From contig JARFIW010000831.1 of the NCBI GenBank assembly GCA_036346225.1, forward strand, positions 3,286,001 through 3,350,000: 64,000 nt of DNA, in the 5' to 3' direction. A program made the translations under genes and the position numbers. The notes under the pieces are model-generated. The model worked only from the letters and a program-made list of their open reading frames with translations. It was not told where the DNA came from and made no database searches. The DNA comes from Platerodrilus igneus (lineage: Eukaryota; Arthropoda; Insecta; Coleoptera; Lycidae). Of this stretch, positions 1 to 64,000 are shown in pieces (position 1 is the stretch's first letter; the number at the start of each line of letters is the position of its first letter).

Positions 1-382
1 CGGTATGAAACAGTGGCAGTCACGAGAGTGGTGTTCAACACTTTGGTCAAGCCGCAAAGTGCATCCGCACTCAAAGGACGCGCGTTCGCGGTTTCTTCAT
101 AGTGCGTGTGTGAAACAAAACATTGCACATCATCATACAGACCGCTATAAACACTTTTGAAATGGTTCATGACCTATGGTACATGTCATGGTAGCAGATA
201 AAACAGTAAGTGTTAACATTAATTTATTACACGCTGTATATCGTACAATCGGAAAAGGACCTTGAAAAAGCTTACACGGTATCAATAAATATTGCGTGTT
301 GTGAACGTCCTGAAGGTACCAGCGGAAGATATTGAAAACATTTGTGTTTCTTAGAAACTAAATTGAACATCATTATAAAAAC
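1..382. other. Unannotated left edge
   Basis: No open frame, repeat or splice signal that I can support. The first ~120 bases are richer in CpG than the AT-rich sequence that follows. Confidence 0.4.
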
Positions 383-1075
383 ATCACCCCTTACAACATC
401 ATAGGATAGAAGAACTTTGCCAAATTAGCATTGGGAAAAAAGTATCCCCTGGAGACTTCTATTCCAGCGTTCACTTAAAAAGCGGTGACAATACGTTTGA
501 AGAAGCACAAGCCAGCAACACAATCCAGTCGTTGCCAGCAGTTTCACCTGACGTTGTTATTATACCGGTGGAAAGTACTATTCAAAATGAGGAAAACGTT
601 AAAATAGAAATAAATACTATGAAACAACAATTTAATCGAATAACTAACATCCTGCTGACTGACTCATCTTCAAACAACTTAATGATCATCAGAAAATTAA
701 ATAGAGTTTAACATAACGCCAGAGCAGGCCAAAACCTTCGCAATCGAAAGAATTAAATTAAATGCATCAGGCAAAATAGGAATTCGCATTTTATTCACAT
801 CTCGTCCTTTTTGGTAACGAAAAATGTCTCCAGAAAATATAACTAGAATTATAAGATGATTTTTGTCACAACTCAGAATTATCACAGCCGAAAGTGCCTT
901 TGAGCACGTAAAGCATACCAAGAAGAATTCTGATAGTGAGATCTGCAGAACAATATGTTGATCTATACTCGCAAGTAGGAATAGTGAACATTTTTGGACA
1001 AGATTGGAAGTTAGACAAAACATAATACAAAATATCAGATTGCAAAACATTTCATTCAACAGTAGCAAACTGAAA
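383..1075 (+). pseudogene. Decayed coding-like segment, family not recognised
   Basis: One plus-strand frame stays open from about 383 to 710 (roughly 108 codons) without an obvious start codon. It reads as an ordinary soluble protein segment, acidic at first, with a stretch near its end that could form a helix (MKQQFNRITNIL). After its stop, a second stretch from about 713 continues with protein-like composition (FNITPEQAKTFAIERIK) and then breaks down through stops and frameshifts. I do not recognise the family. It could be a decayed LINE ORF1 or a host exon relic. Chance openness in AT-rich DNA is a real alternative. Confidence 0.25.
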
Positions 1076-1779
1076 AAGTTATTTCAAAATTGTCACATAG
1101 TTCTATAGAATAAAATTTCACGACAGGAAAATGAAGAGACCAAATAATCAAGAGGATACTAATTAAGCTTGTTGATTAGGTAATGATATTCCACGTAAAA
1201 AATGAATGGCATGGTATCGAAATGGAATAATATTTTGAACGAGACTGGAAGAGAAGAAAAGATTTGGCACAGTACAAAAGCACTGTTATCGACTTAAGCC
1301 CAATGGAGAACAATTGCAAAGAGACGAAGAAAACGAGATCGATGGTTGACGATAGACAATTTTGTGATTGTCTTCACGAAGAGGACATCTAATAATATTC
1401 TTAAAGTTAGTAATGTCTTTGTTGATGGATGAAAATAATTCTTTTTTGAAAATTTTTGTTTACAGGCATATCCGGATACATGGTCATTTGGAGTAAAATT
1501 TAAATTACTTACTTTATTTTTATTGATATTAGTCAGTGATTCAATAATATAAAATATAATTAAAAATATAATTAAATATAATTAAATTACTAACATAAAA
1601 AAAAACTTTTCAAAAAAAGTGACAATCAAAGTGAGGTGTCATCAGTGCTTGAAGTAAGCAACACAGGACATCTACAGTATTTATAAATTTAAAGTATGTT
1701 TTTAATTCAAGAACGTATGTGGTTCTGTTTCCTCCTTTAACATAACAGTCTGGGATGCGATAGACCATACATCTGACTT
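1076..1779. other. AT-rich unannotated stretch
   Basis: Low-GC sequence with a short run of AATTAAATATA-like repeats around 1545-1590. No supportable gene. Confidence 0.4.
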
Positions 1780-2056
1780 TACAATGCACCATCCGAAAGC
1801 ACTACGTTGGCGGCCAGAAAGTGAGTTTTTTACCTAGAAATTTTGAATGTTGCCGAACCTTTGCTGTTCCAAGAAAGGTAAGAATCTTTAACGTGTGTGA
1901 CAAGACCCACACACGAAACATACATTTTACCCCTCATACGAACGAAAGCGTATTTTTTGTGAAAGATGCTCACCTAACATCTTTCGAGCGGCCCGTGTCT
2001 GGATTCGAATCCAAGATCTTGGGATCAGTAGTTACACTCGAATCACGTAGCCGCCA
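1780..2056 (-). repeat. tRNA-derived SINE, diverged copy
   Basis: Matches, on the minus strand, the SINE that occurs repeatedly in this window. The tRNA-like head lies at the right end, with a box B-like GGATTCGAATCC read in reverse near 2003. The body carries the diagnostic CTTGAAAAATGTTAGG-like segment, here strongly diverged, and the tail lies at the left. No clean target duplication is visible. Confidence 0.7.
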
Positions 2057-2072
2057 GGCGCGAAATAGCGTG

Positions 2073-2362
2073 CATTTACATTTCCAATGCTCCACCTGAA
2101 GGTACTATATTAACCAGGAGGCGAGTTTTTTGTTGTCTGGAAATTTAGAATTTTGCCGAACCCTTGCCGTTGCAGGCAAGGTAGGGATCTTTAAGGTGCG
2201 TGACCCACATACGGGACCTCCATTTAACCTCTCATCCGATCGAGGAAGGGTATAATTTTTGTGAAAAATGCTCACCTGTCATTTTTCAAGCAGTCGGCCG
2301 TGTCGGGATTCGAACCCAGGACCTTGAGATTCGTAGTCTTACGCTTACTACATTGATCCACC
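2073..2362 (-). repeat. tRNA-derived SINE, second subfamily
   Basis: Close relative of the copy at 54981-55283. Both carry a head reading GTGGATCAATGTAGTAAGCG (here reversed, ending near 2362) and a GACTGCTTGAAAAATG junction. Box B is intact in reverse (GGATTCGAACCC near 2307). The copy abuts the preceding SINE almost directly, so SINEs of two subfamilies lie in tandem here. Confidence 0.8.
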
Positions 2363-3139
2363 AAATTGAGATAATTGAGAGCATATATAATTATTTGTTT
2401 CGAATGAGCATTCTAAAAACTATGGCCGAAAACTACAAAAAGAAATTTTTTTGCTACAGTTGCAGATGTAAAACTTACGACCTTAATCATGCCGGGGCTG
2501 AGGAATACAGGATACCAAAGATTGCGATTCAAATCCTAAAATAGAAAACTGAATGGGAAGAAATTTAGCAGTGAAAGAAAAATAGTGTTTCCAACAAAAA
2601 GTGTGGACCAGTTTGTTGAATGTATTATTGCAGTGCCAGGCTTTGGTTATTTAACCACAAGTAATTTATATTAAACACTGACTAAAATGGTTTCCATTGT
2701 CACGCTTCAGTAATCCGCGTCACTGCTGCAAAAGAAGCTTTTGAAAAAGCTTATTGGTGGATCAAGCGTTGCCTACTGTATTATCTTGCGTATCTACTGA
2801 GTGATACTTTTGTCTAGTTAAATTTATTTAAAAAAGCAGCAGAAGTACGATGGACATTTATAAAAACTTGTGAAGTAACTGTTCATAAGCCATACTATAA
2901 GGGTTAGACGAAACAGATTCGATTCATTTGGTTTTTCTCGCGTGTTCTTAAAAATTTGAGAAGCTACAAATCTACCTATTCAAAGTACCCTTTAATATTT
3001 GATGAGCATTCAAGTCATATTAGTGCTTAAATTGTAGAAACTGCCATAAAATTTAAAACTGAGGTATTATAACTTCTATACACTTCACTGATTATCTTCA
3101 ACCTATTTACGAGCATTCAAAACAGCTTTGGAAAAGGTA
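2363..3139. other. Unannotated stretch
   Basis: A short open stretch around 2424-2540 has several cysteines, but I cannot assign it to any family. The rest shows nothing supportable. Confidence 0.35.
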
Positions 3140-3149
3140 GTTATTGAGT

Positions 3150-4260
3150 TTGGCATGTGACAGCCTAAAAGGCTTAGTGTACTGGCTCTGGTTAATTCTC
3201 ATAATAAGTCGGGCAAAGCCTAAACCCTGTACTAAGGCGTACAGGTCCCTCTTCAAAAGAGCATCAACGTTCTTCGGTTCTAACTTTGGTCTCCCGAATA
3301 GATGTTGTTTTCACCTTCCCAGCGTCTTGGAACTGCATAATACATGCATTGCAGTCGCCGGATCCTTTTGACAGAGTTCTGTTTACACATTCGCTATAGG
3401 CGAACCTTGATAGATGTGTCGCGTTAAGAAACCCGCAGTGATCCTGAGCTGTGCCTTGCTTAGGCAAAGCAGTTCCTGAGTTCTTCCCCCGCTAAGTCCC
3501 TTTAACAACGCCTTACAGTGAACCAGTGTTGGTCTATTTTGTCAATCTCTTTAACGTTGCTTGCACATTCATTCGTTATTATAGCTGTGAATGGCAAATT
3601 TTTTGACTCCTAAGACCGGTTTGAAACCAATGAACGACCCTTGCACACCCATTTTTTGCGAGTTCATCTGCTCCTTCACTACCCTTGATTCTTTTGTAAC
3701 CTAGTACCTACTGTAGCCTCACAGTGTTCTACTGTATCATTCCATTAAATGCCTCAATACATTCCCATACCAGTTTTAATGACACCTTCTGGTTTGTTAG
3801 CGCCTTAAGTGCCGTCTGGCTGTCAGATACAATATAGATTTGCCATTTAGAGAAGGCTTTTCTTATATTTTCCCCCAAACTTAGTAGTATCGGGTATATT
3901 TTCATTTGAAAAACGGTGGCATAAACCCCTAAAAGGAAGCTTATTCGAGCATCTGTTCTCTCTCTAAAAAGATTATATCCGGAACCGGTCTCGCCTCTCA
4001 AGTCATCTGATACCGGACCATCCTGCACGTGGGTAGACTACCCCTTTTTTCCTCCCACGCCCCTTCCTGAATAACAGTTTCAAAGAGTGCATCCATCTGA
4101 TATTGAACAGTCATTTGGTCCATATGTATTTCGAACAGCAATCTTGTATATTCCGTTCTTCCAATAAGTCTGGACGAAAGGTTTTTGATTCTGTACAGTC
4201 CTGGTCTTGCTTCCTCCAACAGGCGTAGTGGGGGAAGACCAAGTGGAGTCTTCATAGCAG
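3150..4260 (-). pseudogene. LINE RNase H and C-terminal region, broken
   Basis: The minus strand from about 4255 carries a GLPPLRLL block typical of the RT/RNase H connection in R1-type elements. An RNase H-like segment follows at 4028-3729, with SFLLGVYATVFQMKIYPIL and the catalytic-site neighbourhood YIVSDSQTALKAL; the Asp of SDSQTA is the expected active-site residue. Residual C-terminal sequence with scattered cysteines continues to about 3150. Frameshifts separate the pieces. RNase H supports R1/Jockey-like placement over the APE-only LINEs elsewhere in the window. Confidence 0.75.
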
Positions 4261-4452
4261 CAACAGGTGTAGAACAATTAGACAGGCCAATCTCTGGATA
4301 GCTGTATTAGTGTTCATTTGCTCAGCCTTGGACCGCCACATCAAGACTAAATATGTTGTCGCTGGCTCACCAACCCATGATTCGCTGTAAGTGGGTCTAA
4401 CTAGTGCTAAGGAGGTTTCCGCTTTGCGCATCGCCTTCTGGATCTGTTGGTT

Positions 4453-5975
4453 TTAGTTGAATTTGAAGTCTAGAAAGATCCTCACATACAACACCTCGCC
4501 GAACAGATAAATTTCATTACCGTTAAGGAAGATGGGTGCAATGCTTACAATATTCATTTCCCGCGTAAAGGACACTAGGGTGGACTTTTGGGGACTGACC
4601 TCGTTGCCTTCCCCAGTTGAACATCTCTCTACTATTTTCAGAGTTTCTTGTATACGGCCACTGATAACGCAATTGTGTTTACCCTTCACTAATATAAAAC
4701 ATTTCATTTTCCAATACTTTAACCGAAGGTAGTACATTGGCAAAGAAGTGCGTTGTTTTTATCTGGAAATATTGAATTTTGCCAAACGTTTGTTATTCCA
4801 ACGTGCGTAACAACACTCACATGCTGGACCTATATTTTACCTCTCGTTCAAACGAGGGCGTAATTTATGAAAAATGCTCGCATAACATTTTTCAAGCGTT
4901 CCGCGTCGGGAATCAAAGCTTGGCAATTGAGCTTAGTAGTCACACACGAACCAACTAAGCCACGGAGCCGCCTCCTAGCGGGGAATACCTTGCCTAGTCG
5001 GCTTGAATAACAGTCAGTCTATGACGAGCTTTAACAACAGGAAAGACATAACTTCCCCCTAGAGGCAATCCTTTGTTACCCGGACCGCCATGGTATCATC
5101 CAACAGTTCTCTGTGTGCCATTCTTCCTCTTAACATGCAGTCTATCCATCTGCAGCAAATCTCCATTCCAACTGACTTAGTAACCAAAGATATGGAGCTG
5201 AAAGATATATTGTCAAAAGCCCCTCAATGTTCAGAAAGGCGCCTAGAAGGATTGCTTTGTTACCTGGAGCCTTTTTTGCCTAGGAAATCAGGTGGTGGAT
5301 AGCTGTCTCTGTTGAAAGTCCTGCTCTAAAAGCAAACTGTTTCGGATCTTGTTGGTTGTTTGTCACCCCCTCCTGATGCGCCTGTCAAGCCGTTTTTGCA
5401 CGCCTTAAAAATAACGAATATAAGACTGATGGGTCTATAGATTTTTGGTTTCGAGTGGTGCGCATGCTCAGGTTTTGCAATAAAGACTACACTAGTTAAC
5501 CTCCATCTATGCGGGATATGGTGGTAACCTTAGCTAATCCTCAGAACTCTGCAGATCAAGCGCATCAGACGATCTGCTCCACTTTGTAACATGGCTGGAA
5601 AAATCCCCTTTGCACCAGGAAATCTGTTTGATTTGCTATTACTTACTGCCCATTTTGTTTTTTGAAAGTTAATAACTTTCATAGCTACAGCTTAATCTTA
5701 CTGAAATACCCTCCCTTTAGAAGCGTCAGGTTCATGGACTTGCCATTCAAAAATTAATTGTCCCAACCCTGTCGAAGCAGGAAAGTGAGTCCGGAGCAAA
5801 AGAACTATCTTATCGTCTCTCTCTCGTTTCTGGTAAAGGTACCATCTCTCATAAGCAGTAAGCTGTCTTTCGAGAGACTCCTTTGGGGTATGGCATATTC
5901 GGAATATCCTTCGACATCTTCACAGTATCTCCTCAACGATTCTCTCTTGGCCTCTTGGCCAGTTACCTAATTTTG
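4453..5975 (-). pseudogene. LINE reverse transcriptase domain (R1-like), broken
   Basis: Blocks read on the minus strand: a linker ending in DGTFTRNE near 5830; YRPISL near 5440; a QFAFRAGLSTETAIHHL block near 5340-5290; an EGAFDNISF block near 5240 (first catalytic Asp, motif A); WIDCMLRGR near 5150; a degenerate Q-GGV-SPLL block near 5060-5000; then, after the SINE, the thumb region with VSPQKSTLVSFTR near 4600-4550 and a diverged YLG-type block near 4480. This order and spacing are those of the R1/Jockey RT. The YADD catalytic block would lie where the SINE sits. Several frameshifts separate the blocks. I am confident of the RT identity but less so of the exact clade. Confidence 0.75.
4701..4972 (-). 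repeat. tRNA-derived SINE inside R1-like LINE
   Basis: The tail is at the left (CATTTTCCAAT, then CCGAAGGTAGTACATTGG). The head is at the right, ending in CCACGGAGCCGCC near 4972. It interrupts the LINE between RT block B and the segment after the catalytic box, so it is younger than the LINE. I cannot find a convincing target duplication. Confidence 0.75.
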
Positions 5976-6339
5976 ATTTCACAAAAATTAAATAGTTTTT
6001 ATAAGCAGCATAACGGGAAGCAGTACCTTTTACCACATATCAAACTAAATTCAAGGATGTGAGTTATGGTTAGTTTAATTCTATTTACCACTAATCGTGT
6101 TCATTTTAAACTATTTGATGAGATGAATAGGAGCAGTTGTCCGAAATGGCTAAGTTAACTGTAGAAACATGTATAGTATCCTAAAGATAAAAAAATCTCT
6201 GTTAATGGTTTAATAAATATTTAAAGGACTTACACAAGTAAATTATTTTTATTAAGTAAAAGAAAGATTTTATTGCCCACTTGAACTTATCTATTTAGTT
6301 TTTAAAATATTTTGCAATTTTTTAAAATTGTTATAAATT
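5976..6339. other. AT-rich unannotated stretch
   Basis: No gene, repeat or tail that I can support; very AT-rich. Confidence 0.4.
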
Positions 6340-8080
6340 AATCTAGTCACTTAATTAGTTCGAAGGTCCGGGTTCGATTCCCAACATAGACCGCTTGCAA
6401 AATGTTAGGCGAGAATTTTCCAAAAACCTGTGCTTTGTTCGGGCGAATAAATAAATACAGGCTTCATGTATGAGTAATCTCACACACGTTAAAGATCTTT
6501 ACTTTCCTGGGGTTGGCAGGGTTCGACTGAATTATAAATTTCTAGTTAAAAAATTTGTCTCCTGGGTCGTCTAATATAGATTCGGGTGGGGCATTAAATA
6601 ATTCGGTCTTCGCACCTGGATGCTATGGATTGCAAATTCGGTTCCTGTCAAGGGCAACTATTTTTCATTCGAAAGTTTAATTACCTGCATGTTTGCGAAG
6701 TCTTGCTTTAGATGCAAACCGTATAACCTAAAAAGTTATCACCCTAGGCCGCCTTTGAGAAAAAGATCCTACAAGTGAGCTCAAGATTTCCAGAAGCATA
6801 TTCAGCAAAAACCGCTTGTTTAAATTATTTATTTAAGTAGAAGACAAGGTTTTGAACGTGTCGTAAGATCTATTTTTAACCTAAAATTGAAACATATAAC
6901 GCCATAGATTTTGATCGCGGTCGATGAAAAACTGATGGGGTCTTGGTGCCTGGAAAGAGTTGCTTAATTGGTCCGAAGGTTGGGATTTGATTCCCGACAC
7001 GGGCTGCTTGAAAAATATTAGGCTTGAATTTTCCCGAAAAATGTGTCTTGTTCGAGGAAAGAATAATTATATAAGTATTCGCAGACATGTTGAAAATCTC
7101 TACTTTGCCTGGATTGGCTAAGTTCGGAAAATTCTAAATTTTTGGGTAAAAAAACTTGCCTCCTGGGATGTGTTAGGAGCTTCGGGTGGGGCTTTAAATA
7201 ATTCGTTCCTCGCACATGGATGTTATGGATTGCAAATTCAGTTCCTGTCAATGGCAACGATTTATCATCGGAAAGTCTCATCGTCCTGGATGTTTGTGAA
7301 GTATTACGTTAGATAAAAACTATATCCCCTAAAAAGTTATCACCATCGGCCGCCTTTGAGAAAAAGATTTTGCAAGTGAGCTCAAAATTTACAGAAGCAT
7401 ATTCGGCAAATGTCGCGTGTTTAAATTCTTTATTTAAGAAGAGGACAACGTTTTGAAGGTGTTGTAAGATCTATTTTTAACATAAAATTGCAATAGATTT
7501 TGATTGCGGTAGATGAAAACATGGGATCTTGGTACCTGGAGAGAGTTCTGTTGCTTAATTGGTTCGAAAGTTAGGATTCGATTCCCTACACGGACCGCTT
7601 GAAAAATGTTAGGCGAGAATTTCCCAGAAAAATGTGCCTTGTTCGGGGAAAGAATAAATATAGGCCCCGTATATAAGTATTCCCAGATATATTAAAGAAC
7701 TCTACGTTGTTCGGGTTGGCAGGGTACGGCAAAATTCTAAACTTTTGGGTAAAAAAATTTGCCTCCTGGGCCATGTAGTAGTTTCGGGTGGGCATTAAAT
7801 AATTCGGTCTTGGCATCTGGATGTTATGGATTGCAAATTCGTTTCCAGTCAACGACAACGATTTTTCTTTGGAAAGTCTCATTGCCCTGGATATTTGTGA
7901 AGCATTGTGTTAGTTGCAAACTACATAACCTAAACTGTTATCACCCACGGCCGCTTTTGAGAAAAAGATCCTACGACTGAGGTCAAGATTTACAGAAGAA
8001 TATTCAGCAAATATCACGTATTTAAATTATTTATTTAAAAAGAAGACCAAGTTTTCGACGTATCATAAGATATATTTTTG
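6340..8080 (+). repeat. Tandem array of ~600 bp units containing SINE-like sequence
   Basis: About 2.9 head-to-tail copies. The block around GCTTGAAAAATGTTAGGCG recurs near 6392, 7004 and 7597 (spacings about 612 and 592). The block GAGAAAAAGAT recurs near 6758, 7359 and 7959. Each unit begins with a box B-like motif and SINE body related to the dispersed SINEs. It then continues past the usual SINE tail into about 350 bp of other sequence that includes TTGCAAATTCGGTTCC and TTTAAATTATTTATTTAA motifs. Copies differ by many substitutions, so the array is old. Confidence 0.85.
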
Positions 8081-9056
8081 AACAGAACGCATAAAGCAGC
8101 GTAACCACGATTGTAAACAAAAATTTAGCTGTTACGGCCCCATTTTGTGAACTATCATAATTATATTAAAAAAATTGTGCAAGTGTAATTTAATCGTATG
8201 CTTTAACAAGCATGCATGTTTAAGCCCAGTTTGTTAATTAGGACGCTAATAAATTAACATTTCCTACCTATAAACGAATTTAATTTATCCCACTAAATTG
8301 ACCACATCCTGTTTTATAATAAATACACGCATACCTGAACTTTTAAAAATTAAGTTACACATGGGAAATTAAATATAGAGCATAATTTATCCCATGGGGA
8401 TGTATGACAAATACCATTCAATACAAGGGTTAAGCGGAAATGCAAGCACTCATTGTAACGATTCACACTTTAGTAGCGTGGAATCTGGAAACGGAAGTAT
8501 CTCTCATACCCCTTGTACGGAAATAGAATACTAGGAATATTTTGCCATATTATAGGTTACTCTGTAGGTTTTGATTACGAAGTACTATGTAAATTAATGG
8601 AGGAAACTGTAACGCAAGACTGATTTAAATTGAGGCACGGGCCAAAATGCTTTTGATTGTATAAAGGAAGCTTGTTTTTATGAGATCTCTTCACGGTTAA
8701 ATGATAATAGTGGTACTTATTAGATGACCGCGTTTAATGCTCGGAGCGTTATTTAACGTTTACAATATCAAAATGTATCATTCACACACCTATTTCTATT
8801 CAACAACGAAAACTAGACTTTTATAACGGTGGTGAGCAACAAAAAACACAAATATTTTCCTGCAGACCATGTAAATATCGCAAAAATCTCTATGTACAAG
8901 CGCTATTTTGTATTTTTAGAACACGAAATTATATGCTGAGTAAGCAAAGTTTCTTTAAAAAAAATAACATTATTTTTGTAACCACGTAGGCACGTATTTG
9001 ATATTACAACACTACAGTTCCAGTTCCGCTGGGATAGCACAAGAGGATATTGCGCC

Positions 9057-9058
<2 letters not shown>
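8081..9058. other. Unannotated unique sequence
   Basis: No supportable open frame or repeat. Confidence 0.4.

Positions 9059-9090
<32 letters not shown>
9059..9090. repeat. (TA)16 microsatellite
   Basis: Uninterrupted TA dinucleotide run ending exactly where the mariner terminal repeat begins. mariner elements insert at TA. Confidence 0.95.
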
Positions 9091-9932
<842 letters not shown>

Positions 9933-10904
9933 AATAACATTCACCCCCTCTAACACTATCGTCTGTCACCCAATTATTTGTGAGATCCAATAATCTGTCT
10001 CCGTTCCTCATATGCAAGCTTCATCCGTCCTTGCAGAGAACAACCACTTCGACATATATAAAATACCCTCATCTTACTCTTATAAACGCGTAATCTAATA
10101 CTTTTTCTCTATCTCTCATTAACAGTTTGTCTATAACCTTTTCTACGATATTTCTCACTCCACTTTGAAAACGATGTCTATACAAATACTCTGCCTCTCA
10201 CTTGCACTCCAAGACTTTAATTTCTCCTTGTCCCACAGTTGCTTTCAAAGTCAAACGAACGCTTTAACATAAAAATCTTCATCTCATTCTAATACATGCC
10301 AAACATAATCTGTCTTTACTTTATATCGATCCTTGCCTGTTCATCTGCTAACTACCATTCGTAGAAACTAAATGTTTTGAACTTGTTTACAACAATCTTG
10401 AGCGTTACAAAGAAATCCTTGACAACTACTTTCCCCTTTTAAATTAATACCTGGAACTGTTTTCAACTATATACGTTAGCAACCACTTCTCTTTCGCTAT
10501 GGTTAAACTTTTGAAGGTTACACAAATGATAACGCTTCCTACTAAACTATGATAAAAGATGCACGCAAAGAATATTTACATCTATAACTCCTGTTAATTC
10601 ATAAACATTAATATCTCACCCTCCTTGATTATGACCTTAGAATTATTGATTTTTACGCTAAAAGAATCTGAAAAGTTTTTAACTACTATACATTCAATCT
10701 ATAATTTAAGATGCATGCTTTTAGGGAGAGAGAACTATCCGTTACCACAGCCGAACTTGAGTTTGGACAAGTGTTACGTCTCTAAAGTGATTTTTAAAAA
10801 TAACACCGGCTTTCTCTATGGATACTGATTATACAGACTTTCTGACACGCTAAGTCGTCATATAAATAATATACCCCTCGTCCTTTCTCAGTCGTTCGAC
10901 ATGA
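9933..10904. other. Unannotated stretch with a weakly protein-like minus strand
   Basis: The minus strand between about 10600 and 9950 is strongly purine-biased and reads in short protein-like pieces interrupted by stops, resembling decayed LINE sequence. I could not match it to a specific block. Confidence 0.25.
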
Positions 10905-11215
10905 AAAATGGAAACATTTGTGCACAAAAATATCGGAAAATCTTTAAAACCACTGTATGCTGGACCATTTCAAGTCGTAAAACGAAAAGACAAATATTTC
11001 GCTTTCATAACTTGAGACAAAGAAAAAACAGTTCGTATTGATAGATTTAACCCGGTGCATGTATCCTCGAGCAAAAAGGATCCCCCGCTAAAACCGACAA
11101 CAATAGCGTTAGAGAAGAGTTCGCTAACAATAAGGCACTATTTGGAAGATCGGTCAGATTTCCGGCGTTTTATCAACCATAAATCTTCGGGGGCACTGAT
11201 AAGGGGGTCATAGGA
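10905..11215 (+). pseudogene. Gypsy (Ty3) pol C-terminal end, relic
   Basis: The reading contains the block after the integrase core that is characteristic of Gypsy elements: PLYAGPFQVVKRKDKYF near 10950-11000, followed by a VRIDRFNPVHV block near 11030. The family normally shows a GPF-V...D...V.VDR.KPA pattern here. A basic stretch ending in a RFYQP-like segment precedes the stop. There is one in-frame stop, and everything upstream (protease, RT, integrase core) is absent. A purine-rich AAGGGGGTCATAGG at about 11200 could be the polypurine tract, but I see no long terminal repeat after it. Confidence 0.6.
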
Positions 11216-11687
11216 TTTTTGATAGAAAATAAAAATTAGCAAGCTTTGTTTATGATTGACATAAGTGAAGGTATTTGATAAGATAAAGAAAGTGATATGT
11301 AAAACCTGTATCCTTTATACGATCGAAGTAAAAAGTTAATTTGAGTGGTTTATGGGTATATTAAACTCTATCAATAACCCACGCTTCAAAAAAAACTTTT
11401 GTAGTAGCTACTTCAGTAGCAGCAGGGGCACTTGGTGTCTGCTTATTAATATATTGTAAATCTTCATTGTTGAGGTTGTAGATATTGTCGTGAGCAATAA
11501 TATACCAATTTTAATTTTGGTCCCAAAGAGAGCTTCGTAGGATGCTCGTTTAATTCCGGAGTGAAATGTTCTATTCTTCATAAGTTGTATGAATTTATTA
11601 TCCTGCATGTATGTGGTCAATATCTTCACTACATCAGGATTTGACTGTAACAGCTACTTTATATTTAATAATCATAAAGAAACATTC
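11216..11687. other. Unannotated stretch
   Basis: No supportable feature; ends at the 5' boundary of a LINE copy. Confidence 0.35.
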
Positions 11688-12104
11688 TGAACGGACCTGC
11701 ACCTTGACGACGTTCTAAAATACTAAACCACGTAGAATGGCTTGCGTGTTTCAATGAGCAAAAAAGCGGAACTATAGGTTTAAGCAAATTAGTGGGGAGT
11801 CTTTAGTGAGGAACCAGACTAAGATAGGTCCCCGAAAGACGGCAGTAACTTTTTCGGTACTTAGAGTGGCAGAGACTATAGGGGTTGGCATGGCACTCTA
11901 AGATACACCACTGCGATGTGAAAGGCAATGGGAAACCACCATATTATCTCCCAAGTACACTGCGAACAGAAATTGTTATTAAAGAAGATGGCATACTCTG
12001 GGATAAAAAATTTCGGAGGTAAAATAGCCCCCCATTCGGATTTCGAGGAGGGCACTACTGCGGGGGATGTGATTCAAAAGTGTAAAGAAGATCCCTGAAC
12101 ATTC

Positions 12105-12300
12105 TGCGAGTTAGAACGTGGAATGCCAGAAGTATGAAGCAAGTAGGTAAGCTAGAGAACCTGAAAATTGAAATGGGTAGGTTAGCACTAGATATGGTAG
12201 GGATCAGCGAAGTTAGCTAGCCAGAGGCGGGGGATTTTTGGAGTGGAAACTTCAAGGTAATTCATACAGGATCGGAGGAAGGAGATTTGAGTGTAGGGAT
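12105..12300 (+). pseudogene. APE endonuclease N-terminus (family A), fragment
   Basis: The reading near 12118 shows the start of an apurinic-endonuclease-like LINE endonuclease: an R-WNARSMKQVGKLENLK block, then DMVGISEV (family pattern: D-GI-E-RW) and GDFWSGNFKVI. It has a stop after the ISEV block. The domain is cut off soon after 12290, and the remaining catalytic blocks are missing. Confidence 0.75.
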
Positions 12301-12511
12301 ATAAAGCTTTGTAGCAAAAATATAAGAGACGTGGAAGGAACCGTTAATATAGAAAATGTAGGGAAAGTGATTAGATGGCAAGAATATATAGGGAATGTAT
12401 ATGCAGGAGAGGAACTAACAGCATTAGAACAGGAATCAGACATTGAAAATTATGACTTGAGATATCCTATACTTAGAAATGAGTTAGAATCAGCATTAAA
12501 GTGTCTGAAAA

Positions 12512-13300
12512 ATGGTAAGGTGTGCCTTAACCCCATTAATTTTTAATTTATACATTGAAGAGGCAGTGTATACTGTCAAATGCAGAAAGACACTTGGAAT
12601 TACTATGCAGGGACAAAAGATTGATATGCTTAGATTTGCAGATGATAGAGCGGTATTAGCATCTAGCAAGGAAGAGTTAGAAGCTGTTCTTTATGAAATG
12701 GAAACAGTTCTAAAAGAGAGATACGGTATGAAAATTAACAAAAATAAAACTAAAGTTCTAGTATTCAAAAGAGGCGAAAATAAATAAAAACCATGTATAC
12801 AAATAGGTAACAAGAATTTACAAGAAGTTAAGGATTTCTTCTACCTAGGAAGCCAAATAACACAAGGTGGGAAAAGCACAAAAGATATAAAACAAAGATT
12901 AGCACAGGGTCGTGCTACATTTAACAAGAAAAAGCAACTACTGTGTTCAAAGACAACAAACATAGAAACAAGAAAAACATTGCTTAGAACATATGTGTGG
13001 AGCATAGCACTGCATGGATGTGAAGCCTGGACAGTAGGAGAAGCGGACAAGAAAATGTGGTGCTACAGACGTATAGTGAAAATATCGTGAACAGACAAAG
13101 TTAAGAACAAAGCGGTACTAGAAATGGTAGGGGAAGGAAGAAATATGCGGTAAACAGTAAAAAATAGGAGAGATAGAATGATAAGCCACATACTAAGACA
13201 TGAGGGAATAGTGCGGAATAGATTAGAAGCAGAGATAGGAAAAAAGAGAAGTAGAGGTAGATCTAGGTAAGACTATGCACACGGATAGTAAAAGATGTAG
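12512..13300 (+). pseudogene. Reverse transcriptase palm/thumb and C-terminus (family A)
   Basis: The open segment 12512-12787 starts inside RT block B (LTPLIFNLYIEEAV), followed by the catalytic box FADD (LRFADDRAVLASS) and the thumb (YGMKINKNKTKVLVF). Past a stop at 12785, the frame continues with FFYLGSQIT near 12840, an RLAQGRATFNKKK block, and a C-terminal region with LRTYVWSIALHGCEAWT near 12985 and ILRHEGIVRNRLEAEIG near 13195. This is the usual end of an APE-type LINE ORF2 that lacks RNase H. Two stops make it non-functional. Confidence 0.85.
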
Positions 13301-13399
13301 GATGTGGGAATTTTAGGGAAATGTGTAGGCTAGCTCAGCGTATAAATCAATGGAGATATGCATCCAACCAGTCCCAAGACTGTGCTTAAACATGATGTT

Positions 13400-13945
13400 T
13401 GTTATAAACAGCTACAGGTATAGATAGGTCTTGCAATATTTTCAACTAATGTTAATTGTGCGAAAGGATTTACTAGAAAACTATTAATACGGCAAATGGC
13501 TAAGTGTTGGCGGATTCTTGACAGCCACAGGCTGCTTAACCCCCTTCACATACCACTGAATCTCGGTGAAATAACAAAAACAATAGAAGGGGAATCGAGT
13601 TGCATATAGGCTGTTGTGGGAACTTCAGGGAACTGTGTAGGCTAGCTCAGAACATAAATAAGTTGAGGTACGCCTTCAACCAGTTTCAGGACGGACACCC
13701 TAATAACGAAAAAATTAGAGCACTTAAATCTGATATAAATAAACAACTACAGGTGTTGGTTGTGAAATATTTTCAACTAATGTTGATTGTGCGAAAGGAT
13801 ATATTGGAAAAACTATTAATTCGACAAATGTTCAAATGCTGGGGGAACCTGGCAGCCACAGGCTGCTTACCCCCTTACACGTACCACTGAATATCGGGGA
13901 AATAAGGTATATAACTATAAAACAATAGAAGGTGACCGAACTGCA
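13400..13945 (+). repeat. Two tandem copies of the family A 3' module
   Basis: A ~195 bp non-coding unit (CTACAGGTGTTGG ... TCAACTAATGTT ... CAGCCACAGGCTGCTTA ... ACAATAGAAGG) occurs at about 13410-13600 and again at about 13742-13945. A short LINE-derived piece (GCTAGCTCAGAACATAAAT, then CCAGTTTCAGGACGG) lies between them. The same unit/spacer/unit order is present at 42970-43490 and, reversed, at 16040-16640. Confidence 0.85.
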
Positions 13946-14440
13946 TCTAACAAGAAAGAATAGTGAATATGTTCAAAGACAACAAATATAGGGACAAGAA
14001 GAAAATTGTTCAAAGAATATGTGTGGAGCACAGCACAGTACGTTTATGAAATAGGAGCAGTAGGAAACGCAGATAAAAAGAGATAGAAGCCTTCTGGAAT
14101 GTTGTGCTCTTCAGATGTATGAGGATGGTAGCGCAAGGACAGACAAAGTTAATTACAAATAGGTTATAGATATAGTAAAGGAAGAAAGATATCTGTGGAA
14201 AACAAAAAAAATAGAAGATATAAGAGCACGATACATTCTAAGGCATTTCTGGGGAATAGTATGGGATATATTACAAGCAGAGATAGGAAAAAAGAGATAG
14301 AGGTAGACCGATATCAAACTTTCGCATGCAGATAGTGATAGATGCAGATTGCAAATTTCAGGGAAATGTGAAGGTTAGTTCAGAATAGGAAACAATGAGA
14401 CTACGCATCTATTCAATTTCAGGACTGAAGACCTAATGAA

Positions 14441-15474
14441 GATGATGAGAGAAACATTTTAGTATTAATTCAGTTTCTAGATCGAGTATATTTGTTTTTA
14501 GTTTTATATTATATTTAAATACCTTCTCAAAAACTTCGTTTATGGTTGAGAAAAGTATATTTGTCAAATTTATAAATTTATTGTAAAATTTTTGATTGAA
14601 AAATTGTATTTGTACTTTTTAAGCCTTGCTTACTTTGAACTTAGCAAAATGGTAAAATACCACCTACTTATCATCATTTCATTCAAGAAAAAAAATTCTA
14701 CATATTAAAAAAATTTATAACTTCTGAAACAGCTCAACTGTCACTTTCTAAAACCATTAGCTATCCATAATTACAGCATCACAAGTTAAAATAAATTCGA
14801 ATCCGGTTCTAATACGCATTAAATGCTCTATACCTATTATTTCTCTAATAAAAAGCAATATTTGCTAGTTAATGCATACGCTCGTATCCGTATCTAGATT
14901 TACGAGGAAATAGTGAAATCGTCATGAACCTGTACTGTGTTAACAATAAAATCAAGGAATGATCAATAACAAGTTTATTAATTTACTATCTGAAATAGCA
15001 ATGACTGTTCATCGAGATTCTACAGCCATTAATTTACTGTGTACAAATTACATATTTACGAGGGCTTTTAACTTCTCAATTAATGGAAAATAATTATATA
15101 TTAATTATAGGTATTTTAATACTCCTTCAAGTGGGCTATTTAAAAATTCTAACAAACAATTAAATAGGATCCACAAAGTAGAGTACCTTCGACTTTATAA
15201 ATACACTTTAAAAGTCATTTTTTAACTCAAATATTTATGAATCCAAAATGTGTGACTGAAACGCTCACTTTGGAGCAATAGCCGCCCTCTTTGTCTTCTA
15301 TTTTTCTAGAAAATTTTCATCCACAATTACAAGATAATATGTTCAGTTCATTAAAGACACAAAAGGAAGTTCGTGAATACAAACACAAAGCGAAAAAAAA
15401 TAATAAAGTAACAGCAAACTTAAAGACCTGAAATCTTTAACTAAATTTTGACACTACTTTAAAACATGCATGAT
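14441..15474. other. AT-rich unannotated stretch
   Basis: Very AT-rich, no supportable feature. It separates two family A LINE copies that point toward each other. Confidence 0.4.
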
Positions 15475-16655
15475 GTTGCCCTACTACATAAAATTGACAT
15501 CATCATTAAGTCTTCAGTCCTGGAACTGTTTAGACGCGTACCCTCATTGTCTCCTATTCTGAACTATCCTACATATTTCCCTGAAATTTGCAGTCTGCAT
15601 CTATCACTATCTGCGTGCAAAAGTCTGATCTCGATCTACCTCTACTTCTTTTCTCCTATCTCTGCTTGTAATATATCCCGTACTATTCCCCAAAACTGTC
15701 TTAGAACGTATCCTGCTCTTCTGTTTTCCAATTTTTTTTTGTTTTCCACAGATATCTTTATTCCTCTACTGATTCTATTTGTTATTAAATTTGTTTGTCC
15801 ATGCTATCATCCTTATACATCTGAAGTACAACATTCCAGGAGGCTTCTATCTCTTTCTGTTTGCTTTTCCTACTGCACCTATTTCATAGACGTACTGTGC
15901 TGTGCTCCACACATAGGCTTTGAACAATTTTCGTCTTGTCTCTATGTTTGTTGTCTTTGAACATATCCGCTGTTCTTTCTAGTTAGCAGCAGTTTGTTCA
16001 CTTTCTATTGTTTTACGGTTATATACCCTATTTCCCCGATATTCAGTGATATATGAAGAGGCGTGTGACTACTACGCCCAAGGTCTCGGATTCGAATCCC
16101 GACACGGTCCGTTTGAAAAATGTTAGGCGAGTATTGTCACGCACGCTAAAGATCCCTACTTTGCTTGGAACAACAAAATTCAAAATTTTTCAGGTCAAAA
16201 AACTCGCTTCCTGGCCAATGTAGTACCTTCGGGTGGAGCATTGGAAAATCACATGTAGGGGTATGTGAAGGGAGGTAAGCAGCCTTTGGCTGTCAAGTTC
16301 CCTCAGCATTTGAACATTTGTCGAATTAATAGTTTTTCCAATATATCATTTCTCACAATCAACATTAGTTGAAAATATTTCACAACCTACACCTGTAGTT
16401 GTTTATAATAATCATCAAATTTAAATGCACTTATTTCTTCATCATTAGATTTTCCGTCTTGAAACTGGTTGGACTTGTATTTATGTTCTGAGCTAGCCTA
16501 CGCAGTTCCCTGAAACTCCCACAGCAACCTACATACATTATAATGTAATTAAGGGGCCGCTATGCTTCCGGTTACGTTCCCAATGCTCCACTTCCCTTCT
16601 ATTGTTTTCTAATTAAATGTTCTATTTCACCGGGATTCAGTGGTATGTGAAGGGG
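15475..16655 (-). mobile_element. Family A LINE 3' part, minus strand
   Basis: Reverse-oriented copy of the family A 3' region. From the right: the end of a ~195 bp module (16655-16600), a LINE-derived spacer (16550-16450), a second module (about 16430-16030) carrying a SINE, then the duplicated C-terminal coding region down to about 15600. The 3' tail, reading CATCATTAAGTCTTCAGTCC on the plus strand, lies near 15501. The open plus-strand frame through 15466-15960 is the antisense of the C-terminal region. The copy starts in the 3' modules, so it is 5' truncated. Confidence 0.8.
16061..16256 (+). repeat. tRNA-derived SINE with internal deletion, inside LINE module
   Basis: Has box B (GGATTCGAATCC near 16088), the CACGGTCCGTTTGAAAAATG junction and the tail ending in TCACATGT, but lacks about 80 bp of body. 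Flanking sequences ATATGAAGAG (left) and TATGTGAAGGG (right) look like a diverged target duplication within the LINE module. Confidence 0.85.
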
Positions 16656-16951
16656 TGGCGGCTCCGCGGCGTAGTGGTATGTGTGTGACTACTACGCCTA
16701 CGGTCCCAGGTTCGAATCCCGACACGGTCCCCTAGAAAAATGTTAGGCGAGCATTTTTCACAAAAATACACCCTCGTTTGGATGAGAGGTAAAATGGAGG
16801 TCCTGTGTGTGAGTGTTGTCACGGACGTTAAATATCCCTACCTTGCTTGGAAGAGCAAGGGTTCGGCAAAAATTCCAAATTTTCAAGGTAAAAAAAACTC
16901 GCTTCCTGGTCAATGTAGTACCTTCAGCTGGAGCATTGGAAAACCACATGT
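16656..16951 (+). repeat. tRNA-derived SINE, full-length
   Basis: Complete head GGCGGCTCCGCGGCGTAGTGG (box A like), box B GGTTCGAATCC near 16710, body and a tail ending in CCACATGT. Its left junction, GGTATGTGAAGGGG, is the same point of the LINE module that the previous SINE occupies. No matching duplication is seen on the right. Confidence 0.9.
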
Positions 16952-17199
16952 AAGGTAGAACGAATTCGTGCGTGTATTAATGAACAAGCCAGCCATACGT
17001 TATAAGACAAAATGTTGAGAATAAGTATATATGTTTATAAAAGTTATAACAATAATAAATAAATAATAATAAATAAAATACATTACAACTTTTTTGATGT
17101 GCTTGACTTAATGAACGCACTGTATTATTACATATACGCTTTCGTACATACCCATCACACCATTCCAGAGGGGTAGAGCAAGTCTTGTTAAATCTCTTT

Positions 17200-20050
17200 T
17201 TTAATATTAATTTTTAACTTTTTTGCAGAACCTTCGTCTTTGTTGACAATTGTCTTCCATACTTTTCTGTACTGCACATTTTCCTCTTTTTAACACCTAT
17301 CAGTAGAATAATAAGGAAGCCAGCCCACTTTTGCTCATTGGCATTAGATAAAATTGTATACATGACCAGCCGGGATAAAGCTGGCGCAACTGTTAACATA
17401 GAGTTTAACCTAGAGAAATGCTCTTTCAAATTAAAATACGAGAAGAAGATCTGCATTAACAATGTTTTCTTTAGAGGACTTGAAATATGGGAAAACCAAT
17501 CGAAACCTATGTGATGACTTCTATGGTGTTAGGAGCCTCTTGTTCCCCATGCGGTGTCATGTATGGCAGGAATAAAAATGCCTAGAAATCGACAAGTAGT
17601 GATTCCAAGTGGTGACCGCAGAAAGTCAATCATTACATGGACGACTTGGTCTCCAGTTTTGACAGTGAGGACGTGTAGACGACCGCGACAGAGATATGCA
17701 CGCCAAGACAGGATTTGAACCTCGTGGATTTGTCTCAAATTCCAGCACAGAACAATCTGCTTTAAATGGCGATCAAAGTTCTACGAATACAGTAATTAAA
17801 ATAAATCAAGTCGATGCCATAGACAAAGTACTAGGAATGTACAGGGATAGTAGCAGCGACGTGTTTAAAATTATACTTACATTGTGACAATGCTAACATT
17901 ATCAATGCCGAGCAATGCTTGCGTGATATCGGTATATAATCCGTTTGGAATGCTGGCCAACCTTACAATTTATGGGAAGGTACTGTTGCAAGAGTTGTGA
18001 CGTGTGGATGTCAAATGGGACGAAAAGATTCCCAATGAACTTTACCCGAAAGTTATACAGTTTGTAAGAGTTTTGCAAAAGGTGAAGAACTTCCAATGGA
18101 ATTGTCATTATTCGAGATATGTAAAACGACCGGAAACTTTATCGAGTTCCATGTTTTGTTGATGCAAATGAGACTGCTTTCGCCCCAGTCGCCTACTGGC
18201 GTGTTCTTTGACGAGGTAACATTGAAGTTTGTTTTGTTGCGGGAAAAACCAATTGTGCACCATTAACGATATTGCCCATTCCTCACATAGAACTTCAAGC
18301 CGTATTACTTGGTACATGTTTGAGAAATGCGATTATAGAAAATCACAATATACAACCCACGAGATCGTACTTCTGAAGTAACACTAAAGAGGTAGTTTCT
18401 TGAATAACGTCAGACCATTATCAATTTAAGACATTTGTGGTGCTTTGAGTAGGCGAAATATTAGAGTCCACGCACAAAAGTGATTGGAATTAATTGCCAA
18501 CAGAGTAGAATGTGGCCGGCGCGACAACTCGTACAAAATATCCGGAAAAATATTAAGTGAACAACTTATGGTTAATGGGACTTCAGTTTTTAAAACAAAC
18601 GGAGTACTTCTGACCTAGCTTTGTCGACAAACATGTGCCTCTTGAATGTCTTAGCGAGAAACGTCAATGACATATGATAACCTTAGATACGGCTATAGAT
18701 TTTAGTAGATACTCAAATTTTCTTCATTTAGTGCGAACAGTTGCTTGGGTTATGAGACCTCTTCGTGTTATTCGAGAAGCCAAGGTAAGTGGGAGCTTAA
18801 AAAACACATTATATACCCTATCCAACGAGGAGATCCAAGCCGCTGAGAAAATATTATGTAACTTAGTTCGATCAGCATCAAGTGTTTAGTAAAGAAGTTG
18901 CTGATCTCTAAACTAATCGTCCGCCTTCAAGTAGCAGCAACATATTTGCACTTACCCCTGGTTTTGCCAGAGTCTGCACATCGACCAGACATACTTCCTA
19001 AGAGCCACGCATTCACCGATCTGGTAGCCTCATGGTACCACAGTCGATTCCACCATGAAAACGACGACTTAGTGATTAATGAAATCAGGAGAAAATACTG
19101 CGTGGTGCATATCAGAGTGGTCATAAAGCGAATTAAAGCGAACTGCATCTAGTGCAAAATTAGAAAACCTACGCCAAAACGTCCTATGATGTGACAGTTG
19201 CCCACAGATCGTTTGGCGCCATTTTTGAAGCTATATACTACACTGGTATAGATTATTTTGGATCAATGCAGGTTGCCATAGCGAGAAGAGAAAAGATGTG
19301 GGTCATATTATTTACATGCATGAGCAGTGCACATCGTGCTAGCTATTGATCTATCCACGGATGCCTTCACACTATGTATAGGAAATTTTGTTAATCGTTG
19401 TGGGGTCCCTATCAAAATACGTCCAGATATAGACACTAATTTCGTAGGAATTGATGGTGAGCTACGAAAGGTTGAGGATATATTCGAGATGCCCTATATT
19501 CAGAACAAACTATCCGTTCGAAATATAAAATGGAAATTTAACTGCCCCGCTAATCCCAGCAGTGATTGATCTTGGGAAAGACTTGCCCAACCGACGAAAA
19601 AAGTACTTTGAATTGTGCTGAGGGAAGTGACTCAGCAGGTTGAGACACTACGCAGTATTTTAATAGAAGCGGAAAATATTATAAATAGCCGAGAACTTAT
19701 TCACATGCCGGTAAAGATGACCCATAGCCACTTACGCCTAATCACTTCCTGTTTGGTACAACAAATTCGACTCAAACACCAGGATCAACTAGTAGCCAAA
19801 AGCAATATCAGATAAGCCAGCAACTGAAGAACTGTTTCTGGTGTCGCGAGTATTTACCAACTCTTACGAGCAACTAAACGATTTTTTCTCCAAAAATCGC
19901 TTAACAACTTGCAACGGGACCTCCCTCAGAAGTCAATGGCGAAAGGGCGTGATTGTAAATACCTTCCCTGCTAGAGATGGCCAAGGTCAAGTACGCATGA
20001 AGTTAAAATCAGCAATAGGGTTTTAAAACGTCCGGTATCAAAGTTAGCTA
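17200..20050 (+). pseudogene. BEL/Pao retrotransposon pol, decayed
   Basis: Successive blocks match BEL/Pao pol in order. RT: MTSMVLGASCSPC near 17515, then a YMDD-type box (HYMDDLVSSFDSED) near 17632, HAKTGFEPRGFVSNS near 17700, and KVLGMYRDSSSD near 17835. An RNase H-like region runs through about 18000-18620, with a WDEKIP block, LPIPHIELQAVLLGT near 18280, and a late N-AGATTR-like segment. The integrase HHCC region lies near 18990-19170 (HSRFHHENDD, then C..C), and the core follows with VLAIDLSTDAFTLCIGNFVNRCGVP near 19330 and a W-F-CPANPSSD block near 19530-19570. Many stops and frameshifts. Long terminal repeats and gag were not found. Confidence 0.8.
18898..19570 (+). pseudogene. BEL/Pao integrase domain, relic
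   Basis: Starts with a degenerate zinc-binding HHCC segment (VASWYHSRFHHE, then NEIRRKYCVVHIRVVIKRIKANCI, followed by a stop and C-K). It continues with the LPTDRLAPF-like segment near 19200 and the catalytic core near 19330-19570. The Asp in ALDLSTD-type position is present (AIDLSTD). The second Asp region reads RPDIDTNFVG where family members have SDNGTNF, so a key residue context is altered. In-frame stops occur at several points. Dead copy. Confidence 0.75.
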
Positions 20051-22200
20051 AATTAGATGTGGTGATAAATAAAGCTAAGCAGCTTCACGAGAGTGAAAGA
20101 GTTGTAGTTCAACATGAATACTTGTACTTGATATATTTATTGCATTGATTTACTTTTAGCTAGGTGTTTTTGATGTCATGGTTATTATTATGTAAAAAGT
20201 TATTTTTGTCAATGTAAAACATTATTTTAGTTTTTTGTATGTACAGTTCGATTTATATCTAGTCAACGTTAGTAGAAAGGAAAAGCATATCAGAAATAAA
20301 CCTTACCCTAAACTACAAGATTTAGTTTTATTGTGTGCATTTGGTCTACCTGCACTTCTCGCCCAATCTTGTTCTATTTCATTTGCATTCCGATTGCCAA
20401 TTCGAAAATAAGTCGACTGTCAACTTGTAGCAATTTTATTTTCCACCTAATATATATATCTGTATAATCAATCCTTTTATTAAATATTAAATAATATAAT
20501 ACATTATAATGTTATCCAATCCATTTAATTTAATAACATCTATTGTCCAATAAAGAACTAGTATTTAGTTCATGTTAAAAGTTAAATCCTACGGAGACAA
20601 TATAAAAGCTTTTGTGTGGTATCCTTCTTAAAGCCCCCTCTACTCAATAACTGCGAGGTAATTTTGTTACTGGGCAGCAACAAGCTCGGCTGGTACTTCT
20701 AACACAGCTGGGGTTCAAGCAGGTCGAAAATTGTTCTTAGGAGCGATGTCCGTCATTGATTTTTGCTGTTGGAAGCATTCACGGTGGAAGATTGCACGTG
20801 TATGCTATCTTCATAAATTGTTTTGGATGGTCCATTTTTGTGTTGAAACCAGTCGTGAAGAACGATGAAGTTTTTGTTAAAAGACCATTAGGAACATGTA
20901 ACTTTGGGAATGATTTATTTTAAAATATATTGCAACGTAAATTATAAATAAGCAACCTTTCTGAATGGTATTCATGCGAAAATTAAATGAAAACAATTCT
21001 ATTCTAGTATAATATGGAATCACATTTATAATTTATTCAAGTTAATTACAAACAACATTTGCTTTCTTGTGGTGTGAATTACGCCTGGAACATCTGTAAA
21101 TTGAAACGCAGATAATGGAAGCCAAGTGACGTGTTTTTCAGTATGCAGCGCAGCTGTTTGTTTGGAATGGAATTTTCCGTTGTTAATACATACGTCAGCT
21201 TTCAAGCAAGTATTTAGGTGCAAATTGGAGTTCTGGTATGTACAAAAATTATATTCGTATGTTGTTTGAATTGTCGACGTAGTAACGAGATAAATTTTAC
21301 TTTAACCGACTTGTGTTAACTTTGAACAGGTCAAGGACAGACCTCAATTATATTTTACGTAGTCATACGATATGAATCTGTAATTTGTTCCTACAAATTC
21401 TTTTATTAACTCAATGAAACATCAGAAGATGTCACTACTAATTAGATAAAGTAAATTCTTATAACTTTGAACCTTTAGAAATTAAATTTTTACATTTGAT
21501 ATTTTATGAACAATTATCTGTAATTATCTACTGTGAAATTAAGGTAAATTTACCATAATTAACTCTTTCTATAAATAAGCAATTTTAGGCTTTGTCAATT
21601 TGTTATATAAACTTCATTAAATAGTAATTGGTACGGATATATTCAGTACCATTGTAATTAACTCTTCCTAATTTAAATTAACTTATAAAGGAAGACATAT
21701 TTTTGTAAAAATTACTTTATTGGATACCAAAAGAATAGATTCTTATTTTCGGACTAAAGACTATCTTTTATTTAAGAGGAATGAAAGTCGATTCTGATTG
21801 TATTTAATTATTTTTGAGTTTGAATGCACAAACAGTGCTTTTCTTTGTTTAATCTGTTCACAGGTGCAGTGCAGGATTGCTAAGGTCAAGGTCGAGCCAT
21901 AAGGTAAGACACTTTAAAGATTAGGTGGTCTTTAAAAATTATATAGCGGTTATAGGAGAAAGGTTTCCGCATTAGCCTTGTACAAGGGACTTGTATTAGG
22001 TCTTCTCAGTATAAAAAAATACGGTGGCGCCTTATTTTTATTATTAGTGGTTGCAATTACACCCCGACCCACAGCTCATTCTCTACCCAGAGCATATAGT
22101 TCGACTAGCCGCTTTGCCTTTGAGATTTCCTCAACTTAGAGCCACCTTCCATCTTAATTTGCCGTGGGCTCCATTTCTAATTATCGGAATTTCTCGTTAA
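20051..22200. other. Unannotated, possibly host-derived sequence
   Basis: No transposon signature seen. Mostly AT-rich unique sequence, with one region around 21840-21910 that looks like a small exon between splice sites. Confidence 0.35.
21864..21903 (+). other. Possible 40-nt exon
   Basis: A pyrimidine-rich tract ending in CTGTTCACAG lies immediately before 21864. An AAG|GTAAGA donor-like site lies at 21903/21904. One frame across the segment is open (13 codons, CSAGLLRSRSSHK). Splice-like strings of this quality occur by chance, so this is weak. Confidence 0.2.
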
Positions 22201-22206
22201 ACTAAA

Positions 22207-22503
22207 TTGGAAGTAAAAAGGCTACAAACTTGTGTTAAAATTCGTGATCGGTACAGCCAAGTCTTACAATACATTAAGCAATTAAGACATTGTAAAAAAA
22301 TCAAGGACATAAGTCATAGTGCAGTGCAAAGAATCGGTAAGGATGCAATTCTTAATAATATCGATACCCTCATGCATACTATAACATGCACACAGAGCAA
22401 GAAACACGACCTTTATACACAATTGATTAATAAAATTAGTGATGACAAACAGTACGTCATCCTCGGAATACGTCGACCTATCCACGGGGGCACAGAGATA
22501 TAG
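22207..22503 (+). other. Small open frame of unknown nature
   Basis: A 98-codon frame starting near 22207 and ending in a TAG at 22501. It has no upstream ATG before the TTGG context except the internal one used here. The product is basic (many Lys and Arg), contains three Cys, and shows no membrane segment or motif I recognise. Its composition is more protein-like than surrounding random frames, but the antisense strand is also open for 67 codons. Could be an exon, a transposon fragment or chance. Confidence 0.2.
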
Positions 22504-22700
22504 ATAAAGACCAAAACATAGTTTATGTATACATTAAGCTTTTTGTGTAAATTATGTATGTAGTAGTAGTAAATCCCTTTACACTCTTTCCTTCCCCAAT
22601 CCTTGTACCCCCTTTAGCCTATTTGACAAGAAGGATGTTGACCTTCACGTAGTGTTCGACGATATATTAAATATTTTGTTACAGCAAAACTACATTATCC

Positions 22701-22998
22701 ATTACATGTGATTTTCCAATGCTCCACCCGAAGGTACTACATTGGCCAGGAAGCGAGTTTTTTTTTACCTGGAAAATTTTGAATTTTGCCGAATCCTTGC
22801 TGTTCCAAGCAAGGTAGGGATCTTTAACGTGCGTAACAACACTCACACACGGGACCTCCATTTTACCTCTCATCCGAACGAGGGTGTATTTTTGCGAAAA
22901 ATGCTCGCCTAACATTTTTCAAGCGGACCGTGTCGGGATTCGAACCCGGGACCTAGGGCGTAGTAGTCACACACATACCACTACGCCACGGAGCCGCT
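22701..22998 (-). repeat. tRNA-derived SINE with perfect 12 bp target duplication
   Basis: Full-length minus-strand copy (298 bp). The right end is the tRNA-like head (CCACTACGCCACGGAGCCGC in reverse), with box B GGATTCGAACCC near 22937. The left end is the tail. It is bounded by identical ACTACATTATCC at 22689-22700 and 22999-23010. Box A (TGGCGTAGTGGT) and box B (GGTTCGAATCC) match RNA polymerase III promoter consensus. Confidence 0.95.
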
Positions 22999-23079
22999 AC
23001 TACATTATCCAGCCCTTTGTTTAATTTTGAGGCAAAGAATAAAACTAGAAGCTGGTGCCTTAGATTCATGGTCGTATAT

Positions 23080-23700
23080 TTCAAGAAACGAAATATGAGC
23101 GTCAAGTGATTTTGGATTTAGGAACCGTAGTTCGCTCAGGATTTGAAAAATTCTTAAAGATTCCCCAGAAAATTTAGATTAAATACATATCTTAAACCAA
23201 CAGAAAAGCCTCCGGGAACAGGGGAAAATGCCAGTGCGTAAAAGCAAGTCGACTAGATCCTTAAAAGGACCGTAGCTCCAAAAAGACTCGTCTTATTTCT
23301 AAAATTCAAGACGATACTGATTTCTCGTAACATTCTGCATTAAAATCATACCTTTAAGCCTTTGGAAATATCCCCGAGGGTTGAAAAACACCAATCAACA
23401 AAAATATGTCGACCCGATTCTTAAAAGGGCCGTAGCTCGGTAAGGACTAGCCCGACTCCCAAAATTCAGAAGAAATTCTGATTCCGCAGAAAATTCTGCA
23501 TGAAATTTATATCTTAACCCTCGAAAATGCACCTGGACTGGGGGCAAACACCAACGCGCAAAAATCACATCAAGGACCGTCGCTCGTTAGGACTGGACTG
23601 ATTTTAAAAATTCAAAAAAATTGAAATCTCCAAAAAAATCTGAATTAAATACATATCTTAGACCCTTGGAATTCCTCAGGAATCGAGAAAAATGCCAAAG
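23080..23700. repeat. Degenerate ~160 bp tandem repeat, about four units
   Basis: Blocks such as ATTAAATACATATCTTAAACC recur near 23178, 23339, 23500 and 23644. GGACCGTAGCTC-like blocks recur near 23102 (GGAACCGTAGTTCGCTC), 23268, 23427 and 23574. Spacing is 145-165 bp with many substitutions. Confidence 0.75.
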
Positions 23701-24830
23701 GCAAGTGGGCTGGTTCCCCTATACTACTTCTATTTCTATGCATCACCTCATATAAGCCACTTTATTTTTGAACCTTTTCACATCCTTTTTTCCACTAAAT
23801 TCAGCCACGACTTTCATGAGCCACATCTTCTTATCGAACTATTCATTCGTTCTTTGTACACTTTCTTCACTAAACGTTTGTTACTTTTTCTTTCTACATA
23901 ACTAAACTATTTCAAAATCATTTTCATACTAATCTGTTGGTTTGATTTTTAAGCTACAGACCTTCATTATCCAATCATTGCTTACTATCTTCATCTTAGT
24001 CTCACCACACACATTTCTCAAAATTCCCATACTGATTGCATTTATTTGCCTCGTGTGCCGTTCATGACACACGTTCACACCTATGCAGCAACCTCGGAAT
24101 TAGCACAATCCTTTGCACTATCATTTTTGCTTCTTTCAACACAGCTTCATTTCTCGACTGCTTTACCTGAAACATTCACCCTCTTTTTAATCTCCTTATC
24201 CAATTTTTCAAACCTGCTAAAATGCCTTTCTTAGTTACACAAAATCAACTACTTTTTCACAATCTCACGCCGCTTATTCTAACTTGACCTTTAAGATAAC
24301 AGTTATTAAGAACAAGCACAATAGTTTTAGATATATTTATCGATATCCCTACTATAGTTAACGCCTGACCCATTCTATCTAACATACACGCTTCCATCAC
24401 GATACCTACATTCATTCGACCGTACAATCCTCTGGTTTCCACCAAATCATACTTTCTGACATGTTGCTTCGCTTTCGTAATTAGAATTAAGCAGACACCA
24501 TGACTTGATCTTGATTGCTCTTGGGTCACTAAAAAAATCTCCTTTTTCTTTAGTTTTACACACGTATAACATATCAATCTTTCTTTCACTCATTTCATAC
24601 AATAAATCACTTCCAATTTTATATACCCCTCTTATATTGCGTGTTGCATTCCACATGCATTTCAAGTCGTCAACGTGTAATAGACTCATATGTTCCGACC
24701 TCAGCTGGCACAATAGCTTTTCGTAAAACTGCTTTTGGTGAATACAGTTAGTAGGTATGAAGAATAACCACCTCCCGAATAATACGCTTCTCTCTTGCGG
24801 CATTCCCTGCTACCAACTAGGAAACTAGAG
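23690..24830 (-). pseudogene. APE-type LINE, internally deleted, second family
   Basis: Minus strand from about 24800: an endonuclease start reading NIRGVYKIGSDLLYEMSERKIDMLYVCKTKEKGD near 24640-24530 (the family pattern has -R-Y--G-L--L--EM--RKID-L---ET---G). It then jumps to RT-end sequence: VGISINISKTIVLVLN near 24340, a VYLRKAF-like block near 24230, and a C-terminal tail with INAISMGILRNVCG and IVSNDWIMK near 24050-23960. Sequence for the rest of the endonuclease and the RT catalytic core is missing. It differs from family A in all of these blocks. Stops and frameshifts throughout. Confidence 0.65.
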
Positions 24831-25430
24831 CGGATCGGTGTTAACTATTTTTGCAGGTATATCACCAGTATAACCAATATCTCGAACATGCTCCATTATT
24901 CCTAACAAAGCAGTACCCCTACTATAATAATTGTCTTGAAAGCCCTCATACCGTTCTCGTATCCTTCCACTAAGAGGTTAAAAAGTAAAGCACTTATGTA
25001 TCAGGATACTTAACTAAATCTCGCAAAAATTTTCTGAGAAAAGAATTGTTTTACAAGATAAGCAACATGCTAACAAGTGGCTGCTAGCTTTGCAAAAAAA
25101 AAATAATTTGATTGATTACTTTGCATCCTTCCATGATTTATTTCCGGTGCACTATACATTATTCCCAAAACTAAAGCAAAACAACCGAAAAAAGACAAAT
25201 TTCGTTCAAATTATGAGATAACGCCCAGCAATGATTCCATATTGAATAACAGACTGTACTCATATTATATTTAGGTTGTTAATGTAATGTGTAGTATGTT
25301 TTTGACGATTTTGAATCAGTAGAAAATCCTTCTTAACCCGTTTGTTTAGCTGTGATAATAAAGTGTAACGTCTTTATTTCAGCAAAAATATGTTTATATG
25401 CCTGTACATAAATATTTCTTCTTCTATACA
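24831..25430. other. Unannotated stretch
   Basis: Protein-like minus-strand patches near 24840-24980 may belong to the LINE above, but I cannot place them. The remainder is AT-rich. Confidence 0.3.
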
Positions 25431-25435
25431 CAAGC

Positions 25436-27610
25436 TTAAATCTCAAACACATTAACTTTATTTTCAAATACATACAAAAGAGTGAAAATCCCTTTGGATT
25501 TTACACCTGAGTATAGTAATTTACCAATAACTTGATCCAAATTTAAATATGTAACGTCCTCATTATCAGCAATAAAGTTGGTTTTGTCTGATCCTTGAGA
25601 TTTCAAGAACACTACTGACAAACACTTACTTTTTATTTGAAAAGCTTCCTTGAGAAATTGGAGCATATATGTGGTTCCTCTTGAACCATTGCGACCTCGC
25701 AAGCTGGGAACTTCTATAAGCAAAGACATACCAGACTATATTTCTCTTGGGTCATCAATAGGAGACGTTACCGTAAGCTGGAAGCTGGTTAGATTGTCTT
25801 CAGAGTCCGAATCTGAGTATACATCATTGTAATGAAGACGATGCGAAGGCCTCGTTGACATCTGTACCAAATAATCAACATCAGATTCATAGTCGTTAAT
25901 TTCTTTAATTGTAACTCTTGTCATCAAAAATTCTCCAAATGTCTTTCCAACTAGAATACTATTAGAATTATAGCCTCTGAAGTAACGATTTAATTGGATT
26001 TTTGAAATAGGTAAAACACTTTCTCAATAGTTATTTTGTAATATCTCATTTCTGATACCTCAGTTTTATCTTCATAGAAACTTGCTATTCCAGTAACTCT
26101 TTTATATACATGATCATCGGAGTCTCTCGCAGCACCGATGTAAATCTTTCGATTACCTTTCACTACCATCCAAACGTGTCGCTACCACTGTTGCACCGAT
26201 TCCATCAACAGCTCCCTTTCCATGGCTTCTTGCAAAGAAGTTCCATTCATGTGTTAGGCCGTAATCTTTTTCCAATTTGCACATTGCAGACACTGCGTAC
26301 TTACTTTTAAATGACCAGTACAGTTACCGCTAAATATTAGATGTTCACCAACCAAAGAAAAAAGTCTTAATGTTTTGGAAAATTTTGCTTAGGAAGGTAA
26401 ACATATCATATTTACTATGAGTCACATCACTGCTTACAACATATGATTTTTTTTCATTTTTAGACAACCAAACGCAACTTGTAAAAATACCGACTTGTTG
26501 GAGGCTTCGATGAACTGGTTGTATTTCATTTTGATATATCAGTGAATAATTTTCTGCAAAATCTATTTGAATTATCGCAAATCTATAAAAAATCTTTCTT
26601 TTGCTGATCCAAAATACAAGTTTCAAAGCAGATTTCTTGAATTTTTTTAACATGAGGGTGAATCTTAAAATGGGAAATCTTCGTATCAAGATGTTTGATT
26701 AGCTTCAGCCATGTTTCCTCTAATAATGATGAACTGAATTCCACCTTCACAAGTCCACTGTTTCCAAATCAGCTCTGGATCTAGTCTAAATCTACTGTTG
26801 ATTAGTGATCTTTCGGAATGAGCATGTTGGGTATTTCCCCCATGTGCAATCTTCATTACACAAAGCGCAACAAAGGTATTCTGGAAGTCCTTGTGGTTTT
26901 TCAGGAAAAAATCATTAGTTTTAGAAATACTATCGAGCAAAAAATTTATATTGCTATGATATTTACTCACACGATAATTATGAGGTATTTGAGGCAGTGG
27001 AAGATCATGAGGCGGATGGAGAGAAAAAAACACAGCTTTTTATGGGCATGTTTGGGTGTTTAAATTTAAATTTTTATAAAGCCTCTCTTATTGTGATCAC
27101 CATGTTTTGTTTCTGGATGTGTATTCTCTTTCCAGTTTCAGCGCATTTAACCGACTTATTGTTTTGTTTTCGTTTGGTCCTGCCTGCTTACAGAGTCGTT
27201 GGCATAAAAGTCTCTTATACACCGAATATGTTTTTCATGTAAAACCCTAGTTCCCCTACGAGAACGTTTTACCTCACAGTTACTAAAATTTAAGCCCATT
27301 TCTAAAGCCAGTTTTGTAACTAAAGCAACCTTACTAGTTGGACTGTCAGGCAAATTTCTTTTTATTGCTTTCCCAAAAGATTGTGGACATTTGTAGCTTC
27401 CTATAGGAAAAGTTTGTTTATTACCTTCAACGGGGTATTTAAGTTTATTGCGATGTTTCCTCACTCTTTCCAAAATCATATTTTGTCTTTCTGCAAGTAA
27501 TTTGTCATTTTCCTCTTCTTTAAGTTTTTCAATTCTCTTCTTCGTTTGTATCGTTCCCTTTCTTGTTGAAGGTGATGTTGCTTATTTTCTTTATCAGCCG
27601 TAAGCTTTTC
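25436..27610 (-). pseudogene. Unclassified transposase-like protein (DFAENY family), frameshifted
   Basis: Read on the minus strand, a nearly contiguous coding sequence of about 2.1 kb is broken by several frameshifts. In order: a strongly basic, charged N-terminal region (about 27600-27440); a segment with PQSFGKAIKRNLPDSPTSK and CIRDFYANDSVSRQ (27370-27190); a middle part; then IQIDFAENYSLIYQNE near 26570 and SYVVSSDVTHSKYD near 26440; a SKYAVSAMCKLEKDYG block near 26290; EWNFFARSHGKGAVDGIGATV near 26245-26190; an acidic Ser/Asp-rich segment (25820); and a C-terminus ending near 25436. Proteins with this block order are, to my knowledge, abundant but largely unnamed in invertebrate genomes and are suspected DDE-type transposases. 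I infer but cannot prove catalysis. No terminal repeats found. Confidence 0.55.
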
Positions 27611-28079
27611 ACTAAGAGTTTTCTTAAGCAGTTTCTTTCAACTGGTGCTATTCCCTAAAAACATGATATAAAACTTTTAACAACAGAAAGCACAGATGCA
27701 GTTCTTGTAGCACCCCTACCATATTTTCAATCTTAATTTTTAATACTAAAATCATTTGATTATCATTAAATTAATAATGGACCACAAGCTCATTTCCGTA
27801 GAACATTAAGTGAAGAGGTATCATGGTTTAGCTATTAAATAAACTTTTGTATGTTCTTGATAACGGGTTTTACAATGAATACATCCAGTAAAGTTGAACT
27901 GTCAGTAAACTAATTTTGGTAAGTAGTGAGTTGTGCTTTGGCGCGTAAGGACATCGCATCACATCGTTCTACGAGCTCTCCTCAACTGCAGCTTAGCTTA
28001 GGCTAAGATTACTGTACTTTTTAGTACAAATTTACAAGAATTATAACTTACGAGAATTAAACATTGCTCTTCTCAGGGC
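27611..28079. other. Unannotated stretch
   Basis: No supportable feature between the transposase-like relic and the next LINE. Confidence 0.35.
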
Positions 28080-28080
28080 G

Positions 28081-28305
28081 ATGGACGGGACGAACCCGAA
28101 GCGTGCTTCGATGACGTTTACGGACAGCGACATGGACGCAGAAACCAATACGCTACTAGAAGCACTAAATCACAGCACTACGACAAGAATCCGGACCACT
28201 AACAGACCACGACTTCCTGACTACCTTAATGACATCAACCAACAGAAAAGGAAGTTAGTCCGGAGATGGCGGATAACGAAGACCCAGCCATCAAAACACA
28301 ACTAA
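28081..28305 (+). pseudogene. LINE ORF2 linker segment
   Basis: A 74-codon frame ending shortly after RLPDYLNDINQQKRKLVRRW. This is the basic 'L---KR-LRR-W' segment that precedes RT in Jockey-type ORF2. A frameshift near 28275 moves translation to the frame of the RT entry below. The front end of the protein is absent. Confidence 0.65.
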
Positions 28306-29630
28306 ACGCAACACAAGCTGCACTGAAAACCCTACTGGACGAACACCATACCCAACAGTGGACGGAACATATCAACAATGTTCTCGAGACTGAGGGGAAC
28401 TTACGCCGACTCAACAGAGGACTTATAAAAAAACATCAACAATCCAACGCACCACTAGACGGACAAGACGGGAAAATATACAACGCCCGTGAAAAGGCAA
28501 ACATTTTCGCCACGACACTACAAGAAACATACTCACCGAACTCGACAACACACCATCAACATGAAACACACGTAAACAAAACCATGGACGAACTACTACA
28601 AATGCACCCAGAAGACCACATACCACTTATAACACCAAAAGATATCAAACAATCAATCCTCGGCAACAGAAACAGAAAAGCACCCGGAAAAGACAACATC
28701 ACGAACCAAGCACTCAAAAACATCACAAAATGCACACTGGCATACATCACGAGACTATTCAACGGTATACTCCTACAACGACATTATCCCACAGCATGGA
28801 AGACTGCAATCACAGTAATGATTTACAAGACAGGAAAAACAAGGACAAACCCGTTACACCACCGACCGATATCGCTCCTCAGTGCGTTATCAAAAATATT
28901 CGAACGACTACTACTACAGAAACTGAAACTGCACCTACGAGACCGACAAGAACAATTTGGCTTCAGAGAAGATCACTCGACCACACTACAAGTAATACAC
29001 GTCATAGACCACATCGCAGAGAACTACAACAAAGCTCACGTCACGACAGCAGTATCTCTGGACATACAAAACGCATTCGACAAGGTTTGGCACAGAGGAC
29101 TCCTGTACAAACTAGCGGCTATACACCAAGTACCATTACAATACATACAGATACTCGACAGCTACGTCACAGACCGAAAACTACAAGTACGAGTAGACGG
29201 ACAGCTATCGCACGAAATACCCATCACGGCTGGAGTTCCGCAAGGCGGATGTGTCTCAGCAGCACTGTTCAACGCCTACTTACAAGACATACCATGCAAC
29301 GATAACGTCAAATGCAGACTATTCGCCGACGACACCTTATTCATCACAACAGCACGCCATCCCAGACTAGCGGCACAAAGATTACAACGCCAACTGGACA
29401 CCCTACCCGACTGGTTGGGTCGACAAAACAGAAACCATACTTTTCTCATGACACAAGCTACACCGACACCCTCCGCCAACGTTTGGAGAGCAGCAACTTC
29501 CGTGGAAAAACACCATACGTTACCTCGGAGTGACCATCGACAGAAACCTCTGCTTCTACAAACACTTAGACGAGACGCTCAAAAAAGCAAGACAAACCAA
29601 AGGCCACTTACATCCGATGCTGACATTTAA
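28266..29630 (+). CDS. LINE reverse transcriptase (Jockey-like), partial
   Basis: A 454-codon frame containing a complete RT core: NRKAPGKDNI at residues 136-145, HHRPISLLSALSKIFE at 198-213, FGFREDHSTT at 231-240, motif A SLDIQNAFDKVWH at 264-276 (catalytic Asp), AGVPQGG at 322-328 (block B), and RLFADDTLFI at 351-360 (catalytic Asp pair). The first ATG is not a true start; the frame continues the upstream linker after a frameshift. After about residue 385 the frame leaves the LINE reading, and the real continuation lies in another frame (see the next entry). It would copy the LINE RNA by target-primed reverse transcription. RT itself looks intact, but the ORF as a whole is broken and lacks its endonuclease. 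Confidence 0.9.
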   Translation: MADNEDPAIKTQLNATQAALKTLLDEHHTQQWTEHINNVLETEGNLRRLNRGLIKKHQQSNAPLDGQDGKIYNAREKANIFATTLQETYSPNSTTHHQHETHVNKTMDELLQMHPEDHIPLITPKDIKQSILGNRNRKAPGKDNITNQALKNITKCTLAYITRLFNGILLQRHYPTAWKTAITVMIYKTGKTRTNPLHHRPISLLSALSKIFERLLLQKLKLHLRDRQEQFGFREDHSTTLQVIHVIDHIAENYNKAHVTTAVSLDIQNAFDKVWHRGLLYKLAAIHQVPLQYIQILDSYVTDRKLQVRVDGQLSHEIPITAGVPQGGCVSAALFNAYLQDIPCNDNVKCRLFADDTLFITTARHPRLAAQRLQRQLDTLPDWLGRQNRNHTFLMTQATPTPSANVWRAATSVEKHHTLPRSDHRQKPLLLQTLRRDAQKSKTNQRPLTSDADI

Positions 29631-29862
29631 CAACAAACTACTGACAGAAACACGGACCAGAATTTACAAAACGCACATAAGACCGATTATCACCTACAGA
29701 TCACAAGCATGGCTGACATACCTTTCAAAAACAAACTTACAACGTCTAGAAGCATTTCATTCAGAATATCATCCTTCGACTGATTACCGGTGCACGGTGG
29801 TTTGTCAGAAACGATACGATACGAAACGACTTAAACATTCCCGCAGTACACGAATACTGTAG
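29500..29862 (+). pseudogene. LINE ORF2 C-terminal part after frameshifts
   Basis: Continues the RT thumb: IRYLGVTIDRNLCF near 29513-29555, then HLDETLKKARQTKGHL, TRIYKTHIRPIITYRSQAW near 29660-29715, and LQRLEAFHSE near 29740. This is the usual Jockey thumb/C-terminal order (YLG, then a Y-SHIRP-I-Y---W block). At least two frame changes separate it from the RT core, and another break follows LEAFHSE. Confidence 0.8.
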
Positions 29863-30190
29863 AACAAACGCCACAAAAACATATCAAACAATAGGCGACT
29901 CACCACATCCATCCATACGAGACGTTGCACCGCTACGAGGCACGCGACAAACAATCAAAAAACGACCACGCCGACTACTAGATGTGTAACACAACATCAG
30001 ACAGAAGCACATCAGACCGGAACTAGTTGGCTAAATAAAAAAAACAACTAGGACACAACACGAGATCCAGACCACTAGGTGGAAAAACAGACACCTAGAA
30101 CACTCGCACGACAAACGATACAGACAAAACAGCAGAAACCACTAGGTTAACGCTGACTACTAGACGCACCCTGATAGGGCAGGATCAACC

Positions 30191-30829
30191 AGGATAAACT
30201 AATTTTATTATATCTTACCTTTAATGATCATACTAATGCAAAGTTTATACTTTCAACAATGAAACTGTACAAAAATCAAAAATGACAGCTGAGGGTCAAT
30301 ATTAAAGACAATGATGCCAAATTTGCTAATTACATTAAGGGTAGAGAAAAATTGATTCAGTAAAAAACAGTGAAATCATTAAAATATCTAAATAATTCTC
30401 TTTGATTATGAATTTTGAACCTTTTTCTGTAGTGATATTTAAGTAAATTTTGTTGAAAATTTTTTTAAATATTTTACCCTAAGGTACATTTTAAGATGGA
30501 ATGGCGTTGGACAGTTAAATTCAGTTCTTTCTTAGTTTTCATGTTGATACAACCACGTAAAGATAATGAATTATTCAACAGACGCAGCAATAGATCTTCG
30601 CTACGAGTTAATAGTATTACTCCGATTACATATAAGGTATCATATTTTTTCTATTATAAATGCTTCATTTACACGTCAGGTCATATCGAATAATACTTTT
30701 TTCAAACTTCAGCTGTATTCTGCGTACAATGCACGTAGTTATATGTTTATGTTGCCAAATTGCCACGTTAGACGCTTCACTCCGTTAATTTAGGATTGCG
30801 AGTTTTTTTTTTATTTTAGGTGAAAGTTT
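30191..30829. other. AT-rich unannotated stretch
   Basis: No supportable feature. The right part may belong to the leader of the next piggyBac relic. Confidence 0.35.
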
Positions 30830-32620
30830 TCACTTGCCGAAGCAACAGATATAATTACTAACGATGATATCGAAGGTGAAGTGTTCATAGATCCACGAAC
30901 TGCAAATGTAGACATTGACGAAGATTTAGGCGACGAAGACTGCGGCAGATTAGTTGATAATCTTACGTCTTGTCAGTGACTGACCAATGCGGAGATAAGA
31001 TTACCCAATAATGAAATAATGGGTGTCAATTACGCCGGAAATGATCTTCAACTCATACAAACCAAATCGGAAGTTTTGACTCAAACTTTAGAAGATACGA
31101 TAAAATGGATTACTGATAGGGATGAATTAAAAACTTTGAACTCCACCGGAGTGGGTAAGAGGAGCCGATTTCAACATTAAAAGGCATTTTAATTTCCAGT
31201 TTCCGATTATTTTAGACACAAAAACATATTCAACTTTTGGTAGACGAAACACAGCGAATATGCATTATTTCTAAACTGTACAGATCTCAAGATAACAGCA
31301 GATGAAATGAGACGTTTTATAGACAGTCATTTTGTATGTTAGTGTGTATAACAACTTACCCTTGAAATAATATTTTTGCGACTTCGGTGATGATATGAAG
31401 AATATCGCGATATCTCAGTCTATGAGCAGATATAGGTTTTTACAAATTTGTCGGTTCTTACATTGCTCTGATAATACCAAAATTGATCTGAAAGATAAAA
31501 CGTAAATAATCCACCCTCTAATGGAACTATTCAAGAAACGGTGTATAAAACATTATATTCCCGAAGATCACCTCGCATATGACGAAAGTATGGTTAATAT
31601 TTCGGGAAACGGCTGTAAACAATTTATTCGAGGCAAACCAATCAGATTTGGCTACAGAATGTGGTGCATGAATTCTAAATTAGAAATTTAGGTTGTGAAG
31701 GGTATGTACAACTTTTTAAATTAGCACAGAAAAGAAAAGAAGTTAGAGCTACGTCAAACCGACCTTTAAGGTCGAAAACAAAATGATGATGATCAATTCT
31801 AAAGACGGCCATTTAGTTAGGTTTGAGCTATATCAGGGTAAGGCTGTCAGCCCCATTTTAATTCTACCTGATAAGATTCCCGGAAAAAAAATATCAAATA
31901 TTTCTTTTGCATGGATAATCATGGATAATCTTTTTTCTGGATTAGCGCTATTTACGTTTCTCGGGTAAATAGGATATTCTGCTACAGTTACTATTAAAGA
32001 AGGCTGAGTATCAACGTAATTTTCTTTGAAATCAAAACAAACCTTTAAAACAATGAGCCGTGGCTATTTTGAAACATCTACCGAACGAAATGACGAGTTA
32101 CTGTTGTGCGATGGATGGTTAGTGCGGTAGTAACAATGACTTCTTCAACACATTGCATTCAAGAAATAATCCACGTGAAAAGGTTTCCACAACAACAAAG
32201 ACGGAATATTATGATCCAAGTACTAAATTAATTGCCAAATACAACACGTACATGTGGGAACAGATCAAATCAAGCAAAATCTAAGTGGCTATCGCACTGG
32301 AATTCGTGAAAAAGATGGTAATTAGCCCATAGTAACCTGAATATTTGATGTACCGCTTCAGAATACTTGGATATTATACAACAATAGGCTAAGGATAAAA
32401 ATATCACAACTGGAATTCAAAAGGGAAGCAGTTAATGTGTATTTAAAAAATACACAGTTGAGTCTAAATGAGCTGCGTTTGAAGCGTCACCAGAGGCAAT
32501 TAGGTTTGATCGAGCCTATCGTTTAGTGAAGTCGATGAAGAAAAAAAGGAGGTGTACACGTAAAACATGTAAATCTACTCCTAGAACAATCTATTCAAAA
32601 TGAAATGTAAATTGTTTTAC
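30830..32620 (+). pseudogene. piggyBac-type transposase, decayed (copy 1)
   Basis: Plus strand. An acidic N-terminal segment (IEGEVFIDPRTANVDIDEDLGDED) near 30870-30940; RFLQICRFLHCSDNTKIDLKDKT near 31437-31500; the first catalytic block LAYDESMVNISGNGCKQFIRGKPIRFGYRMW near 31570-31665 (Asp of YDESMV); a DGHLVRFELYQG segment near 31805; a DN-containing segment near 31920; an EYYDPSTKLIAKYNTYMW block near 32205; and a C-terminal Cys-rich tail (CTRKTCKSTPRT, C) near 32555. The block order is that of the DDE_Tnp_1_7 (piggyBac) family. Numerous stops and frameshifts. Terminal repeats and TTAA duplications not identified. Confidence 0.8.
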
Positions 32621-33459
32621 TATTTTTCATACGCGATAGTTTTTATATTTTAGTTTTTCTGACCATTATGTTTAGAATGATTTTTATGTATCAGTTTTTA
32701 GCCTTATCTTTATTATATATATATATTTGTTTTGAAGCCCGATGGTTATGTATTATAATAAAAACGTTTTGTGAATAACTTTTAACAATTTTGATCAACC
32801 AAAAAGGGTAGTTATCTGCAAAATCATAACATTTAGTCAAACAATATTTTGTTCAAGTACAGGTAATGCAAGCGCCTTATGGATACAGCAGATATCTCTT
32901 GAAATGTAGGTTCGACAAAACAAGTTTACATAAATAATTTTTCATCGCGTTCATCAGAATTTCTATTTCACAAAACAAGTGAAAAATTGTAATTCGGCGC
33001 TAAAGGTTTAAAATGCACAAAAAGTTGAAGTGAAAAATTAAAAATAAAAGAATTGACTCCGGAATCAATGGCAACATTTTTCATTAAAATAAAAAAAAAA
33101 CGTTCGGAATTTTTAGTATCTGTTGCGGTTTTCCACCATATTCAAACTTCCGGATATGAAAAAAAAATACGTTGCTTTCATTTTTCAAACAGAAATAATA
33201 GTATAAAGGTTGTTTAATTAATTAGATCTGATAACTAAGCAAAACCAATTTCCTACACAGCATTGATTAATAAAATAGAACGACATGAATAGGAAATTAC
33301 AATTGAATACACTGTAATAAGAATTCTACATATCGCATACCAGAAATAAACTTCTACGAATTGAAGATATGTAATTATTAATATTCATTCATGAATTTTG
33401 TTTATTTTTAACATGTGCCATTTGCAACATTTGCCAAAGATGAATTAAAAGAACACTGA
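32621..33459. other. AT-rich unannotated stretch
   Basis: No supportable feature; contains a short TA run near 32717. Confidence 0.4.
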
Positions 33460-34480
33460 ATTGTGCATTTTATGTGCATTAGATTCAATGACCGCCAAAG
33501 TGGTCAATATTTATATCCAAGAATCGATACAACGGTCCATTCGGGATCAGGAGAGGCCTAAAGAAGAATGTATGAAAAATACATCAGTATAACCTACAAT
33601 TAAAGTCTTAAACCAATTTTTAATATAAAATTCCATTGAATTAAACGAAGATTTAAGAAAAAATGCTATTTTCAGAAAGCTCGTGTTATTTGATATTAAA
33701 AATATATCACCAAGCATCCCCTCACCCAAAGATATAATAAATATAGTGAAAAACCTTTTACGAAAGAGCGTGAGACCCTACTACCAACTTAGAGCTATTA
33801 CATTCGAAGAGCAAATTTTGAATTTAGCAATAAAATTTATATAGCAAAAGTAAGCCTTGTTTTGAAAAATCCATTAAGTCCACTATCAGCAACTACATTT
33901 TTTAATCATCTATAATATATAGTTAAAGAAAATTCGGCGTTTCATGGCTTTCTTTATTGGAAAAGGTATGTTAATGGTGAACTTTTGGTTCAATTGTATG
34001 TATGGATGGGCAATTTGTAAAGCGAGCGCGTTACTTTAACCAAACGTTAGGTAATAAAAAAGAATTTATTACTTTCAGTCAATTAAATGAGCTTCTATCC
34101 GTAAACAGTTTAAGATAATTATAGAAGCTTTGGCAGTGTACATTTAATAACGTAGCTATTCCCATATGCTATTAAATTAGGATAAAGTGTTGAAATAGTA
34201 CAGCAACTAGAATATTTTTATTCAAGCAGAATAACGATCGGAACTTTACACCCCTCGTACTAAATTTAGAAAAATACAGCTAGATCTTGGTAAATAATCG
34301 GCTTAGAAAAGCTTATTTGTACACATTCACATGAGTTCAAAAATAAACCACTGAATCATAGACTTGGACGAACACACTCTACAATCCAAACAGTAATAAA
34401 ATTCGCCATAGAAATTAATGCGTTAAATATACATAGTTGGAAGAATTAACAGCTCACACGGATTCAAAGAATTTTCAACC
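33460..34480 (+). pseudogene. Penelope-like element RT fragment (copy 2), decayed
   Basis: The plus strand shows KLVLFDIKNISPSIPSP near 33678, matching Penelope-type motif A ('-SFDV-NLFPS-P'), followed by IINIVKNLL and YYQLRAITFEEQILNLAIKF near 33780-33840. Later patches (WKRYVNGELL near 33958; NHRLGRTHSTIQTVIKFAIEINALN near 34354-34428) could be from the RT end and the region near the GIY-YIG domain. Stops are common, and block B and the catalytic DD box are not recognisable. It differs in sequence from the Penelope-like copy at 51.9-55.3 kb, so it is another family or an older copy. Confidence 0.6.
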
Positions 34481-35389
34481 ATGGCAGATTACCCCGATAT
34501 TAATTAATTATGGTCATAAATAATGTGTCGCGAACGTAAATAAATTTTGCCGCTTTCAGTATTCAATTTAAAAATATGAGAACAAGATGACCGGGGACAC
34601 AACGGAACGACATTGAACTCGATCTTAACACTAGCTAGACGCACTACCCCGTGAGAACGAGAAATAGCATGCAATAAACTTGGGACGTGCTAACTTATAA
34701 AACTCCCGGATATTAGAAAGAGTGATTATTAGACACCTGTGTGCAACCTCTCAAAACTCGATCGGGATGCGAGCGACAGGTACGATAAGATACAGGACGG
34801 TATTTTAAATGTCGAGACTGTCAGTGATTGGACAGACCCTCGAACACAATTAACTTCAAATACCAGTGTGAAAGAGCTTTTATCAACCACAACAGGTTGG
34901 GATTTTACCTGTGAGTTTTGACCGTTCAATTGCATGCAGTATTGAAGAAATGTTACTAAAACAACTGTAAGTTAAATTAAATTATAACCAACACATGCTG
35001 TTTGTGTGTCTAAGAATTGAAATTTATTGTTAATATTCATACTTGTGTGGAAAGAACTATTAAACTGATTCGTGCTTCTATACATTTAGAGCGCATTGCA
35101 TCGAATCTGTCTATATAAAAGTTTGTCAGTTTAGGAGGAAGTTAGCCAGTAAAAATAACATTGATTAAATTGCGACGAAGTTGTGTTATTAATAATCTTA
35201 AGTTTCATAGCTAAACACGAATTTGGCCAAATTGGGTAGATTATAATTCTTGTTTGTTTTGTTGTTACTATTTACTGACTTGAAAGTCATGGTCGATAAT
35301 ATAGGTGAAGTTTACAAGGTGCGGAGTTGTTTTTATTTAAGTCTATAGTAGACTAGCAAAATGGTGTAAGAAAGGTGTAAATGAAAGGT
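34481..35389. other. Unannotated stretch
   Basis: A GC-richer island at about 34550-34930 has ~60-codon open frames on both strands; I cannot assign it. The rest shows nothing supportable. Confidence 0.3.
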
Positions 35390-36400
35390 CCATCAACCTC
35401 GAACATCAGTGGAAACCCCAACCGTCTCTCGGAATACCCATCTTCTAGTTTTTCATCTGCTGCCCTAGTAATTTCATAACTCACAATTCCTTCCCGCTCT
35501 TTTCAATTACTCCATGTTCTACCTTTCTTTGAAACTCTCCCTCAACTCTTGTTGTTTTAACTTATCAAGGTCCCAGCTATTCGACTTCTTACTTGTCGTC
35601 AATTTCGTTAAGTTTCAGCCTGCATCGCATTGCAAGAAAATTGTGGTCATAGTCTACATCTGCTCCCAGGTACATTTAACAGTCAAGAATCTGATTTCTA
35701 AACCTCTCTATAGCTATTATGTAACTATTTGGTGGGTCTCCAGGTTTCACCCGGGGCATATAAGCTTCTTTCGTGTTTCTTAAACATGTGTTGGTAATGA
35801 CCAAATAGTGTTCTACACAAAATTCTTCATGTGGGATTCCTCGTTCGTTCTTCCCATCCAGGCTATGCTCTCATACTGTTTTACGTTCTCCTTCTATTCC
35901 TACTACTGCATTGCAGTCTCCTATTACAACCAAATTCTATTTCCCTTACTATATTCCATGATATCTTCCATCTCTTCGTATACCCTTTAAATCGCTTCAT
36001 CATTGGCGTTACTGATAGGCCTACAGATCTGTGCTATTGTGGTGGGTTGTGGTTTTGTTTCTAACTCTACAATTCTTTCGTTGTGTATTTATAATAGCTT
36101 ATCCTGTACCCTATTTTCCTGTTCATTATTAAACCTACTCCCGAAAGTCCCATGTTCGATTTCGTGTTAATGAATGTATAATCTGCTGACCAGAAATCCT
36201 GCTTTTTTCCAGCGTACCTCACTAATCTCAACAACATCTAATTTCAGCCTATCAATTCCCATTTTCAAATTTCTAACATACCATACGATTCAAACGTTTG
36301 ACATTCCACGCGTCGACTCGTAGATTGTTTATATTTATCCTTTCGGAAGACATCTACTCGAGTAGTTCCCGCCCGGAGAGCCAAATTCGGAATATTTTAC
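35390..36400 (-). pseudogene. APE endonuclease of a LINE (third family), fragment
   Basis: Minus strand from about 36345: a degenerate start; GKKQDFWSADYTFINTKSN near 36210; GVGLIMNRKI near 36140; then NLVVIGDCNAVVG near 35930 (family block 'GDFNA--G', catalytic Asp/Asn); NERGIPHEEFC near 35840; LVITNTCLRNTKEAYMP near 35800-35750; and DVDYDHNFLAMQAE near 35650 (the SDH-type block, here YDH). These are the ordered catalytic blocks of APE-type LINE endonucleases. No RT follows. The leader (36400-36340) resembles the family A leader (CCCGGAGAGCC versus CCCGGAGATCC) but the coding blocks differ. Confidence 0.7.
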
Positions 36401-36999
36401 TCAGGAGGATACCACCATCATCAAAGCCTTACAAATAGAGCTGCATGTCCTTGGAAAAAGTAGCGACTATAGTTTCCTTTGCGTTTAGCCGTGCAGTAGT
36501 ATCAACTACGCTAAGCCATGTTGGATAATATTATAAATACAAGTCCGTCAAAATCCAGACTATCGTCCTTGTAACTACTAAAAGGGCTGTTGCACTCCTT
36601 TCAGAAACCATTCATGAGCCTGCTTTTTTGCAGTGTCGAGATAGCTAGCACAAACAATAAAAGAGGGGTCAATCTATTTAGTTGTAAAGGGATCTGACTG
36701 AAAGCTGTGACTGGTGCTGCTCTGTAGACCTATGTGAACTTAGCACCCGACTACGCTAAAATATTTTTTTCATATATGCATTCGATTAAGCTCAGTTTGT
36801 ACCCGTTTGTACCGCTTTTTATTTCGTTTGTACTTCAAAGGAGTGAAAGTTACAGGGGGGTAAAAAATCATCAGCACCCGACTTGCCGATACAGAAATTT
36901 TCTAAATGCCATTCGATTAGGCATCGTTTGTACCCGTTTGTACTGCCGCCTGTTTCGTTTGTACTCTTAAGGGGGTGTTTGTACCAAATTACTTTCAAA

Positions 37000-38399
37000 A
37001 TAGAGGTAACACCTAAGTCCACCATTTTTAGAGATATCATAAATGCGCAGTCGAGTGCTGTTTCGTTATCGTTTGTACACGTTTGTACCACCGTCAGCTT
37101 CGTTTGTAGCATTAAGGTGTTTGCACCGAACTTTCAAAATAAAGATAACACCAAACTCCGCCATTTTTAGAGATATATTAAATCCGCAAGAGGGTCATGT
37201 TTCAGAACCGTTTGTACCACCGCCAGTTTCATTTATACCCTTAAGGGGGTGTTTGTACCGAATTTTCAAAATAGGGCTAACACCTGACTCCGTCCATTTT
37301 TAGAGATATCTTAAACCCGCAAGCGGGTGCTGTTTCGTAATCGTTTGTACACGTTTGTACCACCGCCAGTTTCATTTGTAGCCTTAAAGAGGTGTTTGCA
37401 CAGAATTTTCAAAATAGGGATAACACTTAACTCCGCCATTTTTAGAGATATCTTAAATCCGCAAACGGGTGCTGTTTCGGAATCGTTTGTGCCAGTTTGT
37501 ACCACCGCCAGTTTCGTTTGTACCCTTAAGTGGGTGTTTGTACAGAATTTTCAAAATAGGGGTAACACCTATCTCCGCCATTTTTAGAGATTAATTAAAT
37601 CCGCAAGGGAGTGATGTTTCAGAACCGTTTGTACCCGTTTGTACCACCGCCAGTTTCGTTTGTACCCTTAAGTGGGTGTTTGTACCGAATTTTCAAAATA
37701 GGGGTAACACCTATCTCCGCCATTTTTAGAGATATCTTAAATCCGCAAACGGGTGCTGTTTCGTTATCGTATGTACCTGTTTGTACCACCGCCAGTTTCG
37801 ATTGTAGACTTAAGGGGGTGTGTGCACCGAATTTTCAAGATAGGGATAACACCTAACACCGCCATTTTTAGAGATATCTTAAATTCGCAAGAGGGCGCTG
37901 TTTCAGAATCGCTTGTACCCGTTTGTGCCATTGCCAGTTCCGGTTGTACCCTTAAGGGGGTGTTTGTGCCGAATTTTTAAAATAGGGGTAACACCTAACT
38001 CCGCCATTTTTAGAGATATTTTAAATGCGCAAGCTAGTGCTGGTTCGTAATCGTTTGTACTAGTTTGTACTGCCGCCAGTTTTGTTTGTACCCTTACAAG
38101 GGTGTTTGTACCAAATTTTTAAAATAGGGGTAACACCTAACGCCGCCTTTTTTAAAGATATCTTAAATGCGCAAGCGGGTGCTGTTTCATAATCGTTTGT
38201 GCCCGTTTGTACAACCGCCAGTTTCGTTTGTGCCATTAAGGGGGTGTTTGTACCCAATTTTCAAAGTAGGAGTAACACCTAACTCCGCCATTTTTAGAAG
38301 TATCTTAAATTCGCTAGCGGGTGCTACTTCAGAATCGTTTATACCAGTGTGTACCCCGCCAGTTTCGTTTGTACCGCTAAGGGGGTGTTCGTACCATGT
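37000..38399. repeat. 142 bp tandem repeats, left foldback arm
   Basis: The marker CATTTTTAGAGATAT starts at 37023, 37162, 37295, 37437, 37579, 37721, 37863, 38005, 38147 (variant) and 38289. From 37295 onward every interval is exactly 142 bp. Each unit also has CCGCCAGTTTCGTTTGTA and TTAAGGGGGTGTTTG. The many short open frames here are an effect of the repeat and shift frame each unit (142 is not a multiple of three). Confidence 0.95.
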
Positions 38400-38760
38400 T
38401 ACCCCTATTTAAACAATTCGGTACAAACACCACTGCAAGGGTACAAACGAAACTGGCGGCAGTACACACGGTTACAAAACAGCACCCGCTTGCGCATTTA
38501 AAATATCTCTAAAAATGGCGGAATTAGGTGTTACCCCTATTTTGAAAATTCGGTACAAACACCCCCTTAATGTACAAACGGAACTGGCGCTGGTGCAAAC
38601 TGGAACAAACGATTACAAAACAGCACCCGCTTGCGCATTTAAGATATCTCTGAAAATGGCGGAGTTAGGTGTTACCCCTATTTTGAAAATTCGGTACACC
38701 CCCTTAAGGGCACAAACGAAACAGGCGGCGGTACAAACGGGTACAAACGACGCTGAATCG
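38400..38760. repeat. 142 bp repeats, right foldback arm (inverted)
   Basis: The same unit in reverse orientation: AAAAATGGCGGA-type markers end near 38517 and 38658 (141 bp apart), with ACAAACGAAACTGGCGG between them. Confidence 0.9.
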
Positions 38761-38955
38761 AACGGCATTTAGAAAATTTCTGTATCTCCAAGTCGGGTGC
38801 TGATGATTTTTTTACCTCCCTGTAATTTTCACCCCTTTGAGGTACAAACGAAATAAAAACCAGTACAAACGGGTACAAACTGAGCTTAATCGAGTTCATA
38901 TATGAAAAATTTTTTAGCATAGTCGGGTGCTAAGATTCATATAGGTGCTCTGTAG

Positions 38956-39380
38956 CCTGAGTTAAAATAACCACCAAACAAAAAGTTCATTCTGTTCGTC
39001 ACTCGAGAGATTAAAGCGCACTTAGATCCCTTTGCCTCCAAAGAGTGTACCTTTCTGGATCAGACAAGCGTTTTATATTGCTTTTATCAAAATCCTTACA
39101 ATACATGTTTTGAGGAAGTGTTTGCATTGCTATCAAAGAGCATATTAATGATCATTTGTCTGAAAACTCAGGTAAGACTAATATTTATATTTAGTGCGTC
39201 ATAAAAATACCTAAAACTAGTTCATAAAGCATAAATTATACGGGTTGAATTATTATTTTTGCATTATTCAAGTAGGAACGAACTATTTATATTTAAACAG
39301 TTTTTTAAAAGTAGCTTTTACTAATAAGAAATTCATTAAATTATGTAACCCAAAATTAAATTAATTATTTATTCATATCC
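38956..39380. other. Unannotated stretch
   Basis: A few protein-like residues near 39010-39140 may belong to the relic that follows; nothing firm. Confidence 0.3.
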
Positions 39381-39389
39381 ACCTGACGA

Positions 39390-40660
39390 CACTGACGAGA
39401 ATAAGGAATTCGTACCAGAGAATTCTTCAGTTTAATCATCATTATTTCAAAAAGAGAACGTAACACCTAAAAGAACAAGAAAGGTGATAAGATACTGAGA
39501 AAAGTGGAGAAAAAAAAAGCAAAACTATTACGCAATTCAGGTCAAAACAGACCAAGATGTTCTTAAATGCGTGAAAAAGCACATAATTTTCTACATATAG
39601 TACCCACTACTCAAGACAAAAACCTAACAAAAAATACCTTAATTCTGACCTTAACATGCGTAAAATATACGATTTATAAGTTGAAGCATGCAAAGAAAAT
39701 GGTGAAACGTTTGTTAAACAATCCTTTACTGCCGTATTTTAAAACAGACTACAATCTTAGTTTTAAAAACCCCTCACAGACACTTGCAATGAATATGACC
39801 CTTTTGACAAATAAAATACGGAGAAAATGCTCAGGATCTAGAAGAAAATACAACTAACAAAGAGCTTTATTTGAGACGAGAGGAAAGGCTGGGTCGGGCA
39901 AAAGATGTGCACAAGAGTTGGAAAGACAGAATCCAACCAGCATAAGAGCATTCTGCTTCGATTTACAAAAGACACTACCAACTCCGGCCTTGACATGCAA
40001 CTGAGTGTATTATTATTATGCAAGACGTTTGTGGACGTACAATCTTACGGTTTGTGAACTTGGTGGTAATCAGGGTACCTCAAGAGGATCGCAAGAAATC
40101 GAATCTTATTCTGCCTACATATGCCAAACAACCACCCCTACAGTCAAGCATTTTATCATTTTTAGCGATAACTGAACATGGGAAGGGGGATAAAATTAAT
40201 ACATTGTTCGCTTTGATATGTATATTGTACAACACACTCGAGTAGGAACCGGCTGACCACAAACTGTTTTGGTGTCTGTCATATTTTACATGGAATACGA
40301 CCAACATCTCGGTTTATGAAAAATCTAAATAAAACCAGCAGTATGTATTTGTCCCAGAACATTGTGTTACTGCAGTTGCAGTAAACCAAAAATTCCAAGT
40401 GGTCAGAATAACTAACACAGACTTCGTTTCCACTGAGTTTATGAATAAATCGTTGAAGGACAAAGTTAAAGGTATCAACAATTTCAGTGGTTAAGGATTA
40501 AGAAGGGGGAACTACAACCAATAAATTCGACACTTAATGAAGATTTTGAGTTACATCTTATGGCATGTACAAACCTCAATAGCTGGTCCGTCAATGGTTA
40601 AATTTACTGTGAGACCATACCGTGAATCACCACCACTGATCACAACAGCCAATCCAATCA
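39390..40660 (+). pseudogene. Unclassified transposase-like protein (second family), decayed
   Basis: Plus-strand patches in order: PKRTRKVIRY near 39467; HYSRQKPNKKYLNSDLNMRKIYDLYVEACKE-type sequence spread over two frames near 39605-39690; TDYNLSFKNPSQTLA near 39747 (the pattern is '-EFNLGFK-PKSDTC---D'); an ITEHGKGDKINTLFALICIL block near 40169-40228; and QQYVFVPEHCVTAVAVNQKFQV near 40339-40400. This order resembles a large unnamed family of invertebrate proteins with suspected DDE nuclease folds. It is distinct from the 25.4-27.6 kb relic. Many frameshifts. Assignment rests on pattern memory only. Confidence 0.45.
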
Positions 40661-41486
40661 CCTGCAATCTTTAATTGCATTTGTGCCCAATCCACCAAGA
40701 TTTTTATAAGAAACTAAAACATGGAGGGAAAGAAACAAAACACGAAAATGTGTCAAGAACAGAAAAATGGAAACTAGAAGAGGACGAGGACTAGCGCTTG
40801 GATTTACCTCATCGTATGAAGCAGGCATTGACGATGAAAGATTATTAGAATGTGATGAGAATGACAAGTTAAACAAGTTAAGAAGTAGAAGAACCTTCTA
40901 AGTTATAGCCTATAATCTATTTCACGAAGCAATGTATTGACGTCATATACACCAGCAGCTGCTATGTTGCCATATATTGCACAAAAATGCATTTTCTACG
41001 GTTCAACTAGGGCTATTACCGAATGACAACCGACATATGCAAAATGAAATGAAATTACCCAATGTGTTAATGTCAACAGCGTAAAATGATGTCAACTCAT
41101 AGCATTTATTTTTCCTAAATATTACAAGTACATAATTTTGGATTGGGACTCCCAGTGTGCACAGAGATAATTCTGGTGTGGAGAGTACTTCTGGTATGGA
41201 GCCGTAATCCTAGTATTCAATAGAATAAAATTTCGAGTATATAGATGTTCCAAATGATACTAAAGATACCATTTGAAGCCGGAATAATTTAAATTTTGAA
41301 TATTGTACATAGCTGGAAGGCGTCTTTAAAACTTTATTTTATTATTGTGCATGTGTTAAAGTGAATAAGATAAGGTCATGGACAGCATAAATGTTTGAAG
41401 CTCATACTAGATAACGAGCGTCCTTTTTAAAAATTTGATTTTCCTTTAGTTATAGCTGGTGTAAATTTTGTTATGTATAAAATAGT
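40661..41486. other. Unannotated stretch
   Basis: The plus strand near 40750-40890 has a charged open patch (RRGRGLALGFTSSYEAG) that I cannot assign. Nothing else. Confidence 0.3.
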
Positions 41487-41494
41487 AGTACGAG

Positions 41495-41935
41495 CAGAGC
41501 CGGATTTACCACCAGGCTAGAAAGGCTAAAGCCTAGAGCGATAGATTTTAGGGGCGGCAAACGTTGGAGTTAAAAAATTAAATAACAAGTTAAATCTAGA
41601 CAAATTAAAATAATATAAAAAATATAATATTTTTAAATAGAAATGTCTTTTTTGTTTCTCTATTACTACCTTCTATTAATTAAATTTTTTAATAAAAATG
41701 TTATTTTTGTGTTTTTGTATTGCCATCTTCTACAAATCAACTATTTAGTTCATACATGATTCGTAATTATTATATCATTCAATATAACAAAAAATGTAAA
41801 GATAAATTCATTTTAGTTTGCGAGTATATTAAATATTGTTTATAAACAGTAGAAACAAAAAGCGAAAATTATTGTAGATGAGGGGCGGTAAAATATTTCC
41901 AGCCTAGGAACGGCAAAGTCGTAAATCCGCCTCTA
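41495..41935. mobile_element. hAT-type MITE with 8 bp target duplication
   Basis: The 441 bp element starts CAGAGCCGGATTTACCACC and ends, in reverse, TAGAGGCGGATTTACGACT. Both ends continue with a shared CTAGGC-type block (AAGGCTAAAGCC / CCTAGGCTGG) and GGGGCGG. Flanks AGTACGAG (41487-41494) and AGTATGAG (41936-41943) form an 8 bp duplication with one mismatch. CAGAG-like ends with 8 bp duplications are typical of hAT. The interior is AT-rich and non-coding. Confidence 0.85.
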
Positions 41936-41943
41936 AGTATGAG

Positions 41944-42410
41944 GATTGTTAGTAGAGAGATGAATTTACTGTGAAGGTCAACACATTTTTGGATCATATA
42001 TAATTTATTTGTACCAGTATTTTGCCACACTGATCAGTTAGTAGAATAATGGGCTTGTTAATGAAAGATTTAATAAAAATAGGCGTGGTGACTTATTAAA
42101 TAATGAAAAATAATTAATTTAAGAATTTTGAGCACGCTGATTTATGAACTGAGTGAGATAAGGTATTTTTTTAGTATTTTGATAAAAGCTGCACATAACA
42201 TTCAATTTGAATTTGTAAATTTATTGGTTTTTAGTAGATCAATTGGCGCTTTTTAACTGAGCCTCGTGTTTCTTTGTGGTAGAATTCTTTTTGTGATTTT
42301 ATTCCAAGCAGGTTAGAGTAGCGTCTACCGAACTTGAGCTGACCTAGCGGAGAAGTGGTGTCCTTTTAATTTATATCAGGATTCATCAGAATTATTTCGT
42401 GTTATGGGGT
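41944..42410. other. AT-rich unannotated stretch
   Basis: Nothing supportable before the LINE leader at 42411. Confidence 0.4.
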
Positions 42411-44010
42411 TCTGAACGGACCTGCACCTTGAAGAAGTTCTAGGTTTCTAAAACGGGTAGACCGGCTTGAGAGTTCCAGTGATCTAAAGAGCCAAACTAC
42501 AGGTTGAACCAAATTAGTGGAGTCTTTAGTGAGGACCCAGATTAGGACAGGTCCCGAAAGAGAGCAGCAGCTGTTTCGATGCTTAAAGTGGCAGAGACCA
42601 TAGGGAGTCGGCATAGCATTCCAAGATGTGGAAAGCAACGGGAAACCACCTTATTACCTCCCAAGTAGTTAAATTGTTATTTAAGACATTGACGTCCTCT
42701 GGGGTAAAAAATTCCGGAGTTATAACCCCTTATTCGGATCTCCGGTAGGGGACTACTTCGGAGGATGTGATCGGATTTTTGGAGCGGAGACTTTAGGGTA
42801 ATTCCTACAGGATCAGAAGAATAAAATCGGGTGTGGGGATAGTATGAGAAAAAAGATAAGACACTGTGTAGAAAACTACCTACAAAAAAACCAAAGAAAA
42901 CTCATGGTTAGATTAGGATCTATACCGGTAAAAACAGTAATAATTGTTATTATGGTTATTATAAGCATCTACAGGTGTTGATTTTGCAATATTCTCAACT
43001 AATGTTAATTGTGTGAAAGAATTTACTGGAAAACTATTAATTCGGCAAATGTCTGTGTTGGGGGATCTTGATAGTCGCATGCTGCTTAATCCCCTTCATG
43101 TATATCGCTGAAATAGGGCATATATTTAGGGAACAATAGAAGGAAAACCGATCTGTACCTAGGCTGTAGAAATGTTAGAGAACTGTGTAAGCTTGCTCAG
43201 AATAGAAATCAGTGTAGGTACGCCTCCAACCAGTTCCAAGACGGAAAACCTAATGACGAAAAAATAATTGCACTTAAACCTGATGAGTACTATAAATAAA
43301 TACAAGGTGTTGGTATTGCATTATTTTCAACTAATCCTGATTGTGCGAAAGAAATTATTGGAAAACTATTCATTCGGCAAATGTTCAAGAGTTGGGGGGA
43401 TCTTGGTAACCAGAGGTTGCTAAATCCTCTTCACATACTACTTCATATCGTTGAAATATGATATATACTTACAAAACAATAGAAGGGAAACTGAACTGTA
43501 TCTAACAAGAAAGAGCAGCGGCTATGTTCGAAGACAACAAACGTAGAAACAAGGACAAAAGTGTTGGAAGCATGTGTAGAGAACAGCACTGTACACCTAT
43601 GAAATCAGGACAGTAGCAGAAGCACACAGGAAAAGGAAGAAGTCTTTTGGATTTTTATGCTTCAGATGTATGATGATGATAGCATGGACAGATAAAGTTA
43701 ATAACAAAGAGGTTATACAAATAGTAGGGGAATAAAGATATCTGTGGAAAACAAAAAAAATTAGGAGAAATAGAAGGGCAGGATACGTTCTAAAGCATTG
43801 TTGGAGAATAGTGCGAGCTATATTACAAGCAGTTATAGGAAGAGAGCGAGGTAGCTGTAGATCTAGATCAGACTATTGCACGCAGATAGTAAAAGATGCA
43901 GACTATGGGAATTTCAGGGAAATGTGTAGGTTAGCCCAGAATAGGAAACAATGGAGGTACGCGTAGAATCAGTTCCAGGATTGAATACTTAATGATGATG
44001 ATGATGGGTT
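42411..44010 (+). mobile_element. Family A LINE, internally deleted copy
   Basis: Begins GTTCTGAACGGACCTGCACC like the copy at 11688. The leader runs to about 42780, and a tiny endonuclease scrap (GGATTTTTGGAGCGGAGACTT) follows. Nearly all endonuclease and RT is deleted. From 42970 come the ~195 bp module, the LINE-derived spacer, a second module (about 43300-43490), and the C-terminal coding region (about 43510-43950, with RCMMMIAWTDKVNN). The tail is TTGAATACTTAATGATGATGATGATGGG near 43980-44010. Confidence 0.85.
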
Positions 44011-44040
44011 TTAGCCAAAAAGCAGAAATTTCATAGCAAT

Positions 44041-44330
44041 ATGTGTGTGCGTGTACGTGCGTATCTTCGTGCGCGTGCGTTCGTGCGTGTGTGTGCATGA
44101 GTGCGTATGTGCAAGCGCAAGCGCGCGCGTGCGAGAGCGTGCGTGCATGTGTGTGTGCGAACGCGTTGCATGCATGTATGAGTGCGCGCATATTTGCGTG
44201 CGTGTATGTGCCTGCGTGTGTGCGTTCGTGTGTGCGTGTGCGTACGCGACTGCGTGTCTGTGCATGGTGTATTATTTGCTGTTTGTGCGTGTGTGCATTT
44301 GTTGCTGTTTATATCTAGTAGCACGCTCAC
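44041..44330. repeat. GT/GC-rich microsatellite-like tract
   Basis: About 290 bp composed almost entirely of TGTG, TGCG and CGTG steps with occasional TATG. It starts ~30 bp after the LINE tail. Both strands are open in several frames because of the composition; none of these frames is a real gene. Confidence 0.85.
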
Positions 44331-47300
44331 GTGTTTAGTCTTGTAAATAATTTATTGGTTTGGTAAGAAATGGTTTTTATTTTTAATCTCGTAAACGAAG
44401 CAGGATACGACGAAAATTCAAGCGACAAAAAACTTGTGTTTTTATTTGCTTTATCTTAAAAGAAATATCAAAATTAAATTAAAGTCAATGGCGTACATTT
44501 TTGTCAATAATTTTGGTTAAAGTGTCCCCTCTTACGCCAATGGACTTAATAGTTAGGGCCAAATCAGCCCCTTGTAACTACAAACGCCGTCAAATTTCAA
44601 AAAAATCGGTCAGAGGATATTCGAATTCTTTTTAAAAACTGGTATTTTAAAAAAACTTAACACCCTATATCTTGGAAACAGTGCTTTTTCCGGACTTATG
44701 TTTATGGAAACTGTTTTTCATAAAATGACCTGAGAAAAATCACCCTTAAATATGCCGCGTCTTTTTTAAACTCCGTGTATTTTGACATATGCTGCAGTAG
44801 TGTGTCCTGCTAGATACCACTAATCGCACCGGTGTTATTAAAAAGTTACATTTTACAGAAGTATATTGTTTTATCAGAATTTTAGTAAATGAACCAATCA
44901 ATTAACTAATTGGAAACAAGGTGCAAAGAAGGAAATAAAGGGGTGTGTAAGTGGTAGGTAAGGCTATTACAGCTGGAAGAAAAGGGATGCAAGTGCATGC
45001 GTTGCAAGCAAAGGGGTCAACTGTCTAAATGTATGTTTTAAGAAATTCCTGTGCTATAATATTAATTATTTAAATAGCTTCAAAATACGTTTAGAAACAG
45101 GTAAATTTGTATATATGTCAGACATACCAACAAATCATGTGTACAATAACCACTGGAATTTTTAATGTGTTTTCAGCTTTGAACCCGGTTTCTAAACAAT
45201 TTTACTTTTAGCACTTGAACCCCTTTGCTTCCAGGTTCCTATTTTGTAGTATTAGTTACAAGACTATTGCTTTCGGGTGTACACCTAAAATTTAATAAAG
45301 TTTATAGGAGGCAGATTGACTGACCTTGAAGAACCTCCCCTTTACGTATTTTAAGCCAAACTTATTTACAGATAAAATTGAGAAATAACGTTTTAAGTTT
45401 AGGCTCGTAACTTTTGTGTTTAAAACAACATATTAAAATGTTTTGTATACAAACAGTATTCGATTTAAAATAATGATTTTTTGTTAAGTACTCAGAAAAT
45501 TGTTTTATATTTGTTTTGGGTATTTTAATTACCATAAAAATTTCTTGAATTTACGAAATTTAATCGTTGTAGCTTCGATAATAAAAAATAGCAATAGTTG
45601 TACACTTTACTATGAACACCTGTATAGATCAAGTCCAAGTGACCTAATAAAAAACATATTCGAACACACTGCATTCGATAATTACATATATAAGGAATAT
45701 ATTTTTAATTTTGAGAACTATTAAACTAGAAAATACCAATTTAGATATATATCAGAATCTTAGAAAAGGTTCAAAGTGCTTTCATAATTCCAGTTTTCCT
45801 TCTCTCCAATTTTTTAAATATATAATAAATATACATTTGTTAGGTTTAAATTCGAATAATAATGCACAAACAATATCATAGAAATCCCAAGCAGGATAAT
45901 GATTAATCTTCAAACTAATTTACATAAACAACTTTACAAATTATAATTTTTTACATAATTGTAGACCCGTAACTAAGACAATTCTAACTTACCTTGAGAA
46001 GGTGTAAAAAAATTCCCAGTGATCAACACCAAATTTCAATCGCACATAACCAACATTGTTTACGGCACTCAAAACAACGAATACTTTACGTCATACACAA
46101 CCGTGAACACACTTCAACGTTTCCGAGCGCACTAACATTTAAACAATACCTAGCGTTAAAGAAGTGGGTAGACTTGCGCTCATGTGCAATAAGGCTAACA
46201 ACATACATGGGCGCCGCTGATCTAGTAGCTTCGGGGGAGGACGGTCACTGACGTTTTAGACTGTCGTGGCTTACTTGTAAAAACTTAGTACGATGCTACG
46301 ACAGATTCAAAATATTTATATTACCAATTAAATAAAATACTACAAACCGCATCAACCGGTTAAACACTACATATGCATATTTAAGAAACTTTAGACATAT
46401 TTTCAAGCAAGGACGGTTGTTAAGATTGTTAGAATAATAAGTACAATAAATATCAAGGACAAACATAATAATCACAATAGAATTAATCAGTTTTTAAATG
46501 ATTCACCTGCACTTCGAACTTGGAATTTATAAATCAAAAGCAGATTGTACAGGGTGTAAAGTTTAAGCGCATATCACAGCTAGCTTGTTTATTATACAAA
46601 AAACTAGAACAATTTTTTTTGTGCATAGGATTTTAGAATTGATTTTAGCCGTATTTGGGGTCTTGAATTTAAATATGAAATCAGTTTTCTCTATCTGCTT
46701 TACTTTTTTAGACCAATTGTTACTAGTAAAAATGACGTTAAATTACAAATTTCGACTTGCCAGAAGGGGCGGGAATCTCGTAACAATCTTAAGGGTGCAC
46801 CGGCTAACTACAGTGATGCGAGAGTGGGCACCTATGGAAAAGATAATAAACCTATTAAAAATAAGGCTGTGAAATGGTTGAAATATCAAACTACTTTCAA
46901 AGTACCGCTTTCCTCGAAAGGATTTACTGATTGTCAGTCTTGTCCCAGCAAACCTTCAAATTTTCGCTACCCGGAAGACGATTATTCCGAATAAGTCTTC
47001 ATACATTCAGCGTTTTAATATTTAGCATTTCGTATTTTACCCTTCTCTACAGTGCATTAAAACATTCGTTAACTTTTGATTAAAAGAAAGAAATTTTTAA
47101 CATATAGGCCTCTCCTAAGTATGACTTCATTTCTGGGGTAGCTGGATATCCATTCATAATTATCATCGTTACCTATACTACAAATAACTCCAAATAAAAA
47201 TCTAAGCTTAAGCTCTATTAACAGTAGCGTAAAATGGGGTGAATTGATAAAAGATTTTACCTTTAAATGGCTGTACCGTTCGCATCAGATGTATTTTTAT

Positions 47301-47340
47301 TGAAATAATTTTTTTTTAGATTACTTTAGGATAGCAAAGA
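44331..47340. other. Largely unannotated AT-rich region
   Basis: No transposon coding blocks seen. A stretch at 44500-44800 (CACCCTATATCTTGGAAACAG, TTTCCGGACTTATGTTTATGG) has the look of a dispersed insect repeat, but I see no second copy in the window. A possible first exon lies at 45994-46250 (minus). Confidence 0.3.
45994..46250 (-). other. Possible 5' exon of a host gene
   Basis: On the minus strand, sequence from about 46250 ends in CACCTTCTCAAG|GTAAGTTAG at 45994/45993, a consensus donor site. The segment has higher GC and more CpG than the surroundings (GCGGCGCCCATG near 46220, GCGCTCGG near 46125). It contains no long minus-strand frame, so it would be mostly untranslated. Speculative. 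Confidence 0.25.
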
Positions 47341-47341
47341 A

Positions 47342-47377
47342 AATCTGTATTTCAGGTGAAAACCTGAAATACAGATT
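47342..47377. other. Perfect 16 bp hairpin at a LINE 3' end
   Basis: AATCTGTATTTCAGGT at 47342-47357 is followed by GAAA and then the exact reverse complement at 47362-47377, immediately outside the family A tail (CATCATCATCATTAGG on the plus strand). Confidence 0.9.
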
Positions 47378-48119
47378 CATCATCATCATTAGGTCTTCAG
47401 TCCTGAAACTGGTTTAACGCGTACCATCATTGTTTCCTATTCTGAACTAACCTAGACATTTCCCTGAAATTTGCACAGTCTGCATCAATCACTATCTGAT
47501 CTAGGTCTACATCTACTTCCTTTTTGCTATATCAGCTTGTAATATATCCATCCCATACTATTCCCCAAAAATGACTTAGAACATATTCTACCCTTCGATT
47601 TCTCCTATTTTTTTTCCACAAATCTCCTTGTTCCCCTACTATTTCAAGAACCTATTTGTTATTAACTTTGTCTGTCCATGCTATCATCCTCATACATCTG
47701 AAGCACAACATTTCAAAAGGCTGCTACCGTTTTTCTGTCTGCTTTTCCTACTGACCGTATTTCATAGACATGCTGTCCTGTGATCCACAGATATGCTTTC
47801 AACAATTTTCTTCTTGTTTCTATGTTCGTTGTCTTCGATCATAGGTGCTGTTCTTTCCTGTTCGATGCAATTCGGTCCCCTTCTATTGTTTTACAAATAT
47901 ATGCCCTATTTCTCCTACATTCAGTGGTTGTGAAGGGGGTTAAGCAGCCTGTGGCTGCCACGTTCCCTCAGCACTTGAACATTTGCCGATTTAATATTTT
48001 TTCCACACAGTCAACATTAGTTGTAGATATTTCACAACCAACACCTGTAGTTGTTAATAATTAATAATTATCAGATTTTCTGCGCTTATTTTTTCGTCAT
48101 TAGTTTAACCATCTTGGGA

Positions 48120-48700
48120 GTGGTTGAGTGCGTACCTCCATTGATTTCTATTCTGAGCTAGACCACACATTTCCCTGAAATTCCTAGAGCCTGCATCTTT
48201 ATCTATCTCTGTGCAGTAATCTAACCTAGGTCTACCTCTACTTCTCTTTTTCCTATCTCTGCTTCTAATATATTCCGCACTATTTCCTCATGCCGTAGTA
48301 TGTGGCCTATCATCATATCTCTCCTAGTTTTTACCGTTCTCCACATATTTCTTTCTTCCCCTACCATTTTTAGTACCTCTTTGTTCTTAACTTTGTCTGT
48401 CCATGATATCTTCATCATACGTCTGTAGCACCTCATTTCAAAGGCTTCTATCTTTTTTTATCGGCTTCTCCTACTGTCCATGTTTCACGGCGGTACAGTG
48501 CGGTGCTCCACACATATGCTTTAAGCAATCTTTTCCTTGTTTCTATGTATGTTGTCTTTGAACACAGTAGTTGCCTTTTCTTGTTAAATGTAGCACGACC
48601 TTGTGCCAATTTTTGTTTTATATTTTTTGTGTTTTTCCCATCTTGCGTTATTTGGCTTCCTAGGTAGCAGAAATCCTTAACCTCTTGTAAGTTGTTGTTA
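48120..48700 (-). pseudogene. C-terminal region of family A ORF2
   Basis: Minus strand: FCYLGSQIT near 48660, a Lys-rich segment, then LRAYVWSTALYR-type sequence near 48520 and MRCYRRMMKISWTDKVKNKEVL at 48436-48370, followed by HILRHEEIVRNILEAEIG. Similar blocks appear a second time at 47890-47410, past a non-coding module. Confidence 0.8.
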
Positions 48701-48713
48701 CCTATTTATATTC

Positions 48714-49543
48714 TTATTTGCATACTAGTACTTTAGTTTTATTTTTGTTAATTTTCATACCGTATCTCTGTGTTAGAACCGTTTCCATTTTATTAAGAAC
48801 ATCTTCAAGCTCTTCCTTGCTAGATGCTAATACCGCTATATCATCTGCAAATTTAAGCATATCCATTTTTCGTCCCTGCATAGTAATCCCAAATGTCTTC
48901 CTGCATTTGACAGTATTCATTGTCTCTTCAATGTACAAGTTAAAAATTAACGGGGATAGGGCACATACCTGTCTCACCCCTTTCCTAATATTTACTTCTC
49001 TACGTTTTTGCTCTAATTCTATTACTGCTGTTTGCTCCTTGTGCAAGCTATGCACTATTCGTCTATCCCTATAACTCATTCCAATCTTTCTGAGTATTTC
49101 GAACATTTTTTTCCATTTTACATTGTCGAATGTTTCTCCAGATCTACAAACCCTATATACACGCTTTCCCCTTTTTGTATTGTTTTCTCCATTATCACTC
49201 TCAGAGCTAAAAAAGCCTCCTGTATTCCCATGTTTCGCCTAAACCCAAATTGATATTCTCCTAGTATTTCTTCAACTCGTTTTTCCATTTGTCTTTGTAC
49301 AATTCTAGTTAATATCTTTGTCACGTGTGCTGTCAAACTTATTGTTCGAAAATTTTCATATCTATCGGCGCCTCTTTTTTTCGGTATAGTTACTATGATG
49401 TTATGTTTGAAATCTTTGGGTATCTCGCCTGTTTCATACATATAGCTAACAAGTTGGAAGAGACGTTTTGTTACAGTTTGTCCAACGGCTCTTAGAGTTT
49501 CTGCTTGCACCTTATCGGTACACGGCGCCTTACCATTTTTCAA
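48714..49543 (-). pseudogene. Reverse transcriptase (family A LINE)
   Basis: The first part, 49543-49118, holds KNGKAPCTDKVQAE (normally GKA-G-D), PKDFKHNIIVTIPKKRGADRYENFRTISL, QFGFRRNMGIQEA and the motif A region ending YIGFVDLEK. After a frameshift, 49106-48714 holds the YRDRRIVHSLH block, block B GVRQVCALSPLIFNLYIEE (the usual Gly after RQ is Val), and LKFADDIAVLASS, with FADD at residues 86-89 of that segment, followed by the thumb YGMKINKNKTKVLV. The catalytic Asp residues are all visible, but the frame is broken at motif A. RTE/Proto2-like placement is possible, not certain. Confidence 0.85.
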
Positions 49544-50100
49544 ACTAATGCTAATTTAAACTCATCTCTAAGTATAGGATAGCCCAAGTTATCATTTTCA
49601 ATGTCTGATTCCTGTTCTAATGCTGTCAGTTGCTCTCCTGCTAATAAATTCACTGTACATTCCTGCCATCTACCCACTTTCACTACATTTTCTATAATGA
49701 TGTTTCCTCCGCGTCCCTTTATAATTTTGCTACCTGGTTTTATATCCTTAAAATTGATTCTACTTAGTTTGTATGCTTCATCTGTCTTTCCTATTTCCAT
49801 CTTAGTCTGTACCTCTTTGCACTTTTCATCAAGCCATTGTGCTTTAGCTTTCCTGCATTTGTGAATAATTTCCAATTTTATAGCTTTGTATCTCGGTTTT
49901 CCTGTTTCGTCTGATTTATTTTTGTATTTTCGTCTTTCTTCTATTAAATTCAGGATATCTTTTTTTATACATGGTTCCTTATTTTCTTTTTGTGTATACC
50001 CCACAATATCTCTGGCCGTCAAGTCTAGGCTGCATTTAATGTTATTCCATTCTGTTTCTACTTCCTTAGTAACAGTTATTTTCTCGATATCTTTCAGCAA
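49540..50100 (-). pseudogene. ORF2 linker between endonuclease and RT (family A)
   Basis: A 186-codon frame rich in Lys and Glu. It has a CSLDLTARDIVGYTQKENKEP block, a 'W---E---LIEERRKYKNK' type basic helix and CRKAKAQWLDEKCKE, as is usual between endonuclease and RT in this class of LINE. It ends in ENDNLGYPILRDEF, which also occurs in the deleted copy at 12430-12490 and marks where that deletion rejoined. Confidence 0.8.
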
Positions 50101-50101
50101 T

Positions 50102-50888
50102 TCATTTAACTTTTTTTTCGAATCTTTCTTGAATGTCTTTATTTTTTAGTTTCTCAAAGTCAAAGTGCTTTTCTCCGTTTCTTTCTTTCAAATTTTTTAA
50201 TTTAAGTGCGGCTTTCATAATCACGACGTTGTGGTCAATGTCTATATCTGCTTCTGGATAGCTTCTACAGTCTTTTACTTGATTCCTAAACCGTTGTCTA
50301 ACAAGAATGTAATCTATTTGATATCTTCCAATATTTCCTGGCATCTTCCATGTATATCGTCTTCTAGCATGATGTTGTTTATGATGATTAAATTGTTCTT
50401 GTCGCAAAATTCCACCAGCTTATTTCCGCTATCGTTTCTCGTGCCTAAACCAAATATACCTACTACCGCTACTTCCCTACCCTCACCTACCACCCGTAAT
50501 TATTAAATTTTCATGTCCTTTTACGTATCTTATTATGTCTTTAATAGCTTTGCAGATCGCTTCTGCCTTTTCGTCACTGTAGCTAGATGTGAACATGTAT
50601 ACTTGTATTATTACTGTGTTCACAGGTTCTAATCTAACCATGAGCACTCTTTCGTTCTTTTGTAAGTAATTTTCTACACAGTATACTGTCTTTTCGCATA
50701 ACTATCCCCCCACCCAAATTTCCTTCCTCTGTTCTTGTAGAAATTACTTTGAAGTCTCCACTCCAAAAATCCCCCGCCTCTGGCCACCGAACTTCGCTGA
50801 TCCCTACTATATCTAGTGCTAACCTATTCATTTCAATTTTCAGGTTCTCTAACTTACCTGTTTGCTTCATGCTTCTAACATTCCACAC
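50102..50888 (-). pseudogene. APE-type endonuclease (family A LINE)
   Basis: The minus strand from 50888 starts with WNVRSMKQTGKLENLK, then LDIVGISEVRWPEAGDFWSGDFK (family block for the catalytic Glu) and GGGIVMRKDS. After a broken middle part, the segment 50407-50102 carries RYTWKMPGNIGRYQIDYILV and ADIDIDHNVVIM, the blocks around the last catalytic Asp/His (SDH-type, here IDH). The enzyme nicks target DNA to prime reverse transcription. Frame breaks between 50634 and 50407 inactivate it. Confidence 0.85.
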
Positions 50889-51910
50889 TCCGACTTGCAG
50901 AATGTTCCTGATTCTTATTCTTAACTTTCCGATCGCAGCCCCCTAAGTAGTCCCCTCCCGGAGATCCGAATGGGGGACTACGTTTACTCCAGAATCTTTT
51001 ACCCCAGAGAATGCCATCATGTTTATTACAATTTAAGTACCCTGTGTACTTTGGAGATAATGTGGTTGTTTCCCGTTGCCTTCCGTATCGCGGTAGGTGT
51101 CTTAGACTGCCATGCCCGACCCCTATGGTCTCTGCCAATCTAAGTACCGAAAGAGGCGCTGTCCAATTTCGGGACCTGTCTTAGTCTGGTTCCTCACTAA
51201 CGACCCTACTACTTTGGTTGGACCTGTAGTTTTGCTCTTTAGTCCATTAGAACTCGCAAGTCATTTCACCTGTTCTAGTAATCTAGAACTTCGGCAAGGT
51301 GCAGATCCATTCGAAATAGCAGGTTTTCAATATGAAAAATTGTTTTTAGTCATATATTTAAGTCCCTCAAGTTCGGGGTGACTTGAAAATCGCATTTATG
51401 GTTGTCTTATATTCATGCTAGGAGTATATTGGGGTGACTTGAAAACGAAAATAACAAAAAATTATTCTACTAAGTAATTTGAGATGCCTATGATAAATAT
51501 TTTTTGCGATAAAGAAGCATTTTTATTTGATAATCGTTTTTATTAAAGAAACATTAGTCCCTATATTTTTATAGTTATAGAAACAAGCATGTAAACATTA
51601 AAAAGTTATTAAAACTAAAGAAACAACAGCATAGAAACTATTATTTAGTGAATAAGTTGCTAAATGGTCGAAAAAAATATTTTCCAAAGGAAAATTTGGA
51701 GCCTCTTTAATCATAATAAAGAGTAAATGTAAAGTTTCCATTATAACCATCGGGCTTGAAAATTATTGAATTGTAATTGTCCACGTCTCATCACGGCAAC
51801 GTCTACCAATAATCTTACTATTTCATACTTTTCTACCACTCGAATGTCCTATATAGTAGGAAAAAAAATGCGAAAACTCCCTGTATGTTTGTTGTAGTTT
51901 GTTAACTATT

Positions 51911-52073
51911 ATTTTTAATCTTTCTTGGGAATAAAACCACTTATATTTGTTAAAATGATCTTTATTTACGTTTCGATCCATGACCTAGAATCGTTGAATT
52001 AATAAAAAATTTTAAGTTTGACATTTATGACACAAATTGAAGGTGACTTTAATTTATTAATTTTTTATTTGAA
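51911..52073 (+). repeat. Left inverted repeat of Penelope-like element
   Basis: Contains CCACTTATATTTGTTAAAAT and GACATTTATGACACAAATTG, whose reverse complements occur in the right repeat. Confidence 0.85.
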
Positions 52074-52399
52074 CGATTTGGACAACGGTAACAAATTATA
52101 ATTTTGATTAAATTCTCGTTAGTGCAGAAACCTACTACGAATCAGAATTTTCCAAACAAAAGAAATCCACATAAAGAAATTTAATAATCTATTGATAAAG
52201 AAAAACAACACGCAAACTAAAACGTTATAAAACGACAACGCCATGCTAAACACCGTCATAAATTTATCAAACAAAAATATTAACGACACAGAAAAATTAA
52301 TTTTTTCAAAGGCCTGAACTTTTCAGTAACACCATAATTAATATCAACATTTGAAATAATCAGCTGTATTGAAAAAACAGCAAACTAACTCGAAGAAGA

Positions 52400-53960
52400 T
52401 CAAGCAAACGAATTTAGAGTACGATGTAAAATTGAAATAGAAAAGAATCACAAAATAAAACCAAATGTAAGCAGTAACGAAATAAAAGCAATTCGCTATC
52501 TAAACGATAATTCAATTATAATTCTACCTGCTGGCAAAGGAAACGCAACAGTAATAATGAATAAAAACGATTACCACACAAAAGTCAACGAAATGTTGAA
52601 CACTGAGAATTACACCAGTTTAGAAACGGACCCAACAAAATCAATTCAAAATAAAATATACAAAACTTTATATAAATTTAAAAATGAGTTCGAAGACAAA
52701 GAAAGAAGCAAACTGGTCCCACATTACAGTAAACCACCCCACTTTTACGGTATACAAAAAATTCATAAAAGAGACATTCCTTTAAGACCTATCGTAAGCT
52801 CCATAGATTCACCATGCCATAATTTAGCAAAATTTCTCTTAAAAATTATAAATCCATTAGCAAGCAAAACGGACTCTTTCATAAAAAACAACCAACACTT
52901 TTTAGAAAAATTATCAAACATAAAAATTGAAAATACACACACAATGGTAAGTTTTGATGTAGTAAATCTCTTCACAAATGTCCCTATAAACAAAAACACC
53001 TAATATTATAAAAAACAAACTAGAAAAAGATGACAACCTTAAAGAAAGAACAAAACTAAGTATATCATCGATTATGGATTACTTGGTATATGCGTCAATA
53101 CCATATATTTTCAATTAAATGACCAATTCTACAAACATAGCTTCGGAATGGCAATGGGAAGTCCACTATCATCAATTTTTAGTAATATATTCATGGAAGA
53201 ATTCGAAAAAGATGTAATAATCACACAAAAATTGAAACCACTAATTTGGTGGAGATACGTAGAATTCCGACACGGTCCCCTTGAAAAATGTTAGGCGAGC
53301 ATTTTTCACAAAAATTTACCCTCGTTCGGATGAGAGATAAAATGGAGGTTTTGTGTGTGAGTGTTGTCACGCACGTTAAAGATCGCTATCTTGCTTGAAA
53401 CAGTAAGGATTCGGTAAAATTCCAAATTTTCCAGGCAAAAAAAAACTCGCTTCCTGGCCAATGTAGTACCTTCGGGTGGAGCATTGGAAAATCACATGTA
53501 AGGAAATACGTAGATGACGTCTATGCTATTTGGTCTCATAATACAAAACTGATTAAAAAATTTGTAGATTCAATTAACAAAATAGAACCAACTATTAAAT
53601 TCACTTATGAATTAGAGCAACAAGGAAAACTTCCATTTTTAGATATTCTAGTTAGCAAAAACGGTACAACAATTAATACATCAGTATACAGAAAACCAAC
53701 ACACACAAACAGATACTTAAACTTTGATTCACACCACCCACACTGTGTCAAACGAGGAATTATCAAAACTATGTATGGTAGAGCAAGATTAATATCATCA
53801 AACGAAGAAATTTTAAAGAAAGAGAAAGATCTAATCAAATGTACACTAATAAAAAACAACTATCTTAAAAGAATAATAGAAAAAGAAATGAATAATATCC
53901 CAAAAAATAAAAAAGAAGAAAACAGAAACAACGATACGCATGAAAAATGGCTCTCAGTAC
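52400..53960 (+). pseudogene. Penelope-type reverse transcriptase, broken by a SINE
   Basis: The frame at 52557-53003 has PPHFYGIQKIHKRDIPLRPIVSS (the family signature 'FYGLPKIHK---PLRPIVS') and motif A VSFDVVNLFTNVPI near 52950-52990. A stop/frameshift at about 53003 follows. FGMAMGSPLSSIFSNIFME (block B) lies near 53140-53200. The sequence then reaches WWRYV at 53250-53262, where a SINE interrupts. After the SINE, the partner half (KYVDDVYAIW) starts near 53505, with the thumb LPFLDILVSKNGTTINTSVYRKPTHTNRYLN at 53632-53720 and a long basic helix to 53968. Apart from the SINE and a few frame changes, RT is well preserved. Confidence 0.9.
53263..53502 (+). repeat. SINE inserted at the RT catalytic box
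   Basis: A 5'-truncated copy (starts AATTCCGACACGGTCCCC, within the head after box B). It is bounded by GAGATACGTAG at 53252-53262 and GAAATACGTAG at 53503-53513 (11 bp, one mismatch). The duplicated bases encode the start of the YVDD catalytic motif. Confidence 0.95.
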
Positions 53961-54084
53961 CATACATATAAGGATTCTCCGAAAAAATCCAAAGAATAAG
54001 AAACAAATTTAAAATCAAAACAGTATTTAGAACCAACAATACACTAAGAACACAACTAACAAAACAAAACCCAAAAACGCAATA

Positions 54085-54453
54085 CAAAGTTCAAAAAACT
54101 GCATCTACAAAATACTGTACGAATGTAACAACTTTTACATAGAGGAAAGTTCCAGACCATTTGAAGTCCGATTAAAAGAACATAAATCATATAGAAAAAT
54201 AGAAAATTTGAAAAACCTATGATTTGCCAACATGCAGGACTTCAGTCATAAAATAAAATGGGAAAACGCAAAAATTATTGACAAAGAATACCACCAAAAA
54301 CGAAAAATCAAAGAAGCTGGTTATGCAACCCTACATAAAAATAACTGCGTAGCAAACAAATCTGTAACTTTTAGTAAACAATGGATTCCATTACTAAAAG
54401 AAATAACGAAAGAAATTACAAATAAAAATCAAATGCCTCCAATATCTATGTAG
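54085..54453 (+). pseudogene. GIY-YIG-type endonuclease domain of Penelope-like element
   Basis: The reading near 54091-54220 gives IYKILYECNNFYIEESSRPFEVRLKEHKS. It matches the GIY-YIG core of Penelope-like elements ('VYKI-C--C---YIGET-R---VR--EH'). The YIGET block reads YIEES, so the Gly is lost, while the Arg in -VRLKEH is retained. A stop follows, and the frame continues in 54232-54453 with IKWENAKIID and a C-terminal basic region ending in a stop. This domain cuts target DNA. The loss of the Gly and the frame break suggest it is inactive. Confidence 0.8.
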
Positions 54454-54828
54454 CATTGCAAGTTTTCCCTGGATTTTCCTTGCGATATTAACATGAAATA
54501 CAGCCTACATACATGATATCTATTTATACATACAACAATTAATTACATAAAAATAGGCATATTAACAGCTCTCGGCTGCTTAAGCCTTACGGTAACGTAA
54601 TCACAACACACTTCTTTAATAACCACTCCCTCAACCGTATAAATAGGAACATGTTAAAAAATGTTCCAATCATCAAAAGTTATTGAATTTATATGAAATT
54701 TGACTATATAAAAATTAATCAACTGATTTCACATTGAACGTATTGGCTACCTTAAAAAGCCGTTCCCAGGATGCAACACAAATTGAAAGTACTCATTCTT
54801 CTAAACTTTAAAATTTTCACTTAATGTA

Positions 54829-54980
54829 TTCAAATCAAAAATTAATAAATCAAAGTCACCTTCAATTTGTGTCATAAATGTCAAACTTAAATTTTTTTAT
54901 TATTTTGACAACGATCCTAGGTCATGTATCGAAACGTAAATAAAGCTAATTTTAACAAATATAAGTGGTTCTATTCCCAA
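54829..54980 (-). repeat. Right inverted repeat of Penelope-like element
   Basis: Contains CAATTTGTGTCATAAATGTC and ATTTTAACAAATATAAGTGG, inverted relative to the left end. A SINE separates its last ~20 bp (now at 55284-55305). Confidence 0.85.
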
Positions 54981-55283
54981 AGGCGTCGCCGTGGATCAAT
55001 GTAGTAAGCGTAAGACTACGGATCCCAAGGTCCCGGGTTCAAATCCCGACACGGCCGACTGCTTGAAAAATGGCAGGTGAGCATTTTTCACAAAAATTAC
55101 GCCCTCGTTCGGATGAGAGGTTAAATGGAGGTCCCGTGTGTGAGTGTTGTCACGTACGTTAAAGATCCCTACCTTGCCTGGAACGACAAGGGTTCGGCAA
55201 AATTCTAAATTTCCAGGCAACAAAAAACTCGCCTCCTGGCCAATGTAGTACCTTCAGGTGGAGCATTGGGAATGTAAATGAAC
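54981..55283 (+). repeat. SINE, second subfamily, in right repeat of Penelope-like element
   Basis: 303 bp copy with head GTGGATCAATGTAGTAAGCG and box B GGTTCAAATCC. Identical GGTTCTATTCCCAA flanks it at 54967-54980 and 55284-55297 (14 bp). Same subfamily as 2073-2362. Confidence 0.95.
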
Positions 55284-56696
55284 GGTTCTATTCCCAAGAA
55301 AAATTAAAAAAAAAATGCGTTTCCAACTTTGTTGCTCCTACTAAGAAAATTGCACAAAAACATGCCATCATTTTTACAGCTTATTATTTTTGCAACATAT
55401 TCTTTTATGTTTCCTGTTTCTGCGTTTAGCTTAACATGAATAAAATCACCAGAAGAACTCTTTTGTAACATTTACAGCATTTGAATCGTTTTCATTAGAC
55501 TCTTCAGCGTCTGACAATGTTTCAGAGTCAACACTGCTGTCAGTGTCAGCAGTTATTACTTCCGTGTCTTTATCACTATCACAAGAAAAATCATATTGTA
55601 AAGTTTTCTTAGATTTTGTTGTTCTCTTTAAAACATTTGATGTTGTTGGTACTAATTCATCTTGAATAACTTCATAGGTCTTGAACAATTCTGAGCCTTT
55701 GAGGTTGACAAAATGTCAGAGTTTATTTTAAGCAAGCCTTTTTGCGTAACACTTTGCCCAGGTTCAACAACTAGTTTGCGTTTTCGTCCAGCAGTTGCAG
55801 TAGAATATTTAAAACAAGCGCTTTCACATATTTTTGTAAGAGGTTTAGTTCTATGACCTGACTCTTGTATATGATATATTTCTGTTTGCGGCAGTTTTTC
55901 CAAAATTTTGTTTCTATTAATAAGCAGAATTCCAGTGGTCCTAAATCCAGATTTTATGTTGCTCTCATTTTTTGCTTCATCTTTTCGTATAGCGTGATTT
56001 AGAAGTCTTGGAAACACGTCCTTTCAAATGCTTCTTCCTCTCTCTTAGAATATTTCTCCATGCGTTTTTAATGGGTCGAAATACACTGACGTCTAAAGGT
56101 TGTCATATGAGTGCTGTTCGGTGAGAGAAATGTGAAGCGGATGTTATTTGCTACACACAAATTTACTAGTTCTACTGAAAAATGGCTGGTTAAGATATCT
56201 CCCAGAAGAACTTTTGGACCCTGTGGTAAATTTTTAAAATACAGAAGAGCAATATTAACAAACCAGTACTCAAAAGTATTGCCATCAAACCATCCAGAAC
56301 GACTACGATGGAATCTAGCACGTGTAGGCCCATTCTCAGTTCAAGTCGACCACAAATGGTCTGCTTTATACACTACATAAGCCGAAAGTAGATATTCCGA
56401 TGCAGAACATAAAAACATTACTGATGTAGCGGTTTTCAAAGTATCCATTATTTTTTCAATTCTTTTACAGTGTTTGGTCTCTTTGTCGCACGTTTTCGTG
56501 TTTAATTTTAAGTCGTAGTAAATTTACAGGTGTAATTAAAATAGCAAAGCTGTCATCCCTTATCCTGTTATATCCTTTTTAAACCCCCTTTGTTCCGGTG
56601 GAAATTAAGTTGGACTAAAGGGGTAGTGATCGACACTTGCTCGTAGACATCGAAAAGAAACGTTTGTTGTGTCGGTAAAGTGAGAAGTCATTTGTG

Positions 56697-57559
56697 TCTC
56701 CGAATGTGATTTTATGGATAACCCCTAAAAAACACAGTGATAGTGCGTACGTAACACGTCCAATAAGTAGCTATACAGTTCACTTCGTTGAAGAGTAGAA
56801 ACGACACTTATAGAACAATAGAATACGACAGAGGTAAGTTGATATATAAAATTATAAGACTCCTCGCGTTAAACAAAATGGCTTTCGTAAGCCCGATTAT
56901 TTGATTAATTAATTAGTTCCTATTCCTGTCGTTCCTTATTAATACTTATAATTTAATAATTGTCGTAGTTTTGATATGTTTGGGCGTGTTGCAAAAAGGC
57001 TAACATCTAGTTTGTACATTTAATAGTAGGAACATTAGGGTATAACGGTAGATTAAATTTGTATTAAATACTTCGCATTCAGCAAAAAATTGTAAGTTGG
57101 ATTGGTCGTGTAGAAAATGTGAACAGTCGCACAATTCGTTACTTCACTGCGATAAACGAGAAAAATCGGTGTCTTCGCGCAGACAAACTCATCGTCAAAA
57201 GTCAGCGTCTCCTCGGAGACTTACTGCTGCTAGTAGACCTAGTGAAGACAATCTGTCGTCGGCGGTTGTGCATGAACAACCTGCCACTAGCTTGTTAATT
57301 TCCACGTCATTAGAACATACAACCACGCTATTAGCTACGGCAATGGTGTCGGCACTCGATCATACAGGAAAATTGCAACCTGTTCTCCGAATGTAATTTT
57401 ATGGATAACCCCTAAAAAACAGTGATGGTGCGTACGTAACACGTCCAATAAGTTGCTATACAGTCCACTTAGTTGAAGAGTAGAAACGACACTTATAGAA
57501 CAATAGAATACGGCTGAGGTAAGTCGATGCCTCAAATTATAAGACCCCTCGCGTTAAAC
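56697..57559 (+). mobile_element. Short BEL-like element with ~177 bp terminal repeats
   Basis: Direct repeats at 56697-56874 and 57384-57559 are about 95% alike (TTTTATGGATAACCCCTAAA, TAGAACAATAGAATACG, CCTCGCGTTAAAC). They enclose ~510 bp with a small gag-like frame. The right repeat starts abruptly at the frame's stop, so an internal deletion probably joined gag to the interior of the right terminal repeat. The true left repeat may therefore begin upstream of 56697. It interrupts the pogo transposase after its first catalytic Asp. Confidence 0.7.
57097..57393 (+). pseudogene. BEL/Pao gag C-terminal zinc-knuckle fragment
   Basis: A 99-codon frame whose first ~17 residues include WSCRKCEQSHNSLLHCD. 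This resembles the CX2CX4HX4H-type motif ('C-VC---HH-LLH') at the end of BEL/Pao gag. A Ser/Arg-rich stretch and a polar tail with ATSLLISTSLEHTTTLLATAMV follow. In full elements this region leads into protease. Here it stops at the start of the right repeat, so no pol is present. The upstream frame toward the left repeat is not open. Confidence 0.6.
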
Positions 57560-58529
57560 CTACAGGATTTTCAAACAATTACCTTTTCACGCCCGGGGTC
57601 ATCAGTAAAGTTCGTCTCGTCATAGTTTACCATTGCTTCTGGGGGTACATTTTCTAGGGTCTTCGAAAGATTATCAAAATATTTATTACTTGATTCTTTA
57701 TTTACCTTAGCTGGACTTTCTTTAATACATTGTGAAAGTCTTTTTGAAAGTTTATGTATGTTCAAAAACTTTTCCAACCAACTTTTGCCGGGTCTGTTTT
57801 GTTTAAACTGTTTTATGATTTTACCACATCTATTTAAATAGTTCTGAACTAAATCTTTTCTGCTTCGAATGGACCCCCCCTCCCCCTCAGTCTGAAGCAA
57901 TGCAAACTACCTTAATGATATTGTCCTCTTCATTATTCGATAGCGCTGTTTGTTTGACTCGACCTCCTGTTTTTTTATATGAAGTCCTTTCAGTTTTGTG
58001 TATAAAGTTGCGAAAGTATTTGATACTCTTCGCTGAGACGTATTAAGTTGCCTGGACAATATCTTAATAACGCAATGTGCAACACCTCGTCACTATAATT
58101 TCTATAGTTTCGACTACCAAGTTTTTTCTTGTATGTACGAACCATTTTCAAGGCACCCCGCGTAATACACAAAAAAATAAATTGCAACACCACTGATCGG
58201 CAACACCTAAATGCTAGTTTATAATGTATGGTTATGGTTAATAGAAAAACAACCTATCCCAAAAAAATGTTTACTTCAGTATCTACGTAGCATGAATAAA
58301 TAATTAAAGAAGCCTTTTTTAGCTTAAACTTGAAATTTACGTATATCATAAGCAAATACTCTAAACTCATCAACTGCACTCTTATAAACAATGATGTAGA
58401 CTGACGAGTCTGCTAGTAACTTGTGAAGCCTTCAGTTCAACGTATTTGGAAGTAGTGGGGTAGGTAACTGACTTACGTCTTGATATTCAAGCGACTCCGG
58501 ATTTTCAAGTTACCCCATTCTACGGTATA

Positions 58530-59130
58530 TTCGAGAAATATAAATATACGTAAATTGTCATAAAAAGAAAACAAATGTAATGCCAAATTGAACTGGCCAG
58601 GTAGTATGGTAACGCGATGCGTTTCGTTAAAAATAAATTAGGTGTAGAAGAAAAAAAATTTAATTCTGAAAGGACAAAATATATGGACGCCCTTTGTATA
58701 AAAGATTCGTAAATAATTATTCTCAATTAATCAGGATAGTTCAAGTTTAGTACTATAAAGAAAAAACAATTCCGATAGGACAGTACAAATTTAATTTTAT
58801 CTACGTTGTATGGTAAGAGTGAAAAAGGCGATGACCTTAATAAAACCACAAAATAAACATCGAAATGTGAAAATCCGCGAGAATGGTAAGATTAGCATAA
58901 AGTTAATTCACATTGTATTAAGCAAACACTGACTGTAATAAAATATGAATTACAGTGGAAAAACGACGGGTTTGTTAAACGCAACGGAAGTAGAATTAGT
59001 CAGATATATTGAACTCGGTTTCCACAAAGCATCAAAATGTAGAGATACGCGCGAATATAATGGGGGGTGGGGAGTTATATAGGAAAAGTTAGCTTGAAAA
59101 AATCAATTATGTAGGAGCACGAGAAGGTGT
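58530..59130. other. AT-rich unannotated stretch
   Basis: Nothing supportable; flanks the right end of the pogo element. Confidence 0.4.
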
Positions 59131-59139
59131 AATCGCGGA

Positions 59140-59470
59140 TGGAGGGAAACCGTTCTATATGAGGTTATAGACAAGTTAGTCACTGCAAATGTATCCGTGC
59201 AAAATTTCGGTAGTGTATCAACAGAAAGACACAGATTACCCGCGCGTGTGAACTTTTGCAACTGATTTCTGTCCTTCCTGCAGGACAATGGTTTGGGGAT
59301 TCTTGACAAAACTTTTTCACCGACGAGGCAAATTACTTTCTGTAGGGTACGTTGAATGCAAAGCCTTTGGAGACAATCTACACACAATTTAGAAACTGCA
59401 AGATGCATTGATCCATCACATTCAGGACATCACTACAAATGATTTTCACAACGTGTGAATCTGTGTCTCC
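59140..59470 (+). pseudogene. Tc1/mariner-superfamily transposase relic
   Basis: The plus strand reads RVNFCN, then FLQDNGLGILDKTF near 59270-59315. With a frame change, FFTDEANYFL follows near 59310-59340 (the block carrying the first catalytic Asp, 'FSDEA-F-L-G-VN--N'). An internal deletion then leads to GYVECKAFGDN near 59347 and LQDALIHHIQDITTNDFHNV near 59394-59452 (the region after 'DFFLWGY-K'). Only these two ends of the catalytic domain survive. Different from the mariner at 9.1 kb. Confidence 0.55.
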
Positions 59471-59631
59471 AAGTACTTCGAGCATTTCTTCTAGTTCACA
59501 AATCACCTAACATTTAACCATTGTCATATAAAATCGTACTTACTTTATTAACCACTGTATATTTACGTTTACAGAAAGTTATGAACCACTGCGTAGTTAC
59601 TTTATGGAAACCCGGTAGATATTAAAGTCGT

Positions 59632-59655
59632 TTAACACGTTCACTGCGTAATAGA
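59632..59655 (-). other. Probable terminal TTAA end of piggyBac copy 2
   Basis: TTAA at 59632-59635 is followed by CACGTTCACTGCG, a pattern typical of piggyBac-like termini. Inside it lie short palindromes GACGCCTAATGGCGTC (~59785) and GCCATATGGC (~59843). The matching right end was not found. Confidence 0.5.
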
Positions 59656-59989
59656 TAGTAAAACCTTTGCGCCTGTGCGTAATATGTTTTTCTAAAAACT
59701 AAGTGTTTTTGGGGTTGTGAATGGTTTTGAATGTATTTTTAGCAAAAAAATATTAGTTAATACTAATTAAAAAATATCAGGTTTGGACGCCTAATGGCGT
59801 CATACCCATAGTACCAAATTTTCAAGAAAGTATGCGGATGACGCCATATGGCGGCAGTTACAATATATTGCACACCTCAAAATAAAAAGGGTTAGCAAGA
59901 AATAAAGAAGCAACGATATGCAAAGGAACGTATATTTTACAAAAAAAAAGGGGTTACAAAATGTAATACTACAAGCTAAAGAGTAAAAA

Positions 59990-61270
59990 AGTCACTCAGT
60001 TAATTTTCTAGTGAAAAAGAACAAAACACGCTTTACATTTCCACACAGTGTCCTTTCTGTCTTCTTTTGGAAACTAAAACGACACCTTTTTCATGGAGTT
60101 CTCTTTGTTGCGTAAATTGCTTCAATTTTGCTAGGCACTTGAATAGAAACATTTTTCTTATCTGCTTTACCTGGTAAATCTGGCAAAAACTTCTCAATTA
60201 CAGCTAAACGGTAATTATAAAATGTCATTTTTTACCAGTAAAAGTTGAACAAGAGTAGCAGCAGGCTATGAACAGTAAGTTTTTTATACTAGAATAATGT
60301 TTTTCTTAGGGAAGGGTAGTAAGACGTCATCTAGTCCTGTCTATCTATCCCACCCATGTATTTGTTGTATTCCACGATCGGTAAAGGCTTCCGTTTAGTA
60401 TCTCCTTTTCTGTTGGTTGCTTCTACTATTTGATTTTCAAATTCTGTAGATATATAGACCTCTCTGGTACTTTTCCACTTTCCTACCATTATACCATCTG
60501 AATATTAAGCTTTTGTTTCGCCAACTTTCAGTTTCATTTTCAAAACTTCATCATTACCACCTTTCCTGTCACTGCGTAGGGTTCCAGTACAGTATGTTTA
60601 TTATTTATTAGGGTTCTAGCCAATTGGCAACTATTATAATAGTTGTCCATGTATATAGAATGTCCTATATTGAGGAAATCTTTAGCTAAATGCTGAACAA
60701 CTTTCTGTGCATGGCCTTTACCACCCAATTCATCCAGTTGACCGGTGTATACTGCAAAATTCAATATAAGTCCATTTGGTTCCGTCAGCATGTAAAGCTT
60801 TATACCATATTTAAGTCGCTTATTTGCGATGTACTGCCGAAACACTAGTCTACCACGTCACAAAACCATAGAATCGTCTAGGGAAAGGTTCTTGTCTGGA
60901 TAATATAACTCTTTCATTTTGTTATTAAAATAATTAATAACTGGCCTAATTTTATAGAGCCGATCGTCTGGCTTTGGTTGATTTGGTTCCGGGTTCGTGG
61001 AAAAATGCAAACATCTAAGTATTATCAAAAAGCTATCCCTGTTCATATAATCTGAGAAACATTTAAAATTAAATAGCCGACTGGTCCTCTTGAAGATTAT
61101 TCAGTCGTATATTGCCCATATGCTACACCAGTCCAAGAAATATCAGAAGCTCTTTTTGTGTTAGATCTTTCCAATTAGATATTCTAGACCTTTCATTACC
61201 ACTTCTTGACAAAAACAAATTTTCTGTATACTTATTTGTTTATGTTATTATACTTTCAAGAAATGCATTA
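59990..61270 (-). pseudogene. piggyBac-type transposase, main part (copy 2)
   Basis: The minus strand begins near 61265 with TNKYTENLFLSRSGNERSRISNWKDL. It continues with a degenerate ELLIFLGLV-H-GNIRLN block, MNRDSFLIILRCLHFSTN at 61046, and KNLSLDDSMVL (first catalytic Asp) at 60870. RRLKYGIKLYMLTEPNGLILNF-type sequence at 60830 is followed by GHSIYMDNYYNSCQLA near 60660 (second Asp), a GIMVGKWKS block near 60490, and NKYMGGIDRQD near 60355 (third Asp). The tail runs to ~59990. Frames change several times. The N-terminal part lies apart at 63236-63446. Confidence 0.85.
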
Positions 61271-61279
61271 AAACTTTTA

Positions 61280-63200
61280 CTTGCCCCACGCCTTGGGCGT
61301 TAGTACAACTTTCTTAAAAAGATCTTTTATTTTTCTCACAAAAATCGTGCAGAAGATGTAGTTTTATCCGTATTAACACAACTGACTTTTGTAGACTTCC
61401 ACACTAACTCTGAACTCTATCTTCAGCGGTTTAGAGAGACTATCAGGGGGGTCGTTAAATAAATACGGATGGGTAGGGCACCACTGTATTTAGGTAAGGT
61501 GTAAGAACAAGAAATATCGCTAAGAAAAATACAGGAACCTCAACGTATATTTTCTATTATTGGAATACAAGATTTTGTATTTTTAGATGGTACAACGTTT
61601 ATCCTGAAATAAAATAAAGTAAATAAAATAATATTGGAGACAAAAATCAATAAATCAGACAGGTTTTGTGCATCTATGATATTTTTCTTTCGTGTATTAG
61701 TGCATGGACACTCTACTTATTGAATTTATGCACTTCTGGTTTATATATAATTTATAGAATCCAAAGATAAGTATGGATAGAATAAACATTATTTCTTAAG
61801 TGCTTCTTTGATTGTAATTAACTTTCTCTAAGTTTATAAAGAAATCAAAGCTCTTAAATATCAACACATATTAACTGAAAAATATTTCTGATTTAATTTG
61901 ACAGATATGTACTATAAGTTTTCTGAATGCTCCATTAATTTTATAAATTTATATTAATAATTTTGGTCATTTAAAAAGCCTCTACATCAAATAGGCATTA
62001 TAAATATCATTAACAAAATTATGAGCTTTTTTGTCATCTTTTCAGTATTGATTAAACGACTCACATATTTACAAAATTAGTTTGATAATAAGATCTTTTA
62101 ATTTAGTAAACTTAAACTTTGTTAAATAGTTGTCATGTATAAGCAAGTACTCTGCTACATTATTCATAATGTAAATTCATGAAGAGTTTGTTAGGTAAAC
62201 AATTTTATAAAGCATGATTTTAATCTAGAGCAAAGTTTGAAAATCTAAATTCATAATTAAATATTATCATTAAAGTGTTAGTTTCCATGGGTTCAAACTA
62301 CCAAGGTTACGGTCTAAACACGAAGTTGTACGTCAACAGATGATTGTCTCAACAAATAAAAATCACTTACCGACCTTGAACATATAGTACGGCTGCTTAC
62401 AATCCAATTAGCAAAACAAACTGGACACATATGTGGATTTTCAACACAGGAAAAAAGCAGTTGTCTACATTGTTATAACAACGCTTCCTAAATTAGAACC
62501 ATAAAGATCAAGGATGAAATCCTTGTAAGTTTCCAATGTGTAAACGTTTTATACGCCGTAAATTAACTTCTTATAACCATTAATCAGTTCTTTAGGGTTG
62601 TTTTTGAAGTAAAACAAAGCTTCCATGTTGAAAATAAGGAACGTATATATCTTATACACAATAAATTAACGGTTTTTGTACAACCATTATTGCTTCAGTT
62701 CTTTAGTGTTGCGCCAAGGAAAACCAAATAAAAATTAGTTTGAATTATTTAAAAATAAAAATTACAAACCATGATAAGCTTACAGATCGATGGACTGCTT
62801 GAAAATAGATTGCAACTCGCAAGTCGCCCTTTGATATCAATTTTCCCATGTTGAGGAACAAATGATAAAGGGCCGACTGGTTCGACTCGACAATAACTGC
62901 GACCTCAACAGCCAGAAGCGCAAAATCACGCTATTTGGTATTACCTTGAAGATACTTTATGGAAATTCTGAATAGCTGATTCGAGTTTTAGCATGGTTTC
63001 AAAATACAAACTGGAACATTTATAACTATGCACTTTTTCTATTTACTAGATAATTAGGATAAAAGGACAATAATTGGGGTGTTTCGAAATTATGATACCT
63101 TCTTTTAATTTTGTATTAGTTGTAGATGTACGATCATATTGAATTATAAAAGTAAATTTAAAATTTGTAACATAAACATATAATTTTTATGCGTTATTTT
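61280..63200. other. ~1.9 kb separating two parts of piggyBac copy 2
   Basis: AT-rich, no coding blocks recognised. It is either an insertion into the transposon or an intron-like segment. I see no terminal repeats at its edges. Confidence 0.4.
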
Positions 63201-63235
63201 ACAAGAGGAAAAACAGACTGTTACAGCATTATCTA

Positions 63236-63446
63236 CAAATAATCTAAAATATTCGTAGGGTTCAGCTTCTGCTGGAAGTTCAACAAGAATTTTGTTGGTT
63301 CCAGTAAATGGGATATTCTTCATACCGGAACAAATATCTTGCCAACATTCTTTTCCATCATTACCTGTAACCTGCTCTTTTTCATCGAAAGTTTCCTCCG
63401 GCGTATCATCTAAGGCAAAAGAAATACAATCTAGTTTTGTTAGCAA
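63236..63446 (-). pseudogene. piggyBac transposase N-terminal segment (copy 2)
   Basis: Minus strand: an acidic lead (ALDDTPEETFDEKEQV), then WQDICSGMKNIPFTGTNKILVELPAEAEPYEYFRLFVDN. The 'FTG---L---LP--AEP-DYF-LF-D' block opens the catalytic domain of piggyBac transposases. The family would continue into a TNKYAE-type block, which is found at 61265. After FVDN the reading loses resemblance, so the break is near 63236. Confidence 0.75.
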
Positions 63447-64000
63447 TCAACTATAGTGGTTCAGAATTGTATAGATTATAATATTCGGTAAACAAATAAA
63501 ACAACAGTACAAACAAAAATTACTATTATCATTTCTTACGGTTCCCGCGTTTTATAATATTGCGCAATTGTATATTATAACATAATTACGCGGCAAATTG
63601 TATCAAATACCAAACACGTTTAAAAGTGATACAATGGTTAAAGTACACTATAAATGAACGAGTACTCACGTGTATTTCTATTACATCTCAGGGCCTTTGT
63701 TGTTTCTGGGTGTGGGTTACATCACGCCATTGTTGAGTCCAAATTCTATTTGTCCTCCCTCTTTCCTTCGTTTGCAGGTAGGGAGAGAAGGATACAGGTA
63801 GATGTACGATAAGTTAAGATAAAATACGGGAACCTACATCCTAAAAAGGAGAAAAGACAAACACCACGACACAGGTAACTGTTTTCGGCTTCAGGCCTTG
63901 TAGTCTAATAACGTCTCATCACACCGCACGCACTTGCGCCGTTCACTCCGCGCTCGCGCATTCTTTTGCGCAACCGCAACTGTCCGGAATGACGAAAATG
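63447..64000. other. Unannotated right edge, CpG-rich end
   Basis: AT-rich until about 63890. The last ~100 bp are then markedly CpG-rich (CCGCGCTCGCGC, GCGCAACCGC). A pyrimidine tract plus CAG at 63777 and CAG|GTAACT at 63874 could bound a 97-nt non-coding exon; all three frames contain stops. Confidence 0.3.

Follow-up and report, generated by a model that had tools for sequence, protein, structure and literature searches.

A foldback element with 142-bp arm units in Platerodrilus igneus, very probably a non-autonomous member of the NOF lineage

In this study, we show that the 64,000-nucleotide stretch of Platerodrilus igneus DNA that was analysed (the window) contains a foldback element of 2219 bp whose termini, tandem-repeat arms and 9-bp target duplications are common to many copies elsewhere in its genome. 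A transposase is carried by copies that share these ends, one arms-only form is present at two sites, and unfilled sites with a single target were found for one copy, C1522. Taken together, these observations make it very probable that the element in the window is a foldback copy, itself non-autonomous, of an NOF-lineage Mutator-like DNA transposon.

The element in the window and its relatives in the genome

The ends of the element form an inverted pair (ACCTATGTGAACTTAGCACCCGACTA versus ACCTATATGAATCTTAGCACCCGACTA in the alignment of both ends), with 90.8% identity across the first 185 alignment columns and collinearity over about 245 bp, in line with the more than 230 bp of shared terminal sequence claimed in the original prediction. 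The identical 9-bp flanks that it described are present as well; the chance of a 9-bp match at one given place is 4^-9, about 4 in a million. Tandem Repeats Finder gave a 142-bp period at 37208-38395 (8.4 copies, 85% matches, score 1674), the units were also recovered in register by a repeat search of the window, and the 60-base core of the unit marks the left arm ten times and the right arm three times, so that the 142-bp units seen at the outset are confirmed at about ten on the left and two to three on the right. A break in the alignment to the C385 copy places the junction of the arms at about 38395/38397, with no spacer, as had been predicted. The description of the element as two halves that are inverted copies holds for the inversion but not for the halves, because the arms are very unequal (left about 1.67 kb, right about 0.55 kb). 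Since the outermost 200 bp or so holds at least one diverged unit (family D3, 36786-36859, 64% identity to the reference unit), the array makes up most of each arm. The parts of the element are given in Table 1.

Table 1. Parts of the foldback element and its target site duplications, in window coordinates
Feature	Position	Strand	Basis
Left target site duplication, GCTCTGTAG	36719..36727		Identical to 38947-38955
Whole foldback element, arms only, without transposase gene	36728..38946		Inverted ends and flanking duplication
Left terminal region: 26-base end motif, AGCACCCGACT twice at a spacing of about 131 bp	36728..36922	+	Sequence, alignment to right end, consensus of 44 ends
Left arm array, about ten 142-bp units	36923..38395	+	Repeat search, Tandem Repeats Finder, unit core
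Centre, arms joined without spacer	38390..38402		Alignment break; the C139 copy has the same junction
Right arm array, inverted, two to three units, inner and outer limits approximate	38397..38750	-	Repeat search, unit core
Right terminal region, inverted copy of left end	38751..38946	-	End alignment
Right target site duplication	38947..38955		End comparison

The G+C content of the element is 41.9%, against 36.9% and 34.9% in the measured flanks. No stop-to-stop frame of at least 120 amino acids overlaps it, and it matched neither the transposase gene nor the 3' flank of that gene; the window as a whole had no hit in Rfam at the gathering threshold and none in a tRNA scan. Elsewhere in the window there are reverse-transcriptase-like reading frames (28233-29862, 48714-50145 and 52389-53971), which we take, by their motifs, to be fragments of animal-type retrotransposons, non-LTR and Penelope-like.

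The genome holding the window comprises 2.71 Gb in 1723 contigs. The 26-base terminus has 238 matches there at no more than two mismatches, compared with none for the reversed control, and the pattern with one extra base, as at the right end of the window element, has 2 matches versus 238 for the common form. A search with the left end gave at least 166 matching stretches, the best 40 of 532 candidate places being scored. Among the terminus matches listed there are at least 25 facing pairs less than 8 kb apart, 1.6 to 7.0 kb long, a count that excludes the wider pairs C385 (23.9 kb) and C1158 (34.9 kb). We compared 23 copies, namely the window element, 18 fetched loci, C385, C1522, C386 and C1050. 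All have arms of tandem repeats that are variable and unequal, with the exceptions that units are marked on one side only in L013 and that L020, L026 and L027 have a single unit on one side. Exact 9-bp target duplications flank 20 of the 23 copies; the inexact ones are GAACATATG/GAACCCATG, TAATGTTGG/TAATTTTGG and that of C385, where GGTAGTTTG matches after a one-base shift. The first base of the left copy of the duplication is C or G in 19 of 22 cases and the last is G or A, likewise in 19 of 22 (L027 omitted). This is a dispersed family with shared termini and target duplications of constant length. The foldback design that had been predicted is borne out by the arms, the shared ends and the 9-bp duplication, and the search by terminus proposed with it did recover other copies with the same ends, 9-bp duplications and varying arm lengths.

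Two of the fetched copies, L026 and L027 (C342), lie about 6.5 kb apart with the same target duplication; here host DNA has been duplicated locally together with the element that it contains. Because they share their target, are nearby and are 99.1% alike, they were counted as one insertion, which gives an exact 9-bp duplication in 19 of 22 independent insertions.

The window element can be aligned with the C139 copy over 2044 columns at 93%, starting at one end, passing through the centre and stopping shortly before the opposite end. The target duplications of the two differ (GCTCTGTAG in the window, GTTCGATAG in C139), as do the unit markers of the right arm (three and six, respectively). 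The same centre with different target duplications indicates that the fused form is older than at least one of the two insertions, and so the arms-only form itself appears to move.

The original prediction also suggested recent homogenisation or expansion of one arm, which finds no support in the window copy: the left-arm units are 85.2% alike on average (9 units) versus 86.1% for units of different elements (42,018 pairs, L026/L027 pairs excluded), and none of the 10 scored window units has its nearest relative within its own element. Over all copies, units of the same arm are 85.5% alike when neighbours and 87.0% otherwise, and the value for units taken from the two opposite arms of an element is 87.0%. 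When different elements are compared, units at equal rank, counted from the end, are 88.1%, 86.6% and 87.0% alike at the three outermost ranks, and units of different ranks 86.0%. In the whole set, the nearest relative lies within the same element for 64 of 298 units (21 in C385, 10 in L021), and C385 shows local amplification, with 21 of its 25 units best matched inside it. The ends of the window element agree at 92.6%, compared with means of 95.4% for ends within an element and 94.6% for ends of different elements (44 ends of 22 copies; L013, which has a broken end, was omitted). The window copy is thus without sign of a freshly expanded array, and some other copies show one.

Inverted internal sequence and the formation of foldbacks

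The unique sequence lying inside the arrays was compared copy by copy among the 23 copies, with short matches at the array edges (R3 951-1000) set aside. Sequence from the 3' side of the transposase gene is present in both orientations in seven of them (C385, C386, C1050, L012, L017, L020 and L021), the second inverted piece in L017 being only 88 bp. In view of this inverted duplication, it seems that foldbacks form when one end is copied in inverted orientation. Where the inverted pieces meet, they overlap by 2 to 4 bases or lie 2 to 5 bases apart (C386, C1050, L012, L017 and L021). This pattern would fit a template switch during the copying, the mechanism that we infer. A broadly similar model, fork-stalling and template-switching, has been proposed for an FB4-borne gene in Drosophila (PMC8277862), and the extended ends of Galileo resemble the inverted-copied ends found here (PMC3573991). 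At the turning point between an inverted transposase fragment and the gene start, C385 has a short inverted-repeat element (C385:2758561-2758886), whose ends are TGCTCCGTTTGCTATG.

A plain internal deletion, in which the arms would be the original 5' and 3' ends of the transposon and the middle was lost with no inverted copying, fits the seven of 23 copies that have 3'-side sequence on one side only (L011, L016, L018, L025, L026, L027 and L028) and the eight, the window element among them, that have neither 3'-side sequence nor 5' spacer inside their arrays. The one-gene copy C1522 is also compatible with it, having arrays on both sides, 3'-side sequence on one side and a different 5' spacer on the other; this spacer matched no other copy in the comparison, which did not extend to C385. 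However, deletion alone cannot make 3'-side sequence in both orientations, as in the seven copies named above, and although it deserves to be weighed, we consider it unlikely.

For a non-autonomous foldback of the NOF lineage, we envisage that an NOF-like DDE transposase from other copies would bind the ends, and perhaps the 142-bp units too, and would excise the element and paste it into a new staggered 9-bp cut. Arms-only forms would result if, during repair, synthesis from the transposase-3' end jumped to an inverted copy of that end; both ends would thereby become the same end, with lengths set by the position of the switch. Unequal exchange could then alter the number of units in the arrays, and the products, retaining both termini, would still be movable in trans. 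It is conceivable, and we put it forward only tentatively, that foldbacks are made repeatedly and directionally in this way, with post-excision repair writing an inverted copy of the transposase-3' end over the 5' end, the resulting transposons with two identical ends remaining mobile, and the 142-bp units serving both as docking sites for the transposase and as homology for the switch.

Transposase-bearing copies and sites without the element

Copies with these ends carry an NOF-like transposase, related to NOF of the Drosophila FB-NOF element, an assignment that follows the name given by the source to the relative P0094 and not the Drosophila protein itself. Sequence of the NOF-like gene lies inside the shared ends in C1522, C385, C386, C1050, C245, C559, C12 and C926, so that the search for a transposase-bearing copy advised in the original prediction has yielded a candidate partner. 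The predicted fold of the transposase is nearest to that of ISCth4, with an RNase H-like DDE core and conserved D, D and E; ISCth4 is a member of the IS256 family, the bacterial kin of Mutator-like transposases. The 682-residue transposase frame had no match in Pfam, and 26 aligned members matched only UCH (5 of 26) and chromo domains (1 of 26). FLYWCH matches were absent at E<=1 from the ten C385 frames scanned, and at E<=0.01 from the 26 aligned relatives, many of them full length. Relatives of the transposase were found neither in phage collections nor, at the sensitivity of the search tool, in viral contigs. The transposase carried by other copies probably moves the window element.

A transposase of another superfamily could instead move the copies, as in Galileo, a P-superfamily foldback, the NOF-like gene being a passenger. 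Foldback architecture does occur in more than one superfamily (PMC3573991, PMC4079207) and the P-element transposase appears among the fold matches, but Mutator-like transposases commonly make 9-bp duplications (PMC3169594) and NOF-like gene sequence lies within the shared ends in C1522, C385 and six further copies, and we regard a passenger gene as very improbable. The features of the Galileo/P superfamily, a THAP domain and a P-type transposase, were not found.

The 23.9-kb C385 copy was considered as a giant palindrome, the whole transposon duplicated together with extra genes, and this was ruled out by a second element nested in its transposase gene; as the latter has its own 8-bp duplication, TTAGATGA, the extra genes are excluded from the foldback family. 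The nested, unrelated element (12,826 bp, C385:2759079-2771904, L022/L031/L023, also L036-L042) lies between the TTAGATGA copies and is mostly a palindrome with arms 99% alike. One of its frames is open, from stop to stop, for 804 codons in three other copies, and another contains a C2H2 zinc finger. Two scanned pieces of the 804-codon frame had no Pfam match, and relatives bear source names of planthopper and aphid proteins. A 383-residue part of that 804-codon frame had no relative in viral contigs at the sensitivity of the tool; in its own genome the best 107 of 27,628 first-look candidates were all 93 to 100% alike, many with long open frames. Fold comparison of its protein gave weak ferredoxin-like matches only, none at E<=0.001; from motifs, a nuclease fold is conceivable. 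Two copies were examined at length, of which C1598 is palindromic and C1085 is not. The nested element looks very abundant and young.

The insertion in C1522 lies within reading frames that we take, by their motifs, to be retrotransposon-like. Its left flank was searched against the genome (best 40 of 59 candidate places scored, its own site included), and twelve loci were fetched, one occupied site and 11 others. At all 11 related sites without the element the flanks adjoin with an overlap of 8 to 9 bases, which is a single CTTCGATA[C/T] or a one-base variant of it, indicating that the 9-bp duplication was made by insertion. That the family is a satellite or a segmental inverted duplication of host DNA and not a transposon is scarcely credible, for although long 142-bp tandem arrays resemble a satellite and the L026/L027 pair, with its common target sequence, belongs to a locally duplicated segment, the precise shared termini, the 9-bp duplications in 20 of 23 copies and the unfilled single-target sites (11 of 11, for C1522) speak against it.

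Relation to known foldback elements

Foldbacks first became known in fruit flies. The FB-NOF element of Drosophila melanogaster is like the present family in its inverted tandem-repeat arms and in its NOF-like partner protein. Target duplications are 9 bp in FB elements, as here, and 7 bp in Galileo. The arm units of FB are 10, 20 and 31 bp, short in comparison with the 142 bp found here, which sets the family apart from the Drosophila FB element itself. FB-NOF is reportedly non-autonomous, by the title of a 2013 article by Badal and others, whereas here the gene lies within the shared termini in several copies. A foldback of Drosophila virilis, Tetris, is similar in its end units of about 220 bp, its 8 to 10-bp duplications and its transposase-less copies; its authors found no transposase-bearing copy (PMC4079207), whereas the present family does include such copies. 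Tm1 of root-knot nematodes has variable-length, foldback-like composite ends, mostly 9-bp duplications and a Mutator-like transposase, but this transposase is Phantom-like with a FLYWCH finger, in contrast to the family described here, where Pfam gave none and the nearest named relative is NOF (PMC3169594). Galileo shares long, internally repeated ends, a repeat number that is unequal between the two ends of a copy, and extended ends that recruit adjacent internal sequence, but belongs to the P superfamily and has a different transposase (PMC3573991). No foldback with a 142-bp unit is apparent from titles and the opening lines of abstracts in the open PMC literature, and the family may already have an entry in a repeat database. 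We classify the window element, which is ordinary in kind, as a non-autonomous representative of a foldback family of the NOF lineage that has a 142-bp unit of its own.

A foldback may be described while its enzyme is not, as in the published case of Tetris (PMC4079207). In the present family, arms-only copies, partly palindromic copies with pieces of the gene and a one-gene copy share the same ends in one genome, so that the steps from transposon to foldback can be compared. If foldbacks are indeed made repeatedly and directionally, one source gene would keep yielding arms-only parasites of many lengths. With a defined end, a defined unit and a candidate enzyme, the origin of foldback arms becomes testable.
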